Positions 1 to 64,000 of a DNA stretch of 64,000 nt are shown here, one piece after another; position 1 is the first letter of the stretch, and each line of letters starts with the position of its first letter. Location of the stretch: contig NZ_SNZW01000018.1 of assembly GCF_004364175.1 (NCBI RefSeq), forward strand, positions 124,001 to 188,000. The letters run 5' to 3'. The DNA comes from Maribacter caenipelagi. Lineage in GTDB: Bacteria; Bacteroidota; Bacteroidia; Flavobacteriales; Flavobacteriaceae. The notes under the pieces are model-generated. The model had not been told where the DNA came from, did not search any database, and was given only the letters and a program-made list of their open reading frames with translations. The translations under genes and the position numbers were made by a program.

Positions 1-38
1 CACCCAACCCTAGCCCCTCCCAAGAGGGGAACAGCTAG
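1..38 (+). repeat. REP-like hairpin repeat, copy 1 (forward)
   Basis: This G/C-rich block in AT-rich DNA has the core CCCCTCCCAAGAGGGG, where CCCCTC pairs with GAGGGG around a CCAA loop. It is followed by AACAGCTAG, shared with the copy at 728. The left end is at the window edge and reads CACCCAACCC instead of ACCCACCCC, so this copy is slightly diverged. It pairs in inverted orientation with the copy at 124-156, enclosing about 85 AT-rich bases. Confidence 0.85.
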
Positions 39-123
39 CGTCTTTAATTAAAATATATTCTAACAATAATTTTATGAAAACAGAAGTTTCAACTAACTCT
101 AGCTTCGCAATCAATAACGTACT

Positions 124-156
124 TCTCCCCTCTTGGGAGGGGATTGAGGGGTGGGT
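124..156 (-). repeat. REP-like hairpin repeat, copy 2 (reverse)
   Basis: This is the reverse-orientation copy, with core CCCCTCTTGGGAGGGG followed by ATTGAGGGGTGGGT. The similarity to the copy at 1247-1280 continues past the core into RCTACGRTG. In this copy that tail contains the ATG of the DUF559 gene at 163, so the gene starts directly at the repeat edge. Confidence 0.9.
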
Positions 157-162
157 ACTACG

Positions 163-534
163 ATGAGAAAGATTATTCCGTATAACCCAAATTTAGTTGA
201 ACTCGCTAGAACATTAAGAAACAACATGACCCTTGGTGAAATTGTGCTATGGAGAGAAATCAAAGGTAAAAAGCTAGGTCAAAAATTTAGTAGACAAATT
301 CCTATCGATCAATATATAGTTGATTTTTATTGCAAAGATCTTCAGCTCGCCATAGAAGTAGATGGCAGTATTCACTTTAAAGAAGGACATGAAGAAAAAG
401 ATAAAAAAAGGCAAGCACGCTTAGAATTTTTAGGTGTGTATGTGCTCAGGTTTTCAGATACCGATGTAAAGAATAATTTAAGCTTTGTTTTAGAAGAGAT
501 TAAAGTAATAATTGAGAGATTAGAACTAACATGA
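163..534 (+). CDS. DUF559 endonuclease-like protein inside a repeat cluster
   Basis: This 123-residue protein belongs to the DUF559 family, which is related to the Vsr/PD-(D/E)XK restriction-endonuclease fold. The sequence shows the family signature: an N-terminal helix (ARTLRNNMTLGE, WREIK), then KFSRQIPIDQYIVDFYC, LAIEVDGSIH and VLRFSD. The acidic residues of VDF and EVDG are the likely metal ligands. The open frame extends to a GTG at 151, but those codons lie in the repeat, so I chose the ATG at 163. Its stop at 532-534 is immediately followed by another repeat at 535, so repeats abut both ends of the gene in inverted orientation. DNA cleavage is inferred from the family. A role in repeat spread is my hypothesis; the alternative is a stand-alone nuclease that happens to sit among repeats. 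Confidence 0.85.
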   Translation: MRKIIPYNPNLVELARTLRNNMTLGEIVLWREIKGKKLGQKFSRQIPIDQYIVDFYCKDLQLAIEVDGSIHFKEGHEEKDKKRQARLEFLGVYVLRFSDTDVKNNLSFVLEEIKVIIERLELT

Positions 535-567
535 ACCCACCCCTTGCCCCTCCCAAGAGGGGAATAG
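535..567 (+). repeat. REP-like hairpin repeat, copy 3 (forward)
   Basis: This forward copy reads ACCCACCCCTTGCCCC and then the CCCCTC-CCAA-GAGGGG hairpin. It begins one base after the stop codon of the DUF559 gene. It is inverted relative to copy 2 on the other side of the gene and pairs outward with copy 4 at 652-684. Confidence 0.9.
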
Positions 568-651
568 ATCGTTACTTTTATTGGGTATTTTAGACAAAAT
601 AGATGTGGTGGCCCTTAACACCTATTCCCCCAAAGCAACCAAAAACGAAAA

Positions 652-684
652 CCTCCCCTCTCGGGAGGGGATTGAGGGGTGGGT
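652..684 (-). repeat. REP-like hairpin repeat, copy 4 (reverse)
   Basis: This reverse copy has core CCCCTCTCGGGAGGGG, followed by ATTGAGGGGTGGGT. The loop differs from other copies (TCGG instead of TTGG) while the six-base stem is kept, which fits selection on the hairpin rather than on the exact sequence. Confidence 0.9.
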
Positions 685-727
685 GATCGGGTGATGAAGG
701 TTTCATTGAACATACTAACCCAAAAGA

Positions 728-763
728 ACCCACCCCTAGCCCTCCCAAGAGGGGAACAGCTAG
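728..763 (+). repeat. REP-like hairpin repeat, copy 5 (forward)
   Basis: This forward copy lacks one C in the left stem (AGCCCTCCCAAGAGGGG) and continues into AACAGCTAG like copy 1. It has no reverse partner before the next gene at 842, so it is an unpaired unit. Confidence 0.88.
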
Positions 764-841
764 TCACTACAATTGAATAATTGCATACCAATACCCATTA
801 CCTCACCCAACACTGGTATCTTGCATGTATAAATTACAATT

Positions 842-1066
842 ATGAAAATCAATTTATTGTCTTGTGATGCCCCAAGACCAGACAGAAGAGCTATTGCCAA
901 TTGTATTGTAGAGATATCGCCTAGCTGTAGTGCATCGCTAGCAAATGAACTTACCGATATACTTTTAGAAGGTGATGCCGTTGACATAGAATTGGATGAT
1001 AAAAATACCGGTTCCGCATTACGGGCCTTACGAAAGCTTAGTATTGACTATGAAATTATAGAATAA
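842..1066 (+). CDS. Small hypothetical protein, L7/L12-C-domain-like pattern
   Basis: This 74-residue protein is acidic and has no signal peptide. The order of elements is a beta-strand (KINLLSC), a helix (RRAIANCIVEIS), a helix (SLANELTDILLEG), a strand (AVDIEL), a helix (TGSALRALRKL) and a strand (DYEIIE). The ending resembles the C-terminal domain of ribosomal protein L7/L12 and ClpS-like folds, which is a weak pattern match and not a firm assignment. It lies between repeat copies 5 and 6, the latter beginning three bases after the stop. Function is unknown. A complete open frame, a good ATG and a sensible secondary-structure pattern argue that it is real. Confidence 0.6.
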   Translation: MKINLLSCDAPRPDRRAIANCIVEISPSCSASLANELTDILLEGDAVDIELDDKNTGSALRALRKLSIDYEIIE

Positions 1067-1069
1067 AAT

Positions 1070-1104
1070 ACCCACCCCTAGCCCCTCCCAAGAGGGGAAC
1101 AGCT
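1070..1104 (+). repeat. REP-like hairpin repeat, copy 6 (forward)
   Basis: This forward copy is ACCCACCCCTAGCCCC plus the CCCCTC-CCAA-GAGGGG hairpin and AACAGCT. It starts three bases after the stop of the small ORF and pairs with the reverse copy at 1247-1280. The 142 bases between them show no gene. Confidence 0.9.
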
Positions 1105-1246
1105 TTTAGTTATCATTCATCTTTTTAGATTAAGAACATATATCAACACCAAATTGCGCAATGGCACCCTTTAGGGTCTGGGCGAGCGCTGGCATTATAA
1201 AAACCAATCTCCCCAACCACCAAAAAACCCACAACCAAAAACGCAA

Positions 1247-1280
1247 TTCTCCCCTCTTGGGAGGGGATTAAGGGGTGGGT
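1247..1280 (-). repeat. REP-like hairpin repeat, copy 7 (reverse)
   Basis: This reverse copy has core CCCCTCTTGGGAGGGG and ATTAAGGGGTGGGT, followed by GCTACGGTG. Its tail matches the sequence around the DUF559 start codon at 157-165. It is the last copy of the cluster; 1281-1444 holds no recognisable gene. Confidence 0.9.
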
Positions 1281-1444
1281 GCTACGGTGTACTAACTTCA
1301 ACTACAAATGCAGCTCGTTATATTTTCTTTACAACCTTTTATTTTTCTGACAGTTTTACGGAAAACCGTAAGAAAATGTACCATAAACTTCTTTATATTG
1401 CAGTACCAAGTCAAGTATATTCCCCCAACCACTTTAACGGAAAT

Positions 1445-1468
1445 TATATGTAATAGCTATTACATATA
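1445..1468. promoter_or_regulatory. Perfect 24-bp palindrome upstream of hamA
   Basis: Every base from 1445 to 1468 pairs with its symmetric partner around the centre between 1456 and 1457; one arm reads TATATGTAATAG. It ends 32 bases before the hamA ATG. This is the size and place expected of an operator for a dimeric repressor. It could instead be the stem of a foldable recombination site, because GTTGGC follows directly at 1474-1479. There is no T-tract, so a terminator is unlikely. Confidence 0.6.
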
Positions 1469-1500
1469 CCGAATGTTGGCAGTAGTTAAAAAAACATTAA

Positions 1501-2199
1501 ATGGACATTCATAAAATTGACAATACAAGTCTTTCTAAACTACCTACAGGAAGTTGTTGTGAAATTAATTGTATCTATATAAAGATTAAAGATTTTAGAC
1601 CAATAGTTGACGAATTTGAGAAACATATTTGTGATACAAATTGGATAAAAAATCTTGACGAAATATCACAGATAACTTTTCGAGCTACTTCAAAAAAAAC
1701 TATTGATAAAATTGTAAATGAAATAATTGCTAAAATATCTTCAAATGTAAATACTGAAATTGGAGAATTTATTGTTTCGTATGCAGCTCAGCAAGCTTTA
1801 GAAATTGAACATTCTCATAAATTAATTCCGTTAGCTGAATTACTTAAAGAAAAAATTACAGGAAACCCTGGTTTTGACTATCATTCTATAAGTTCTAAGA
1901 GTTATTTAGTTTTTGGAGAGGCAAAGTTTAGTTTAGAAGGAACTCCAAGAGCCAAAGCCTTAAATCAAATAATTGAATTTATTGGAGACAGAGATAGCTC
2001 TGAATTACTATCCTTACTTCCTTTTTTAGATTCAACAACCAAACAAAATATCATAGATAATAAAAAAGGATATTCAGCTGCTTTTTCACATAATAATGAA
2101 AACATAATTGATACACTTAATAATGCTCTTGATTCAGAACCAATAAAGGAGATTATTAAATATAATGAACTTTATCTAATCGCAGTTGAATTATGTTAA
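1501..2199 (+). CDS. hamA: HamA/AbpA-like (DUF1837) nuclease subunit, Hachiman-type defence
   Basis: This 232-residue protein matches the DUF1837 effector of Hachiman/AbpAB anti-phage systems. Visible family features are the helix around GEFIVSYAAQQAL (residue 88 onward), the strand region GFDYHS at 124-129 and LVFGEAK at 136-142. D126, E140 and K142 fit the PD-(D/E)XK catalytic set, and the E-x-K pair is the one known to be needed for HamA nuclease activity. In the family, HamA is held inactive by the helicase HamB and degrades DNA when HamB senses aberrant DNA. The gene overlaps hamB by seven bases, so translation is probably coupled. It is visibly AT-rich and lies in an accessory island. 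It is slightly short for the family, but no key residue is missing. Confidence 0.85.
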   Translation: MDIHKIDNTSLSKLPTGSCCEINCIYIKIKDFRPIVDEFEKHICDTNWIKNLDEISQITFRATSKKTIDKIVNEIIAKISSNVNTEIGEFIVSYAAQQALEIEHSHKLIPLAELLKEKITGNPGFDYHSISSKSYLVFGEAKFSLEGTPRAKALNQIIEFIGDRDSSELLSLLPFLDSTTKQNIIDNKKGYSAAFSHNNENIIDTLNNALDSEPIKEIIKYNELYLIAVELC

Positions 2200-4535
2200 G
2201 TGAAATAATATTCAACCAAGATATTGACAATGATTTAATAAAAGAAATACTTTATGATTTTCATAAAAATGGTCCAATTGACAATAGCCATCTAGAAACT
2301 TTATCGTATCTGAAAAAATATAATGCCGATTCTTTCAAAAAATATGAATCTAAGCTAATGTTTCTTATGGGTTTGTTTTACAAAACAGAAGAACCAAATT
2401 CGTTCATAGAAGCAATTTATAATGCATATGCCGAGACAATAATGTCAGAAACAGGCCACAATTTCACTCCTGTACAAGCAGATGCGTATCTTTCAATAAA
2501 AAAATACACTAATTTTTCATTCTCAGCACCAACAAGTGCAGGTAAATCATTTTTATTTCAAGAATTAATTAAAGAAACTCAAGGAGATATCATTATCATC
2601 TTGCCATCAAGAGCTCTGATTTCAGAGTACTTAATTAAAGTCAAAAAACTGGTATCAAAAGAAACTTTAGTTCTCCAATTCATTGAAGTAGTAAATACAA
2701 AAAGAACTAAAAATAGGATTTATATAATAACACCTGAAAGAGGTGAAGAATTGTTTAAAAATATTCCAAAACTAAATGTAGAATTAATTTTACTAGATGA
2801 AGCCCAAATTTCGGAAGAAGGTATAAGAGGAATGAAATTTGATTCTCTAGTCAGAAGAATTGACAAAAAATTAAGCAATATAAAAAAGGTATTTACGCAT
2901 CCTTTTATACTTAACCCTGAAGCACAATTTCAAAAGCATAATATCACACAGAGTACCGATTCGGAAACATATAATCAAAAAACAGTTGGTAAAATTTTCA
3001 TTGAGCATTCAAAGAGTAACTTTAAATATTTTTCACCATTTCAAGATGAAATGAATGGAAAAAAAATTGAAGGTGATATTATTAAAGAAACCATTAAAAA
3101 TAATGGCACAGCTCTAATTTACATTTCAAAAGCAAAAATATATAGTGGAGATTTTATTGAGTCTTTTGCAGACTATATCGAATTATGTCCAATAATAACC
3201 GATAAAGAAAGTTTAAGTTTTATTGAAAAAATAGAAGCCTTTTTTGGAACCAAAGATGATAGTGAAAAGAGTTCTATGCTTATCTACTTAATGAAAAGAG
3301 GTATTGTAATTCATCACGGTTCAATTCCTTTAAACGCAAGATTAATAATTGAAGATTTTGTAAATAGTCATCACGCTAAAATCTGTTTTTCAACTTCTAC
3401 ATTAATTCAAGGTATTAATATGCCATTTGATATAATTTGGATTAACAACTTTACTTTCAGAGGCAATGAAGATCAAAAGACTTTAAATTTAAAAAATTTA
3501 ATAGGGCGAGCTGGTAGAGTAACACTTGCAGACAATCACTTTGATTATGGTTATGTCGTGGTAGAGAGTAGAAACAAGCGAACTTTTATAAATAGATTAA
3601 ATACTGAATCATCATTATCACCATTATCAAATCTTGATAACCCGACAGACCCAAATAACGAAGACTTTATTGATATAGTTGATGCAATAAAAAATGACAC
3701 TTTTAATTCTGAATTACAGTTAACAGAAAGTCAAATAACACGAATTGAAAAAGCAGACTTAGATACACAAATCTCTTTTATTTTAGACAACTTTTTAAAC
3801 CAAGAGTTAGAGCCTTTAACAGTAAAAGAATATTATGTATTAACTGACTATAAAAGAAAAAAAATAAAGAAAGCACTTGAAAATATTTATACAGCCCATT
3901 TAAGACGAACTGAATTTGGTGATGGTGAAAAAAGTGTCCTAAGTGCATCTATACCCATTTTACTTTGGCAAATTCAAGGAAAGTCTTTTGCTGAAATAAT
4001 TTCATTGAGATACGCATTTTTATCTGAGAAAGATTTTAGACGAAAGTTAAGACGTAAGCTGAAAAATGAGGAAATTTCAATAAGTGAATTTAAAAAGCAA
4101 CTTTTTGAAAAAAAAGTAAGATTTTCTTGCATAGCCGAAGCTCTTCCAAATAAAAGTTTTAAAAGACCAGTACCTTTATTCAATAGAAACACAAGTGTAA
4201 CTGATATAGATTTTGATACAATAATTTATGACACTTATGATTATATTGACAAAGTTCTTTCTCTTTCTGTAAAAGACCCAATATCTAGTGCGTTAATACT
4301 TTACTTTGAAAAAACAAATGATAAAAGGTCACTTATACTAAGTAATTATATAAAATATGGTACTAATGACGAAACAGAAATTTGGCTCTTGAAATATGGG
4401 TTTAGTTTTGAAGATATAGAGCTAATTATTGGACATATAGAAAGAATAGATGAAACAGAAATAATATTTAAAAAGTCAATTAATAAATTTATTACTAACC
4501 CAGAAAATTACAAGTTAATTGAACGATATATATAA
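2193..4535 (+). CDS. hamB: HamB-like superfamily 2 helicase, Hachiman-type defence
   Basis: This 780-residue DEAD/DEAH-type (Ski2-like) helicase carries a full set of SF2 motifs. These are a Q-motif-like FTPVQADA (91-98), Walker A APTSAGKS (112-119), motif II LDEAQ (201-205), the second RecA-fold strand IVIHHGSIP (371-379), TSTLIQGINMP (401-411) and motif VI NLIGRAGR (435-442). About 330 residues follow that I cannot assign to a domain. In Hachiman, HamB is the ATP-driven DNA sensor that restrains and releases the nuclease HamA. The ATG lies inside the last codons of hamA (overlap 2193-2199). The reading frame is intact, so the system looks functional. Sequence after the stop folds into hairpins rather than a simple terminator. 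Confidence 0.87.
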   Translation: MLSEIIFNQDIDNDLIKEILYDFHKNGPIDNSHLETLSYLKKYNADSFKKYESKLMFLMGLFYKTEEPNSFIEAIYNAYAETIMSETGHNFTPVQADAYLSIKKYTNFSFSAPTSAGKSFLFQELIKETQGDIIIILPSRALISEYLIKVKKLVSKETLVLQFIEVVNTKRTKNRIYIITPERGEELFKNIPKLNVELILLDEAQISEEGIRGMKFDSLVRRIDKKLSNIKKVFTHPFILNPEAQFQKHNITQSTDSETYNQKTVGKIFIEHSKSNFKYFSPFQDEMNGKKIEGDIIKETIKNNGTALIYISKAKIYSGDFIESFADYIELCPIITDKESLSFIEKIEAFFGTKDDSEKSSMLIYLMKRGIVIHHGSIPLNARLIIEDFVNSHHAKICFSTSTLIQGINMPFDIIWINNFTFRGNEDQKTLNLKNLIGRAGRVTLADNHFDYGYVVVESRNKRTFINRLNTESSLSPLSNLDNPTDPNNEDFIDIVDAIKNDTFNSELQLTESQITRIEKADLDTQISFILDNFLNQELEPLTVKEYYVLTDYKRKKIKKALENIYTAHLRRTEFGDGEKSVLSASIPILLWQIQGKSFAEIISLRYAFLSEKDFRRKLRRKLKNEEISISEFKKQLFEKKVRFSCIAEALPNKSFKRPVPLFNRNTSVTDIDFDTIIYDTYDYIDKVLSLSVKDPISSALILYFEKTNDKRSLILSNYIKYGTNDETEIWLLKYGFSFEDIELIIGHIERIDETEIIFKKSINKFITNPENYKLIERYI

Positions 4536-4541
4536 GAATAA

Positions 4542-4661
4542 TAACTAACGCCAACACCGTAGATAATTAATGGCTAGTTCTAGCTTACTTACGAAAGACC
4601 TCGCGGACTTTCTATCTGTGATTTATTTGATAATTTCAGTACTTAAAACACGTTAACTAAC
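4542..4661. repeat. Foldable cassette-boundary-like intergenic element
   Basis: The space after hamB begins and ends with the direct repeat TAACTAAC (4542-4549 and 4654-4661). Inside are GCCAACACCG, a small inverted repeat GCTAG-TT-CTAGC (4573-4584), and the fold GAAAGACC-TCGC-GGACTTTC around 4593-4612. GCCAAC here is the reverse complement of GTTGGC at 1474-1479 upstream of hamA. The layout recalls folded single-strand recombination sites such as integron attC, but the exact GTTRRRY core is not met and no integrase is present in the window. Confidence 0.4.
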
Positions 4662-4669
4662 ATTCAAAA

Positions 4670-5410
4670 ATGAACAAACCGACATTAATTTTACTTCTAA
4701 TTCTTACAATGTTTGGTTGTAAAAAAAATGTTGAGCAGAAGAATATTGCAAATGAATTACGAGGGAATACTTTTGATATGTTCTCTATTGAAGAAAATGA
4801 CACACTAACAATTGAATTTAAAGATTCGACATACACAGTATTTGAATATAGCGATAAAGAATTACCTTGGAGAATTGCAACTTTTGACAATAATGATATT
4901 TTAGTATTTGACAACCGATTAATTGCTATTAAACAAATAGATGATAATAGCTTTGAAGGGCTTTTCATTTCTGAAAAAGACTATGAAATAAAAATTGAAA
5001 AAAGAGAAGCGAAATGGAAAAAAGAACTTCTAAATGGAATATGGATTGAAGAGCAGCATCATGCACTGTTCTTTAATGATAGTACTGAAAAACCGCCTCT
5101 TCCACCTGCGCCTCCAGGAGTATCCTTAGAAAATTTTCAATATCCCCCATTATATATAATTGACAAAGATTCTATTTCGACCAAGTATTTCTATCAAGAG
5201 TCAAAATCAAAAATTGAAGTCAATAATACTGCTGAATTCATTAGAATGAACTTACGTAGTGAGTCTAATAAGCTTGAGGAACAGTGGGAAATAAAAAATC
5301 TAACTAATAGCATAATGATTATTGACAGAACTCTAGAAAGGGAAAATGAAAAATTTAGTTTCTTAAAAACTAAAGAAGAAAATATAAAACTGATTAAAAT
5401 CAATGGATAA
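4670..5410 (+). CDS. Hypothetical lipoprotein
   Basis: This 246-residue predicted lipoprotein has a short hydrophobic leader ending in the lipobox LTMFGC (Cys17). The mature part starts with NTFDMFSIEENDTLTIEFKDSTYTVF, then alternates strand-like segments (WRIATFDNNDILVFDNRLIAIKQI, FEGLFI), a pattern of a small lipocalin-like beta structure. A proline-rich stretch PPLPPAPPG lies near residue 142. I do not recognise a named family. It stands alone between the hamB downstream element and 5529. AT-rich composition like hamAB suggests it belongs to the same accessory island. Confidence 0.7.
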   Translation: MNKPTLILLLILTMFGCKKNVEQKNIANELRGNTFDMFSIEENDTLTIEFKDSTYTVFEYSDKELPWRIATFDNNDILVFDNRLIAIKQIDDNSFEGLFISEKDYEIKIEKREAKWKKELLNGIWIEEQHHALFFNDSTEKPPLPPAPPGVSLENFQYPPLYIIDKDSISTKYFYQESKSKIEVNNTAEFIRMNLRSESNKLEEQWEIKNLTNSIMIIDRTLERENEKFSFLKTKEENIKLIKING

Positions 5411-5528
5411 CTATCATTGCAATGAAAATAGAATAATGCTCTGAAACAGATTAGGAAAACTTAAAAACTCAAAAAATAAATTAGAAAAAAGCGAAATTGA
5501 ATTAACTATGGCGTAAAATATCTATCCC

Positions 5529-6035
5529 ATGAAAACAACCCTCACCACAATCCTTTTCATTCTTCTACACCTCAATACCTACTCCCAAGATAGCTTCATA
5601 AAACTACCACAAGCAATAAAAATCAATTGCCCAATGCTATTAATTGACGAGTATATCATCGCCAATAAAAATATAATCACTTCAAAGGAAAATATTGAAG
5701 AAATAGCAGTAATAAAAGATAAACCTAGACGAGAAACCCATGACTTTTACAATCTGAGTGAAAACGGTATTGCTTCAGTAACTTTAAAGAAAAAAATAGC
5801 CTCTAAAACTCAAGCTGAAATCAATACCTTTTTTGGTTTAGATGCGAACAATAGCGTTTATGTTAACGGGTATTTAATAGAATCCGCTAAGTACAAATTC
5901 TCAACCGAAAGTATTGTTGAAGTGGAATTGGTGACACCTACTACCGAAAATAGACTAGAACAAAGAGTCATCAATATTTGGACATTAACTCAAGAAGAAC
6001 GTGAAAATGGCTGTGCATTGTCCCAAATGAAGTAA
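5529..6035 (+). CDS. Secreted hypothetical protein
   Basis: This 168-residue protein has a signal peptide (MKTTLTTILFILLHLNTYSQ). The mature part contains LLIDEYIIANKNIITSKENIEEIAVIKDK and NGIASVTLKKK. These are reminiscent of the plug-like segments found in small secreted relatives of TonB-dependent receptors in Flavobacteriaceae, where a naming strand is followed by a GxxxVTLK strand. The resemblance is weak, so no function is claimed. The gene is followed after 29 bases by another secreted-protein gene in the same direction. Confidence 0.7.
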   Translation: MKTTLTTILFILLHLNTYSQDSFIKLPQAIKINCPMLLIDEYIIANKNIITSKENIEEIAVIKDKPRRETHDFYNLSENGIASVTLKKKIASKTQAEINTFFGLDANNSVYVNGYLIESAKYKFSTESIVEVELVTPTTENRLEQRVINIWTLTQEERENGCALSQMK

Positions 6036-6064
6036 ATTAGTTGTTCACCTCATCATCAATCATC

Positions 6065-6601
6065 ATGAAAACAACAATCACACTTATCACCTTCCTCTTA
6101 TTTACAACAACTTGTCTTCTAGCCCAACAAGACAAATTCATTGAAGACTCTATAGAGCGATTAGAAAACTCACGCAAGTACTTGTTACTGGTTGCCGATA
6201 TGATGCCCGAAGAAAAGTATGGGTATAAAGCAACAGAAGAGTCCTTGAGTTTTGCCGAAAACTTAATGCATATTGGTTTTGCGCTAGATTGGCACAGCCA
6301 GTCTCTCCTTGGCGACCGAAAAGCACGCGTATACCAAACCGATACCGTTTTTAAACCTGCCAATAAAACAAAGGCTGAAATGATGGCGCGTATAGACCAA
6401 ACGTTTACCGAAGCTATTGCTCTTTTACAAGATGTTTCTCCCGAACAGTTAGATACCGAATTAGATTATTTCGGACTTACACGCTCTGAACGACAAATAT
6501 GTATGCTGTTGGCAGACCATATTACGCACCACAGAGGACAAATGTTGGTATACATGCGCCTAAACGGACTTACACCGCCACGGTACGTGCTATATCAATA
6601 G
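6065..6601 (+). CDS. Secreted DinB-family protein
   Basis: This 178-residue protein has a signal peptide (MKTTITLITFLLFTTTCLLA-QQ) and a DinB/YfiT four-helix fold. The three candidate metal-ligand histidines are H69 (ENLMHIGFAL) and H152/H156 in DHITHHRGQ. Family members are metal-binding proteins, some with thiol-S-transferase activity (bacillithiol or mycothiol in Gram-positives); the substrate here is unknown. The frame is open to a TTG at 6041, but only the ATG at 6065 places the signal peptide correctly. Export of a DinB protein is common in Bacteroidota but differs from the cytosolic prototypes. Confidence 0.85.
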   Translation: MKTTITLITFLLFTTTCLLAQQDKFIEDSIERLENSRKYLLLVADMMPEEKYGYKATEESLSFAENLMHIGFALDWHSQSLLGDRKARVYQTDTVFKPANKTKAEMMARIDQTFTEAIALLQDVSPEQLDTELDYFGLTRSERQICMLLADHITHHRGQMLVYMRLNGLTPPRYVLYQ

Positions 6602-6615
6602 CGAGGTAAGAGAAA

Positions 6616-6750
6616 CTATTCTTCTTTTTTCTTGTCGCCGTTCATTAGCATTAGTACAATGCCAACAAGGGTAATACACACAGCTGCAAATACAGCGATC
6701 ATAATAACGCCGTTGCTCCAGTTTACCAAGGGTAGATGTAATGAGGTCAT
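6616..6750 (-). CDS. Small single-span membrane protein
   Basis: Reading the reverse strand from the ATG at 6750 to the TAG at 6616 gives 44 residues. They begin MTSLHLPLVNWSNGVIMI, continue with a hydrophobic span (IAVFAAVCITLVGIVLML) and end in the charged tail NGDKKKEE. The arrangement of a short N-terminus, one transmembrane helix and a Lys/Glu tail is typical of conserved small membrane proteins. It lies alone between the DinB and DUF2130 genes, convergent with the former. The forward-strand frame over the same DNA (6632-6841) has no protein-like features. Function is unknown. Confidence 0.7.
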   Translation of the reverse strand: MTSLHLPLVNWSNGVIMIAVFAAVCITLVGIVLMLMNGDKKKEE

Positions 6751-6925
6751 AGTCGGTAATTTTAATAAAACAAAAATAGAATGTAGCTACAAGATGTTCT
6801 ATGACAATTGTCAGGAAATCAAAATACTACGCAACAAATGAATTTTCATTTCATTTGAGTGCCACCAAACGTTGTAGGCTTGGTATGGGTTCTGTATTTT
6901 TATAGTTGAAAATGGTTTTTAGAAA

Positions 6926-8164
6926 ATGGTAGATAAAATTAAATGCCCAAATTGTGCTCATGAGTTTGATGTTGAAGAGGCACTTTCTGGTAAAATGCAG
7001 GCACATTTTAAGGCTGAATACGAGCGAAAAGTAGCCGAACAGGCTGAAATATTCAATAAAGAACGTAGAAAACTTGAAATCGAAGTAGAAGAATTCGAAA
7101 AGAAAAAGGAGAAGGAGAATGAGCTTTTTAAAGAAAAACTAGCCCAACGCCTTGCCAAAGAATCTGAAAAAATACAACTGCAGACCAACGAATCTTTTGA
7201 GCAAAAATTAAAAGCGCTACAGCAAGAGAACGAGAAAAAGAAAGAGGAGAACAGAGCGCTACGCGCTCAAGAGATCGACCTTTTAAAACGTGAGAACGAA
7301 CTAAAGGAAAAAGCGGAGGACCTTAAGCTGAACGTGCAAAAAGAGTTGCTCGAAAAGCAAACCCAAATCGAAGAAAAAGCCAAGGCCAAAGAACGCGAAT
7401 CTATGGCACTGAAGGAAAAGGAATACCAAAAGCAGCTAGACGACCAAAAGAAGCTAATTGATGAAATGAAGCGTAAGGCCGAACAAGGCTCTATGCAAAT
7501 GCAGGGCGAAGTACAAGAATTGGCACTAGAAGAGCTGTTACGTGCCACCTACCCTTTTGATGATATCGACGAAGTGGGCAAAGGCGTTCGTGGTGCAGAT
7601 TGCGTACAAACGGTTATAAACTCGCTTCAACAGACCTGTGGTTCTATTGTATACGAGAGTAAGCGTACCAAGAATTTTAGTAACGACTGGATCAATAAAC
7701 TTAAACAAGACCAGATTAATTGCAAGGCAGATATTGCGGTTATCGTAACGGAGACTTTTCCGCCAGATATGGACCGCTTTGGAGAGAAAAACGGTGTTTG
7801 GATCTGCGGATTCAACGAGGTAAAAAGTGTATCGCTCGTATTACGAGAACTACTATTAAAAACACAATCGATAAAATCGTCTGACGAGAACAAAGGGGAT
7901 AAGATGGAATTGTTGTACAGCTACCTAACCAGTAACGAGTTTGTACAGAATATCAACAGGATTATAGAAAACTATGACTCTATGATCAAACAGCTTAACT
8001 ACGAGAAAAAAGCGGCCTATAAGAATTTTGCGGTTCGTGAAAAGCAAATTTGGGGCGTTCAAGAAAATATTAATGTACTCTTTGGTTCTATTAAAGGCAT
8101 AGCCGGAAACTCGTTATCAACTTCCACGATACTTGATTTACCGGATGCGGAGATAGACGACTAG
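6926..8164 (+). CDS. DUF2130 coiled-coil protein with PD-(D/E)XK-like domain
   Basis: This 412-residue cytosolic protein has three parts. An N-terminal zinc-ribbon half-site CPNCAHEF (C7, C10) comes first, followed by a long Lys/Glu-rich coiled coil (about 30-190). The DUF2130 domain (about 195-350) follows, with GEVQELALEELL, RGADC (D225) and VYESKRTKNFSNDW (E244, K246). The last three agree with a restriction-endonuclease-like active site. The rest (KLKQDQINCKADIAVIVT and a helical C-terminus) is also as in the family. Function is not established; a DNA-processing or defence role is inferred from the fold. It stands alone on its strand with no partner gene in tight spacing. Confidence 0.85.
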   Translation: MVDKIKCPNCAHEFDVEEALSGKMQAHFKAEYERKVAEQAEIFNKERRKLEIEVEEFEKKKEKENELFKEKLAQRLAKESEKIQLQTNESFEQKLKALQQENEKKKEENRALRAQEIDLLKRENELKEKAEDLKLNVQKELLEKQTQIEEKAKAKERESMALKEKEYQKQLDDQKKLIDEMKRKAEQGSMQMQGEVQELALEELLRATYPFDDIDEVGKGVRGADCVQTVINSLQQTCGSIVYESKRTKNFSNDWINKLKQDQINCKADIAVIVTETFPPDMDRFGEKNGVWICGFNEVKSVSLVLRELLLKTQSIKSSDENKGDKMELLYSYLTSNEFVQNINRIIENYDSMIKQLNYEKKAAYKNFAVREKQIWGVQENINVLFGSIKGIAGNSLSTSTILDLPDAEIDD

Positions 8165-8302
8165 TTGTTGGTTGTTGGTGGTGAATTAGTGATTTTTTGC
8201 TGCGCGCTATTCGCAATACGTTATTCGCATTATGGATTACGCTTTTTATATTCATCAACCAACAGTTAAGGCTAAAAGCCATAATGCAAAGGCTAATAAA
8301 TT

Positions 8303-8824
8303 ATGAAGCAATGTCTCATCTTGTTTGCATTACTACTTGTTATTTTCTCCTCTTCATGCCAACAAGAAAAGAAAGCATCAGGTGATAATGTAACTAATAT
8401 ATGGACATCCTTTTTATCTGATTTAGAGGCTGAGGACAAGGAAGCTTTTAAAAATTCATCTGCCGAGACGATACGTTGCTATGATTGTTTAGAGAATACA
8501 CCATCTGAAGTGCAACAAATGAGCATCCTAAGAGAACAAGATTCCCTTTGGTACGATAAAATTTACGAAGACCTCATTTATATACCCATTGACAGTTTTA
8601 TAGCCAATGATTATGACATCCTATTTAATCCGCAGTTTATAAACATCCTTCAAGAAAATGAAACTGTTTATTTAAGCGAACAAAAAGAGGGGATAACCTA
8701 TGCGCACATACTTGTTACAACAACACCACCGACCGTATTTTTCGAAGGTGGTCAACATAGCTTTTCATTTGTAAAAGAGCCGAACGGATATTTTAAACTT
8801 ACCGAGATCAGCACCATCCCCTAA
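8303..8824 (+). CDS. Hypothetical lipoprotein
   Basis: This 173-residue predicted lipoprotein has lipobox FSSSC (Cys19). The mature part begins with a helical region NIWTSFLSDLEAEDKEAFKNSSAETIRCYDC and ends in strand segments (TYAHILVTTTPPTVFFEGGQHSFSFVKE, YFKLTEIS). This is the arrangement of small NTF2-like or DUF4440-like lipoproteins, but I cannot name the family. It ends 13 bases from the convergent LytTR regulator gene, with no obvious terminator between them. Confidence 0.75.
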   Translation: MKQCLILFALLLVIFSSSCQQEKKASGDNVTNIWTSFLSDLEAEDKEAFKNSSAETIRCYDCLENTPSEVQQMSILREQDSLWYDKIYEDLIYIPIDSFIANDYDILFNPQFINILQENETVYLSEQKEGITYAHILVTTTPPTVFFEGGQHSFSFVKEPNGYFKLTEISTIP

Positions 8825-8837
8825 AAGAAGAAGCACC

Positions 8838-9599
8838 TTAAGTTCCCATCCAATTTTTAAAATCCGACGCTTTTGCCTTGCTCACTACAATACGCTCGCT
8901 ACACACCGGGTGAACTTCTACCAACAACTTGCTGTTAAAATGAAATTTAATAGCGGTTATAGCCTCTCTACGTACTATAAACTGTCTGTTTGCCCTATAG
9001 AACACCTGGGGGTCTAAAGCCTCTTCTATGTCTTCTAATTTAATATCGAGCACATAAGAACGCTCTTGTACCGTTACCGCTTTTACAAGACCAGTATCTA
9101 TAAAGAAATAGGCTATATCGGCAGTTTTTACAGGTAACAATTGGTCGCCCAAACCCACCAAGAATGTCTGTTTAAAATTTGCAGGTTTGTGCTGTATTAG
9201 ATGCATTAGACTATGCATTTGCTGCTCATCGATACCATTTTGGTGGTTTTGAGCTTCAAAACGATCTAAGGCATCTGACAGTTCTTCTTGATCGATCGGC
9301 TTCAATAAATAATCAATGCTATTTACCTTAAATGCCTTTAATGCATATTGATCATATGCCGTAGTAAATATGATGGGAATCTTGATTTCTACCTGATCAA
9401 AAATCTCGAACGAAATACCGTCTGCCAAATGAATATCCATAAATACCAAAACACCTTCATGCGGCTTTGAAAAATATGCTACGGTCGCCTTTACCGTATC
9501 TAAAACGGCTATAACCTCGATTGCAGGGTTGATCTTCGTTAACAGATATGCCAGGTTATCGCTTGCAGCAAGTTCGTCTTCTACTAGTATTACTTTCAT
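8838..9599 (-). CDS. LytTR-family response regulator
   Basis: This 253-residue regulator has a receiver domain (about 1-120) with the acidic pair E7/D8, phosphoacceptor D55 in FMDIHL, T79/T80 in FTTAYDQYALKAF and K99 in LLKPI. The LytTR DNA-binding domain follows (about 145-250), containing FLVGLGDQLLPVKTADIAYF, VFYRANRQFIVRREAI and VVSKAKASDFKNWM. It acts as a transcription factor controlled by the kinase encoded just upstream. The ATG overlaps the kinase stop by four bases (ATGA), so the two are co-translated. Target genes cannot be read from the sequence. Confidence 0.93.
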   Translation of the reverse strand: MKVILVEDELAASDNLAYLLTKINPAIEVIAVLDTVKATVAYFSKPHEGVLVFMDIHLADGISFEIFDQVEIKIPIIFTTAYDQYALKAFKVNSIDYLLKPIDQEELSDALDRFEAQNHQNGIDEQQMHSLMHLIQHKPANFKQTFLVGLGDQLLPVKTADIAYFFIDTGLVKAVTVQERSYVLDIKLEDIEEALDPQVFYRANRQFIVRREAITAIKFHFNSKLLVEVHPVCSERIVVSKAKASDFKNWMGT

Positions 9600-10630
9600 G
9601 CCGATTGCTTTAAAGGTAATTTTACTTTGAATATATCATTATCGGTACTGACCAACACTTCTTTTTTCAATAAAAGAGAATACCGCTTTTTAAGATTATA
9701 GAGTCCTGTGCCCATACCCTCAGCTAATGTGCTGCGTTTACGAATTGGGTTTTCTACCACCAAAGAATCTCCGCTAGAATAGACCTTTACGGTCAGTGGG
9801 TTGGTCGAAGATATTTCGTTATGCTTCACTGAATTTTCTACCAATGACTGCAATGCCAAAGGTGGCACTTTACAATCCATAAACTCATCGGCAATATCTA
9901 TATCTATTTGTATGCGATCTCTATAACGGGTCTTCATTAAAAAACAATAACTATCCAGAAACTTTAATTCTTCTTTTACAGGTACTAAATTGGTCTCGCC
10001 ACTTTGTAATATGTAGCGGTACATGTAAGATAGCTTATTTACGAATTTGGTGGCATTTTCATTATCTCTTATCAAAGAGGATAATGAATTTAGCGAATTG
10101 AACAAAAAATGTGGATCGATCTGGTTTTTTAAGGCTGCCAATTCGTTCTCTAGATTCTGTTGTTTTAACTGCTCGTTCTCAATTCTACTCTCTTGCTTAT
10201 CTGTACTTACACGTAATAAACGGGCAATAAAAAATAGTACTATAGACAGGTTGATGAAGGTAAAATTAACCCAGCCTTCTTCATGAGAATCCAACGTTCT
10301 GCCATTTACCAAAGGATAAACTGCTATTATGATTTTTACCACTACAAAAAGTGATAAAGCATTTATGAGCAATATCAAGATCCACTTTAATATTGGCGAC
10401 CATTTTAAAGCATCATAATCTATATTGGCATTCAACTGTATTACCGACCATGAAAAACAAAAGAAGAAAAGATACCTATATAAAAAGTCGGTAACCCAAG
10501 ACATGGAGAAATTTAAGTTCCCCTCCATAATACCATTATATAGATAGATAGTCTTTGGCAGCGATACCAAAATACCTATAAGTAGGGCCGTTTTAACTAC
10601 TTCTCCCTGTTTAACCTTTGTCAATGCCAT
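9596..10630 (-). CDS. LytS/YehU-type sensor histidine kinase
   Basis: This 344-residue membrane kinase has four hydrophobic segments (about 13-30, 48-66, 78-106, 122-140) and no extracellular sensor domain. A short coiled coil (145-170) leads into the His_kinase signature NQIDPHFLFNSLNSL with H174. The ATP-binding part has LVENSVKHN and GMGTGLYNLKKRYSLL. It is the partner of the LytTR regulator encoded directly downstream. The signal could be membrane-derived, since nothing outside the membrane is long enough to bind a ligand. Confidence 0.92.
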   Translation of the reverse strand: MALTKVKQGEVVKTALLIGILVSLPKTIYLYNGIMEGNLNFSMSWVTDFLYRYLFFFCFSWSVIQLNANIDYDALKWSPILKWILILLINALSLFVVVKIIIAVYPLVNGRTLDSHEEGWVNFTFINLSIVLFFIARLLRVSTDKQESRIENEQLKQQNLENELAALKNQIDPHFLFNSLNSLSSLIRDNENATKFVNKLSYMYRYILQSGETNLVPVKEELKFLDSYCFLMKTRYRDRIQIDIDIADEFMDCKVPPLALQSLVENSVKHNEISSTNPLTVKVYSSGDSLVVENPIRKRSTLAEGMGTGLYNLKKRYSLLLKKEVLVSTDNDIFKVKLPLKQSA

Positions 10631-10657
10631 GTAATCTCTTTTCTAAATGGTACTTTT

Positions 10658-10665
10658 CAAATATA
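10658..10665 (-). promoter_or_regulatory. Candidate -7 box for the LytS/LytTR operon
   Basis: On the reverse strand this reads TATATTTG, matching the Bacteroidota -7 consensus TAnnTTTG. It is 28 bases ahead of the kinase ATG. A TTG at 10689-10691 could be the -33 element, although the 23-base spacing is longer than the usual 19-21. Confidence 0.4.
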
Positions 10666-10696
10666 CCGTAATAATAACTTTGAATTTGCAATGCGC

Positions 10697-10726
10697 AAAA
10701 AAGCCGGTCTTTACTAAGTAAAGACC
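10697..10726 (-). terminator. Rho-independent terminator after the acidic repeat protein
   Basis: GGTCTTTAC and GTAAAGACC form a perfect nine-base stem with a TAA loop (10706-10726). On the reverse strand it is followed by CCGGC and then six T (10697-10702). It lies 28 bases past the stop of the gene at 10754. Confidence 0.85.
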
Positions 10727-10753
10727 AACTTACATTTAAACTACACTAACTTC

Positions 10754-11137
10754 TTAAAGTGCATAGGCATCAAAATCGGCAGGTAAATAAGCTGCAGTTT
10801 CAAAACCTAATTCCACAATATCTTCCTCTTCGAAAATTTCAAAATCTATATCGGATAGATTGGCACCTGCGTAGGGATCAAAATCAAGAGGCAAATATTC
10901 AAATGCATCGAAACCTAAATCTATTTCTTCGTTGATTTCTAATACTTCAATGTCGTTCGCATTCAATTTATCCATCTCTAAAGATGCTTCTAACTGTGCT
11001 TCTAAATCGATAACACAATCATTGAAAATGGCGGTGATTTCTGCCTTCTCGGTTTCTTTATTTTTTTGAATTCCTTTAAATGATATAAAGGTGACGGCCA
11101 CTACGACCACCGCTGATAAAATTTTAATGTTTTTCAT
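10754..11137 (-). CDS. Acidic membrane-anchored protein with duplicated YLPxDFDxYA motif
   Basis: This 127-residue protein begins with a hydrophobic anchor or signal (ILSAVVVVAVTFISF, 6-20) and is otherwise strongly acidic. The second half holds two copies of one motif, LGFDAFEYLPLDFDPYA (74-90) and LGFETAAYLPADFDAYA (110-126), and the protein ends one residue after the second. I have a recollection of similar FDxxxYLPxxFxPY strings in other Flavobacteriaceae proteins but know no function for them. It has its own terminator. A 12-bp palindrome (TATTGCGCAATA, 11186-11197) overlaps the sequence TATCTTTG (reverse strand, 11180-11187), a possible -7 box. Confidence 0.75.
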   Translation of the reverse strand: MKNIKILSAVVVVAVTFISFKGIQKNKETEKAEITAIFNDCVIDLEAQLEASLEMDKLNANDIEVLEINEEIDLGFDAFEYLPLDFDPYAGANLSDIDFEIFEEEDIVELGFETAAYLPADFDAYAL

Positions 11138-11379
11138 GATTTTATAATTTTAAGTTCTTAGAATTGTTTTACTATACCCCAAAGATATTGCGCAATACTG
11201 CTTGTAGATAATATTAGTGACCCAACTGTCAAATTTGCCATCTAAAACAGCTTTAGACAGTTATGAATTTTTTTTTGGCGGATATTAAGCGGGAATAATT
11301 TTGAAGTAATTAGTACTTATACACTTCTAATTTGAAGTAGACAAACAATTAAAATACATTCATTTTTTCGGATGCACGC

Positions 11380-13695
11380 CTACTTAGTGAACCAATCGCG
11401 CACCGATTCTTCGGCTAATTTGTTATTAGGTGTAAAGGCACTATTATGCTCGCCGCGGTATTCGATGTAGCTAGGGAATTTCCACCACAGTATACCTTGG
11501 CACCAAGGTTCGTTTTGTATACCTTCAAAGATAATCTCGTAAGATCTACGCTGTGCTTCTTCGTTAATGGTATCGTCTGCCTCTGCATGCGGATTCTTCC
11601 AAGGGGCATCAACACTTCTAAAACCTATTTCGGTAAATACGATGGGTTTTTTAAAGCGATCATATACCTTTTTAATCTTCGTCTTTACGGTATCGAACTG
11701 CAGACTTAATTCTTCGTTCGTAGGACTGTCTTTTTTACTCAACGGATAATAGGAGTTTAAACCAATGAAATCTAAATCGTCCCAAAATTCTATTTTCTCA
11801 AATTCTGCTCCCCAATTGGCGGCATAGGTAAGTTGCCCAGAATAAAGCGCCCGCGTTTTCTTGATCATCGCACGCCAAGCTTCAGGTTGCGACAAAGTTG
11901 CTTTGGTAAACTCTACCCCTATACACAAGGCATCCATCTCATGAATTTCTGCCAAGAAGGCGTAGTGGCGGATCCAACGATAATAATAATCATGAAACTT
12001 GTCCCATTGTGCATCTGTAGGCATATCTATACCGCCCGGCCAACTACCGCCCACATAAATCTGTGGTTTCAACAAGGTATACATACCCATATCACTCGCC
12101 ATTGCCACGGCATGTACTACAGCGTCATCGTTTTCACTACCGGCATTATTACTAAAATGAAGTGGCGTTGGTGTATTTATATCGTTAATGCCCGTATACG
12201 GTACGATTGCCATGGCATTACTACCCATATTCTTTTGCTTCAATAGAGATTCCGTCGCTTTTTGAGAACCATAGCCGTTATAAATACTATAGCCTTCATG
12301 TGCAAAATTGAAGCCTTTTAGGTAGGGTAATTTTTTCTTTTCCGTTTTTTTCTTCGGATGTGCTTTTGGCAACCCCTTTAAATAGTTTTGCCACTTTACT
12401 TCTAGTATTTTTTCTTCTGTTTCAGAAAGGGATGCATTTTTGTATCGTTTTAGGTAGGTTTCTTTCCCCCAAGTTTTTATTAGAAAATCGGTAAAAGCAC
12501 CTGCCATACAATCTCTAATAAGTGATGATTCCATCTCCATAAAAGAATTATCCAACAGTTCTGCTACAGTAAATGTATTTTCAGATTCTACCAACCTTGC
12601 CGACCAATAATGATAGCCTTTCATTTGCCAGGTATTAGTAAAATAAATCGGTAAACCCGATGTGATTATATTTTTATCACTCTCTCCAATAAGGTTGTGC
12701 AGCAACAAAGCATTATCTCTACCGATGTTATTATTGTCATAGATTTTATTGACAATGGTGTGTACCGAATTTGTTACAGTATCAAAAGTAGAATGATCTG
12801 TATTGCCTGTCATCAAGCCTTTTTCTTCTGTACAGGTATAAAAATTATATGTAATTTTTGGTGCATTCTTGCCACTAACAAAATCGACTATCGTAGCTTT
12901 TGATGCTGTAACCTTTGCTTGCCAATTATCAACATCGGCTGGTTCAATGGCTTTTTGATGGTCTATGAATTTAAATTCATCGGTATCTAACAAAACCCTG
13001 GTGCCCGTGGCAAAATTGAAAAATGTAGCCCCCTCAATTCCCCATTCGTTATTGAAATCGCCCATAACCAATCGCTCTTTATTCTCATACACCTCGTATT
13101 CTAAATTCTGGCAGTAAAACGACTGACCTTGCTCAGCTACTTTTTCTTCAAAAAATGAAAATACTTCTTGGGCATCTGTACCGGTCAAAAAGCTAAAAGG
13201 AATTTTAGGGTCTGTGGGACTCGGATAAAAACTTACCCCGAGAATCGAATTATTATTGGGTACTTCTTTTGAGCCTATTTTTATTTCTGAGTTCGATACC
13301 TGAAAAGGGGTATCGCCCATGTATTTTTTTATCAGCGGATTCTCATCTACGGTACCTACCAAAAAAACAATACTATTGTTCAGTGCTTCTCTGCTTACCT
13401 CTGCTACATTTTGGTAACTGACCTTTACACTTCGCCAAGATTTGGTAACCTCCATCAAAGAAAGGTTATGAAGAACATTTTTATACTGCTGCTGTAGTGT
13501 TGAATCTTTTGCACCGTAGACCACCAATATCTCTCGCTTATCGAAGAAACTTCTACGAAGATCTCTTCGTGTAGCCACAGAATCTATTGCTTTGGGTATG
13601 ATCTCATTTTCTGCTTTAGGAAAATATTCTACACCTGCAAACCCAACAATACCAACAATAACAAATAAGGCAACTAAGAGATATTTCTTCTTCAT
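11380..13695 (-). CDS. GH113-like glycosidase-fold protein with metallopeptidase-like N-terminal half
   Basis: This 771-residue protein has an N-terminal hydrophobic anchor or signal (5-23) and two large parts. The C-terminal part (about 457-771) is a TIM barrel like GH113 beta-mannanases: GFNFAHEGY, ALCIGVEFTK with E595 as candidate acid/base, FIGLNSYYPLS and IVFTEIGF with E689 as candidate nucleophile. The N-terminal part (about 50-450) shows an arrangement reminiscent of M1-type peptidases (LLHNLIGES at 331-339, then AGAFTDFLIKTWGKETYLKRY at 398-418), but no HExxH is present. A Lys-rich linker (446-456) joins them. Carbohydrate cleavage is inferred from the barrel; the substrate is unknown. 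The gene is monocistronic. Confidence 0.72.
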   Translation of the reverse strand: MKKKYLLVALFVIVGIVGFAGVEYFPKAENEIIPKAIDSVATRRDLRRSFFDKREILVVYGAKDSTLQQQYKNVLHNLSLMEVTKSWRSVKVSYQNVAEVSREALNNSIVFLVGTVDENPLIKKYMGDTPFQVSNSEIKIGSKEVPNNNSILGVSFYPSPTDPKIPFSFLTGTDAQEVFSFFEEKVAEQGQSFYCQNLEYEVYENKERLVMGDFNNEWGIEGATFFNFATGTRVLLDTDEFKFIDHQKAIEPADVDNWQAKVTASKATIVDFVSGKNAPKITYNFYTCTEEKGLMTGNTDHSTFDTVTNSVHTIVNKIYDNNNIGRDNALLLHNLIGESDKNIITSGLPIYFTNTWQMKGYHYWSARLVESENTFTVAELLDNSFMEMESSLIRDCMAGAFTDFLIKTWGKETYLKRYKNASLSETEEKILEVKWQNYLKGLPKAHPKKKTEKKKLPYLKGFNFAHEGYSIYNGYGSQKATESLLKQKNMGSNAMAIVPYTGINDINTPTPLHFSNNAGSENDDAVVHAVAMASDMGMYTLLKPQIYVGGSWPGGIDMPTDAQWDKFHDYYYRWIRHYAFLAEIHEMDALCIGVEFTKATLSQPEAWRAMIKKTRALYSGQLTYAANWGAEFEKIEFWDDLDFIGLNSYYPLSKKDSPTNEELSLQFDTVKTKIKKVYDRFKKPIVFTEIGFRSVDAPWKNPHAEADDTINEEAQRRSYEIIFEGIQNEPWCQGILWWKFPSYIEYRGEHNSAFTPNNKLAEESVRDWFTK

Positions 13696-13798
13696 AAAGT
13701 CAGTAATTGGCTAACTGTTGTTTAAGATAACAAAACTGTAAAACCTATATCTGTTTACGACGTTATTTAACTTTTAAAAAAGGAAATTTTGTGGTGGT

Positions 13799-14031
13799 AT
13801 GTTCCAAACCTGTTTTAAATTCATTTTAAAACACCTAGGTTTCTTTCATAAACACTTGAACTTGAAAAAGGGTTTCCGATTCATTTATTCTTCTTTAGGC
13901 ATCTCAAATGTCACTTCGAGTGAATTTCAAGGCACGAAGAAATTTGTATCGAGAAACTCGCATGTTCCAGACCTGTTCTCGATACATTTTTAAAAAACGC
14001 TACGCTTCTTTCAAAAACACTCGAACTGACA
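13799..14031. repeat. Diverged direct repeat with long foldback
   Basis: The sequence ATGTTCCARACCTGTT occurs at 13799 and again at 13961, in both cases followed some 45 bases later by a related TTCTTTCAWAAACACT segment. A nested inverted repeat is also present: TGTCACTTCGAGTG (13909-13922) pairs with CACTCGAACTGACA (14018-14031) with one mismatch, and TGTATCGAGAA (13945-13955) pairs perfectly with TTCTCGATACA (13976-13986). The 13696-14102 gap holds no credible gene. It looks like a dispersed, non-coding foldback element. Confidence 0.65.
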
Positions 14032-14102
14032 ATACGTTTTGCTTGAACTTATTAGTTTTAAAAATCGAATAAAATATCACAAGTAAAATCCACTTCTGCC
14101 CT

Positions 14103-14136
14103 TTTGTGGTAGAAAGCCATTTGTACCTTAACTTTG
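14103..14136 (+). promoter_or_regulatory. Candidate Bacteroidota promoter of the GIN-domain gene
   Basis: TTTG at 14103-14106 is followed after 22 bases by TAACTTTG at 14129-14136, matching the -33 TTG and -7 TAnnTTTG pattern. The spacing is one base longer than usual. The predicted start of transcription is about 15 bases ahead of the ATG at 14160. Confidence 0.5.
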
Positions 14137-14159
14137 TACTACCAAATAGTCAACGCTAC

Positions 14160-14840
14160 ATGAAATCAATGCTACTTTTTACTTGTTTCTGCTTTTATAC
14201 CTTGACCGCTTTTGCCCAAGGCGTAGCAATAATTCCATTAGAGAAATATACAGAGCTTCGAGTGTACGATAGAATTAGTGTTACCTTAGTGAAAGGCGAA
14301 AAGAATAAAATTGAAATATCTGCCGAGAACAAAAAAGATTTGAGCATTACCGAAAATGACGGTCGCTTGAGACTAAAAATGTGCTCGGGCGAATCTTTGC
14401 TGAATTCCATCTTAAGCATTAAACTTTTCTATACTGAAGCACTTTCGGTTATTGATGCAAATAAGAACTCTCGTATTATTTCAACGGGATTAATTATCGG
14501 TACAGATTTAGCTATTGAAGCACAAGACGCCAGTACCATCACCTTAAATATTGCCTACAACAATGTATCGGTTAAAAGCACGAGCGGTAGCGAAATAAAA
14601 CTTTCTGGTAATAGCGGTACTCAACAGGTGATGATCAATACCGGTGGTAAACTTTTAAATAAAGGTCTAAAGACTAAAAGTAGTACCGTAATCGTATTAT
14701 CTGGAGGTAGTGCCGAAGTTTATGCCAGTGAGGCTGTTATTGCCAAGGTAAAAGCAGGTGGAGCAATTACGGTGTACGGCAACCCAAAATCTGTAGATAA
14801 AGATGATACGTTTGGTGGTAAAATTGCAATACTAGAATAA
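14160..14840 (+). CDS. Secreted GIN-domain (DUF2807) protein
   Basis: This 226-residue protein has a signal peptide (MKSMLLFTCFCFYTLTAFAQ) and the GIN/DUF2807 domain. The entry sequence YTELRVYDRISVTLVKGEKNKIEI is characteristic, followed by repeated short strands (IISTGLIIGTDLAIEAQDASTITLNI, VKSTSGSEIKLSG, VIVLSGGSAEVYA) that would form a right-handed beta-helix. The frame is open to 14106, but that region overlaps the promoter, and the signal peptide fixes the start at 14160. Members are envelope proteins of unknown role. Its stop codon directly abuts the stop of the convergent CPXCG gene. Confidence 0.85.
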   Translation: MKSMLLFTCFCFYTLTAFAQGVAIIPLEKYTELRVYDRISVTLVKGEKNKIEISAENKKDLSITENDGRLRLKMCSGESLLNSILSIKLFYTEALSVIDANKNSRIISTGLIIGTDLAIEAQDASTITLNIAYNNVSVKSTSGSEIKLSGNSGTQQVMINTGGKLLNKGLKTKSSTVIVLSGGSAEVYASEAVIAKVKAGGAITVYGNPKSVDKDDTFGGKIAILE

Positions 14841-15023
14841 TTACTGCTCTATACTCTGAACATCAAACCCAATCAGTTCATTATCTTGAAACTGCGGAGT
14901 AACCTCTATAGGGTTACAACATACTTCGCAATCTTCTACATATGTCTGTTGTGAAATAGATGGATCTAATAGCATAGATACTTCTTCCCAACAATACGGA
15001 CACTGAAAATAATGCTCGAACAT
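14841..15023 (-). CDS. CPXCG-motif cysteine-rich small protein
   Basis: This 60-residue cytosolic protein has CPYC (C8, C11) and CEVCC (C32, C35, C36) spaced as in the Cys_rich_CPXG family, so it probably folds around a zinc ion. It ends in FQDNELIGFDVQSIEQ, the usual strand pair. The family has no known function. The next gene of the same strand (15033) lies nine bases upstream, which suggests co-transcription. Confidence 0.85.
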   Translation of the reverse strand: MFEHYFQCPYCWEEVSMLLDPSISQQTYVEDCEVCCNPIEVTPQFQDNELIGFDVQSIEQ

Positions 15024-15032
15024 AACTACAGT

Positions 15033-15701
15033 TTATGCTTTCAATTCTTTCGCTAGTTCTTTTAAAGTAAGAGTCTGAATTAAATTACCGCCATTAGAAG
15101 TAAAAATGGTATCGTAACCTAATTTTAAGGATAGTATATCTTCATTAGTATCTAAATGAATGTCTGAAGGGTTTACCTTGACTTCTTCTAACTTTACATC
15201 GAAACGCTTTTTTAAGCTGACCAATCCGTTCATCTTACGCAACTCGAATCCGTAGAAATCAAACAAGCGCTTTAATCCGCTGAAAAAACTTATTCCTATA
15301 AAAACTAAACTTGCCATGGCAAATTTATATGCCAAGGTAAAAACGTCTAGCTCATCTCCATTTATAAAAGTATGTGCCAAGTTTATACAACCATAAATAC
15401 CCAAAAAGAAAACTAATAGACCAACGATAACAGCAAGCACATCGGTAAGTAAGGCTTTGGTAGTTCTGGTTACCGTTAAGCCATCTGCCGTTTTGTTGGC
15501 CTGAAATCCGAAATCTTTTAAAAACTCTAGATTATTAATTTGAGCTAGTTTATTGGCAATGGTAGTTTCTAAACCACTTAAATCTACAACAACAGTACGT
15601 TTCTGCAACTCATCTTGTAAACTTAATTGCGCTTCAAAAGTGAGTAATGAATGTTGATCTAGAATTTTTATAAGCTCGCTATTTGTTCTATCGCTATACA
15701 T
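15033..15701 (-). CDS. Hypothetical membrane protein
   Basis: This 222-residue protein has a helical N-terminal part (SELIKILDQHSLLTFEAQLSLQDELQKR), two hydrophobic spans (about 87-112 and 125-145) and a soluble C-terminal tail with strand pattern (ILSLKLGYDTIFTSNGGNLIQTLTLKELAKEL). I do not recognise the family. It sits upstream of the CPXCG gene in the same direction and downstream of the efflux operon, 53 bases from the tolC-like stop codon. Confidence 0.65.
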   Translation of the reverse strand: MYSDRTNSELIKILDQHSLLTFEAQLSLQDELQKRTVVVDLSGLETTIANKLAQINNLEFLKDFGFQANKTADGLTVTRTTKALLTDVLAVIVGLLVFFLGIYGCINLAHTFINGDELDVFTLAYKFAMASLVFIGISFFSGLKRLFDFYGFELRKMNGLVSLKKRFDVKLEEVKVNPSDIHLDTNEDILSLKLGYDTIFTSNGGNLIQTLTLKELAKELKA

Positions 15702-15754
15702 GTTATTCCCTAATTAATTTACTCGACAATCGAGGTTAAAATCTCTAAGCCTTC

Positions 15755-17119
15755 TTACAATTCTATATTCAATAACTGACCTGTAAGTTGCAATAGTTGA
15801 AGCTCTGCTAATTTTGCATCGTACTTTGCCAAGTTCTTATTGGTCTGAGCGTTTAACAAATTGATCTGTGCCTGTCTAAATTCTATAGATGTAATACTGC
15901 CCAATTGAAATTGTTCTTTTGAACGTTCAAAATTGTTTTGGTTCGTAAATACGTTTTGCTCTTGAATTTGATATATTTTTAAAAGATTCTCATACAATGC
16001 CATTGCATTTTGCATATCTCTATTTACTTCTAGCTCTACCTGCTTGCGCAATAATTCTTGATTAGCATAGGTAATCTTCGCATTCTTTACACTTACGGTT
16101 GTGCTACCACCATCAAAAAGATTCCACGTAAGACTTGCACCTAAAGAATAGTTACCTACGTTAGAATTAGTGCCCGGAAATACGGCCCCCGTTAAGAAAG
16201 CAGAAGGGGCATTTTGGTTTCTATTCCATCCATAAGAACCGGTAAGACCAATCGTTGGCAAATAGCCCGATTTGTTCACTTTAATATCATATGCATTGAT
16301 ATTTAAATTGGTTTCTGTCTGTAAGACCGCCACGTTATTCTTAATAGCCTCATCCATGAACTCGACAATCTGAAATTTAGGTATGAAAACAATAGTGGTA
16401 TCTACCTGATATTGGGTAGCTAAATCTTGGTTCAAAACTACATTTAAATCGCGCTTTGCATTTGCCAATTGCTGCTCGGTATTCAATAAATTAATGCTAT
16501 CATTGGTCATATCTACCTGAGCGTTCAATATATCTAACCTGGTATTTTGACCGTATTCAAAAGAATATTCTGACCTGGTTATTCTATCTCTTGAAATTTC
16601 CAATGCTTGCTTTTGAACATTTTTATTCTCGGTCAATCGAGCGATTTCAAAATAAACCGTGAACATCTGTATCATTGTATTTTCAATGGTCTCGCGAGCC
16701 TGTAACGTACTTAATTGATACTGCTCTTTTAGTCTTTTATAATTGTAAAATCTACCCATTCCATCGAATAACGTATAGTTAAGGTTCAAAGCAGAACTAT
16801 ATCGCTGACTCTCTGCACCATCAATAGAAATGTCATCTCTTTCGGTACCATCATCATTAAATTGCCCTGGAAATTCGGTTGTGGTATTATTGTTATTATA
16901 GGTTGCCGCCGCCGTACCTGTCAAGGTAGGTAAATAGCCAGAGTTTAAAATACTCGTGTTATTTTCAGCAATCTCGACTTGACCTTTAGCTATCTCAATT
17001 CCGAAATTGTTCTCCAAAGCCTTTATAACAGCATCTTCCTTCAAAAGTGTCTTTTCTTGTGCAAAAATTCCACAAAGCGGAAAAAATACTAATAATGTGA
17101 TGAATCTTACTTTACTCAT
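15755..17119 (-). CDS. TolC-family outer-membrane efflux protein
   Basis: This 454-residue protein has a signal peptide (FITLLVFFPLCGIFAQ). It has the duplicated helix-strand pattern of outer-membrane efflux proteins: two long helical hairpins with Asn/Gln/Leu-rich repeats (QLANAKRDLNVVLNQDL; AQINLLNAQTNKNLAKYDAKLAELQLLQLTG) and strand pairs (SSALNLNYTLFDGMGR; SLGASLTWNLFDGGST). It is the last gene of an adaptor-RND-TolC operon, and its ATG overlaps the pump stop by one base (TAATG). It forms the outer-membrane exit duct of the tripartite pump. Confidence 0.93.
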   Translation of the reverse strand: MSKVRFITLLVFFPLCGIFAQEKTLLKEDAVIKALENNFGIEIAKGQVEIAENNTSILNSGYLPTLTGTAAATYNNNNTTTEFPGQFNDDGTERDDISIDGAESQRYSSALNLNYTLFDGMGRFYNYKRLKEQYQLSTLQARETIENTMIQMFTVYFEIARLTENKNVQKQALEISRDRITRSEYSFEYGQNTRLDILNAQVDMTNDSINLLNTEQQLANAKRDLNVVLNQDLATQYQVDTTIVFIPKFQIVEFMDEAIKNNVAVLQTETNLNINAYDIKVNKSGYLPTIGLTGSYGWNRNQNAPSAFLTGAVFPGTNSNVGNYSLGASLTWNLFDGGSTTVSVKNAKITYANQELLRKQVELEVNRDMQNAMALYENLLKIYQIQEQNVFTNQNNFERSKEQFQLGSITSIEFRQAQINLLNAQTNKNLAKYDAKLAELQLLQLTGQLLNIEL

Positions 17120-20100
17120 TATAACTTATCTATATTCTTATATGGATGTGAACCACCTTCAATTTGCCCTAGATGTTCGCTACCTTCAATTGCCCCATGC
17201 GAATGACTTTCTAAATGTGAAGCTTCTTTTCTTTCTTTAATTGCTCTTTCTACTTCTTCTTTCGTAATCTTATGACCCGAAGCGAAAGATAAATTCTGCG
17301 CTTTTAAATTGTTGCTGAACGATAAAAACAATGGCAACATCAATAAGGTCAGCACTGTAGCAATACCAATACCATAGGCAATAGAAATCGCCATTGGCTT
17401 CAAGAACTGCGCTTGTCTACTCGTCTCTAACATTAAAGGAGCCAAACCTGCGATAGTAGTTATCGATGTCAAGAAAATTGCTCTAAATCTCGATTTACCT
17501 GCTTCAAAAATGGCATTATCGAAAGACATACCTTCACGTAAATTCGAATTGAACTTACCGATAAGTACAAGGCCATCGTTTACCATAATACCGATCAAGG
17601 CAATAATACCTAATATAGAAAGTACGTTTATTGGAAAATCGTGTATCCAATGTCCCCATGCTACCGCTGTAAAGCTAAACGGCACCAATAATAATAACAT
17701 TAACGGCTGACTAAAACTTCTAAAGGTAAATGCGATAGTGATATAGATTAACAATATTACCGTAAAACCTACCAACTTTAAAGAGCCTGTCAATTTCTCC
17801 AGCTCTCTATTCTGACCTTCGTAAGATGCACTTACCGTTGGATACTTAGATTGTATCTCTGGCATGTGCACATTCTGAATTTCGGTCATGATTTCTGTAG
17901 GGCTATCCTTTACATCTTTCATATCGGCAGACACTTGAATTTCTCGTCTACCTTCTAAACGATTGATAGCAACATCACCACGTACAATAGTATAATCTGC
18001 AATTTCACTCAATGGTACCCGATCACCTGACGGAGTTACAATACGCATATCATCTAAATTAGAGATTGACGATCGCTCTTCTTTATCGTAACGAACCCAA
18101 ACCCTGATCTCATCTTGAGAACGCTGAAAACGTTGTGCCTGAACCCCAAAGAAACCTGCACGAACCTGAGTCATTAATGTCTGTAGATCCAAACCTAATA
18201 AATAGGCGTTCTCTTTTAAGGTTAATCTAATTTCTTTTATACCCGCCGGGTCATTATCTGCAATATCCTTTAATCTAGGATTTTTGGTCAATATGCCCTT
18301 TAATTCAGCTTTAGCTGCTTTTAACTGCTCGATATTATTACCAAGTAAGGATACCGAAACCGGTGACCCACCAAAGTTACCGCCAGAACCATAAATTAGA
18401 CTTTCTACACCTACCACCGGACCAACTAATTCTTCTAATCTTCTAGTGACCATATCTGCAGAAATCTCATTTGGTCTTTCTTCACCTGGTAACAAGTTAA
18501 GAGTCAATACCGCCGAAGAAGAACCCGGACCTAATCTTCTGATTATATTCTCAAAAACATCTTTATCTGATGCAACCATATATTCTTCTGTCAATTCTTT
18601 ATTGACGATTAAGGCTTTTTCTTCGATTAATGAGATAATGGAATCTGTGATTTTTTCATTGGTACCATTTGGCATCTCTAATTCAATACCAACCCTATCA
18701 CTGGCAATTCTTGGAAAGAAAGCCGTTCTTATAATACCGCCACCTACAGAACCTAATGTTAAAATAAAGGCTGATGCAAATACAGCGAACATGAATATTT
18801 TATGATTCATAGAAAAACGTAGAACTGGCGTATATAATTTATCACGCATCCATACCATTAGCCTATCTCCAAATTCATTGATTACCCTTAGTTTGGCAAA
18901 TGCATTCGCTAATCCGCTTTTTGGTTTATCATCTATTGGCTGCAATGCTTTAGAATGAGCTAGGTGAGCAGGTAATATAACCAATGCCTCTACTAACGAC
19001 ACTACCAATGTCAAAATAACAATAACAGAAACCTCACCAAAGAACTCACCAATTCTACTATCTAAAAACAAGAAAATAGAGAACGCTAAAATCGTTGTAA
19101 TAATAGCAGAAATAATAGGAGGCAGTACTTCCATAGTACCATCTACGGCTGCCTGAACAGGAGATTTCCCTTTTTCGTAATGCTGATAAATATTCTCGGC
19201 AATTACAATACCATCATCTACCAAAATACCGATAACGATGATCATACCAAACAATGAAAGTACATTAATGGTAACATCGAAGAAGCCCGCAAAAACGAAC
19301 ATCCCCAAGAAAGCAACAGGTAAACCAAAGGCTACCCAGAACGCTAATCTTGTATTCAAGAAAAGAGATAAGAATATTAATACCAACACCATACCCATAA
19401 TGGCATTCTCTGTCAGTAACTGTGTTCTTTGATTTAACGTTGTAGATTGATCCGATACTACATCTAACTTAATGTTATTATACTTCTGATTGAACTCAAC
19501 TACATATTCATTAACCTGATCTGCAGCGGCAATTAAATCTTCGTTATTAGTACTAGTTATAGTTGTACTAACAGATAGGTTACCATTAAAAAAAGTTGCA
19601 TTTGGGGTTTCAGCAAAACGATCCCTAACAATAGCTACATCTTTTAAACGAATTACATTACCAGATTGATCTGCACGAACAACAAGGTTATTTAGTTCAC
19701 TACCGTAATACGAACGGTTATTTGCACGTATTAAATATTCTTCGGCATCTGTTTTAATATTACCACCTGTTACTAGTATGTTAGCATTGGCAACCGAACT
19801 AGCTACTTCAGAAAACGACAAGCCGTAAGCTAAAAGATCATTTTCATTAACAGCTATCTCAATTTCTTCATTCGGGAAACCAGAAATCTCTATTTGAGAG
19901 ATACCCTCCATGGCCCTAAGGTCATTCTCGATTTCTCTACCAACACTCTTCAGTGTTGCTAACGGAATGTCTTCTCCACTAATAGCAAAAGATATGGTTT
20001 GACGAACACTTTCTAATTTAGAAACGATTAAAGGCTCCATACCGGTTGGGAAGGTAGGTACTCTATCTACCGCATTTTTTACTTCTAAAAGCATGAAGTC

Positions 20101-20406
20101 GATATTCTCTCCTTTTTCAATCTCTACATTAATGGTACCACTGTTCTCTCTAGAAGTAGAGGTTACACGATCAACGCCTTCAAGTCCTTTTAAGTTATCT
20201 TCTATCTTAAGTACAATACCTTCCTCTACCTCTTGTGGCGATGCACCTGGGTATGTAATTGTAATCGCAATGTTCTTAGAATCCGTCAATGGAAAGTAAG
20301 AAGACTTCAAAGCCTTTGCCCCTACAATACCAAATAAGGCAAACGAAATAACTATAACATTAACGGCAACATGATACCGAATAAAATATTCTATCAGTTT
20401 ACGCAT
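17119..20406 (-). CDS. RND (AcrB-family) efflux transporter
   Basis: This 1095-residue inner-membrane pump has the two-fold RND layout: TM1 near 13-31, a periplasmic porter loop, six TM segments from about 335, then the same again. VDDGI (D397, D398) in TM4 is the proton-relay pair, and ALIGIMVNDGLVLIGKF is its counterpart in the second half. The DSRIGEFFGEVSVIVILTLVVSLVEALVILP segment is typical. The extra C-terminal tail (about 1045-1095) is His/Ser/Gly-rich (SHLESHSHGAIEGSEH) and could bind metal, although the pump lacks the clear signature of the CusA metal class. Drug or lipid export is inferred. Start and stop overlap those of its neighbours by one base each. Confidence 0.93.
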   Translation of the reverse strand: MRKLIEYFIRYHVAVNVIVISFALFGIVGAKALKSSYFPLTDSKNIAITITYPGASPQEVEEGIVLKIEDNLKGLEGVDRVTSTSRENSGTINVEIEKGENIDFMLLEVKNAVDRVPTFPTGMEPLIVSKLESVRQTISFAISGEDIPLATLKSVGREIENDLRAMEGISQIEISGFPNEEIEIAVNENDLLAYGLSFSEVASSVANANILVTGGNIKTDAEEYLIRANNRSYYGSELNNLVVRADQSGNVIRLKDVAIVRDRFAETPNATFFNGNLSVSTTITSTNNEDLIAAADQVNEYVVEFNQKYNNIKLDVVSDQSTTLNQRTQLLTENAIMGMVLVLIFLSLFLNTRLAFWVAFGLPVAFLGMFVFAGFFDVTINVLSLFGMIIVIGILVDDGIVIAENIYQHYEKGKSPVQAAVDGTMEVLPPIISAIITTILAFSIFLFLDSRIGEFFGEVSVIVILTLVVSLVEALVILPAHLAHSKALQPIDDKPKSGLANAFAKLRVINEFGDRLMVWMRDKLYTPVLRFSMNHKIFMFAVFASAFILTLGSVGGGIIRTAFFPRIASDRVGIELEMPNGTNEKITDSIISLIEEKALIVNKELTEEYMVASDKDVFENIIRRLGPGSSSAVLTLNLLPGEERPNEISADMVTRRLEELVGPVVGVESLIYGSGGNFGGSPVSVSLLGNNIEQLKAAKAELKGILTKNPRLKDIADNDPAGIKEIRLTLKENAYLLGLDLQTLMTQVRAGFFGVQAQRFQRSQDEIRVWVRYDKEERSSISNLDDMRIVTPSGDRVPLSEIADYTIVRGDVAINRLEGRREIQVSADMKDVKDSPTEIMTEIQNVHMPEIQSKYPTVSASYEGQNRELEKLTGSLKLVGFTVILLIYITIAFTFRSFSQPLMLLLLVPFSFTAVAWGHWIHDFPINVLSILGIIALIGIMVNDGLVLIGKFNSNLREGMSFDNAIFEAGKSRFRAIFLTSITTIAGLAPLMLETSRQAQFLKPMAISIAYGIGIATVLTLLMLPLFLSFSNNLKAQNLSFASGHKITKEEVERAIKERKEASHLESHSHGAIEGSEHLGQIEGGSHPYKNIDKL

Positions 20407-21536
20407 TATTCTTTCTTATTTTCTGGTTGTTCAGAGTACATTTTTACCGCCATACCTGTAAAAGCACCACTTATAGGCTTAGAAACTATTGTAATTCCGT
20501 CAGGTACGTTTTTAAGTACAACACTCTTGTCTGAGAAATAAACAGGCTCTACATCGATCTTATCAAGAACAGAGTCTCGTACTATAAATATCTTGTTGCC
20601 TTCCAACAACAACCCTCTATCTACCTGAATAGCATCTTCTTCTTTTTTTGCATCTAAATCTGCTTCTAAATACATACCTTCTCTTAAGTTCTCGTCGTCA
20701 ACTTCGATATAAGCGTTTACCGTTTGGGTCAGCTGATCAATACTACCACTGATTCTTGTAACTTTACCTTTATAGGTGCTGTTATCATCTAAATTGGTAA
20801 GTTCAACCGACTCGCCTACTTTTAATAAATCAGTATAGCGTTTACTAATAGCAACTTCAAGTTCGTAAACTTCGGTATTAATGAATTCTCCTAATTTCTG
20901 ACCTGATCTTACCAAAGTACCTTCGGTAACCAAGGTCTCAGTAAGAATCCCTGAAAATGGAGCTACTATACGATATTTAGATAATCGTTGCTCTAAATTC
21001 TTAACATTATAAAAACTGGTTAAAATACCTCTACCTGAAATAAAGAACTTTTCTTTCTCCGTAGTCATTTCTGGAAGCGCCGGAGTGGTTTTTGACATAT
21101 CAAAATTAGAAAGGTAATCTTGCCATTTCGAATAGATATCTGGATAGTCTAATCGTAAATCGGGCATAACAGCCGTTAATTGATTGAAAAGATTACTCTT
21201 TGCAGATTGCACGCTTGCAGCATATTCATTTGCATCGATGCTTATAATAGTCTCGCCTTTACGAAAAGCTTGCCCTTCTTTGAACAGCTTGCTACCCTTT
21301 TTAAATACACCTTGAACCTCAGCATATAACTCTACCCGTTGTTTCGCTGTTAGGTTACCATTTGCCGATACTACAATGGGTACCATTCCATTCTTTACTA
21401 CCTCTGTAAAAACAGTTTTAACTACTTTATCAGATTTGGGCTTGAATGTTTTCTTACTATCAATAATAGCTCCAGCTAAAAAAAAGGACACTACAATTAG
21501 TAAAATACCTAAAACGGTAAAAATAATTTTTCGCAT
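20406..21536 (-). CDS. Periplasmic adaptor (HlyD/AcrA family) of the RND pump
   Basis: This 376-residue membrane-fusion protein has an N-terminal anchor (IIFTVLGILLIVVSFFLAGAII). The lipoyl-type halves are VVSANGNLTAKQRVELYAEVQGVFKKG and YRIVAPFSGILTETLVTEGTLV, with only a short helical hairpin between them. The beta-barrel part follows, with YELEVAISKRYTDLLKVGESVEL and YIEVDDENLREGMYLEADLDA. It is the first gene of the operon and shares the TAATG overlap with the pump gene. On the reverse strand, TATTTTTG at 21578-21585 is a possible -7 promoter box 42 bases upstream. Confidence 0.92.
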   Translation of the reverse strand: MRKIIFTVLGILLIVVSFFLAGAIIDSKKTFKPKSDKVVKTVFTEVVKNGMVPIVVSANGNLTAKQRVELYAEVQGVFKKGSKLFKEGQAFRKGETIISIDANEYAASVQSAKSNLFNQLTAVMPDLRLDYPDIYSKWQDYLSNFDMSKTTPALPEMTTEKEKFFISGRGILTSFYNVKNLEQRLSKYRIVAPFSGILTETLVTEGTLVRSGQKLGEFINTEVYELEVAISKRYTDLLKVGESVELTNLDDNSTYKGKVTRISGSIDQLTQTVNAYIEVDDENLREGMYLEADLDAKKEEDAIQVDRGLLLEGNKIFIVRDSVLDKIDVEPVYFSDKSVVLKNVPDGITIVSKPISGAFTGMAVKMYSEQPENKKE

Positions 21537-21920
21537 TTTATTTTAATTTATAAGCGTATTTTAAAAAAACACAGAATCAAAAATACTTTTTAATATCCTT
21601 TAGAATCACACTAATTAAATGAACCGACCAAATTTCAACGTGAAACGACTTTGATACTAATTCAGCTTAATTTTCTACTATTCTTTAGGAACTTTATTTC
21701 CCTAAAACTTCAACACTAACGTCTTAAATTCAGCGACACATTTTTAACAACAATCAAAGTATTGTTAAAACTGAACAGCAATTTTAAAAAGACTTTAACG
21801 CGATACTTTTGGAAATCAATTAATCATCGGCGAAACTACGAAAAAACCCCTCTGTCATTAAAAGCCTTAATGGTTAAAGTAATCATAAAACTGTCGCTAT
21901 CGAAGATTATCAGAAATTAA

Positions 21921-21948
21921 AAAAGGGATGCAAAAGCATCCCTTTTTT
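21921..21948 (-). terminator. Bidirectional terminator after the first LRR gene
   Basis: GGGATGC and GCATCCC (21925-21942) form a seven-base stem with an AAAA loop. It is flanked by A on one side and six T on the other, so it can work on either strand. It lies 20 bases past the stop of the LRR gene at 21968. The rest of the 21537-21920 gap is upstream sequence of the efflux operon with no gene visible. Confidence 0.85.
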
Positions 21949-21967
21949 AATTTATATTTCAACTTCT

Positions 21968-22852
21968 TTAGTTTCGTTTTACATCTTCGTACTTGGTATC
22001 TACAATGCGCGTTCTACTGGCATCTGTACTACCAAATTTCATATTTAAAAATTCATCGTCACTATCAAAAACTGCAAGTTTTGAACTCTGCATTCTTAAT
22101 AACGAATTTAAAGATCTAAAGTCGTTACCCTGCAATTGTACAAACTCTAAATTACTTAAGGTTGCCATACCGTTTGGCAAATCACCTTCGAACTGGTTAT
22201 AAGATAGAATCAATTCTTTTAAATTAACTAAACGACCAAGATCAACTTCTATAGTACCTGCTAATTTATTACCAAAAAGCTCTAGCCTTTCTAACTTACC
22301 CAATTTTTCAATTGACTTAGGTAAGCTTCCTTCTAAGTAATTACTTGAAAGGTTTAAGGTTTTTAGGTTTGACAATTCTCCTATTCCACTCGGAATAGTT
22401 CCTTGCAATAAATTATTGAACATTGACAATTCTTCTAGTTGTGTCATTTTTGAACAATCTTGAGGTAAATTACCCTTCAGCTTATTCATCTCTAAACGCA
22501 TAGTTGTCAACTTTTCTAACTGAAACATATCTTCTGGTAAATTCCCTTCGATTACGTTAAATGCAAGATTCAATGTTTGTAAATGTGAGAGGACCGAGAT
22601 TCCTTCAGGAATAGCCCCTGTAAGATTATTACGATAAAGTTTCAATGCAGTTACATGACCATCTTCGATTTCCACACCATACCAAGTTGATGGATCAGCT
22701 TTTACATCCCATTTATTTTGCCATTGATCACCAACGGTACTTTTATTGAATTCTAATAGGTATTGTTTTTCGCTAGTAGGTATTTGCGCTCGGATCATAT
22801 AACTACAAGTCAGCACAAGAATTAAGAAGGTATTGGTTATAACATTTTTCAT
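21968..22852 (-). CDS. Secreted leucine-rich-repeat protein
   Basis: This 294-residue protein has a signal peptide (TFLILVLTCSYMIRA-Q) and a plant-type LRR N-cap (KQYLLEFNKSTVGDQWQNKWD, TWYGVEIEDGHV). About eight repeats follow, of the form LxxLxLxxNxLxGxIPxxIGxLxNL (about 65-250). A non-repeat tail ends in SRTRIVDTKYEDVKRN. LRR proteins of this kind act in protein binding outside the cell. It has no T9SS-type C-terminal domain that I can see. It is a tandem paralogue of the gene at 23066, with terminators after both, so each is expressed on its own. Confidence 0.88.
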   Translation of the reverse strand: MKNVITNTFLILVLTCSYMIRAQIPTSEKQYLLEFNKSTVGDQWQNKWDVKADPSTWYGVEIEDGHVTALKLYRNNLTGAIPEGISVLSHLQTLNLAFNVIEGNLPEDMFQLEKLTTMRLEMNKLKGNLPQDCSKMTQLEELSMFNNLLQGTIPSGIGELSNLKTLNLSSNYLEGSLPKSIEKLGKLERLELFGNKLAGTIEVDLGRLVNLKELILSYNQFEGDLPNGMATLSNLEFVQLQGNDFRSLNSLLRMQSSKLAVFDSDDEFLNMKFGSTDASRTRIVDTKYEDVKRN

Positions 22853-23004
22853 ACTGAAAAAATTAACTTATTTGAAGGGACTTTTACTTAAACCTCTTAC
22901 ACGGTAATACTCCTATTATACAGCTTTAGTGTAAAAAGTACTTTTATTATAACGTGCAAAAAATATATTTATGATATATAGCTAGCAATAATGCATAACA
23001 ACAA

Positions 23005-23032
23005 GAAAGAGATGTTGAACAACATCTCTTTC
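23005..23032 (-). terminator. Hairpin terminator after the second LRR gene
   Basis: GAAAGAGATGTT and AACATCTCTTTC form a perfect 12-base stem with a GAAC loop, 34 bases past the stop of the gene at 23066. The reverse-strand continuation is T-rich rather than a pure T-run, so termination strength is uncertain. Confidence 0.7.
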
Positions 23033-23065
23033 TTTCACCAAACTAACTAAAAGTGTAAACTACTC

Positions 23066-23941
23066 TTACTCTTCTATATCTTCGAACTTAGTATCTGCCA
23101 TTCTGGTTTTACTGAAGTTGATATCTTTAAATTCTAATTTCTTATCATCTTTATCATAATCAAAAACTAAATACTCTTTCGTTTCTAAAAACTCTAAAGC
23201 TTTGAACGAACTGAAATTATTATTCTGAATTTGAAATACTTCTAAACTTGCTAAATCAGCAAACTCGTTAGGAATATCACCTATGAATCTATTATTTGCC
23301 AAAACCAATTCTTTCAACTTGCTTAGTTTACCCATATCTCTTGGTATAGCACCTTCTAATCTATTTTCAAATAAACCTAATGTTTCTAATTGAGATAATG
23401 AACCTAATGAACTTGGTATGTCACCATAGAACTCATTGCTTGAAAGATTCAATACTTTTAGATCTGTTAGGTTACCTACCGTAGCTGGAATTTTACCTGT
23501 GAAAAAATTGTTGAAAGCTGAAAGCTCTTCTAATAGTATTAGATTACCAATACCTTCTGGCAGTTCGCCATTAAGCCTATTCATTTCTAATTTCAAAACT
23601 TTCAAATTAGATAGGTTTGCTATTTCTGCAGGTAATGAACCTGTTAATGAATTGAATGCAAGATTCAATACCTTAAGATTTTGTAAATTTCCTATTTGCG
23701 AAGAAATTGATCCCATAAGGTTATTATGGAACAAATTAACTTCTACCACCTTATCATTTTCGACCTTGACACCGTGCCATTGAGAAACCGGAGTATTTAA
23801 ATCCCATTTCTTTACCCAATGACTACCATTGGCAGTTTCGTAAAAATCAATCAAAGCTTTCTTCTCCTTTTTCGAGACTTCTGCAAAACAGGCAGATGTT
23901 AGAAATAACACACTGAAACTTAAATAGTATAATTTTTTCAT
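23066..23941 (-). CDS. Secreted leucine-rich-repeat protein, paralogue
   Basis: This 291-residue protein has a signal peptide (MKKLYYLSFSVLFLTSACFA), the same LRR N-cap (KALIDFYETANGSHWVKKWD, QWHGVKVENDKV) and about eight repeats as its neighbour. Its tail, FKDINFSKTRMADTKFEDIEE, matches that of the downstream paralogue. The frame is open eight codons further (to 23965), but the ATG at 23941 starts the signal peptide. The pair arose by tandem duplication. The conserved R-x-x-DTKxED tail argues for a shared role outside the repeats, perhaps attachment or partner binding. Confidence 0.88.
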   Translation of the reverse strand: MKKLYYLSFSVLFLTSACFAEVSKKEKKALIDFYETANGSHWVKKWDLNTPVSQWHGVKVENDKVVEVNLFHNNLMGSISSQIGNLQNLKVLNLAFNSLTGSLPAEIANLSNLKVLKLEMNRLNGELPEGIGNLILLEELSAFNNFFTGKIPATVGNLTDLKVLNLSSNEFYGDIPSSLGSLSQLETLGLFENRLEGAIPRDMGKLSKLKELVLANNRFIGDIPNEFADLASLEVFQIQNNNFSSFKALEFLETKEYLVFDYDKDDKKLEFKDINFSKTRMADTKFEDIEE

Positions 23942-24102
23942 AAGATGGTGGTTTGATAAATTCAATATACTAAGAATTATCCTACAAATTTGAACTAATA
24001 ACGTCGAATACTAAAATTTTATCGTTAACTAACCCCTATTTGTTGTGAAAGTAGCTGAAAGTGTTGTGAAACCCCCAAATCTGTATGTCAACAATTTAAC
24101 TA

Positions 24103-26013
24103 CTAAGCTAACTCATCAATGTCAATTGTAAGCGTTTCCCAGTTCTGCATTAGTGTTTCCAACTTTTTCTTTTTCGCTTGGTATCCTTCGAAAAAATCAG
24201 GCTTAGCAATAGTGGCATCATAATCTACCAACAAGTTATGGTCAATGTCTTTAATCTCCTTTTCAAGGCTGCCTATTTTGCTTTCTACCGAACTCAATTG
24301 ATTTTTTAAACTTTTAAGCTTTTTCTGGTCTTGAAAAGAATTTGATGCTTTTGGTTTTGCCTTTTCAACAACTACTGTTTGCTTTTTCTCTATAGCTCTA
24401 AAATTTTCTACTTTTCGCTGCTCTAAGTAGAAATCTACATCACCTAAATACTCTCTAATTTTTTGATCTTTAAACTCATACACCTTATTGGTTAGCCCTT
24501 GTAAAAAATCTCTATCGTGAGAAACCAATATTAAAGTACCTTCAAAATTTAAACATGCTTGCTTTAGTACATTTTTCGATTTAATATCTAAGTGGTTGGT
24601 AGGCTCATCCATCACCAGTACATTAAAAGGCTGCAGTAACATTTTAGCTAAAGCCAAACGGTTACGCTCACCACCTGAAAGTACTTTCACATACTTATCT
24701 ACCTCATCGCCCCTAAATAAAAATGAACCTAAAATATCTCTTACCTTACTTCTGTTTTTTTCGTTTGCGGCATCAATCATCGTATCTAAAATGGTCTTAT
24801 TACCATCGAGATACTCCGCCTGGTTTTGAGCAAAATATCCTATTTGTACATTATGACCCAATTTTAGGTGTCCGTCATGTTTAAGTTCACCAACAATAAT
24901 TTTTGCCAAAGTAGATTTACCTTGTCCGTTCTGACCAACGAAGGCTGTTTTACTATCACGCTCTATTAGCAGGTTAATATCGTTTAACACTAAATTATCA
25001 CCATAAGCTTTTGAGAGTTCTTCTATCTCTACAACGACCTTACCGGGAGTAACGGAAATTGGAAAACGAAGACTCATTACACTATTGTCATCTTCATCGA
25101 CCTCTATACGCTCTATTTTATCTAATTTCTTAATTAAAGATTGCGCCATTGAAGCCTTGGTCGATTTTGCCCTAAACTTTTCAATTAATCTTTCTGCTTG
25201 CTGAATTTCTTTTTCTTGGTTCTTTTGAGCGTTAACCTGCTGCTGCTTTATCTCATTTCTTAATACCAGGTATTCGGTATATGGCTTATTGTAATCGTAA
25301 ATACGACCTAATGAGATTTCAATAGTTCTGTTGGTAACATTATCTAAGAACATTTTATCGTGAGATACGATTACCACCGCACCTGTATAATTATTTAAAA
25401 ACTGCTCGAACCAAATAATAGATTCAATATCCAAGTGATTGGTCGGCTCATCGAGCAACAACACATCATTTGTTTGCAGTAATAATTTGGCTAGCTCTAT
25501 ACGCATACGCCAACCACCTGAAAAGGTTTCGGTCTTTTTATCAAAATCTTCTCTTCTAAAACCTAAACCTTGTAGTATTTTTTCTGTTTCGCCTTGGTAA
25601 TTATATCCTCCTAAAATTTCATAATGGTGGGTAATATCACTGAGGTCAACAATTAATTGACTGTACGAATCTGATTCATAATCCGTTCGTTCTGCTAATT
25701 GTTTGTTGATTTCATCTAATTTAAGCTCTAAAGATTTTATCTCTTCAAATGCTTGATATGCCTCTTCTAAAACTGACCGACCTTCTACAAAATCTATATC
25801 TTGTCTTAGAAAACCAATTTTGATATCTTTTTCTATTGCAATAACACCGGTATCTAAAGCCATATCCTTGTTAAGCAGTTTTAACAAGGTTGATTTACCC
25901 GCGCCGTTTTTACCTACTAGCCCTGCTCTATTTCCCGCATTTAAACGGAATGATATCTCTTCAAATAAATATTCTCCTCCAAAAGAGACTGATAGGTTGT
26001 GAACGTTTAACAT
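24103..26013 (-). CDS. ABC-F family ATPase
   Basis: This 636-residue cytosolic protein has two ATP-binding cassettes and no membrane segment. Cassette 1 has Walker A GLVGKNGAGKST (31-42), signature FSGGWRMRIELAK and Walker B LLLDEPTNHLDI. Cassette 2 has AFVGQNGQGKST, LSGGERNRLALAK and LVMDEPTNHLDI. The linker between them (QQVNAQKNQEKEIQQAERLIEKFRAKSTKA) is the helical P-site tRNA interaction motif typical of ribosome-associated ABC-F proteins, and a C-terminal coiled coil follows (about 560-625). It resembles the Uup/YbiT group. The role is translation-linked, and antibiotic protection is possible but not indicated. It is transcribed alone. Confidence 0.93.
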   Translation of the reverse strand: MLNVHNLSVSFGGEYLFEEISFRLNAGNRAGLVGKNGAGKSTLLKLLNKDMALDTGVIAIEKDIKIGFLRQDIDFVEGRSVLEEAYQAFEEIKSLELKLDEINKQLAERTDYESDSYSQLIVDLSDITHHYEILGGYNYQGETEKILQGLGFRREDFDKKTETFSGGWRMRIELAKLLLQTNDVLLLDEPTNHLDIESIIWFEQFLNNYTGAVVIVSHDKMFLDNVTNRTIEISLGRIYDYNKPYTEYLVLRNEIKQQQVNAQKNQEKEIQQAERLIEKFRAKSTKASMAQSLIKKLDKIERIEVDEDDNSVMSLRFPISVTPGKVVVEIEELSKAYGDNLVLNDINLLIERDSKTAFVGQNGQGKSTLAKIIVGELKHDGHLKLGHNVQIGYFAQNQAEYLDGNKTILDTMIDAANEKNRSKVRDILGSFLFRGDEVDKYVKVLSGGERNRLALAKMLLQPFNVLVMDEPTNHLDIKSKNVLKQACLNFEGTLILVSHDRDFLQGLTNKVYEFKDQKIREYLGDVDFYLEQRKVENFRAIEKKQTVVVEKAKPKASNSFQDQKKLKSLKNQLSSVESKIGSLEKEIKDIDHNLLVDYDATIAKPDFFEGYQAKKKKLETLMQNWETLTIDIDELA

Positions 26014-26084
26014 AAATTCTAATTATTCTATTTTTTTACTCGAAAGCAGGGACTATTTTACCCTAGTAACTTTTAAGTTAAATT

Positions 26085-26092
26085 TATCTTTG
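26085..26092 (+). promoter_or_regulatory. Candidate -7 box of the DUF983 gene
   Basis: TATCTTTG matches the TAnnTTTG consensus exactly and lies 62 bases ahead of the ATG at 26155. No clear TTG is visible at -33, so this is a partial promoter match. Confidence 0.4.
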
Positions 26093-26154
26093 TCACTAAG
26101 GTTATAAGACTTAAAAAATGCCTCAAAATCGTACCTTAGTATAAAGTTTTGCAA

Positions 26155-26550
26155 ATGTTAAAAAAAGGAAACAAACTCTACAGTATTTTAACAGGAAGTT
26201 GCCCTAGATGTCATGAAGAAAGCATGTATTTGGACAAAAACCCGTACCATATGGGCAAAATCTTTAAAATGCACGAAAGATGTAGCCATTGTAACCTAAA
26301 ATATAAAATTGAACCGTCGTTCTTTTACGGGGCTATGTATGTGAGTTATGGAGTTGGAATTGCCTTTGCGGTAGCCGCATTTGTTATTGCTAATCTTTTT
26401 CTTGGCGCCAACCTAATTGAAACATTTATTGCCATTATCGTTACCCTAGTCGTATTCATGCCAATAATTATGAGACTATCACGTAATATTTGGATCAATA
26501 TGTTCGTAAAATACGACCCAAAAGCCAAAGCGAACATCAAGAATTCTTAA
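26155..26550 (+). CDS. DUF983 membrane protein
   Basis: This 131-residue protein has a zinc-binding-like N-terminus, CPRCHEESMY and ERCSHC, followed by YKIEPSFFYGAMYVSYG. Two transmembrane segments follow (about 60-80 and 86-106). This is the layout of DUF983, a family of unknown function that is universal in Flavobacteriaceae. The frame extends to a TTG at 26149, but the ATG at 26155 is the better start. Its stop overlaps the stop of the convergent oxidoreductase gene in the shared TTAA. Confidence 0.88.
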   Translation: MLKKGNKLYSILTGSCPRCHEESMYLDKNPYHMGKIFKMHERCSHCNLKYKIEPSFFYGAMYVSYGVGIAFAVAAFVIANLFLGANLIETFIAIIVTLVVFMPIIMRLSRNIWINMFVKYDPKAKANIKNS

Positions 26551-27590
26551 TTCGAAGCAAATCGGGCTATATTCATTTCTTCAAGTATTGGAATTTGCAT
26601 CTCTATATGCTCATAAAGCGATTTAGCCGCCCAAGGTGCAATGGTTATACCATGAGAACCAAAACCATTCAATAGCCATAAGTTGTTGTACTTTGCATGT
26701 TTACCCACCAATGGTCTTCTATCTTTTACCGTAGGGCGCATACCTGCTTCATGGCCAACTATCTCGTAAGAGCAGTCTAAAAGACTTTGTAATTTATTGA
26801 TAAGCTCATTTTTTGCTTCTAGAGTCGTTGAATTATCTTTTTGATTTCTATTATATGTAGCACCTACTTTATACAAATCATCGCCTAACGGAATTAAAAA
26901 TATAGAAGATTTAATAATTTGAGTTTCTTTTAGTTCTTTAGCTTTTATAACAATGTATTCCCCTTTTGATCCTTGCATTGGCAAATGATTGAAATACGGA
27001 TTCTTCATCATACCATAACCTTCTGTAAAGACTATATTTTTAGCCTTTACATCTTGATAGCTTATCGCACTTTGTTCTATTTGAAGTTGCCTATAATCAA
27101 ATGTATCATTATATAGCTTATTTTCTTTCTCTAGCCAGTTCGCATAGCTATTGAAAAGTAACTTGGTATCTAGCTTACCCGTTTCCAGTACTTTTCCAAA
27201 CTGAAATGGCGCTTTGAGTCCGTCATTTTCATTATTCACTAATTTTATATCTAGAAATGGTTTCAGTTTTTCTTTATCAGCGGCTTCAAACCAAAGATTC
27301 TGCTCTTCTATAGAAGCGAATTTTCGAAGTACATTAAGTTTTTTGTCAAAATTCACATCCAAAAATTGCTCTAACTGCGTATAAAATTCAGCAGCAATGG
27401 GCAGTTGCTCATCTGCGCGCCAAGAAAGTGTAAATCGCTTTAATATAACAGGATTATACAAACCGCCTGCTACACGCGACGATGTTTGCGAATGGTCATT
27501 AAAAACCACAAAAGTCTTGTTGTTTTTGCGTAATATTTCGCAAAATGCGGTACCCGCCAATCCTAGTCCTACTACCATGTAATCTACCAT
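26547..27590 (-). CDS. FAD-dependent oxidoreductase (DAO family)
   Basis: This 347-residue enzyme has a dinucleotide-binding start MVVGLGLAGTAFCEIL with GxGxxG (G8, G10, G13). A conserved NHSQTSSRVAGGLYNPV-like loop follows, and the C-terminal segment AGMRPTVKDRRPLVG...LWLLNGFGSHGITIAPW is typical of glycine/D-amino-acid-oxidase-like flavoproteins. The substrate is unknown. The frame is open 15 codons further upstream (27635), but those codons overlap the terminator, so the ATG at 27590 is preferred. It may contribute to amine or amino-acid oxidation in the cytosol. Confidence 0.85.
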   Translation of the reverse strand: MVDYMVVGLGLAGTAFCEILRKNNKTFVVFNDHSQTSSRVAGGLYNPVILKRFTLSWRADEQLPIAAEFYTQLEQFLDVNFDKKLNVLRKFASIEEQNLWFEAADKEKLKPFLDIKLVNNENDGLKAPFQFGKVLETGKLDTKLLFNSYANWLEKENKLYNDTFDYRQLQIEQSAISYQDVKAKNIVFTEGYGMMKNPYFNHLPMQGSKGEYIVIKAKELKETQIIKSSIFLIPLGDDLYKVGATYNRNQKDNSTTLEAKNELINKLQSLLDCSYEIVGHEAGMRPTVKDRRPLVGKHAKYNNLWLLNGFGSHGITIAPWAAKSLYEHIEMQIPILEEMNIARFASN

Positions 27591-27634
27591 GGCGCAAATG
27601 TAATGACATTTGCACAAAACATGATATAAAAACA

Positions 27635-27662
27635 AAAGACCCGATCTTTCGATCGGGTCTTT
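27635..27662. terminator. Strong terminator after gldN
   Basis: AAAGACCCGATC and GATCGGGTCTTT form a perfect 12-base stem with a TTTC loop, with A-rich and T-rich flanks. It lies 27 bases past the gldN stop on the reverse strand and marks the end of the gldKLMN transcript. Confidence 0.9.
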
Positions 27663-27689
27663 ATTATGTGAATTGGATTTTCAATAAGC

Positions 27690-28577
27690 TTAGTAAGCCC
27701 ACATGTCTTGTTCCTTATCTCTAATTGTTTCTTTAATTCGTTTTGCTTCCAATAATTGGAACAAAGCATTATCAGAAATGTAATCGTCTACTTTTCTATC
27801 ACCTTGTATATTATCTTCTTTATAAATTACGGCATCGAATCTTCTTGCATTTAACAACATATCAAATGAGATAGGCTGAGCTGAATTCTGTGAGTTGAAA
27901 ACTTTAGCTTCGTGCAACATTTCACGAGCATCTGGATACCATACCCAAAAAAGCTCTACCATGTCTGGATTGTCATCATCCATAAAGTTTACATCTGGTG
28001 CAACTGGAGCAATACCTAAAAGACGGTATTTTAATTCTCCCTGTCTCTTATCGAAATACCAAATTCCTTTAACGTGATATTCTTCAATATCAGCTGCAGA
28101 AATAGTTCTACGAGTAATATACTCTTCTGAAACAGTTTCACCTGCATTCATTTGTTCATACCCATAATCTAGCGTATCAACCATTTGCAAGGCATCTTTT
28201 AAATCGTTAAAAGATCTTTTTTTAGTGAAATAAGAATCTGTATAAGTTTCTAATTTTCCACTCTTTAAATTTTTTATTAGAACGTGGTATAAAGACCTTC
28301 TATCTGGTCCAATATCCATAGTATCTGTTGGATAATATAATGGGAAGTTAACTCTCTCATCTAAATCTATAGCTTCCCATAAAGTTTTAGACCAAAGTAT
28401 ATCCCTATCATCTACATAACCATATTCTAATGGAGCATCGTTATCTACAGCTTTCTGAGCTTCTGTACGAATACCAACCTCATCTGGTTTCTTCGCATTC
28501 AATACATTTGCTTGGGCCATCATTGATAAAGGTAACATTGTTACCGCTCCCATTACTAAAACATTTTTCCAATTCAT
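27690..28577 (-). CDS. gldN: GldN, gliding motility / type IX secretion protein
   Basis: This 295-residue periplasmic protein has a signal peptide (VLVMGAVTMLPLSMMA-Q) and GldN/PorN family sequence, such as LWSKTLWEAIDLDERVNFPLYYP, GPDRRSLYHVLIKNLKSG and GIWYFDKRQGELKYRLLGIAPVAPD. GldN forms, with GldK, the large periplasmic ring of the type IX secretion system attached to the outer membrane. It is the last gene of gldK-L-M-N. A hairpin in the 64-base space after gldM may tune its expression. The length is close to that of known GldN proteins. Confidence 0.95.
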   Translation of the reverse strand: MNWKNVLVMGAVTMLPLSMMAQANVLNAKKPDEVGIRTEAQKAVDNDAPLEYGYVDDRDILWSKTLWEAIDLDERVNFPLYYPTDTMDIGPDRRSLYHVLIKNLKSGKLETYTDSYFTKKRSFNDLKDALQMVDTLDYGYEQMNAGETVSEEYITRRTISAADIEEYHVKGIWYFDKRQGELKYRLLGIAPVAPDVNFMDDDNPDMVELFWVWYPDAREMLHEAKVFNSQNSAQPISFDMLLNARRFDAVIYKEDNIQGDRKVDDYISDNALFQLLEAKRIKETIRDKEQDMWAY

Positions 28578-28598
28578 GTTTGCTTCACTTTAAAATTA

Positions 28599-28627
28599 AC
28601 CGGGCAAGACCAATGGGCTTGCCCGGT
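28599..28627 (-). promoter_or_regulatory. Hairpin between gldM and gldN
   Basis: ACCGGGCAAG (28599-28608) and CTTGCCCGGT (28618-28627) form a perfect ten-base G/C-rich stem with a nine-base loop inside the gldM-gldN spacer. The reverse-strand continuation TTAATTTTAAAG is a poor T-tract, so this looks like an attenuator or mRNA-processing/stability element rather than a full terminator. Confidence 0.6.
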
Positions 28628-28641
28628 ATCATTCTATTTAT

Positions 28642-30201
28642 TTAGTTTGTAATCTCCACAACTACTGGAGATACTTTTTTCAACTTGTAACTTTTATTGT
28701 TTGTGATATAAGCTTCGATATCAAATATTTGAACGATATCTCCTCTTTTAGCGCGTTGTAAAGCTGATTTAGCTTTACCATCCATCTTATTGCCTCTTAC
28801 AGAAACAGTTGGTTGACCTGGTACTTTGAATTTAAAGCCGCTTACTGCAAGGTTTAAATCAAAATCAAAGTCTTCTAAGCCAGCACCGATCGTAGCGATC
28901 TCAACATTCCTTTTTGGAAGTTTAATACTACCTGTTTGCTTACTTACACTACCTTCTGGTCTTGGAATATCTTTAATTCTAAACTCAGACTTAGAAGATA
29001 CGGCTTGACCATCTGGCAAAGTACCTGAAGCTGTAATAGTAACGTTTCTTCCAGTTCCTGGAGTCATTACATATTTACTGCCACTTACAGCCTTAAGACC
29101 TGGAGCAGAAGCTCTTACCTTATTATTTGGTATACCTGGTATAGAGATAGACATTGGGTTAGCAACACCTCTATATACAACATTCATTTTATCGGCAGCA
29201 ATTAAAGCAGCGTTAGGCTTAGATATTGTTGCGAAAGAATTTTTAACCTCAACAGGTATTTCTTCACCGTCTTGCTTAAAGTAGATAGTACCTTTTACTT
29301 CATGATCACCAGCGGAACCAGAACCAATTAACATTTTAACACCACCAGCTTCTAATTTATAATCAGAACCTTCAGATAATTTTCTTCCGTCTAAAGTTAA
29401 TTCAGCTCTAACCGGAGTAGAAGAATTATCAGTTTTGCTAATAATTATCTTACCATCATACTTCTCACCTGCATAATAGGCAGATTTAGTAGCAGAAAGA
29501 GATGTTGCAAAATTCTTTAAAGATACTTGGTTCGTTAACTCGCCTTCTAACATTGATTTCAAAGCTGCTTCTTCAGTTATTTTAACATCAGCTTGTAACT
29601 GAGTTAATTTTGCTAAAGATGCTACTAAAGGATATCCTTCATAGTGATAGTTAATCCAATCTTGCTTAGTACCGTCTCTTTTTTCAACTTTACCATTCTC
29701 ATCTCCTGTTTGGAAACGATCGATAACTGATTGCTTTAAGGCTGCAGGCACTATTGCCGCAACTTGATCTCTATAACCGGTTAAGTTACTCATGAATTTT
29801 TTACCATCTTCTGATAAATTTTCACCTTGGAATAATTTCTGATCTAAGTAATCAGCCATATCCATACGAGCATAATCTTTAGGATCTTCAATCCCTTCCA
29901 TCATACCTGTTTTAAGTCCTTCTAAGTAATCATAATATTCTTGAGACATAGATTTTATCTCTTGAGCATTCTTATATAACTTATCGTACTTTGCAGCATC
30001 TTCAGATGCTTTAGTTCCAAGACTTTCCAAGAACGCATCGTTACTTGCTGTTGTCTTTTGATTCGAAGTCTCTAGCTTTTCATTCATTATACCGAATGCG
30101 GCCAATACCTCTTTACTCATGTTTAGTGCCAGCATTGCGATGAAGATCAAATACATTAAGTTGACCATCTTCTGACGTGGTGAATTTTTTCCTCCTGCCA
30201 T
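28642..30201 (-). CDS. gldM: GldM, type IX secretion motor stalk
   Basis: This 519-residue protein has one N-terminal transmembrane helix (KMVNLMYLIFIAMLALNMS) containing the family's conserved start GGKNSPRQKMVNLMYLI. A long periplasmic region of four domains follows, with segments such as KLTQLQADVKITEEAALKSML and FKVPGQPTVSVRGNKMDGKAKSALQRAKRGD. GldM trimers or dimers cross the periplasm and couple the GldL rotor in the inner membrane to the GldKN ring, using the proton gradient. It lies between gldL and gldN. Confidence 0.96.
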   Translation of the reverse strand: MAGGKNSPRQKMVNLMYLIFIAMLALNMSKEVLAAFGIMNEKLETSNQKTTASNDAFLESLGTKASEDAAKYDKLYKNAQEIKSMSQEYYDYLEGLKTGMMEGIEDPKDYARMDMADYLDQKLFQGENLSEDGKKFMSNLTGYRDQVAAIVPAALKQSVIDRFQTGDENGKVEKRDGTKQDWINYHYEGYPLVASLAKLTQLQADVKITEEAALKSMLEGELTNQVSLKNFATSLSATKSAYYAGEKYDGKIIISKTDNSSTPVRAELTLDGRKLSEGSDYKLEAGGVKMLIGSGSAGDHEVKGTIYFKQDGEEIPVEVKNSFATISKPNAALIAADKMNVVYRGVANPMSISIPGIPNNKVRASAPGLKAVSGSKYVMTPGTGRNVTITASGTLPDGQAVSSKSEFRIKDIPRPEGSVSKQTGSIKLPKRNVEIATIGAGLEDFDFDLNLAVSGFKFKVPGQPTVSVRGNKMDGKAKSALQRAKRGDIVQIFDIEAYITNNKSYKLKKVSPVVVEITN

Positions 30202-30256
30202 GGATTTTTAGTTTAGATTTTTATTAATAATTGATTCGGGTTGGTAAAAATCCAAA

Positions 30257-30913
30257 TTAGTTTTTGCTCATTGCAGATAACATACCACCATATACACCAT
30301 TCAATGAAGAAAGGTTTGTAGACAAAGATGCCATTTGATCTTTTAGTGCACTTGCATTTTGAACAACTTCTTCATTAACTGAAGCTTGTTTGCTGGCACT
30401 CTCTAATTGTACTTTATAAAGACTGTTCAAAGACTCCATTTGAGCGGCAGCCTGAACCATTTCACTAGAATATTTCTTAGTAGATTCCATAGCATCAACG
30501 GTTGGAGCGATACCTTTAGCAGCACCTTCAAAGTTTTTAATGCTTGAACCTAAGCTTTCCATAAGGCTTGCGTCTACACCAGCTTCTTTTAATAAATCAT
30601 CTAATTTCTTAGATAAAGATGCTTCAGCTTCTTTTACTTCAGTTGCAGCTTGTGCTTTCTTAGGTGCTTTACTTTCACCACCAGCTAACTCTGGGTATAC
30701 TAATGCCCAATCTAGATCTTCATCTACTGGTTCGAATGCACTGATCGCAAAAATTAATGCTTCTGTAATAAGACCTATCGCTAAAAGAATACCACCATTT
30801 AATGGTCCTAACTCCCAGTGAAGAATTTTGAATAACGCACCAATAATTACAACTGATGCTCCTAGCCCGTAGGCCATGTTAAATAATTTTTTTGTGGATT
30901 TTGACTGTGCCAT
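30257..30913 (-). CDS. gldL: GldL, type IX secretion motor protein
   Basis: This 218-residue inner-membrane protein has two transmembrane helices (MAYGLGASVVIIGALFKILHW, about 13-33, and GGILLAIGLITEALIFAISAFEP, about 39-61). Glutamates in and next to the second helix (E47, E55) are the type of charged residue thought to carry protons. A cytosolic helical tail of 150 residues follows. GldL pentamers enclose the GldM helices and power type IX secretion and gliding. It is located 55 bases upstream of gldM. Confidence 0.95.
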   Translation of the reverse strand: MAQSKSTKKLFNMAYGLGASVVIIGALFKILHWELGPLNGGILLAIGLITEALIFAISAFEPVDEDLDWALVYPELAGGESKAPKKAQAATEVKEAEASLSKKLDDLLKEAGVDASLMESLGSSIKNFEGAAKGIAPTVDAMESTKKYSSEMVQAAAQMESLNSLYKVQLESASKQASVNEEVVQNASALKDQMASLSTNLSSLNGVYGGMLSAMSKN

Positions 30914-30995
30914 GTTTAATTTAATTTAAGGTTTAAAAAAAAGATTTGGTTAAAAAATGAATTTGAATTTATTATACAACTGTTAATGTTATTAT

Positions 30996-32360
30996 TTATT
31001 GTGTGGAATCTTCCTCACCCATATAATCTTGTACTGTTCTGAAACCTATGTAACTACGAGCTGAATCAGCGTATTCGTAATCTCTTGTACTTACTTGTAA
31101 GAAGTACGCTACATCTTTCCAAGAACCACCTCTAATAACTTTTCTGGTATTAGATTGATCACCTCCGTTAGGGTTCATTGTTGATACATAATCGTATGCA
31201 CTAGGGTCGTAACTTGAATTTGTCCACTCAGAAACGTTACCGGCCATGTTGTACATATTAAAGTCATTAGGCTCGTAAGATTTCGCCTCTACTGTATATA
31301 AAGCAGCATCTGCAGCATAATCTCCACGTTGTGGTTTAAAGTTTGCCATAAAACAACCAGTATCACTGATTACATATGGTCCACCCCATGGGTACGTACC
31401 TCCTTCGATACCACCTCTTGCAGCATATTCCCATTCCGCTTCTGTTGGTAATCTAAATTGATTAACGAACTGTCTACCACGACTCTTGTTATCATCGTTT
31501 TTAAATTTAGTTCTCCAGTTACAGAACGCTTTCGCTTGTTGCCAGCTGATACCAACTACTGGATACTCGCTATATGCATCATGCCAGAAATAATCGTTAT
31601 GCATTGGTTCATTATAAGAATAAGAGAAATCTCTGATCCAAACCGTTGTATCTGGGTATATCTCAACTTCTTCTGTACGGATAAAGTCTTTACGGCTTTG
31701 GTTTCCTTTTACAGAAGCACGAGCAGCTGCCTCAATATCCATCCAGCTATATTTATACTTTAATGTCTTAACATCAATTGTACGTTGACCGTTATAAGAC
31801 TCTTCTTCAGATAGATAGATAGAATCCATTATTTCGGTATAATACTCATCTGGGTAATCTGATGTGTTCCAAACTAGGTCCTCATCTTTGCTTAACGCTC
31901 TACCTTCGTATCCCGTCTCACCCATACCTGAGTAATTGTCCAACATATACTTATCGTATACAGATGCTCTTGTAGTATCTGCATCTTTAAAAGCATAGTC
32001 ACCAATACCGCCTTCTTCTGGACCGATACCTAACTCATCAGCTAATATGGCTAATTTGGTTCTAACTATAGAATCCTTTACCCATTCTACAAACTGACGA
32101 TACTCACTATTCGTGATTTCTGTATCATCCATGTAAAAGGAACGTACCGTAACTGTCTTAGTCGGTGCATTCAATAACTTTCCTTGGTCTTCTTCACTCT
32201 TACCCATTATGAAAGAACCCCTTGGGATAAGTTCCATTCCATATGGTTTTTCCGGATACCATTTTTTTCCCTGGACTCCAGTTAGCTCACCTTTTTGCTT
32301 AGACCCACAACTTGTGAGTAAAAAAACAAACGCTATAGAGGATAACAATAGCTTCTTCAT
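30996..32360 (-). CDS. gldK: GldK, type IX secretion ring lipoprotein
   Basis: This 454-residue lipoprotein (lipobox FLLTSCGS, Cys18) has a formylglycine-generating-enzyme/SUMF1-type domain. The visible segments are MELIPRGSFIMGKSEED, SFYMDDTEITNSEYRQFV, VVGISWQQAKAFCNWR, FRLPTEAEWEYAARGG and YNMAGNVSEWTNSSYDP...RKVIRGGSW. GldK/PorK uses this fold structurally and forms the periplasmic ring with GldN. It is the first gl gene of the operon, 120 bases downstream of the arginase-like gene. Confidence 0.95.
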   Translation of the reverse strand: MKKLLLSSIAFVFLLTSCGSKQKGELTGVQGKKWYPEKPYGMELIPRGSFIMGKSEEDQGKLLNAPTKTVTVRSFYMDDTEITNSEYRQFVEWVKDSIVRTKLAILADELGIGPEEGGIGDYAFKDADTTRASVYDKYMLDNYSGMGETGYEGRALSKDEDLVWNTSDYPDEYYTEIMDSIYLSEEESYNGQRTIDVKTLKYKYSWMDIEAAARASVKGNQSRKDFIRTEEVEIYPDTTVWIRDFSYSYNEPMHNDYFWHDAYSEYPVVGISWQQAKAFCNWRTKFKNDDNKSRGRQFVNQFRLPTEAEWEYAARGGIEGGTYPWGGPYVISDTGCFMANFKPQRGDYAADAALYTVEAKSYEPNDFNMYNMAGNVSEWTNSSYDPSAYDYVSTMNPNGGDQSNTRKVIRGGSWKDVAYFLQVSTRDYEYADSARSYIGFRTVQDYMGEEDSTQ

Positions 32361-32480
32361 ACTTTAGGTTAAATTTCGATTATGGTTAAACTCAGAATAC
32401 AATAATTTATTCTAACAACTAAAACTAGGTTTTATATAAAATATTGTATTAAAGTCCTTTTATGCTTTAAAAAAATAATG

Positions 32481-33638
32481 TTAATTAAAGCCTTTCTTGT
32501 AGGCCTTAAACCACCTTTCAGGAATTTGTTGATTACATGCATCTAAATAATCCTTCTCGGTGCAAGGTAATAACGCAGGTGTATGGCCTTTAGTATGTGA
32601 AGTGAAAATAGATGGGACTTCTGTCCACCATCTTTCTGTTAATAAACTTTTGTAGAATACCAATTCTTCATCTTCGCTAGGTACATTATACTTAACAAAG
32701 TCGTCTGTTTTGGTATATGGAGATTCTTTAATTCTAAAATTGATACCTTCTATAAAGTACCATATAATCTGTGCTATCAACTGTTGTGATTGTACGGTGT
32801 TCTCCATCTCGTACAACCCGAATACAGATACTTTATCGCTAATACCGGCATATCTAGAAATGGCACAGATCTCTCTACCATTAAATCCGTTCGGAGAAAA
32901 ATTTGCTGAAGAAGAAATTTCACTTGCCTTAACAGATCGTAAGTCTAAACTTACCATATGTGCATTTCTTAAAACAGGTTCAGCCAAAGAAATATCGTTC
33001 GCAACTTCCCCAAGCCTGTAAGCGTCAAAAAATAAACGCTCCATTAAATCTATTTCTTCTTGGGCATTAAAATAACTTTGATAACCAATATTTGAAAAAT
33101 TAAATAGATTATTTGGTTTATCTGTTATGATTTTACTCATATAAGAATGTGATGAAATAAGCTCATCTTCTATTCCAAAATCGAACCTACTATCTATTGC
33201 TACCAGATTTATCATATCTCTGATACCGTCAAAAGCTCGATAAGCTGGATAGGTAATATCTTGTGTTGCCCCTAAAATAATCGGAATAACATGTTCTTCT
33301 AACAAACCAGCCACTACTTCTTTGACCACAAAATACGTGTCATTTACAGTAGCACCTTCTTCAATATCGCCTAAATCGACGATAGTGGCATTCCAGTTTC
33401 CTATTAAAAGCTTGTAAAATTGTAGTCGTATAGCAGAAACATCTAACTTATCATGCTTCTTTTCATATGCATTTCTAGATTCTCTAACCCCTATTATCGC
33501 AACCGTGGCATTTGCCAATACAGGCAAACCATCCTTTTCGGTGTGTATATGTGTGTTCTTACCAATGGCCTGACTAGGTAGTAACTCATTATGGGCTAAA
33601 ACTTTATCCGATACCGGAACTAGAAAATCAAAGGCCAT
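32481..33638 (-). CDS. Arginase-fold protein with degenerate metal sites (annotated-type formimidoylglutamase)
   Basis: This 385-residue protein has the ureohydrolase (arginase/agmatinase/HutG) fold. The three metal motifs are altered: GGDHS reads GATQD (123-127), DAHxD reads DSRFD (149-153) and SxDxDxxDP reads SLDLRSVKA (230 onward). So the usual ligands His101, His126 and the second Asp of the last motif are replaced by Gln, Arg and Arg. It is therefore probably not a normal manganese hydrolase, even though similar proteins are often called formimidoylglutamase. It lies between topA and gldK in the same direction, and no other histidine-degradation gene is near. Confidence 0.75.
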   Translation of the reverse strand: MAFDFLVPVSDKVLAHNELLPSQAIGKNTHIHTEKDGLPVLANATVAIIGVRESRNAYEKKHDKLDVSAIRLQFYKLLIGNWNATIVDLGDIEEGATVNDTYFVVKEVVAGLLEEHVIPIILGATQDITYPAYRAFDGIRDMINLVAIDSRFDFGIEDELISSHSYMSKIITDKPNNLFNFSNIGYQSYFNAQEEIDLMERLFFDAYRLGEVANDISLAEPVLRNAHMVSLDLRSVKASEISSSANFSPNGFNGREICAISRYAGISDKVSVFGLYEMENTVQSQQLIAQIIWYFIEGINFRIKESPYTKTDDFVKYNVPSEDEELVFYKSLLTERWWTEVPSIFTSHTKGHTPALLPCTEKDYLDACNQQIPERWFKAYKKGFN

Positions 33639-33697
33639 TTATTAAAGGTTTTTAGAAATCATAAAAATACTATACTAATCTTCGACCTAAAATTAAA

Positions 33698-36202
33698 TTA
33701 CTTTTTTGACTTAGGTTTAGCTTTTGCCTTTTTCTTTGGAGTTTTTTTCTTCGGAGTCTTAGCCTCTATTAACTTCTGAGCTTCTTCTAAAGACATGTTA
33801 ACAACATCGACAGTTTTAGCCAATTCTACCTTAACCTTACCTTTTATAACGTTATGACGACCCCATCTCGCTTTTTCTATACGAATGCCTTCTTCTTCCC
33901 AGTTATGAATAACCTTATCTATCTCCTTTTGCTTCTTGACTTCGATAAGCTCTATAATGTCGTCATTTGATAAATTATCAAAATCGTACTTTTTGTTTAC
34001 GTTAATAAACATACCGTTCCACTTAATGAACGGTCCAAATCTACCTGTACCTTTGGTAACTTCCATGTCTTCGTACATGGCAATTGGCGCATCTGCTTTT
34101 TGCTTGGCAACAATAAGTTCTATTGCCCTATCCATCTCAATTTCAAAAGCACTTTCGCCTTTATCCATAGAAATAAATTTTTCCCCGAATTTTACATAAG
34201 GCCCAAACCTACCTACATTGGCCAATACTTCTTCACCTTCGTAAACTCCTAATTTTCTAGGAAGTTTAAAAAGATCCATTGCCTCTTCGTATGAAATAGT
34301 ATTCAACGATTGTTCTGGCAATAAACTTGCGAATGTTGGTTTCTCTTCATCATCAACGGTACCTATTTGTACCATTGGTCCGAATCTACCTAAACGTACA
34401 GAAACTTGTTTTCCACTTTTAGGATCTTTCCCTAAAATTCTTTCTCCACTTGCACGATCTGCATTTTCTTCTACATCTACTACATTAGGATGAAAATCTT
34501 TATAGAAATTTTTCATCATTTTCTTCCAATCTTCATCACCGGAAGCTATCTCATCGAAATCTTCTTCTACTTGTGCAGTAAAATTGTAATCTAAAATATT
34601 GGCAAAATTAGTTACCAAAAAATCGGTAACGATCATACCAATATCAGTTGGTACCATTTTACCTTTATCCGACCCAACATTTTCCGTTAGGTTCTTGGTC
34701 TCTATTACATCTGACGCCAATACTAATTGTTGATACTTACGTTCCGTACCTTCAATAGTACCTTTCTCAACATAACCTCTATTAAGAATAGTAGATATTG
34801 TCGGTGCATATGTAGATGGTCTACCGATACCCAATTCTTCTAATTTCTTAACTAAAGATGCTTCTGTAAATCTATATGGCGCTCTTGTAAAACGTTCTGT
34901 TGCAGAAATATAGTTGTTCAACAAACGCTCGCCTTCTTTCATAGCAGGTAACATGCCTTCTTGTTCTTCGGCTACATCTTCGTCATCTACACCTTCCATG
35001 TACACTTTTAAGAAACCGTCGAATTTTATAACCTCACCGTTTGCAGTGAATTCTTCTGAATGCTTGTTTGCTTTAATCTTAACATTGGTACGCTCTAATT
35101 GCGCATCGCTCATTTGAGAAGCAACAGTACGTTTCCAAATTAAGTCGTATAACTTTGATTGATCACGCTCCAATGATGGTGATTGATTGCTCATATCTGT
35201 AGGCCTAATAGCTTCGTGTGCTTCTTGAGCTCCTTTAGACTTACCTTTAAAATTTCTTGTTTCGCTGTATTCTTTACCGTAATTCTTTTCAATAGCTTCT
35301 TTCGCAGACGTCAACGCTTCGTTAGAAAGGTTAACACTATCAGTTCTCATGTAGGTTATTAAACCCGCTTCATATAAACGTTGGGCTACCTGCATGGTTC
35401 TACCTACAGAGAAATACAATTTTCTTGATGCTTCTTGCTGTAATGTAGAAGTGGTAAACGGCGCAGATGGCGATTTCTTAGCCGGTTTCTTATCTAACTT
35501 ACTTACTGAAAAGTCAGCAGCTTTGTTTTTCTCTAAAAATGCTTTTGCCTCTTCTTCCGTAGAAAAAGTTTTGTTCAGTTTTGCCGAAAAAATACTACCG
35601 GCTTCGGTTTGAAACTCTGCTGCAATCTTAAACGAAGCTTGCGGTTCAAAGCCTTCAATATCTCTTTCTCGTTCAACAATCAATCTAACGGCTACAGATT
35701 GAACACGACCGGCAGAAAGGCCCGGTTTAATTTTTTTCCAAAGTACTGGCGATAATTGATACCCAACTAAACGATCTAAAACTCGTCTTGCTTGTTGTGC
35801 ATTTACAAGGTTATAATTGATTTCTCTTGGGTTCTCAATCGCTTTTTGAATTGCTGCTTTGGTAACCGAGTTGAAAACGATACGTTTTGTCTTCTTTTTG
35901 TCTAAACCTAACTCTTCGGCCAAATGCCAAGAAATAGCTTCTCCCTCTCGATCCTCATCACTCGCGAGCCATATAGTTTCTGCTTTATCCGCTAAACTTT
36001 TAAGCTTTTTCACTAAAGCTTGCTTGTCTTTATCGACTATATATTTCGGTGTAAAATCGCCCTCAACATCTACTCCCAGCTCCTTTGAAGGTAAATCTGC
36101 TATGTGACCAAAGCTCGATTCAACCTTATAATCTTTTCCCAAAAACTTCTCTATAGTTTTGGCCTTTGCAGGAGACTCAACAATTACTAAATTTTTCGCC
36201 AT
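33698..36202 (-). CDS. topA: DNA topoisomerase I
   Basis: This 834-residue type IA topoisomerase has the TOPRIM domain (KNLVIVESPAKAKTIEKFLG; DEDREGEAISWHL) and the catalytic tyrosine in GLITYMRTDS, with RPSTYAPTISTILNRGYVE nearby. The C-terminus has no Cys4 zinc fingers but several GRFGPxVxxG-type repeats (RLGRFGPMVQIG, NVGRFGPYVKFG, GTGRFGPFIKW) and a Lys-rich tail (TPKKKTPKKKAKAKPKSKK). It relaxes negative supercoils. A TTG codon precedes the ATG at 36202, which I take as the start. Confidence 0.96.
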   Translation of the reverse strand: MAKNLVIVESPAKAKTIEKFLGKDYKVESSFGHIADLPSKELGVDVEGDFTPKYIVDKDKQALVKKLKSLADKAETIWLASDEDREGEAISWHLAEELGLDKKKTKRIVFNSVTKAAIQKAIENPREINYNLVNAQQARRVLDRLVGYQLSPVLWKKIKPGLSAGRVQSVAVRLIVERERDIEGFEPQASFKIAAEFQTEAGSIFSAKLNKTFSTEEEAKAFLEKNKAADFSVSKLDKKPAKKSPSAPFTTSTLQQEASRKLYFSVGRTMQVAQRLYEAGLITYMRTDSVNLSNEALTSAKEAIEKNYGKEYSETRNFKGKSKGAQEAHEAIRPTDMSNQSPSLERDQSKLYDLIWKRTVASQMSDAQLERTNVKIKANKHSEEFTANGEVIKFDGFLKVYMEGVDDEDVAEEQEGMLPAMKEGERLLNNYISATERFTRAPYRFTEASLVKKLEELGIGRPSTYAPTISTILNRGYVEKGTIEGTERKYQQLVLASDVIETKNLTENVGSDKGKMVPTDIGMIVTDFLVTNFANILDYNFTAQVEEDFDEIASGDEDWKKMMKNFYKDFHPNVVDVEENADRASGERILGKDPKSGKQVSVRLGRFGPMVQIGTVDDEEKPTFASLLPEQSLNTISYEEAMDLFKLPRKLGVYEGEEVLANVGRFGPYVKFGEKFISMDKGESAFEIEMDRAIELIVAKQKADAPIAMYEDMEVTKGTGRFGPFIKWNGMFINVNKKYDFDNLSNDDIIELIEVKKQKEIDKVIHNWEEEGIRIEKARWGRHNVIKGKVKVELAKTVDVVNMSLEEAQKLIEAKTPKKKTPKKKAKAKPKSKK

Positions 36203-36407
36203 CAACCTTGTTTATACTTACAAATGTATACTAAAAATTAAACTTTGGTAGGTTTTCAAATTCGGAATCACCAAACATGAATCATAATTGTATTAGAATT
36301 CAATTGTTTAAAACCTAAACTAATTAATCACACTTTTTGAAAAAAAACTGAACAAAGCATAATAAAATCAAAATACAAAAGTTATAATTGTAAGTTTTAT
36401 CTTACAT

Positions 36408-37469
36408 ATGAATAGTACAGCGCTTAGAGAGTTTATTGACTTATTTCCGAATGGAGTAATTTTAACCGACTCCAACACAATTATTACATATGCTAATGAT
36501 ATTGCACATAACTCTTTTGGATACAAAGAAGATGAATTAATTGGCAAACCTATAAATGTACTTATACCAAAAAAACTACATCGAAAACATCTCTTGTATA
36601 CAAAATCGTATGCAAAATGTCCAGTAAAGATGAACATGAGCAACAGAACCGGGTTATTGGGGCAAAGAAAAGATGGCTCAACATTTCCGGTCGATGTTAG
36701 TTTAGCACCTTTAGAAAATGAAACTAAATCTCTTTTTATCGCTATAGTAAGAGATTTAACAAATCGGGAGTATATTAAACAACTGGAATTAAAAAATAAA
36801 CAACTAGAGCAATTTACACGTATTGCTTCACATGACCTTCAAGAACCTTTAAGGACAATTTTGAGTTTAACCAAGATGTTAGATGCTCAAAACAACTCTT
36901 CTATTGATGAACACACCAAACAAGTTCTACAATATATTGATGAATCATCCATAAGGATGAGCGTTCTTATCAAGGCATTACTCGATTACAGCAAATTAAA
37001 TTCAAAAAAAGAACTTATAGAAATCGATAGCCATGAAATCGTTAGAGAAGTAATTCAAGATTTAGGAAAAACCATTAATGATGTAAATGCTATCGTAGAC
37101 TATGACAAGCTCCCTGTTATATTTGGTTATAAAACAGAGTTTCGTTTACTGATTCAAAATTTAGTCTCAAACGGTATAAAATATACTCAAAAAAGCACTG
37201 TACCCATTATTAAAATTGAATACCTAAGCACAAATGACTACCATGTCTTTACTATAAAAGACAATGGTATTGGAATAGCAAACGAAAATCAAGAAAGAAT
37301 TTTTGATGTATTTGTTTCTTTAAACGATAGAACTGAATACCCAGGCACAGGTATTGGTCTAGCCCATTGTAGAAAGATTATTGAAATGCATGAAGGAACA
37401 ATCTCAGTAGAATCCAAATTAGGAAAAGGAAGTTGCTTCACTTTTAAAATTAAAAAATTATTAGAATGA
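36408..37469 (+). CDS. PAS-domain sensor histidine kinase
   Basis: This 353-residue soluble kinase has a PAS domain (about 5-118; NGVILTDSNTIITYANDIAHNSFGYKEDELIGKPI, DGSTFPVDVSLAPLE), then HisKA with phospho-H142 in IASHDLQEPLRTILSL. The HATPase domain has LVSNGIKYTQ, FTIKDNGIGIA and GTGIGLAHCRKIIEMH. There is no transmembrane helix, so it senses a cytosolic signal or one bound to PAS. The start is the ATG at 36408. Its stop overlaps the following response-regulator ATG by four bases. Confidence 0.93.
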   Translation: MNSTALREFIDLFPNGVILTDSNTIITYANDIAHNSFGYKEDELIGKPINVLIPKKLHRKHLLYTKSYAKCPVKMNMSNRTGLLGQRKDGSTFPVDVSLAPLENETKSLFIAIVRDLTNREYIKQLELKNKQLEQFTRIASHDLQEPLRTILSLTKMLDAQNNSSIDEHTKQVLQYIDESSIRMSVLIKALLDYSKLNSKKELIEIDSHEIVREVIQDLGKTINDVNAIVDYDKLPVIFGYKTEFRLLIQNLVSNGIKYTQKSTVPIIKIEYLSTNDYHVFTIKDNGIGIANENQERIFDVFVSLNDRTEYPGTGIGLAHCRKIIEMHEGTISVESKLGKGSCFTFKIKKLLE

Positions 37470-37894
37470 AAAGTATCATAGAAAATATCCTTTTAGTAGA
37501 TGACTCCAGAGCTGTAAGTTTTGTTTATGATTATACCATTAAACGAATAGACGCCAAAATAAACACAGTAATTAAAACTAATGGCTTAAATGCTTTTGAA
37601 TATTTAAGGCAATTAAACTATAACTCACAGGACCCCCCTAATATTATAATATTAGACATTAATATGCCAGTCATGAATGGTTGGGGATTTATGGAACATT
37701 ATGACAAACTACCATTACATTTTAAACAGCAATCTATGGTTATAATAGGCTCTTCTTCATCAAACATAGATGACATTCAAATGGCTAAAGAAAACGAAAA
37801 TGTCCATGATTATCTTATTAAACCCATAGATATAGAACAGGTTTTTGAAAAATACCAAAAACTTCTATCCAAACAATTTAAGGAAACTGCTTAA
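37466..37894 (+). CDS. Single-domain response regulator (Rcp1-like)
   Basis: This 142-residue stand-alone receiver has acidic residues D12/D13 (LLVDDS), phosphoacceptor D64 in IILDINMPVMNGW, S93/S94 in IIGSSSSN and K118 in YLIKPID. There is no output domain, as in phytochrome-linked Rcp1-like regulators, so it probably passes phosphate or binds a partner. It is translated together with the PAS kinase (ATGA-type overlap). Its stop codon shares TTAA with the convergent LVIVD gene. Confidence 0.92.
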   Translation: MKSIIENILLVDDSRAVSFVYDYTIKRIDAKINTVIKTNGLNAFEYLRQLNYNSQDPPNIIILDINMPVMNGWGFMEHYDKLPLHFKQQSMVIIGSSSSNIDDIQMAKENENVHDYLIKPIDIEQVFEKYQKLLSKQFKETA

Positions 37895-39159
37895 TTTAAT
37901 GGAAACTCACTTAGCAACCTGATGTCATTACCTTCATACTCATATTGATACAGCACTCTTTCACCGATCATTAATAATGATGATGCCATCGGTATTACAT
38001 CGTATGCAACAATATCTTCTAAAGCATTGATCAAGTTAATATTTGGCGCATCTGTTTTATCATATATTTTTAAACCCGAATCTCCGTCGCATACAAATAG
38101 CGTATTACCTTTAACGCCTAATCCGTTTGGACCATCCATCGGATAAATCACTTTTAATTCCGGATTTTCAAGATTAGAAATATCAATTACATAAAGGCCA
38201 CTTTCTGTATTACCACAAAAATTACCTCCCTTTAAGGTTACATAGGCGTAATCACCATCTACAACTACGGGATCGCAAGCGGTGCCATGCCTAAATTCTG
38301 ACATAAATTCTGGTTTTTCAGGGTTTTCAATCCCATAAATATACATTCCTTGAGAACCTCCTATAAACAAAATATCTCCTTGACTGTAAATGGTTTCAAT
38401 ATCCCAAGCTACTTGAACATCATCTAACACCTTAACATCTTCCACATCTGTAATGTTAAAAATATTGATATCACTATAATCGACAACATAAAGATAATCT
38501 CCAATAATTTTAAATCGTGCCAAAGAACCACCTTGACCTGTGCTTGGCTGCGGACTGTCATTAAAACTTTCAAGAGAATCTACAACACAACCATCACAAT
38601 TATACCTAGACTCATACTCTTCTACCGATCTTCTTTCGGTTACAACCTCCCAACCAATTACAATATCCCTATCGTAATCAATATCGCCATACTCATAAAA
38701 ATCTGCTTGAGGATATTCTATATTAGAAAGCCATACTTCATTATTATATATAGCATTGACAATTCTACTTTGAATAGTAATATTAGTAATATCCGAAATA
38801 TCAAAAATGACCAAATCACCATAGCTATCGGCATATATCTTATCATCTTTAATAGAAATATCATTATTACCTTCTAATTTGATAAATGCAATACTTTCTG
38901 GAGATGAAGGATTTTGATTATCGATTACATGAAAACCCTTATTTACATCATTGACAAAAATATAATTACCATAGGCATATATTTTACCCGATGATACAAT
39001 TGGCACTGGCTCAGTAACTGAAACGGCTTCTGCTTTAAAAGTAATAGCATCTTGTAAAATGGGTCTTGCAACAAGATAATCTTCATAAGGCCCGTCATCA
39101 TCACAAGACACTAAAAAAGCTGATACTATTACACATAATAAAAAAACTAAATTTTTCAT
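37891..39159 (-). CDS. LVIVD-repeat beta-propeller lipoprotein
   Basis: This 422-residue lipoprotein has lipobox AFLVSC (Cys19), followed by Asp-rich residues. The mature part has repeated segments with LVIVD/LYVIDIS-like strands (KGFHVIDNQNPSSPESIAFIKLEGNN, DLVIFDISDI, YLYVVDYSDINIFNITDVEDV, GMYIYGIENPEKPEFMS, GLYVIDISNLENPELKV), i.e. an LVIVD beta-propeller exposed on the cell surface or periplasm. The frame is open to 39204, but the ATG at 39159 starts the signal peptide. Function is unknown; similar proteins often occur with secretion or adhesion genes. Confidence 0.85.
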   Translation of the reverse strand: MKNLVFLLCVIVSAFLVSCDDDGPYEDYLVARPILQDAITFKAEAVSVTEPVPIVSSGKIYAYGNYIFVNDVNKGFHVIDNQNPSSPESIAFIKLEGNNDISIKDDKIYADSYGDLVIFDISDITNITIQSRIVNAIYNNEVWLSNIEYPQADFYEYGDIDYDRDIVIGWEVVTERRSVEEYESRYNCDGCVVDSLESFNDSPQPSTGQGGSLARFKIIGDYLYVVDYSDINIFNITDVEDVKVLDDVQVAWDIETIYSQGDILFIGGSQGMYIYGIENPEKPEFMSEFRHGTACDPVVVDGDYAYVTLKGGNFCGNTESGLYVIDISNLENPELKVIYPMDGPNGLGVKGNTLFVCDGDSGLKIYDKTDAPNINLINALEDIVAYDVIPMASSLLMIGERVLYQYEYEGNDIRLLSEFPLN

Positions 39160-39233
39160 GGTATATACATTTGAAAGGTTGTACCATATAGATAGGGACA
39201 ACAACCAATAGTTGCGTTATCAACCGTTTAAAT

Positions 39234-39962
39234 TTAGATTAACTCATCAAATCCTACCCCGTCTTTATACATATAATATATAGGCACTTTAGCTAACATA
39301 GCAGTAAACAATACGCCTACACAACATAGAAAAAACCCTAATTGAGCAACGAAGGACATTACCAAAACCAACCCAAAAATAACCAACCAATTCTTATTGC
39401 CTAATGTAAAGCTTGCCTTAACCATTTCTAAAGGAGACAAATCATTTGAAAATGCCAAAAAAGCCGGAATCAAAGAAACAGGAACCATTACATAGAACAT
39501 ACCCACACCACAGGCAAGCGCCCCTAGAATTGAGAGTCCGAATGTATACAAAGCAAGAATAAAGACCTTACCGATACGCCCTTCTTTAAAATAATAGAAG
39601 TAATCATCACCTGATTCTTTTCCTAAATCTTTTTCTCTACACATCTTTAAAAATGCCGCATTTAATGCCAAAGCAAAGGTAGTTACCCCAATCGCAATAA
39701 AAGGAAAAAGAATTGCCATTGCAATAGCGGCCATAGGCGGTAATTCATTGTACCGAAGTGCCTCTGGATCAGTTATACCCATAGCAATCATAGGTATGTA
39801 CAAAACAATATAAAAAGGTAGTATTACAACGAATGTTAAGAGCAAAATAATAAAGCCCTGCAACCAAACTTTCTTAAAAAGATCTATAGACCTACTGAAT
39901 ATAGTGCCAAAATCTAAATCTGGTTTCGATTTAATGTGATGTGTTAAGTTTTCTAAATTCAT
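39234..39962 (-). CDS. Hypothetical integral membrane protein
   Basis: This 242-residue protein has an N-terminal cytosolic stretch (DLDFGTIFSRSIDLFKKVW) and about five or six hydrophobic spans. They start with GFIILLLTFVVILPFYIVLYIPMIAMG and end with LVMSFVAQLGFFLCCVGVLFTAMLAKVPIYYMY. The layout resembles the DUF975/GPDPase-membrane-domain group, in which a FxxxxxLxKKxW entry helix is followed by paired spans, but I cannot assign it firmly. It is 74 bases upstream of the LVIVD lipoprotein on the same strand. It is divergent from miaB. Confidence 0.7.
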   Translation of the reverse strand: MNLENLTHHIKSKPDLDFGTIFSRSIDLFKKVWLQGFIILLLTFVVILPFYIVLYIPMIAMGITDPEALRYNELPPMAAIAMAILFPFIAIGVTTFALALNAAFLKMCREKDLGKESGDDYFYYFKEGRIGKVFILALYTFGLSILGALACGVGMFYVMVPVSLIPAFLAFSNDLSPLEMVKASFTLGNKNWLVIFGLVLVMSFVAQLGFFLCCVGVLFTAMLAKVPIYYMYKDGVGFDELI

Positions 39963-40042
39963 AAGTATTGGTGGTTATTATTAATAAAACTAAATAATTT
40001 TCAAGTAGAAAGCATAAACAAACCCTAAATAATCATGTCATA

Positions 40043-40074
40043 TTGTCATATTTTTGATTATAATAGTATCTTTG
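40043..40074 (+). promoter_or_regulatory. Bacteroidota promoter of miaB
   Basis: TTG at 40043-40045 and TATCTTTG at 40067-40074 are separated by 21 bases, a full match to the -33 TTG / -7 TAnnTTTG consensus. The expected transcription start is about 30 bases ahead of the ATG at 40110. Confidence 0.7.
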
Positions 40075-40109
40075 CCATCCAAAATATTTTATTGTAACGT
40101 ATTACAAAA

Positions 40110-41555
40110 ATGGAGAAAACCATAGACGAAAATGTGCAGGGCACAACTTTGGTAGTTGATGGAAAAGAGGCTAACAAACGTAACCTCTATATTGAGAGTT
40201 ATGGTTGTGCCATGAACTTTGCCGACAGTGAAATTGTTGCATCTATCTTAGCGACCGAAGGTTTTAACACCACCCAAACGTTAGAAGATGCCGATTTAGT
40301 ACTTGTAAACACGTGTTCTATTCGAGATAAAGCTGAGCAGACCATTCGAAAAAGGTTAACCGAATATAATAAGGTAAAAAAATCTAGACCGCATTTAAAA
40401 GTTGGCGTTCTTGGTTGCATGGCAGAACGACTGAAAGACAAGCTTTTAGATGAGGAAAAAATAGTAGACATGGTCGTTGGACCAGATGCCTATAAAGATT
40501 TACCCAACTTAATAAAAGAAGTAGATTCCGGCAGAGATGCAGTTAATGTTATTCTTTCTAAGGATGAAACTTATGGCGATATTGCACCTGTAAGATTAAA
40601 CACAAACGGGGTTACCGCTTTTGTTTCTATCACTAGAGGATGTGATAATATGTGCACATTCTGTGTTGTCCCTTTTACTAGAGGTCGTGAACGTAGTAGA
40701 GACCCACAATCTATTCTAACAGAGGTAAAAGAACTTTCTGAAAAAGGGTTCAAAGAAATCACATTACTTGGACAAAACGTAGATAGTTATTTATGGTATG
40801 GCGGCGGACTCAAGAAGAATTTTGTGAATGCTTCTGAAATGCAAAAAGCGACAGCTACCAACTTTTCTAAATTGTTAGAAATGGTCGCATTGGCAAACCC
40901 TAAAATGCGTATTCGTTTTTCAACTTCGAACCCACAAGACATGACTTTGGACGTGATTAGAACCATGGCCAAACACAAAAATATTTGTAATCACGTTCAT
41001 TTACCTGTACAAAGCGGTAGCAATCGTATTTTAAAGGAAATGAATCGCTTACATACTATCGAAGAGTATTTTGAACTGACAGATAATATTAGAAAAATTC
41101 TACCTGGCTGTTCTATTTCTCAAGATATTATTACCGGTTTCCCTACAGAGACAGAAGAGGATCATGCCGCTACTTTAAAAGCCCTAGAATACGTAAAGTA
41201 CGATTTCGGTTATATGTATTCATATTCTGAAAGACCTGGTACTATGGCAGGCAGAAAAATGGAAGATGATGTGCCCGAAGCTACAAAGAAGAGACGCCTT
41301 TCTGAAATTATAGCTTTACAGAGAAGTCATTGTCAGTTTAGAACAGAAAAACATGTTGGCCAGATTCAAGAAGTTTTAATAGAAGGAACTTCTAAAAAAT
41401 CGGAAAACCAATGGAAAGGAAGAAATACTCAAAGTACTGTAGTAGTTTTTCCGAAAGAAAATTACAAGGTAGGTGACTTTGTAAACGTACAAATTAACGA
41501 CTGCACTTCTGCAACCTTAAAAGGTGTTGCCGTTGGGTATTCTGACAATAACTAA
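40110..41555 (+). CDS. miaB: MiaB, tRNA-2-methylthio-N6-isopentenyladenosine synthase
   Basis: This 481-residue radical-SAM methylthiotransferase has the N-terminal UPF0004 domain with three cysteines for the auxiliary cluster ([28 protein letters not shown]). The radical-SAM motif is [21 protein letters not shown] (CxxxCxxC), and the C-terminal TRAM domain has [11 protein letters not shown] and [18 protein letters not shown]. It adds the methylthio group to i6A37 in tRNAs. It is followed after 20 bases by the sigma-54 activator gene. Confidence 0.96.
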
Positions 41556-41575
41556 ATTTATAGTACCCATTTTAC

Positions 41576-42862
41576 ATGGAAAGCATACAAAGTATAAAAC
41601 AGCGTTTTGAAATTATTGGGCAAGACCCAAAATTGAACCGAGCCATTGAAAAAGCAATGCAAGTTGCGGCAACAGATATTTCAGTTCTGGTTACTGGTGA
41701 AAGTGGCGTAGGTAAAGAATCTATTCCGAAAATCATTCATTCGCTTTCCCATAGAAAACATGCAAAATATATCGCCGTAAACTGTGGTGCAATACCCGAA
41801 GGTACTATTGACAGTGAACTTTTTGGACACGAAAAAGGCGCATTTACCGGCGCTACGCAAACAAGAAGCGGTTATTTTGAAGTTGCAGATGGCGGCACCA
41901 TATTTTTAGATGAAGTTGGCGAATTACCGCTAACTACCCAAGTACGCCTTTTACGGGTGCTAGAAAATGGTGAATTTTTAAAAGTAGGATCATCTCAAGT
42001 TCAAAAAACAGATGTGCGTATTGTAGCGGCCACAAACGTAAATATGTTCGAAGCGATTAAAAAAGAGCGTTTTCGAGAAGACCTTTATTATCGTTTAAGT
42101 ACAGTAGAAATCAATATACCGCCATTGCGTGAACGTCAAGATGATATTCACTTATTATTTAGAAAATTTGCCTCTGATTTTAGTCAGAAATACAAAATGC
42201 CTACTATTAGACTAGACGACCATGCGGTATCTTTATTAATAAAATATAGATGGCCAGGTAACATACGTCAGTTAAGAAATATTGCAGAACAGATTTCGGT
42301 TTTAGAGGAAAACAGAGCCATTACCGCTGCGACTTTAAATGGTTACCTACCCAACAACACTACAAGTAACTTACCTGCCGTTGTCTCGAACTCAAAATCT
42401 GAAAGTGATTTCAGTAACGAAAGAGAGATTTTATATAAGGTGCTGTTCGACATGAAGGGCGATTTAAATGATCTTAAAAAGTTAACGATGGAGCTGTTAA
42501 AGAACAACGACTCCGAGAAGGTTCAAAAAGATAATGAAAACTTGATACGCAAAATCTACGGCAACGACGACGACGAAGATGCAGATATCGATCATGATAC
42601 TCAAGAAGAAGCACCAAGAAACCTCTTGCATTTGCCCGAACCTAAAAAAGAAGAACCTTCTATAATTCAAGAATCGTACGAAGACAAATATCATTTTGCC
42701 GAAGAAATTCAAGAGGAAGAAACCCTATCTTTACAAGAGAAGGAGGTTGAATTGATTAAAAAATCTTTAGAACGTAACCGAGGAAAAAGAAAGGCTGCAG
42801 CAACAGAATTAGGCATTTCTGAACGAACGCTTTACCGTAAAATAAAACAGTACGACCTTTAA
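41576..42862 (+). CDS. Sigma-54 activator without receiver domain
   Basis: This 428-residue bacterial enhancer-binding protein has the AAA+ domain from about 12 (IIGQDPKLNRAIEKAMQVAAT): Walker A GESGVGKES (41-49), GAFTGA loop (88-93) that touches sigma-54, Walker B FLDEVGELP (110-118) and the R-finger region FREDLYYRLSTVEI. A long acidic linker follows (about 265-370), then a Fis-type HTH (VELIKKSLERNRGKRKAAATELGISERTLYRKIKQYDL). There is no N-terminal sensor domain, so control must come from expression level or a partner. It is the first gene of a run with lptE, a TPR-like gene and secG. Targets could include the groS promoter at 44973. Confidence 0.92.
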   Translation: MESIQSIKQRFEIIGQDPKLNRAIEKAMQVAATDISVLVTGESGVGKESIPKIIHSLSHRKHAKYIAVNCGAIPEGTIDSELFGHEKGAFTGATQTRSGYFEVADGGTIFLDEVGELPLTTQVRLLRVLENGEFLKVGSSQVQKTDVRIVAATNVNMFEAIKKERFREDLYYRLSTVEINIPPLRERQDDIHLLFRKFASDFSQKYKMPTIRLDDHAVSLLIKYRWPGNIRQLRNIAEQISVLEENRAITAATLNGYLPNNTTSNLPAVVSNSKSESDFSNEREILYKVLFDMKGDLNDLKKLTMELLKNNDSEKVQKDNENLIRKIYGNDDDEDADIDHDTQEEAPRNLLHLPEPKKEEPSIIQESYEDKYHFAEEIQEEETLSLQEKEVELIKKSLERNRGKRKAAATELGISERTLYRKIKQYDL

Positions 42863-42868
42863 TTTAAA

Positions 42869-43405
42869 ATGAATCCCATTTCAATGAGATACCTTAAAAA
42901 ATCTTTAATCTTTATACTGCCCGTCATCTTATTTCTAAGCTGTGGTGTATATAATTTTACCGGTGGTAATGTTGGAGAAGCCAAAACTTTTAAAGTTAAT
43001 TACTTTCAAAATTATGCCACCCAGAGTCCAGGGTCTACTTTTGAACCCGGTGTTGATAGGGATTTCACTTTGGCATTACAAGACCGAATATTAAACCAGA
43101 CTAGTTTAGATCTTATTTCTTCTGGTAATCCAGATTTATTATATGAAGGCGAAATAACCGAATATAAGATTTCACCAATGTCTGCAACCGCTGCACAAAC
43201 TGCTGCACAAAACAGACTTTCTGTACGCGTGAAAGTTCGTTTTTATAATCAGCTGAAAGAAGATGCCGCCTTTGACCAAAGTTTTTCATTCTTTTATGAT
43301 TATCCAGCAGACACACAATTGGCAAGCATTAAGAGTGAAGCCCATGAGATAATTTTCGAAAGGTTAACACAAGATATTTTCAACGCCTCATTGGCAGATT
43401 GGTAG
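42869..43405 (+). CDS. lptE: LptE-like LPS-assembly lipoprotein
   Basis: This 178-residue lipoprotein has lipobox LFLSC (Cys25) and the LptE arrangement: GVYNFTGGNVGEAKTFKVNYFQN, then a helix (DRDFTLALQDRILNQTSLDLISSGNPDLLYEGEITEY) and strands (LSVRVKVRFYNQLKEDAAFDQSFSFFYDYP). LptE plugs the LptD barrel that inserts LPS into the outer membrane. A second ATG at 42884 would also give a good signal peptide. It lies six bases after the sigma-54 activator, so the two are probably co-transcribed. Confidence 0.87.
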   Translation: MNPISMRYLKKSLIFILPVILFLSCGVYNFTGGNVGEAKTFKVNYFQNYATQSPGSTFEPGVDRDFTLALQDRILNQTSLDLISSGNPDLLYEGEITEYKISPMSATAAQTAAQNRLSVRVKVRFYNQLKEDAAFDQSFSFFYDYPADTQLASIKSEAHEIIFERLTQDIFNASLADW

Positions 43406-43410
43406 ATTAC

Positions 43411-44526
43411 ATGAACGTTAAGGACTTTACATATTTTCTAGAACATCCTACCAAAGTGGTAGAACCTATACATACAAAACACCTAGAAGATATTATTGCT
43501 GAATATCCTTATTTTCAAGCTGCACGAGCATTACACTTAAAGGGATTAAAAAATCTAAATAGCTACAAATATAACAAAGCACTTAAAGTAACCGCTGCTT
43601 ACACTACAGACAGAGATGTACTTTTTGAGTTTATAACCTCTAAAGATTTTTTGCAATATGATGGTGATATCTCAAAAGAGAATATCGTAGCATCAGAAAG
43701 TAAAGAAGAGATTGAACAAGTTAAAAAAACGGAAGAAATCGCAGAAGACAATCATATTGAGATTATTAAAGAAGCAGAAGAAGTAATTGAAATTGAAGCC
43801 GAAATCGAAACTGAGGATTCAATTTCAGAAGATGAGATTATAGATATAGAAGAAAATGATTATCCTATAAGTGAAACAGCTGTAGTATCTTTAATTACGG
43901 CATCTGAAGACAAGCCCCTTCCACAAGATGAACATGATGCAGACCAAATACTAGATCCAGAGTTATTTCAAACTAAAAACCCTGAAAATACCGAAGAAGA
44001 AGATGCACTTGATATAGGTAAGCCCTTAACTTTCGATGCCAAAGAGAAATATTCTTTTTCTGAATGGTTAAATCTCGCATCTAAAAAACCATTAGAAGAG
44101 CCTGAAGAAGATATTTCTGAGCCTCAAGGAGAAATTATTGACCAACAACCCGCGGTAAGAGAAAGTAACATTAAAAAGACAGTACAAAAGGTAGAGGACC
44201 TAAAAGTAACTCAGAAGCCTATCAGAAAACCTAAGGTTAAAAGTGAAGTAATTAAAAAGAAATATGACCGTATAGATAAGTTTATAGCTTCAAACCCTAA
44301 AATAGTTCCTACAGAGCAGAGTACCGTTATTGATATTTCAAAATCCTCAAAAATAGACCATAATGAGTTGATGACAGAGACTTTAGCGAGGGTATATCTT
44401 GAACAAAAAAAGTATAAAAATGCAATTCAGGCTTACAAAATTTTAATTTTGAAATATCCAGAAAAAAGTAGTTTCTTTGCAGACCGAATTAAAGCGGTAG
44501 AAAAATTACGAAAAGATAATAAATAA
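43411..44526 (+). CDS. Acidic protein with C-terminal TPR-like pair
   Basis: This 371-residue cytosolic protein has a conserved N-terminal region (KDFTYFLEHPTKVVEPIHTKHLEDIIAEYPYFQAARALHLKGLKNLNSYKYNKALKVTAAYTTDRDVLFEFI). A low-complexity Glu-rich middle follows (about 100-270), and it ends with a TPR-like helix pair ETLARVYLEQKKYKNAIQAYKILILKYPEKSSFFADRIKAVEKL. A TTG 12 bases upstream overlaps lptE, but the ATG at 43411 is preferred. It is a conserved companion of lptE and secG in Flavobacteriaceae; its function is unknown. Confidence 0.8.
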   Translation: MNVKDFTYFLEHPTKVVEPIHTKHLEDIIAEYPYFQAARALHLKGLKNLNSYKYNKALKVTAAYTTDRDVLFEFITSKDFLQYDGDISKENIVASESKEEIEQVKKTEEIAEDNHIEIIKEAEEVIEIEAEIETEDSISEDEIIDIEENDYPISETAVVSLITASEDKPLPQDEHDADQILDPELFQTKNPENTEEEDALDIGKPLTFDAKEKYSFSEWLNLASKKPLEEPEEDISEPQGEIIDQQPAVRESNIKKTVQKVEDLKVTQKPIRKPKVKSEVIKKKYDRIDKFIASNPKIVPTEQSTVIDISKSSKIDHNELMTETLARVYLEQKKYKNAIQAYKILILKYPEKSSFFADRIKAVEKLRKDNK

Positions 44527-44532
44527 TTTAGA

Positions 44533-44892
44533 ATGAGTACATTTTCAATTTTCCTAATACTTATCATTGTCGTTTGCTTATTGTTAGTATTAGTGATAAT
44601 GGTACAGAATCCAAAAGGTGGCGGACTTTCTTCTTCTTTTGGTGGAGGAGGCAACCAAGTTGTTGGTGGAGTTAAAAAAACAGGTGACTTTTTAGATAAA
44701 AGTACATGGACTCTAGCTGGTTTATTAATCGTTTTAATCTTAGCATCTAACGTTGCCCTTAAAGGTAATTATGGTGAAGTAGATTCAAAATTATTACAAG
44801 GTGACGATATCGAAACTGTAGTGCCAGAAACACTGCCAGATGCAGTAACACCTCCTGTAACTAATGATGCTACGCCTTCAGATAGTTTATAA
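44533..44892 (+). CDS. secG: SecG, preprotein translocase subunit
   Basis: This 119-residue protein has two transmembrane helices (about 4-23 and 60-78) joined by the signature VIMVQNPKGGGLSSSFGGGGNQVVGGVKKTGDFLDKSTW. An acidic, Pro/Thr-rich tail follows, common in Bacteroidota SecG. It assists SecYEG-dependent export. It ends with the terminator at 44915-44946, so it closes the sigma-54 activator-lptE-TPR-secG transcript. Confidence 0.94.
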   Translation: MSTFSIFLILIIVVCLLLVLVIMVQNPKGGGLSSSFGGGGNQVVGGVKKTGDFLDKSTWTLAGLLIVLILASNVALKGNYGEVDSKLLQGDDIETVVPETLPDAVTPPVTNDATPSDSL

Positions 44893-44914
44893 AGTTAATA
44901 CCACATTATATTTA

Positions 44915-44946
44915 AATGCCAGCTTGTCATAAGCTGGCATTTTTTG
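44915..44946 (+). terminator. Terminator after secG
   Basis: AATGCCAGCTT and AAGCTGGCATT form an 11-base stem (44915-44941) with a GTCAT loop, followed by a run of T. It separates secG from groS. Confidence 0.88.
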
Positions 44947-44972
44947 TTTACAATTTGTCAGGAAAAAGGCAA

Positions 44973-44988
44973 TGGCATAATTTCTGCC
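44973..44988 (+). promoter_or_regulatory. Candidate sigma-54 promoter of groS-groL
   Basis: The sequence TGGCATAATTTCTGC has GG at 44974-44975 and GC at 44986-44987, exactly ten bases apart, as the -24/-12 elements of sigma-54 promoters require. It lies about 60 bases ahead of the groS ATG at 45034. No CIRCE element (TTAGCACTC-N9-GAGTGCTAA) is present. A sigma-54 activator is encoded about 3 kb upstream, but a link between the two is inferred. Confidence 0.55.
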
Positions 44989-45033
44989 TTTATATTACCA
45001 CGAAACTAAAAATCAATTTAAAAATTAATAATT

Positions 45034-45312
45034 ATGGCTAAAGTTAATATCAAACCATTGGCAGACCGAGTTCTTATCGAGCCGATGGCAGCTGAAACTA
45101 AGACTGCGTCTGGACTTTATATTCCTGATACTGCAAAAGAGAAACCACAGAAAGGTAAAGTTGTAGCCGTGGGTCCTGGAACAAAAGATGACAGTGTTAC
45201 CGTTAAAGTTGGCGATACCGTTCTTTACGGAAAATATGCCGGAACTGAATTGAAGTTAGAAGGTACAGATTACTTGATGATGAGAGAAAGTGATATTCTT
45301 GCTATTATCTAA
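45034..45312 (+). CDS. groS: GroES co-chaperonin
   Basis: This 92-residue protein has the Cpn10 fold: [44 protein letters not shown], the mobile loop [10 protein letters not shown], and [33 protein letters not shown]. It caps the GroEL cavity in folding. groL follows after 118 bases. Confidence 0.97.
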
Positions 45313-45418
45313 AAATAGCAATTGGCAATTTGGCTCTTAGCCATTTGCCATTAATTTTTCAATTAAAAAACTAATAATTTACTTGACCTGCCGCAACAAA
45401 CGAAAGGTCAATATTTAA

Positions 45419-47062
<1,644 letters not shown>

Positions 47063-47115
47063 TGGCGAGCCGCGACAGGCAATTATTAGCTTGTTTGCGG
47101 AAATACATTAAATTT

Positions 47116-47154
47116 AAAGCTGCACTTGAAATTTTCAAGTGCAGCTTTTTTTTA
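47116..47154 (+). terminator. Terminator after groL
   Basis: AAAGCTGCACTTGAAA and TTTCAAGTGCAGCTTT form a perfect 16-base stem around a single T (47116-47148), followed by a run of T (47146-47153). It lies about 54 bases past the groL stop. Confidence 0.92.
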
Positions 47155-47170
47155 TACGTATCCCAACAAA

Positions 47171-47204
47171 AAAACCACCTTCTTTATTTACAGAAGGTGG
47201 TTTT
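47171..47204 (-). terminator. Terminator after the Lys/Ala-rich small gene
   Basis: AAAACCACCTTCT and AGAAGGTGGTTTT form a 13-base stem (47171-47204) with an eight-base loop, followed on the reverse strand by TTTTTTTG. It serves the reverse-strand gene ending at 47245. A further perfect hairpin, ATTGCCTT-CTA-AAGGCAAT (47219-47237), lies between that gene and the terminator. Confidence 0.85.
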
Positions 47205-47244
47205 ATCGTCCAAATGGTATTGCCTTCTAAAGGCAATTACTTGA

Positions 47245-47343
47245 CTACTTCTTTTTAGGAGCAGCTTTCGGAGCAGCCTTTTTTCCAGCTTTTGCCGGAG
47301 AAGGTTTTGCAGCTGGTTTCCCTGCTGATTTTGCTTGTGCCAT
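47245..47343 (-). CDS. Tiny Lys/Ala/Pro-rich basic protein (histone H1-like tail)
   Basis: The reverse strand from the ATG at 47343 to the TAG at 47245 gives 32 residues: MAQAKSAGKPAAKPSPAKAG followed by KKAAPKAAPKKK. It is composed almost only of Lys, Ala, Pro, Ser and Gly. This composition is like the C-terminal tails of histone H1-type DNA-binding proteins, although no globular domain is present. It has its own hairpin terminator at 47171-47204. It lies alone between groL and the copper cluster on the reverse strand. Nucleic-acid binding is inferred from charge only. Confidence 0.72.
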   Translation of the reverse strand: MAQAKSAGKPAAKPSPAKAGKKAAPKAAPKKK

Positions 47344-47477
47344 TGTTATAGAATTTAAAATAAATCTATAGCTAATGTATTTCAGATTTTGATTCGTGAT
47401 AATCTCGTTGGCAAAAAATTAACTAAAATTTTTTAACCGATTTTCAACTCGAAACTACAACCGAATAAAAGCAGCTA

Positions 47478-47846
47478 TTACTGCTTATTTTCATGATGTT
47501 GTCCGTCATCAGAATTATCTTCTCTGTATAAACAACAAGGGTGAACACTATTATAAGCTTCATCTGTTGCCTTCAATTCTTTGGTGTCATGACCTACCGC
47601 AACTATTGCTGTTTTAATCTTCATTGCATCGGTTTTACGCTCATCCATAATTACAGCTAATTGATGTGTAGGTATATCCCAATTTGCATACTTTACCCCC
47701 TTGACATTTAAAGCAGCCTCTTCTATACGCTCTTTACACATGGCACACCTACCATTAACGTCAAAAGTCATTTTCTTGTTCTTGTCTTGCGCATATGTTA
47801 CAACTGCTATAAGCATCATTGCTATTGATAAAATCGTTGTTTTCAT
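47478..47846 (-). CDS. Secreted HMA-domain metal-binding protein
   Basis: This 122-residue protein has a signal peptide (MKTTILSIAMMLIAVVTYA-Q) and one heavy-metal-associated domain with CAMC (C34, C37) in DVNGRCAMCKERIEEAALNVKGVKYANWDIPTHQLAV. It then has VGHDTKELKATDEAYNSVHPCCLYRE with a second Cys pair and ends in a His-containing tail (DDGQHHENKQ). It closes the copper cluster and is 22 bases after the TonB-dependent receptor gene. It resembles the second half of the double-HMA protein at 53528. A periplasmic copper chaperone role is inferred. Confidence 0.87.
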   Translation of the reverse strand: MKTTILSIAMMLIAVVTYAQDKNKKMTFDVNGRCAMCKERIEEAALNVKGVKYANWDIPTHQLAVIMDERKTDAMKIKTAIVAVGHDTKELKATDEAYNSVHPCCLYREDNSDDGQHHENKQ

Positions 47847-47867
47847 TCTTAGTATATTAATTGTTTG

Positions 47868-50132
47868 TTATTGAATTTTAAATCTGAATCCGCCATAAAA
47901 CATTCTTCCCATAATTGGTGCGAACACTATAGTAGTATCAAAATTTGGACCAAAAGAATTATCAGCCCCCAATACCGGATTGGCTTGCTGTTCTCCTGTT
48001 AAATTTTCACTACCTATATACAGCTCAAAATTCTTCGAGAACACCTTGGTTATTTGAGCGTTCATAAGATTATATGGAAAGGAATAATCTCCTAATTGAT
48101 ACTCAACAGGATTGCTACTTGTATCTGGTAGTCGTTGCTCACCCATACTGTGCAGGGTGTAATCAAACTTCCACTGTGCTCCATTCTCCTTCGCTTCCGT
48201 TTCATATCCTAGGTTAATAAAAAAGCGATTTTGAGCCAATAACGGCTTTTGAAGGTTTCCTGTTCTGTAATCTGTTGATACATCATAAAACTTATATGAA
48301 GTTCTAAAACTTAAACGGGTTAAAAGCTCGTAATTCAATTCTATCTGAAAACTCTTGGCACTACTATTTCCATCTAAATTATAAAAAGAAACCTCTTGCG
48401 GATTTTCCCAATCTACTACAATCTGATTTTTAAAATCAGTAATGTAATAATCAAATGAAATATCTCCTTTTTTATTTAAAAAATTGAATCCCTGTAAAAA
48501 GCTTACTCCATAATTCCAAGCATCTTCTGGATTTAAACCATATACACTACCACCAGTATCTTCAATATTAATTTGCCTTGCAGATGCAAACAACTGCTGA
48601 TTCTCAGCAAAAATATTTGCAGCTCGTTTACCTCTACCAAACGATCCTCTTAAACTTCCTTTTTCCCAAGGGGTATATCTAATATGAAATCTAGGCGTTA
48701 CAAAAGTTCCCAATCTATTATGATTGTCTACACGTAACCCTGCGGTTAAACTCACTTTCTCCAAGTTCTCATAACTATATTCTAAAAAAGCCCCTACAGA
48801 GGTGTCTTCTCTTGAATAATCTGTAGCCGTCACCATTTCATCATAACCATCATAAGCGAAGGTTATACCGGTCTTAAACTTATTTCTGGTATCACCAATA
48901 ATGGAATTAAATAACAGGTTGCTATAGATACTTTCATGATTGATATCATACGTTCTTAAACCAAAATATGAATCTTGTTTATGAAAACTATATGAAGTTT
49001 GAAATCCGAAGCTTTGAAATGGAAGCTCTGGATAAACATAGCCTAGTTTTAATGACGTATCAAACCTGCGAGTATTAATTTCACTTCCCCATACCTCGGC
49101 TCCGCCCAGTAATCTATTACTACCATCAACTCTATCTGTAGCCGGATTAAAATCTACTTGTCCAACTTGCTTTTCATCATTTAAAAAACGGACATTAAAG
49201 AAACTGACAAATCCTTTTACCGCATCTTGATATTGCCAACGGTTCATCACATTTATTTGCTCTCCTAATGGCGCATCTAAAAACCCATCTTTATTATTAT
49301 CTTCTTTTTGACTTCTGGTATTTCCATGTATATACAACCCTGTACTCCATTTGTCCGTCAACTTTCTATTAAAGTGGGTATTCAGTTCATAACGACCATT
49401 CTGGTTGGCATAGCCGTTCACAAAAATTGCATTATCCGTCAAAGGTTTCACCAACTCTGTATTTATTTGTCCTGATATACTTTCGTAACCATTAACCACA
49501 CTACCTGCACCTTTGGTTATTTGAATACTCTCTATCCAAGTACCCGGTGTAAATGTTAATCCGTATGCCTGTGAAGCGCCGCGAACCATAGGTATATTTT
49601 CTTGGGTAATCAATAAATACGGACTCGTTAAACCTAACATCTGTATTTGTTTGGTACCGGTTAATCCGTCAGATAGATTTACATCAATAGAAGGATTGGT
49701 CTCAAAGCTCTCAGCCAAATTACAACAAGCAGCCTTCAACAATTCTGCACTATTTACCGTGATAACATTCTGTGGACTGAAATACGTTTTCTGTATTGCA
49801 TCTCGCTCTTGTTGTACCACAACCTCATCTAATTCATTAGATGGTTTTAAAATTACCCGAATTGTCTTTGGTTCATTTATAGTTAATGTATCAGTTTCAA
49901 AACCCACATAACTAATTATCAATTTATTAAATTCCTTTTTAAACGGAATTGAAAATTTACCGTCAAAATCTGTCACGACTCCCGTTTGGGAATCTTGCCA
50001 GTACACATTTGCTCCAGATAGACTTAAGGCATTAGCGCCCTCAGAATCTAAAACTACCCCTTCTACTTTCTCTTGCGAAGAAGCCAGCCCAGATAGCAAA
50101 GTCATTAATATTATGATGATATATTTATTCAT
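47868..50132 (-). CDS. TonB-dependent receptor with Cys-pair plug, copper cluster
   Basis: This 754-residue outer-membrane receptor has a signal peptide (1-19), a CarboxypepD_reg-like domain (about 22-97: VEGVVLDSEGANALSLSGANVYW...FEVTLTINEP-like strand end), a plug from about 105, and a barrel of about 22 strands ending in FGGFRFKIQ-like GGFRFKIQ. The plug reads ELLKAACCNLAESFETNPSIDVNLSDGLTG with adjacent cysteines C136/C137, which may bind metal. It sits between copA and the single-HMA gene. Uptake of a copper-bound ligand is inferred from neighbours only. Confidence 0.87.
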   Translation of the reverse strand: MNKYIIIILMTLLSGLASSQEKVEGVVLDSEGANALSLSGANVYWQDSQTGVVTDFDGKFSIPFKKEFNKLIISYVGFETDTLTINEPKTIRVILKPSNELDEVVVQQERDAIQKTYFSPQNVITVNSAELLKAACCNLAESFETNPSIDVNLSDGLTGTKQIQMLGLTSPYLLITQENIPMVRGASQAYGLTFTPGTWIESIQITKGAGSVVNGYESISGQINTELVKPLTDNAIFVNGYANQNGRYELNTHFNRKLTDKWSTGLYIHGNTRSQKEDNNKDGFLDAPLGEQINVMNRWQYQDAVKGFVSFFNVRFLNDEKQVGQVDFNPATDRVDGSNRLLGGAEVWGSEINTRRFDTSLKLGYVYPELPFQSFGFQTSYSFHKQDSYFGLRTYDINHESIYSNLLFNSIIGDTRNKFKTGITFAYDGYDEMVTATDYSREDTSVGAFLEYSYENLEKVSLTAGLRVDNHNRLGTFVTPRFHIRYTPWEKGSLRGSFGRGKRAANIFAENQQLFASARQINIEDTGGSVYGLNPEDAWNYGVSFLQGFNFLNKKGDISFDYYITDFKNQIVVDWENPQEVSFYNLDGNSSAKSFQIELNYELLTRLSFRTSYKFYDVSTDYRTGNLQKPLLAQNRFFINLGYETEAKENGAQWKFDYTLHSMGEQRLPDTSSNPVEYQLGDYSFPYNLMNAQITKVFSKNFELYIGSENLTGEQQANPVLGADNSFGPNFDTTIVFAPIMGRMFYGGFRFKIQ

Positions 50133-50152
50133 TAATTTTTTATTCGATTTGA

Positions 50153-52645
50153 TTAATCAATTTTTGCCGCCCGTAACCGCAATGCATTTGCAATCACTGA
50201 AACAGAACTAAAACTCATAGCCAAAGCGGCAATCATAGGAGAAAGCAACAATCCGAAAAATGGATATAAAACCCCTGCAGCAACAGGGATACCAACGGTA
50301 TTATAAATCAGTGCAAAAAATAAATTCTCCTTGATGTTTTTCATTACCGCCTTACTCAAGTTGTGTGCTTTTACGATACCTTGCAAATCACCTTTGACCA
50401 GCGTAATTGACGCACTCTCAATGGCAACATCTGTACCTGTACCCATGGCAATACCTACATCACTTTTTGCCAATGCAGGTGCATCATTTATACCATCGCC
50501 GGCAACAGCTACTTTTTTACCTTCTGACTGCAAACGTTCTACTTCTGATAGCTTGTCTTGAGGAAGCATACCCGCTTTAAAATCTGCTAAATTCAAATAA
50601 TCAGCAACAGCCTTTGCCGTATCATAATTATCACCTGTTAACATGATTACCGAAATACCAGATTTCTGAAGTGCTTCAATTGTCTTTTTACTAGTCTCTT
50701 TGATTTTATCTCCTATTGCCACAAAACCTACGGCATTACCATCAATAGCTAAATATGAGACTGTTTTACCTTGCTTTTGATGCGCAGCAACGACTACTTG
50801 TAAATTTTCAGGAATAGTCACTGTAGCCTCACCCATCATTTTATCATTTCCTAAAACAACAGATTCTCCATTAATTTTACCAGAAACACCCATACCCGTG
50901 ATAGAATTGAAATCATCAACCTTTAATACATCTACACCTTGAGATGTCCCGTAATTTACGGTGGCATCTGCCAATGGGTGCTCACTTAGCTGATTTAAAG
51001 AAACGATATACTGCAGCACTTTTTCGGTATCAATATCAGCAATGCTTCCTACTTTTTCTACTGATGGTTTCCCCTCGGTTATAGTTCCTGTTTTATCTAC
51101 AATTAGGGTGTCAACTTTATCCATTCGTTCAAGCGCTTCTGCATTCTTAATCAACACACCAGATCGGGCTCCTTTACCCACACCTACCATTACTGACATC
51201 GGTGTAGCCAAACCTAATGCGCACGGACAAGCAATAATCAAAACTGCAATGGCATTTACCAACGCATATACATAAGCGGGATTAGGACCAAAAATGACCC
51301 AAACCAAAAAGGTTACAATAGAAATTAGGACAACTGCTGGTACAAAAAAACTAGATATTTTATCTGCTAATTTTTGAATAGGTGCCTGACTACGACTAGC
51401 CTTGTTCACCATGTCGATGATTTGCGACAAGAGCATATCTGCACCTACTTTCTCTGCAGTCATTACAAAAGAGCCCTTACCGTTAATAGTACCTGAGCTT
51501 ATCGCATCGCCGACTACTTTTTGAACCGGAACGGGTTCACCAGTAATCATTGATTCATCGACCGTGCTTTCACCTTCATAAATACTTCCATCTACAGGTA
51601 TTTTATCACCTGGTTTTACGCGAAGTAAATCTCCTTTTATAATCTGATCAATAGAAATGCTCTCTTCTTTACCGTCTACAATCTTAATAGCTTTATTAGG
51701 CGCCAATTTCAACAATTCTTTTACTGCAGAATTCGTTTTACTATGTGCTCGGGCTTCTAATAGCTGACCGAAAAGTACTAGGGTTAAAATCACCGTTGCC
51801 GCTTCAAAATAAACATGCACAGTACCTTGGTCTGTTTTAAATTGTGCCGGAAAAAAATCGGGTACCAAAATGGCAAACACACTAAACAACCACGCCACGC
51901 CAGCACCAATACCAATCAATGTAAACATATTTAAATTCCATGTTTTTACCGATCGATAGGCACGTTCAAAAAACATCCATGTTGCATAAAACACCACAGG
52001 TATCGATAATACAAATTGCACCCAATTCCAGTATTTTAAACTCAAGATATTTTGAAGCGGATTACCAGGTATCATCTCTGACATTGCAATTAGAAAGATG
52101 GGCAATGTAAAACCGACTGCTATTTTAAACTTATCTAGAAGTTTCTTATAACTCTTTTCTTCAGCTGAAATACCTGCTTGCTTCTGAACCAAATCCATAC
52201 CACAAATAGGACAATCACCAGGTTCATCACTAATTACCTCGGGATGCATTGGGCACGTATACTCTTGCCCTTTATTTGTTGTAGCGCTCGCCTCTTCGAC
52301 CAAATCCATACCACAAACTGGGCAATCGCCAGGTTCTTCATATGTTTTTTCTCCTTCGCAATGCATAGGGCAGTAAAAAGTACCATTACCATTCTCGACC
52401 GTCTTTGATTTTGTAGCCTCATGTACATGAGCACCGAGTTCATGGATGGAATAATGCCCACCATCAGCTATCATAGCCGCTTGTAAACTTTTTAAGGGAA
52501 TTTCATTATCCATTTCCAATACGGCTTCTGCGCTATCTAAATTTACAGTAGCACTTTTTATTCCTTTTACGGCAGCCAAGGTTTGCTCTACATGGCTTCT
52601 ACACCCGTTACAGGTCATACCCATAATGGTATATGTATGTTTCAT
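50153..52645 (-). CDS. copA: Copper-translocating P-type ATPase
   Basis: This 830-residue P1B ATPase has an N-terminal HMA domain ([15 protein letters not shown]12/C15). Two heavy-metal-binding units follow, of the form [25 protein letters not shown] and [23 protein letters not shown]. The core has the TGE segment MITGEPVPV, the metal channel [10 protein letters not shown], phosphorylation [15 protein letters not shown] and [10 protein letters not shown]. Eight membrane helices are expected. It exports Cu(I) from the cytosol. No other copper pump is in the window. Confidence 0.96.
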
Positions 52646-52703
52646 ATGTTGTCTCTCATTAAATTAATCATACCTGAAAAAAGCACAGGACCAACAACTC
52701 ATC

Positions 52704-53531
52704 TTACTTTTCAATAGGCTGCTTATCAAAAACATTAAGTTTTCCATTTCTGTAGTTGATCACATATAGCTTCTTATCTTTCAACATCATATCCGTAGGT
52801 TTTTCTATCTGATCTCTTAAGACTTGTAATAATTTACCTGCTTTATCAAAAACCAATACACGGTCGTTTTCAAAATCAGTGACGAATACTTCTTTCTCAG
52901 CAACAAAAATTCCTGTTGCCGCATTCATTTTTTCATCTTGCCCCATCATTTGAACAAAGCCCCCTTTTTTATCAAATACCTGAACACGATTATTATAAGC
53001 GTCGGCCACCCAAATTTTATCGTTTGTGATTTGAACATCGGTAGGGTAGTAAAACTCCCCTTGCGCTTTCCCTTCTTTACCAAATGAAATCCAATTTACA
53101 CCATCAAAATAGAGAATACGGTTATTATAAAAATCTGCAATGGCACGTTCATTATTAAAAACGGAAACTCCCGCGGGGGCATCTAAAGAATCGGTAAGTT
53201 GCATTACAAATCTCCCTTTTTTATCAACGGTTTCAACCACATCTTTTCCGTACTGTGGAATAAATAGGGTTTCCTCAATTGCATCAATATGCATGGGCCG
53301 ATCCAGCGAATCAATCGTTTCTGTGATTTGGCCTTCCTTATCAATTTTAACCAAACGGTTATGATCGCCATCAGAAAGCCAGATAGCACCATTCACTTGA
53401 GATAAGCCAATTGGATTCACCCCATCCAACTGAATGGTTTTGGATAACACCCATTCTTTAGGAACAATTTCTTTTTCTTTACAAGCCGATGCAAAGACTA
53501 AACCGATCAATATAATTATACTTTGCCTCAT
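52704..53531 (-). CDS. NHL-repeat beta-propeller lipoprotein
   Basis: This 275-residue lipoprotein has lipobox VFASAC (Cys17) and several NHL-type repeats (INGAIWLSDGDHNRLVKIDKEGQI, NRILYFDGVNWISFGKEGKAQGEFYYPTDVQI, DKIWVADAYNNRVQVFDKKGGFVQM, KEVFVTDFENDRVLVFDKAGKLLQV). It would form a six-bladed propeller in the periplasm. The role in the copper cluster is unknown. Its ATG overlaps the upstream double-HMA stop by four bases, so the two are translated together. Confidence 0.83.
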   Translation of the reverse strand: MRQSIIILIGLVFASACKEKEIVPKEWVLSKTIQLDGVNPIGLSQVNGAIWLSDGDHNRLVKIDKEGQITETIDSLDRPMHIDAIEETLFIPQYGKDVVETVDKKGRFVMQLTDSLDAPAGVSVFNNERAIADFYNNRILYFDGVNWISFGKEGKAQGEFYYPTDVQITNDKIWVADAYNNRVQVFDKKGGFVQMMGQDEKMNAATGIFVAEKEVFVTDFENDRVLVFDKAGKLLQVLRDQIEKPTDMMLKDKKLYVINYRNGKLNVFDKQPIEK

Positions 53532-54160
53532 TTTTTATAGCTTAAACGTTCGTACTTACAACAGGCCGGTAAATTTCCATAATCATCTGTATGTGCTTTG
53601 TGGTTTTTGGTGTCATGACCTGCAACCGCTACTTCCTTTTCAACATTTTCCAAGGAAGTTAATTCCGCATCAAAAGAAACCTTCATGATTTTTGTATCCT
53701 TATCCCAAGAAACGTCAGTAACACCGTTTACCGATGCTGCCGCCTTGGTAATTCTAGCCTCGCACATGGCACAATTTCCTGCCACCATTACGTTTTTAGT
53801 TACCGCACCTTCTGTTTTTTGCATCATTGCCGCTGCCGATGATTCTTCAAATGTACCATTGGCACGCTCCACTTTAGCCGTTACTGGCGTGTACCCCGCT
53901 TTTTCAACTTGTTTTTCTACATCACCTAAGGTCAATGCTTTTTCCGCTGGATAAGAAAAACTAAAGTCGCCTGTTTCTATATCTATCTTTACATTCTTTA
54001 TCCCTTTAAATTCCTTGAACTTTTTTTCAAGTCCGTATGCACAAAAGGGACAACCTAGTCCGTCTACCTGCACCATAAACTTATCCTTACCTTCTTGCGC
54101 AGTAGCTCCAAACACTACCGCGAACATTATTAACACCGAAACTATTATTGATTTTTTCAT
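53528..54160 (-). CDS. Secreted double-HMA protein
   Basis: This 210-residue protein has a signal peptide (1-21) and two heavy-metal domains. The first has GCPFC (C37, C40) and the second GNCAMC (C130, C133). Both are linked by a Ser/Ala-rich segment (FEESSAAAMMQKTEGA). The tail GHDTKNHKAHTDDYGNLPACCKYERL carries an extra Cys pair and matches the tail of the single-HMA protein at 47478. It is a probable copper carrier of the periplasm, second or third gene of the cluster. Confidence 0.88.
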   Translation of the reverse strand: MKKSIIVSVLIMFAVVFGATAQEGKDKFMVQVDGLGCPFCAYGLEKKFKEFKGIKNVKIDIETGDFSFSYPAEKALTLGDVEKQVEKAGYTPVTAKVERANGTFEESSAAAMMQKTEGAVTKNVMVAGNCAMCEARITKAAASVNGVTDVSWDKDTKIMKVSFDAELTSLENVEKEVAVAGHDTKNHKAHTDDYGNLPACCKYERLSYKK

Positions 54161-54178
54161 TATTGTATATTTTAATTT

Positions 54179-54949
54179 TTAAAAAGAATATCTTGAGCCT
54201 AAAAACAGGCTATACTTTAATTTACGTCCTTCATCCAAGTCATTTACCAAAGGTACCTGAACGGCAAGATCAAAGGTTATGTTCTTTCTTGCATACTGTA
54301 CCCCTTGGGCGTACAAGAGCTGATACCAATCCCTCTCAACCAACCATAAATTGGTATATTCAAAATACAGGTTAATTTGTTTATTAGGATATTGAGGTTT
54401 CAATAAGGGAAGTCCAAAACCTATTTTATGGGTCAACGCATCTAGGCTTCCATCGGGCACCCAATTATAACCCAATTCATTGCTAATACCATATTTCAAT
54501 GATTCATAACCCGCAACGATACCGTAGTAACCGGCATATTTACCCGTACTTAAATCCATTACATCCAATTCTTTACCCGTAGGCAGTGTCTGTACTGTTT
54601 TGGCTACCATTCTAAAGGTCTTGCCCGTACCATCTTTTCTAAGAAACTGGTACTTTCCCATAACTTTAATATCTGCCACACTACTACCGCTTGGTCCGTT
54701 ATCGACATCATAGTTAAGGTATGGCAAATGCAACGCAACCAAGGAATTGGAGGTAGGCAGGTAATGCAACATGACCGGGACATAGGTAAAATCCCCTCTT
54801 TGTGTATGTCGTATTTCTGTCAAGGTCTTTGCAGTAAAACTACCACCGCCTAACATAATTGGTTTATCTGCAGTAATTGGAGGTCCTTGCGCCTCGCAAA
54901 ATTGTATCCCAAATAGGACAATGGCTAAAAGCCAACTATTTTTTTTCAT
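54179..54949 (-). CDS. Outer-membrane beta-barrel-like protein of the copper cluster
   Basis: This 256-residue protein has a signal peptide (MKKNSWLLAIVLFGIQFCEA-Q) and repeated amphipathic strand pairs, such as FTYVPVMLHYLPTSNSLVALHLPYLNYD, VMGKYQFLRKDGTGKTFRMVAKTVQTLPTGK and QINLYFEYTNLWLV. It ends in an aromatic-terminated strand YSLFLGSRYSF. The C-terminal Phe and pattern fit an outer-membrane barrel of the MetA-like (phenol-degradation transporter-like) group seen with metal genes. It is 19 bases upstream of the double-HMA gene, so it is probably in the same transcript. Confidence 0.7.
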   Translation of the reverse strand: MKKNSWLLAIVLFGIQFCEAQGPPITADKPIMLGGGSFTAKTLTEIRHTQRGDFTYVPVMLHYLPTSNSLVALHLPYLNYDVDNGPSGSSVADIKVMGKYQFLRKDGTGKTFRMVAKTVQTLPTGKELDVMDLSTGKYAGYYGIVAGYESLKYGISNELGYNWVPDGSLDALTHKIGFGLPLLKPQYPNKQINLYFEYTNLWLVERDWYQLLYAQGVQYARKNITFDLAVQVPLVNDLDEGRKLKYSLFLGSRYSF

Positions 54950-55011
54950 GAAATATTAGATTTGATTAAAAATGTGTGTTCGCAATCAAGCGACTTAAAA
55001 CAATTTTTAAA

Positions 55012-55425
55012 TCAAATCAAAAAAACTTGGTGAAGTATATTCAAATCCTCAGCCAGTATAGGCGGCGGATAGGAATCAAAATCGATATTTTCATCAGTAG
55101 TTTCCTCAAAAAAGCCAAGGTAAGAGCATGTAAAAGAGATCAGAAAAACCTGTTGTGAAAAATCAAAACTAGAAATATCATGTGTCAAATCATCTTGACC
55201 CTGTATTGTAAAAGCTTCATCATTACAGCAATGCTTATTCACTGACGGTTCATCTTCTAATAAAGACAAGCCAGCTTTCATACCACAATCTTCTGCATGA
55301 TCAAACAATGCTACATCCATCACACGACCCATGCACAAATGCTTTTCAACTGTCCAAGAAATTGTAGACAGTAACAATAGCATTGCCATGAATATAGAAA
55401 ACAGTTTATGTAGCAATAGTTTCAC
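55012..55425 (-). CDS. HYC_CC_PP-family membrane-anchored protein
   Basis: This 137-residue protein has an N-terminal hydrophobic signal or anchor (KLFSIFMAMLLLLSTISW) and the marker sequence elements of the HYC_CC_PP family: EKHLCMG (H29, C31), C47, HCC (H65, C66, C67) and YPPP (119-122). These Cys/His positions could bind a metal. It is the first gene of the copper cluster on the reverse strand, 63 bases ahead of the barrel-like gene. A 60-residue frame on the opposite strand overlaps it and is a shadow. Confidence 0.82.
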   Translation of the reverse strand: MKLLLHKLFSIFMAMLLLLSTISWTVEKHLCMGRVMDVALFDHAEDCGMKAGLSLLEDEPSVNKHCCNDEAFTIQGQDDLTHDISSFDFSQQVFLISFTCSYLGFFEETTDENIDFDSYPPPILAEDLNILHQVFLI

Positions 55426-55595
55426 ATTACAAAAATACGAAATATTGAATGTTTAAGAAGCTATACTTCATTTCTTTAACTAAAATTAGCTATAAGAAAG
55501 GCCTTACAACGGATAAACCCATAAAAAACAGCACATGCCGTATACGATTTGCAATAATTTAAAGTTAAAAGTGTTAACACATTAACAAAACAATA

Positions 55596-55622
55596 AGCTT
55601 TAACAGCTTTAACAGCTTTAAC
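55596..55622. repeat. Three tandem copies of AGCTTTAAC
   Basis: Three perfect nine-base units (AGCTTTAAC) lie head to tail, 24 bases ahead of the lipoprotein ATG at 55646, within the 5' leader. A ten-base palindrome GTGTTAACAC lies at 55571-55580 just before. Such microrepeats can vary in copy number by slippage. Confidence 0.8.
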
Positions 55623-55645
55623 ACTAACTATTAAAATTAAAAATC

Positions 55646-56743
55646 ATGAGAAAACATTTAAAATTCACATTTCTAATTTGCACTATTGCCCTATTTGTAG
55701 GTAGTTGTAGTTCTGACGACGGCTCAATCTTTGACACTCCCATACCTGATAATACGGGCGGTGAGGAAGAAGATGATTCAGAAGAGCCAGAAGTAGCAAC
55801 TATTGTTTTTAACGAAGCCGTTCCTTCTTCAAATATTACAACAGCATCAGCAAGTGGAGAAGCAGGTACCAATGTTACCGGTAGAGTTATTTTTACTTCA
55901 GACGCGACTACGCAACGTAGAATGTATATTACCCAAAATTATTTAGGACAAGGAGAAATGCCTTTTAGTTCTTTTGATTTGGTAAGTGATGATTTAACTA
56001 AAGCTTTAAAAGCCGATGGTTCTATTGATTTAGATGGTGCTACAAAAAAGGAAATTGATTTTTCTTTTCCATTACCAGTACCAGATATTGAAAACGGAGA
56101 AATTGTTTACTCTTTTTGGACAACTACCGGTAAGGGTGATTTCAGAGACAGCGAAAAAAGATTGGCATTAGGCGTAGGTCAAATAACAGTAACCATTGGT
56201 ACAGGTGCAAACCCAGCTGCTGCAGTTAGAGAATTTACAGGCGTTAAATTATTTGCTCCGGCACAAGATGGAACAACAGAATCTTTCTTTTCCCTATTGA
56301 ACGAAACCGTATACAGAATTAATGTAGGACCTGAATTTAGAGCGTTCTGGGATTTTGGTTACTACTACGGCGCCTCTGGTGATTCAGCCGGTGACAATGC
56401 TTCTTTTGCTTCTACCGAACAATACGATGCTTCTTTTGGATTTGCTGTTGAGGGACTTGAGCCTGGTGCTGACGAAGAGAATGCGGCAACAGAAACATTA
56501 AATCAAATGTTCTTTGCTAGTTCTACAACAATAGATGCTGCTGCATTTGATGCAATCACGCTAAATGGTGAATTAAATTTTATTGCTAGCTCTGACGCTC
56601 AAAAAATCACAAACCTAAGTGTTGGTGATGTTGTAGAGTTTGTTGACAACTACGGTAAAAAAGGTTTAATAAAAATTACCGCTATTGAACCAGGTTTTAA
56701 TAATAACGATTTTATTGAATTCGATGTTAAGATTCAACCATAA
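55646..56743 (+). CDS. Hypothetical lipoprotein
   Basis: This 365-residue lipoprotein has lipobox FVGSC (Cys21) followed by SSDDGS, then an acidic linker (NTGGEEEDDSEEPEV) and an all-beta mature part. It starts with NEAVPSSNITTASASGEAGTNVTGRVIFTSDATTQRRMYITQNY and ends with FDVKIQP. I do not recognise the family; the modular beta pattern suggests a surface protein. The S/D/G-rich start after the lipobox is compatible with surface-exposed Bacteroidota lipoproteins that use a LES-type signal. It is followed by a terminator at 56768. Confidence 0.72.
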   Translation: MRKHLKFTFLICTIALFVGSCSSDDGSIFDTPIPDNTGGEEEDDSEEPEVATIVFNEAVPSSNITTASASGEAGTNVTGRVIFTSDATTQRRMYITQNYLGQGEMPFSSFDLVSDDLTKALKADGSIDLDGATKKEIDFSFPLPVPDIENGEIVYSFWTTTGKGDFRDSEKRLALGVGQITVTIGTGANPAAAVREFTGVKLFAPAQDGTTESFFSLLNETVYRINVGPEFRAFWDFGYYYGASGDSAGDNASFASTEQYDASFGFAVEGLEPGADEENAATETLNQMFFASSTTIDAAAFDAITLNGELNFIASSDAQKITNLSVGDVVEFVDNYGKKGLIKITAIEPGFNNNDFIEFDVKIQP

Positions 56744-56767
56744 TCGTAACTTATAATTTTTAGTTTT

Positions 56768-56803
56768 AAAAATGAGGATGTTTAAAAACATCCTCATTTT
56801 TTG
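56768..56803 (+). terminator. Terminator after the lipoprotein gene
   Basis: AAATGAGGATGTTT and AAACATCCTCATTT form a perfect 14-base stem around two A, followed by TTTTTTG. Another open frame begins inside this hairpin (56772), which shows that the downstream GAF gene must start at 56856. Confidence 0.88.
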
Positions 56804-56855
56804 TTTTAGCGCACACCATTACATTACAACAATATGTATTTTTGTAAAAAAAATT

Positions 56856-57305
56856 ATGTTCGAAGCGCTACGCCCTCAAGTAAGTTCTATTATTGATTCT
56901 AATAAAACCCCCGATGCTAAAATGCAGGATATCTGCGAGCTTTTAAAAGCAGAAGTACCGCATTATGACTGGGTAGGGTTTTATTTCAAGAATGGCGACA
57001 AGCGTGAATTAAAACTAGGTTCTTATGCCGGGGCTCCAACAGACCATACTATTATTCCCTTTGGAAAAGGTATTTGCGGTCAAGTAGCAGAAAGCAACGA
57101 GAATTTTGTTGTACCAGATGTACAAGCTCAAGACAACTACATCGCATGCAGCATCACCGTTAAATCGGAAATTGTTGTGCCATTGTTTGTTAATGGCGAA
57201 AACATAGGTCAAATAGACATCGATTCTAACACTCCCAACCCTTTTACGAAGGCAGATGAGACCTTTTTAGAATTCATAAACTTTGAGGTAGCCAAAATTC
57301 TTTAA
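56856..57305 (+). CDS. GAF-domain protein, free methionine-R-sulfoxide reductase-like
   Basis: This 149-residue protein has a GAF domain with YDWVGFYFKNGD, IPFGKGICGQVAESN, QDNYIACSITVKSEIVVPLFVNGENIGQIDIDS, as in the fRMsr (MsrC/YebR) family. Two of the three catalytic-region cysteines are visible: the one in GICG and the one in IACS. The third, usually in a short loop before IPxG, is missing (APTDHT here). Reduction of free Met-R-sulfoxide is likely but depends on that loop. TATTTTTG at 56837-56844 is a candidate -7 box very close to the ATG. Confidence 0.8.
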   Translation: MFEALRPQVSSIIDSNKTPDAKMQDICELLKAEVPHYDWVGFYFKNGDKRELKLGSYAGAPTDHTIIPFGKGICGQVAESNENFVVPDVQAQDNYIACSITVKSEIVVPLFVNGENIGQIDIDSNTPNPFTKADETFLEFINFEVAKIL

Positions 57306-57397
57306 AACTTTAGTGTTTTTGTTGATAAACTAGCTCATTTTATAGCTGTAAAAAAATTACTTTTGCTTGCTTATTAAAAACATTTAAGCATCATACA

Positions 57398-58930
57398 ATG
57401 AGCAGTGTAAAAAAAGCGTCTTCAGCCTTAATTTCAGTTTTTCATAAAGACGGATTAGAGCCAATAGTAAAGAAATTTCAAGAATTAGGAATCACTATTT
57501 ATTCCACTGGAGGAACTGAAAAATTCATCACCGATCTTGGTATCGATGTAGTTCCTGTAGAAGATGTAACTAGCTACCCATCTATTCTTGGCGGCAGAGT
57601 TAAGACCTTACACCCAAAAGTATTTGGCGGTATTTTAAATAGACAAGACAACGAAAGTGATGTTGCCCAATTAGCAGAATTTGAAATACCACAGATAGAC
57701 ATCGTTATTGTTGATTTATATCCTTTTGAAAAAACGGTTGCCAGTGGTGCTTCTGAACAAGATATCATTGAAAAGATAGATATAGGCGGAATATCCTTAA
57801 TTCGTGCTGCAGCAAAAAACTTTAAGGATGTTACTTGTGTTTCTTCTATGGAAGACTATGCAGAGTTTCTTGACGTTGTTTCTGCTGACAACGGTAACAT
57901 TAGCCTTGAAGACAGAAAGCGTTTTGCCGCTAAGTCTTTTAATGTTTCTTCTAATTACGATACTGCTATATTTAACTATTTCAATAAAAACCATGAAATC
58001 GCAGCATTAAAAGTAAGCGAGACTGAAGGCAAGGTTTTACGTTATGGCGAGAACCCACACCAAAAAGGATTCTTCTTTGGGGATTTTGATGCTATGTTCT
58101 CTAAATTACACGGTAAAGAATTATCATACAACAACCTTTTAGATGTTGATGCCGCCGTTAATTTGATGCTGGAATTTAAAAACGATGCTCCTACTTTTGC
58201 TATTCTAAAGCATAACAATGCATGCGGATTAGCACAAAGAGAAACATTACACCAAGCTTATGTTGACGCTTTAGCCGGTGACCCTGTTTCTGCTTTTGGC
58301 GGAGTTCTTATCAGCAATAAAGAAATTGATAAAGCTACGGCAGAAGAGATACATAAATTATTCTGCGAAGTTGTTATAGCACCTAGTTATAACGCAGAAG
58401 CTCTTGAAATTTTAAAAGGAAAGAAAAATAGAATCATCCTTATTCAAAATGAAGTTGAGATGCCAGAGATGCAAGTTAGAACTTGTTTAAACGGTATGCT
58501 TCTTCAAGAAAAAGATCATAAAACAGATACAGTCGCCGACCTTACTAATGCGACCAACACAAACCCTACCGATCAAGAATTAGAAGATTTAATTTTTGCA
58601 TCTAAACTTTGTAAGCATACAAAGTCTAACACAATTGTTCTTGCTAAAAACAAACAACTTTGTGCAAGTGGTACAGGGCAGACCAGTAGAGTCGATGCTT
58701 TAAACCAGGCAATACACAAAGCACAAACCTTTAATTTTGACCTTAAAGGAGCGGTTATGGCAAGTGATGCTTTCTTCCCTTTCCCTGATTGTGTGGAGAT
58801 TGCGGACAAAGCGGGTATCACCAGTGTTATTCAACCGGGCGGATCTATAAAAGACCAATTAAGTGTTGATTATTGCAACGAACACAAAATTTCAATGGTG
58901 ATGACAGGCACACGTCATTTCAAGCATTAA
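57398..58930 (+). CDS. purH: PurH, bifunctional AICAR formyltransferase / IMP cyclohydrolase
   Basis: This 510-residue enzyme has an N-terminal MGS-like IMP cyclohydrolase domain (ALISVFHKDGLEPIVKKFQELGITIYSTGGTEKFI, GRVKTLHPKVFGGIL) and a C-terminal AICAR transformylase domain (LRYGENPHQKGFF, KHNNACGLA, DPVSAFGG, SDAFFPFPDCVEIADKAGI). It makes the last two steps of purine synthesis. It precedes mreB by 56 bases, where TACTTTTG (58937-58944) is a candidate -7 element for mreB. Confidence 0.97.
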   Translation: MSSVKKASSALISVFHKDGLEPIVKKFQELGITIYSTGGTEKFITDLGIDVVPVEDVTSYPSILGGRVKTLHPKVFGGILNRQDNESDVAQLAEFEIPQIDIVIVDLYPFEKTVASGASEQDIIEKIDIGGISLIRAAAKNFKDVTCVSSMEDYAEFLDVVSADNGNISLEDRKRFAAKSFNVSSNYDTAIFNYFNKNHEIAALKVSETEGKVLRYGENPHQKGFFFGDFDAMFSKLHGKELSYNNLLDVDAAVNLMLEFKNDAPTFAILKHNNACGLAQRETLHQAYVDALAGDPVSAFGGVLISNKEIDKATAEEIHKLFCEVVIAPSYNAEALEILKGKKNRIILIQNEVEMPEMQVRTCLNGMLLQEKDHKTDTVADLTNATNTNPTDQELEDLIFASKLCKHTKSNTIVLAKNKQLCASGTGQTSRVDALNQAIHKAQTFNFDLKGAVMASDAFFPFPDCVEIADKAGITSVIQPGGSIKDQLSVDYCNEHKISMVMTGTRHFKH

Positions 58931-58986
58931 TTTCATTACTTTTGTCGATGAAATACACCCTTTTATCTAAAATTTAAATATCACAT

Positions 58987-60015
58987 ATGGGATTTTTTGA
59001 TTTCTTGACCGAGGAAATAGCTATAGATTTAGGTACAGCTAACACTCTTATCATTCATAATGACAAGGTAGTTGTCGATAGCCCATCCATCGTTGCCAGA
59101 GATAGAATTAGCGGAAAAATCATTGCAGTTGGTAAAGAAGCCAACATGATGCAAGGTAAGACCCATGAGAACATAAAAACAATTAGACCATTGAAAGATG
59201 GTGTAATTGCGGATTTTGACGCATCTGAAAAGATGTTGATGATGTTCATCAAGAATATTCCTGCATTAAAGAAAAAATGGTTTCCGCCAGCATTGCGTTT
59301 GGTCATCTGTATTCCTTCTGGTATTACTGAAGTTGAAATGCGTGCGGTAAAGGAATCCGCAGAACGTGTAAACGGTAAAGAGGTATATCTAATTCACGAA
59401 CCAATGGCTGCTGCTATAGGTATCGGTTTAGATATTATGCAGCCGAAAGGTAACATGATCGTTGATATAGGTGGTGGTACTACTGAAATTGCAGTTATTG
59501 CATTAGGCGGTATCGTTTGTGATAAATCTGTAAAGATTGCAGGTGATGTATTTACGAATGACATTATTTATTACATGCGTACACAACATAACCTATACGT
59601 TGGTGAAAGTACTGCAGAAGCAATTAAAATTGAAATAGGTTCTGCAACTGAAGATTTACAATCTCCACCAGATGAAAAATCTGTACAGGGTCGTGATCTA
59701 TTGACAGGTAAACCAAAGCAAGTTCAAATATCTTATAGAGAAATAGCGAAGGCTTTAGATAAATCTATTCTGCGTGTTGAAGATGCGGTTATGGAAACAT
59801 TATCTCAGACTCCCCCAGAATTAGCTGCCGATATTTACAACACAGGTATTTACCTTGCAGGTGGTGGTTCTATGTTACGTGGATTGGACAGAAGGTTGTC
59901 TCAAAAAACCGACCTGCCAGTGTATATAGCAGAAGACCCGTTACGTGCCGTAGTACGTGGTACAGGTATAGCGCTTAAAAATCTAGAACGTTATAAGAGT
60001 ATATTGATCAAGTAA
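58987..60015 (+). CDS. mreB: MreB, rod-shape actin homologue
   Basis: This 342-residue protein has the actin-fold segments EIAIDLGTANTLI (phosphate 1), MIVDIGGGTTEIAVIALGG (phosphate 2) and GIYLAGGGSMLRGLD. Filaments below the inner membrane direct cell-wall growth. It is followed after 174 bases by mreC. Confidence 0.97.
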   Translation: MGFFDFLTEEIAIDLGTANTLIIHNDKVVVDSPSIVARDRISGKIIAVGKEANMMQGKTHENIKTIRPLKDGVIADFDASEKMLMMFIKNIPALKKKWFPPALRLVICIPSGITEVEMRAVKESAERVNGKEVYLIHEPMAAAIGIGLDIMQPKGNMIVDIGGGTTEIAVIALGGIVCDKSVKIAGDVFTNDIIYYMRTQHNLYVGESTAEAIKIEIGSATEDLQSPPDEKSVQGRDLLTGKPKQVQISYREIAKALDKSILRVEDAVMETLSQTPPELAADIYNTGIYLAGGGSMLRGLDRRLSQKTDLPVYIAEDPLRAVVRGTGIALKNLERYKSILIK

Positions 60016-60136
60016 GAAGCTCGACTTCAATAGGATTACCTTAGAAACTTGACAGTACAAAACCTTTAAAAAAAAGTTCAAGAACTATTATAAATGAAAA
60101 AAGTTAGCGCTTTTAGGAATTCCTAGAAGCAACTTG

Positions 60137-60152
60137 CCTAACGGCAGTTAGG
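60137..60152 (+). other. Hairpin-rich spacer before mreC
   Basis: In the 174-base mreB-mreC spacer, CCTAAC and GTTAGG pair around GGCA (60137-60152). A palindrome AGGAATTCCT occurs at 60115-60124 and CTCG...CGAG at 60160-60172. No T-tract follows, so termination is not indicated. The cluster could influence mRNA processing of the mre transcript. Confidence 0.35.
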
Positions 60153-60189
60153 TTTAAATCTCGATTAACGAGTAAAAATTCAGGGGTGA

Positions 60190-61011
60190 ATGCAACAGAT
60201 TATAAATTTTCTAATTAGGTATAAGATTTTCTTACTTTACCTTTTTCTGTTATTGATTTCTTGCATTTTTACGTTTCAATCGCATTCGTACCATCAATCT
60301 AAATTTTTAAATTCTTCCAACTATATTTCAGGAAGTATCTACACTTTTTCAGATAATGTAACTTCATATTTTGGCCTAAGGGAAGAAAACAAAAAGCTTG
60401 TTGAAGAAAACAGAAGACTTAGAGACAAACTCTTTAATAATGTAGTTCTTTCACCTTCACTAATAGATTCTACTTCTATAGAGTACGAAGTCGTAAGAGG
60501 TCGTGTCATCAACAACAGCTATGCTGACCAGCGAAACTACATCACCATCAATAAAGGTAAAAATGATAGTATTGTACAAGATATGGGCGTTATTACAGAC
60601 AAAGGTATTTTAGGTATCGTTGAAAATACATCAGATAAATTTTCTACCGTTCAGAGTATTTTAAGTGATAAATCGAACATAAACGCAAAAATCAAAAACT
60701 CTAACCACTTTGGTTCTTTAGTTTGGGAAAACACTACAGATTATAATGTTGTTCAATTAATTGACATTCCTAGACTGGTACCACTGACCATAGGTGACAC
60801 TATTGTTACGGGAGCCATGAGTAGCATCTTTCCAGAAAACATCCCAATTGGTACGATTAAAAGATTTGATTTAGATAACTCGAAAAGTTTCTATTTTATA
60901 GATGTAGAACTTTTTAATGATATGACCAATATTGGCAATATTTATATCATTAAAAATTTAAACCGTAAAGAGGTTTTAGAATTAGAAGCAGAAACAGAAA
61001 CCAATGATTAA
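60190..61011 (+). CDS. mreC: MreC, rod-shape membrane protein
   Basis: This 273-residue protein has one N-terminal membrane helix (IFLLYLFLLLISCIFTF), a coiled coil (FGLREENKKLVEENRRLRDKL) and two beta-rich domains (YITINKGKNDSIVQDMGVITDKGILGIVENTSDKFSTVQSIL). It connects MreB with the periplasmic elongation proteins. It overlaps mreD by eight bases. Confidence 0.93.
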   Translation: MQQIINFLIRYKIFLLYLFLLLISCIFTFQSHSYHQSKFLNSSNYISGSIYTFSDNVTSYFGLREENKKLVEENRRLRDKLFNNVVLSPSLIDSTSIEYEVVRGRVINNSYADQRNYITINKGKNDSIVQDMGVITDKGILGIVENTSDKFSTVQSILSDKSNINAKIKNSNHFGSLVWENTTDYNVVQLIDIPRLVPLTIGDTIVTGAMSSIFPENIPIGTIKRFDLDNSKSFYFIDVELFNDMTNIGNIYIIKNLNRKEVLELEAETETND

Positions 61012-61513
61012 TAGTACTTCATTTTTAATTGTACTCCGATTTATATTATTGGTACTATTACAGGTACTAGTATTTAATAAGCTGAATTTCTTTGGCTACA
61101 TAAATCCGCTCATATATATTCTTTTCTTGTATTGGTATCCTATCAAACAAAATAGAACTACCTTTATAATTCTATGCTTTTTCTTAGGACTATGCGTAGA
61201 TATTTTTTCTGACACACTTGCCATAAACGCAGCAGCTACCGTTACCATAGCTTATCTTCGACCAACCATTATGCGTTTTGTCTTTGGTGTCAATTATGAA
61301 TTTCAAAGTTTTAAGTTAAACAACAGTACAAAGGCACAACAATTCACGTTTTTAGCGTTATTGATTATAATACATCATTTGGTATACTTCACTTTAGAAA
61401 TTTTCAGCTTTTCAAACAGCTTGTTAATTTTACAAAAAACGTTAATAGTTAGTATTTCCACATTGATTTTAGGCATATTGTTCAGTACATTATTCAGCAG
61501 TAAAAAAGAATGA
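61004..61513 (+). CDS. mreD: MreD, rod-shape membrane protein
   Basis: This 169-residue polytopic protein has about five hydrophobic spans (FLIVLRFILLVLLQVLVFNKLNF, INPLIYILFLYWYPI, FIILCFFLGLCVDIFSD and others). It is recognised by length, hydrophobicity and its place between mreC and the PBP2 gene. It overlaps the next gene by four bases. Confidence 0.88.
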   Translation: MINSTSFLIVLRFILLVLLQVLVFNKLNFFGYINPLIYILFLYWYPIKQNRTTFIILCFFLGLCVDIFSDTLAINAAATVTIAYLRPTIMRFVFGVNYEFQSFKLNNSTKAQQFTFLALLIIIHHLVYFTLEIFSFSNSLLILQKTLIVSISTLILGILFSTLFSSKKE

Positions 61514-63378
61514 GAAAAATTCTTTTATCATTAATTATAGTTGTCATCGCAATTACCTTTTTGGGAAGGCTATCCTATTTGCAAATATTCAGTTTTTCTG
61601 CAGATCAACTAACAGACGACCCTGCTATAAAAAAAATATATGATTATCCAGAACGTGGTTATATTTATGATCGTAACGGTCATCTTTTAGTTGGTAACGA
61701 CCCTGCTTACGACGTGATGGTAATCCCAAGAGAAGTTAAACCATTAGATACTTTAGAATTTTGCGGACTACTAGGAATCGAAAAAGAAAAGTTTATTGAA
61801 AAACTACGAAAAGCAAGAGTATATTCTCCTCGTCTGCCATCTGTTTTGGTACCTCAACTCTCTAAACAAGATTACGCCAAACTTCAAGAAAAAATGCGTA
61901 AGTACAAAGGGTTTTATATTCAAAAAAGATCTTTGCGCTATTACGACACCCCTAGTGCGGCAAATGTTCTAGGCTATATCAGTGAAGTCAACGAAGGTGA
62001 TTTAGCAGCTAACAAATATTACGTACAAGGTGAGCTAAAAGGTAGAACGGGAGTTGAACGCTACTACGAAGACCTGTTAAGAGGAAGAAAAGGGGTACAA
62101 CATATACAAAAAGACCGTTTTAATAGAGATATTGGTCCGTATAAAGAAGGAATTCTTGACACTTTACCTGAACAGGGCAAACAAATTAGCATCACAATTG
62201 ACAAAACGCTGCAAGAATATGGCGAATTGCTAATGAATGGCAAAAGAGGTGGTATTGTCGCTATTGAACCTTCAACTGGTGAAATTCTTTCCATGATTTC
62301 TGGACCGACCTACGACCCTGCCCTATTGGTAGGAAGAGAGCGCTCTAAAAACTACACGAAACTATATAATGATACTATAGCCAACCCAACTTGGGATCGT
62401 TCTATTCACGCGCAACAACCACCTGGTTCTCCTTTTAAAACATTAAATGCACTAATCGCATTGCAAGAAGGTGCTCTAGATGAAAATACTACCATACAGT
62501 GTTACCACGGCTTCTATGTGGGCAAGAAAAAAAGAGGTTGTCACTGTGGTGGTGGTTTACGAAATTTGAATAAAGGAATATCGCAATCATGCAATGCTTA
62601 TTTTGCGGGAGCATTCAGAAAAATTTATGAAAAGTTCGATACTACTGATGAAGCTATGGATGTGTGGGAAAAACACATGAAAAGCTTTGGTCTGGGTGAC
62701 TATTTGGGTTACGACCTACCATTCGGACAAAAAGGACGTATACCTAACAAAGAATATTACGATAAATGGTACGGAGATAATAGATGGAGTTCTTCTTATA
62801 TCATCTCAAATTCTATTGGACAAGGTGAAATATTAGCTACACCGGTACAGCTAGCGAATATGACGGCCGCAATTGCCAATAGAGGTCATTATTTTACTCC
62901 GCATATCTTAAAGAAAATAGAAGGTAAAGATATCACCGAACCAAAATTTACAGAGGCTAAACACACTACGATAGCCCCAAAACATTTTGAACCAGTAGTA
63001 CAAGGTATGGCCGATGTTTATGTAAGTGGTACAGCAAGATGGTTACAAATTCCTGGTATTGAAGTTGCCGGAAAAACAGGTACCGCCGAAAACTTTACTA
63101 AAATAGATGGCGTACGTACACAATTGACAGACCACTCGGTATTTGTAGCATTCGCACCAGTCGATGACCCTAAAATTGCGATAGCGGTATATATAGAAAA
63201 TGGATATTTTGGATCTAGATACGCTGGTCATATCGCCACATTAATGATCGAAAAATACCTTAAAGGTGAAATCACCTTAAAGACCCTTGAAAAAAGAATG
63301 CTAGAAAAAACCTTAGAAGCAGAATACGCGAAACCCTACAGCGGGGAGGAGTTTAAAATAAACGAGCGTGTCTGGTAG
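61510..63378 (+). CDS. mrdA: PBP2, peptidoglycan transpeptidase of elongation
   Basis: This 622-residue class B PBP has one N-terminal membrane helix (LSLIIVVIAITFLGRLSYL), the dimerisation/pedestal region (DYPERGYIYDRNGHLLVGNDPAYDVMVIP) and the transpeptidase domain. The active-site serine is in SPFK (S307, K310), with SCN (360-362) and KTGT (522-525). A Cys/His-containing insert CYHGFYVGKKKRGCHCGGG (331-349) lies between the first two motifs. It works with RodA to extend the cell wall. It overlaps rodA by 11 bases. Confidence 0.95.
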   Translation: MRKILLSLIIVVIAITFLGRLSYLQIFSFSADQLTDDPAIKKIYDYPERGYIYDRNGHLLVGNDPAYDVMVIPREVKPLDTLEFCGLLGIEKEKFIEKLRKARVYSPRLPSVLVPQLSKQDYAKLQEKMRKYKGFYIQKRSLRYYDTPSAANVLGYISEVNEGDLAANKYYVQGELKGRTGVERYYEDLLRGRKGVQHIQKDRFNRDIGPYKEGILDTLPEQGKQISITIDKTLQEYGELLMNGKRGGIVAIEPSTGEILSMISGPTYDPALLVGRERSKNYTKLYNDTIANPTWDRSIHAQQPPGSPFKTLNALIALQEGALDENTTIQCYHGFYVGKKKRGCHCGGGLRNLNKGISQSCNAYFAGAFRKIYEKFDTTDEAMDVWEKHMKSFGLGDYLGYDLPFGQKGRIPNKEYYDKWYGDNRWSSSYIISNSIGQGEILATPVQLANMTAAIANRGHYFTPHILKKIEGKDITEPKFTEAKHTTIAPKHFEPVVQGMADVYVSGTARWLQIPGIEVAGKTGTAENFTKIDGVRTQLTDHSVFVAFAPVDDPKIAIAVYIENGYFGSRYAGHIATLMIEKYLKGEITLKTLEKRMLEKTLEAEYAKPYSGEEFKINERVW

Positions 63379-64000
63379 AAGCATCTTAAAAAGAATTGAT
63401 TGGTTAAGTGTATTTATTTATTTTGCACTTGTTCTTATTGGCTGGATCAACATATACTCTAGCACATTCATTGATGAGCAAAGTTCAATCTTCAATATTG
63501 GCACACGTTATGGCAAGCAATTATTTTTTATAGGTGTAAGTTTAGTTGCCATAGTAATTATACTCGCCCTTGAGGTAAACTTTTACGAACGATTTTCGAG
63601 TATCTTCTACTTACTTTCCATGGTTTCGCTTATAGGTCTATTTGTTTTTGGTAAAACAATTGCCGGTGCAACATCATGGTACGATCTTGGTTTTTTTAAC
63701 CTGCAGCCCTCTGAACTTGCAAAAGTAGCTACTGCACTTGCACTCGCTAAATACCTAAGCGATATACAGACAGATATTAAACGTAGAAAAGATCAATTCT
63801 ATGCACTTCTTATCATACTTGTACCTGCCATTTTAATTATACCACAACCAGATCCTGGTAGTGCATTGGTTTTCTTTGCGATGATCTTTGTAATTTTTAG
63901 AGAAGGGCTACCATTATATTATTTAGTGATTATATTGAGCCTGATCCTCGTATTTATCATAACCTTAATGTTTGGTACTGTTTGGCTTATAATAGGCTTG
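63368..64000 (+). CDS. rodA: RodA, SEDS glycosyltransferase (partial, cut by window end)
   Basis: The frame from the GTG at 63368 gives MSGRSILKRIDWLSVFIYFA and continues to the end of the window (211 codons visible). It shows IGWINIYSSTFID, WYDLGFFNLQPSELAKVATALALAKYLSD and PQPDPGSALVFFAMIFVIF, which are SEDS-family landmarks. The conserved Asp of PQPDPGSAL is the expected catalytic residue. The GTG start inside mrdA is chosen because its spacing gives an 11-base overlap and the next in-frame ATG lies far into the protein. The 3' part is missing. Confidence 0.93.
   Translation, partial: MSGRSILKRIDWLSVFIYFALVLIGWINIYSSTFIDEQSSIFNIGTRYGKQLFFIGVSLVAIVIILALEVNFYERFSSIFYLLSMVSLIGLFVFGKTIAGATSWYDLGFFNLQPSELAKVATALALAKYLSDIQTDIKRRKDQFYALLIILVPAILIIPQPDPGSALVFFAMIFVIFREGLPLYYLVIILSLILVFIITLMFGTVWLIIGL

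Follow-up and report, generated by a model that had tools for sequence, protein, structure and literature searches.

The first 1,281 nucleotides of the window, the 64,000-nucleotide stretch of the Maribacter caenipelagi genome analysed here, probably represent one copy of a nuclease-plus-repeat system, in which a small DUF559 protein is the candidate cognate enzyme of the hairpin repeats around it and a functional counterpart of RAYT built on an unrelated nuclease. A preliminary description of the locus had proposed this REP/RAYT logic with DUF559 in the place of the transposase, and the proposal is now supported beyond the locus by the association of gene and repeats across genomes, their adjacency, their occurrence in other phyla and the agreement between repeat classes and protein clades.

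Six exact copies of the 16-base core CCCCTCNNNNGAGGGG (positions 14-29, 127-142, 547-562, 655-670, 1082-1097 and 1251-1266) and one degenerate core were found between positions 1 and 1281 of the window, in agreement with the seven hairpin repeats described previously. Their sequence also matches the earlier account of a one-sided tail, ACCCACCCC, and of three inverted pairs (1-156, 535-685 and 1070-1281). The first pair is formed by repeat 1 (1-31, forward strand), a tail-hairpin unit with the slightly degenerate tail ACCCAACCC, and repeat 2 (125-156, reverse strand), in which the hairpin is followed by the tail AGGGGTGGGT pointing into the DUF559 gene. This standalone gene of 123 codons occupies positions 163-534 of the forward strand (ATG at 163; PF04480, E 2.1e-29). 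The hairpin of repeat 2 ends 19 bases 5' of the ATG and the tail of repeat 3 (535-564, forward) begins immediately 3' of the TGA stop, so that, as had been claimed, inverted repeats adjoin the gene on both sides. An in-frame GTG at 151, upstream of the ATG, sits in the repeat tail. Repeat 3 is the left half of the second pair and repeat 4 (653-685, reverse) its right half, while repeat 6 (1070-1099, forward) and repeat 7 (1249-1281, reverse) are the corresponding halves of the third. Repeat 5 (728-756, forward) carries the core that has lost one base (740-754; two mismatches in the core listing). The strict alternation of orientation in the preliminary description did not hold, since the order is + - + - + + -.

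The count of exact cores across the 4.28-Mb genome, proposed earlier as a check, gave 27 copies, all confined to three places on two contigs: a tandem array of 11 cores with a spacing of mostly 111-113 (C3:513310-514477), two cores at C7:45199-45338 and 14 cores at C7:117649-125266. The window starts inside the last and largest of these clusters (about C7:117637 to C7:125281), which extends leftwards beyond the window. A chance origin of the repeats in this genome was rejected because the reversed pattern gave 0 matches against these 27, and a genome-wide REP family was rejected as well, the cores lying in three places only; the term BIME-like, applied previously to the cluster, fits it loosely.

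The repeat unit consists of the tail (ACCCACCCCT), a few bases and the hairpin CCCCTC NNNN GAGGGG. Paired units face each other with their tails outward, mostly 112-130 bases apart, and enclose an AT-rich spacer. These short, imperfect, hairpin-capable palindromes, present as single units or inverted pairs, have the form of REPs and REPINs. Folded as single strands, the pairs at 536-684 and 7-155 reach -33.8 kcal/mol (z -4.6) and -29.2 kcal/mol (z -5.9), respectively. Within arrays, the linkers between pairs measure 42-44 bases in 11 of the 13 loci that have linkers and 85-91 bases in the other two. The DUF559 gene sits where a linker would be, and both repeat tails therefore point into it. 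In the ten genus loci with both repeats recognised, the two stand 404-416 bases apart with the gene between them, and the distance from hairpin end to start codon is 19 bases in 12 of the 20 genes whose flanks are labelled A1 (see below). Prefix identity between linkers and the DUF559 gene averages 9.3 of 17 positions, compared with 4.5 for control windows, and no more than 10 of 22 linkers outscore all interior windows of the gene; these values are only suggestive of linkers being internally deleted DUF559 elements.

The window protein passes the curated cut-off of Pfam PF04480 (102 bits against 20.6), and its AlphaFold model has a pLDDT of 91.9. Residues D54, E65, D67, G68, H71 and D80 are invariant in 47 aligned sequences including the window protein, as is the motif E-x-D-G-x-x-H. 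The nearest folds among the matches listed are NGO0050 (3hrl), whose PDB entry name is putative endonuclease-like protein, I-Bth0305I (3r3p) and Vsr. The protein thus keeps a predicted Vsr/EDxHD nuclease fold together with candidate active-site residues, which sharpens the earlier designation of a PD-(D/E)XK-like nuclease to the Vsr/EDxHD homing-nuclease branch. I-Bth0305I works on behalf of an intron and Vsr acts in the repair of T:G mismatches; neither context is seen here. The context of the gonococcal DUF559 protein was viewed in one record stretch. In several genomes, the DUF559 gene extends into the downstream repeat, and the C-terminus of the protein is therefore the repeat's own translation (e.g. 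TPSPSQEGN).

The association was followed through 149 genomes of the family to which the window organism belongs, representing 148 genera. DUF559 genes were counted as standalone if they covered 90 or more profile positions and their frame did not exceed 250 codons, and such genes occur in 40 of the 149 genomes. The general (class-A) repeat pattern, ACCCCT-N2-7-CCCCT-N2-14-AGGGG, is found in 42 genomes, and its reversed control gives single matches in three. Among genomes with at least two tail-hairpin repeats, 23 of 26 carry a standalone DUF559 gene (40 of 149 overall; p 2.4e-13, in statistics that ignore kinship). With at least three repeats the proportion is 17 of 19, or 18 of 19 if the repeat-bearing genome G047 is counted, in which the DUF559 pieces are cut by contig ends. 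The narrow oriented pattern CACCCCTNNCCCCTC marks 15 of the 149 genomes, every one of which has a DUF559 match of some kind, standalone in 11. Genomes with long or partial DUF559 matches only show no association with the repeats (1 of 29). Genomes with many repeats and no DUF559 gene, named in the preliminary description as evidence against the proposal, are accordingly rare: beyond the 23 genomes with standalone genes and the fragmented case of G047, the exceptions are G039 (four copies) and G093 (two copies). The class-A pattern is absent from 12 of the 40 genomes with standalone DUF559, most of which, G011 excepted, have proteins of clade B or C. At the level of single genes, 48 of 58 standalone DUF559 genes have a G/C-rich hairpin no more than 160 bases away (upstream of 39 and downstream of 35), compared with 48 of 258 control ORFs from the same loci, the opposite of a DUF559 gene that in most relatives lacks nearby repeats. 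Likewise, 32 of 56 scorable standalone genes (two rows were unscorable) but none of seven long genes have an inverted-flank similarity above the 95% point set by 406 control ORFs, and DUF559 scores are higher than those of the controls (p 4e-15).

The repeats are clustered in the genome of the window and dispersed in some others. Genome G033 has 137 matches to the general pattern, and all nine cores sampled from three 20-kb stretches of it lie outside ORFs, with ORFs of at least 100 codons covering 86% of the sequence. Within Maribacter, the interval between a 168-codon and a 424-codon gene holds 0 to 11 exact cores over nine species and is 1.5 and 2.6 kb long in two of them; the change in copy number at this site looks partly like tandem amplification. 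Two species (L122 and L123) lack both DUF559 and cores in the stretch, and they are weak empty sites because the 586-codon gene, at 71-73% identity, is the sole gene that can still be recognised there. In this limited comparison of sites with and without units, no target-site duplication was cleanly readable.

Repeat class co-varies with DUF559 clade. The standalone proteins of the family fall into clades with distinct N termini (IIPYNP, IHN-K or GMHDGATP), and the gene flanks were assigned to classes A1, A2, A3, B, C or unassigned ('?') by patterns drawn up after the flanks had been read. When these labels are placed on a tree of 75 proteins, 21 changes are required, compared with 46.1 for shuffled labels (0 of 200 shuffles as low). 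Labels A1, A2, B and C each cluster on the tree (0 of 500 shuffles), whereas two of the six labels, A3 and unassigned, show no clustering on it. A test that is independent of labels, covering 57 genes from 40 genomes and 1,575 pairs from different genomes, relates flank similarity to protein similarity with a rho of 0.43 (0 of 2000 permutations), and with a rho of 0.34 (0 of 2000) for dissimilar proteins only. The class-B pattern occurs in nine of the 149 genomes, eight of which have a clade-B DUF559 protein, the ninth being G105. Single class-B matches weigh little, as 8 of the 16 genomes with clade B lack the strict pattern and the reversed control matches 5 of 149; the strongest genomes are G094 with 21 copies and G096 and G129 with nine each. 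In a strict test of the inner stems, 17 of 30 distinct class-B repeats have a perfect stem of at least 5 (shuffles at most 5) and the remaining 13 fail. The class-C pattern is found in five of 149 genomes, four of them with clade C. It is tied to its clade by position and not by dispersal, given that there are only eight matches in total, mostly beside the gene, and that the reversed control matches in three genomes. Behind the 586-codon gene, one and the same site of the chromosome holds a clade-A gene with A1 repeats in G000 and a clade-C gene with ACCCTAAAGGGT repeats in G177 and G155.

The latter exchange can also be read in another way. DUF559 could be a selfish gene of the homing type for which existing repeats serve as landing sites, with the repeats spread by something else: the catalytic domain of the homing endonuclease I-Bth0305I is among its near fold relatives, the gene stands between complete repeat pairs, and two related species hold a different DUF559/repeat pair at one site. 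Such a gene should leave repeat-rich genomes without DUF559, and these number only 2 to 3 of 26; moreover, distinct repeat classes have their own DUF559 clades. Homing into repeats of other origin is for these reasons considered unlikely.

A mobilizing enzyme encoded elsewhere would be another source of repeat spread. A Y1/HUH transposase (RAYT or IS200) may move the repeats, DUF559 being merely carried between them, and PMC3733652 ties the REPs of other bacteria to RAYTs. In the family sample, Y1_Tnp matches are indeed commoner among genomes with at least two repeats (21 of 26 compared with 38 of 123; p 3e-6) and none of the 14 genomes with five or more copies is without one. Yet, of the 106 genomes without any standalone or fragmentary DUF559, 28 have a Y1 match and none of these 28 has two or more repeats. 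DUF559 is thus the better predictor, the association with Y1 being weaker and Y1 alone never accompanied by two repeats. In addition, the repeat pattern is absent within 10-14 kb of four RAYT-like loci inspected in G000, G077 and G134, a selection from many Y1 matches, and repeat class tracks the DUF559 clade. It is therefore quite improbable that a Y1 enzyme alone moves the repeats; a helper contribution in trans by Y1/RAYT enzymes is possible, as Y1 associates with the repeats and accompanies every genome with at least five copies. Least probable is a mismatch-repair (Vsr-like) or defence nuclease regulated or insulated by hairpins that act as bidirectional terminators or self-marks: the DUF559 protein VsrA of Caulobacter is, according to PMC12907096, needed for a DNA-damage response in cells that lack a methyltransferase, and the 19-base spacing of the A1 genes may also point to translational regulation, but neither repair, defence nor termination predicts tens to hundreds of dispersed copies, inward tails on both sides or clade-specific repeat classes.

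The preferred reading, that DUF559 is the cognate enzyme of the repeats, was followed to more distant genomes. Loci were picked by clade-A DUF559 peptide patterns and not by repeats, and the best 80 of 344 were taken; the result pertains to clade A, since the search alignment was of clade A, an alignment of all clades being too diverse. Judged by their titles, these best 80 of 344 loci come from Bacteroidota, cyanobacteria, Scalindua and Brocadiaceae, Chlorobiota, Ignavibacteriales and relatives, and Calditrichaeota; five of them lie in frames of 448 to 975 codons and were retained in the counts. The 67 loci among them that are not from Maribacter were searched for the tail GGGGTGGGT. A tail pointing into the gene is present upstream at 43 of 67 loci (control ORFs 8 of 332) and downstream at 34 of 64 (controls 14 of 372), so that 53 of 67 have at least one inward tail. 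The opposite orientation is seen upstream at 1 of 67 loci (controls 4 of 332) and downstream at 10 of 64 (controls 17 of 372). The downstream cases are expected, as they fit a following inverted partner, which is not what the simple model asks for. For the loci outside Bacteroidota within the best 80 of 344, at least one inward tail is found at 11 of 17 and the opposite orientation downstream at 8 of 17. The exact tail is absent on both sides at 16 of the best 80. The 25 genomes behind 26 of the best 80 loci were also searched as a whole. A stricter oriented pattern is present in 23 of them, with at least three copies in 13 genomes, two in three, one in seven and none in two; the Symploca genome has 185 copies, and the reversed control gives one match in one of the 25 genomes. 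As these genomes were chosen for carrying DUF559, the counts show dispersal and not dependence.

DUF559 genes are also borne by plasmids. Ten of 37 listed records, chosen for variety and read without controls, were examined for their flanks, and recurring G/C-rich words were found in six of them (L240-L244 and L246). Hairpin-like flanks were seen by eye in several further plasmid records of this uncontrolled set of ten. A CGTC frame stands beside the gene in the Novosphingobium record only.

Among known systems, REP/REPIN elements and their RAYT (TnpA-REP) enzymes can be highlighted as the closest in organisation. Both have short hairpins that are tailed on one side, inverted pairs around a spacer, dispersal between genes (here in some genomes), an enzyme gene between repeats and a repeat class bound to an enzyme lineage. 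Two differences set the window system apart: its enzyme is a PD-(D/E)XK Vsr-like nuclease and not an HUH protein, and its repeats have the class-A tail AGGGGTGGGT in place of a GTAG tag. On reading, GTAG is absent from the foot of the hairpin in all seven window repeats, and no HUH/Y1 transposase gene was found beside repeats, the gene in the window being DUF559 and the four RAYT-like loci being free of repeats. With no adjoining HUH enzyme and no GTAG tag, the window system falls outside the RAYT family. A literature search, which left most subscription papers and preprints outside its reach, returned no report tying DUF559 to repeats.

REPs are known from a wide range of bacteria and are sorted in PMC3733652 into GTAG and CGTC super-families. 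The same paper describes CGTC REPs, whose hosts include Bacteroidetes and Alphaproteobacteria, as sequences that 'apparently lack a dedicated transposase' and gives them stems of 8-9 bp. The class-B repeats beside clade-B DUF559 genes resemble this super-family in their CGTC tag, stem-loop and CCA tail, as in the G094 example CCCTCCGTC-hairpin-GCCACC, although many class-B stems are shorter than the 8-9 bp stated there, and the class-A repeats of the window lack the CGTC tag. The strict CGTC/stem-loop/CCA pattern adjoins 5 of 17 clade-B genes, none of 58 other DUF559 genes and 1 of 85 control ORFs; the DUF559 gene on the Novosphingobium plasmid is flanked by a frame that is nearly identical. 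From this adjacency, clade-B DUF559 appears to be the best candidate for the dedicated enzyme of CGTC REPs. A broader and more tentative generalisation, possible but held with less than even confidence, is that DUF559 proteins serve generally as cognate enzymes for a hairpin-repeat super-family that takes in class A with AGGGGTGGGT tails, class B as CGTC REPs and others in Bacteroidota, Cyanobacteriota, Pseudomonadota, Planctomycetota and further phyla. Such repeats would spread by hairpin-directed cutting and repair, with a chemistry unrelated to that of HUH enzymes, and DUF559 would then supply the enzyme that the orphan CGTC REPs lack.

A mechanism can be proposed in which a single-domain nuclease, putatively of the Vsr/EDxHD type, is encoded between hairpin repeats with G-rich tails directed into its gene. 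The protein would recognise hairpin and tail, either as an extruded cruciform or as a single strand during replication, and would nick or cut beside the hairpin, whereupon host repair may copy the unit to new places or enlarge arrays. The tail doubles the G-run of the 3' arm, and as AGGGG is thereby present twice, the 5' arm could pair with either copy; the choice of pairing might define the cut site. The 19-base distance that is frequent between hairpin and ATG would let the hairpin also control translation of the nuclease.

With a small nuclease located among the repeats and varying together with them, the spread of REPs, an open question, becomes directly testable. If the proposal is true, a widespread domain of unknown function would gain a function, and two unrelated nuclease superfamilies would have reached the same kind of partnership with repeats.

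The repeats also occur as tandem arrays. Eleven copies of the exact 16-base hairpin core, mostly spaced 111-113 bases apart, form an array on contig C3 of the window's own genome, G000 (C3:513310-514477, equivalent to 8310-9477 of the extracted locus L009), a contig on which there is no DUF559 match. A tandem array of related repeats is located on contig C1 of genome G039 (L155, 4896-5410), where the repeats alternate with a second hairpin, CCTTCC..GGAAGG. This array-bearing genome carries no standalone DUF559 gene and represents an exception to the association between the repeats and standalone DUF559.

At six loci (L090, L095, L098, L137, L083 and L085), the downstream repeat contains the end of the DUF559 reading frame, and the C-terminal TPSPSQEGN-like tail of the six proteins is translated repeat. 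In L205, L213, L214, L215 and L218, a long open frame of 448 to 975 codons begins with DUF559, and a repeat tail is positioned just upstream. Longer DUF559-bearing frames of about 340-390 aa are present in L042, L044, L048, L049, L057 and L040, and a conserved stretch common to these six loci opens the downstream neighbour. The inverted-flank signal is absent from long DUF559 frames of this kind (0/7). In a Neisseria gonorrhoeae record (L242), a repeated AACCCCAACAGCCGACCCGTCC-type element reminiscent of the published CGTC REPs lies on either side of the gene with the DUF559 match at 4001-4309.

Within the window's repeat cluster, a 74-aa ORF without a match in Pfam or NCBIfam lies between repeats 5 and 6 (842-1066), and an equally long ORF is likewise placed between repeats in L126. 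Two genes directly to the right of the cluster (1501-4535) resemble a Hachiman anti-phage pair. One encodes a 780-aa DEAD-box helicase that matches HamB (PADLOC, E 8e-54); the other, its 232-aa partner, has no matches in Pfam or PADLOC.

Finally, two loci from related Maribacter species (L120 and L121) carry a DUF559 gene of another clade, together with another hairpin, downstream of the 586-codon gene, at the exact site that holds the DUF559 gene of G000. This difference at a common site suggests either that one replaced the other or that both share a hot spot for insertion.
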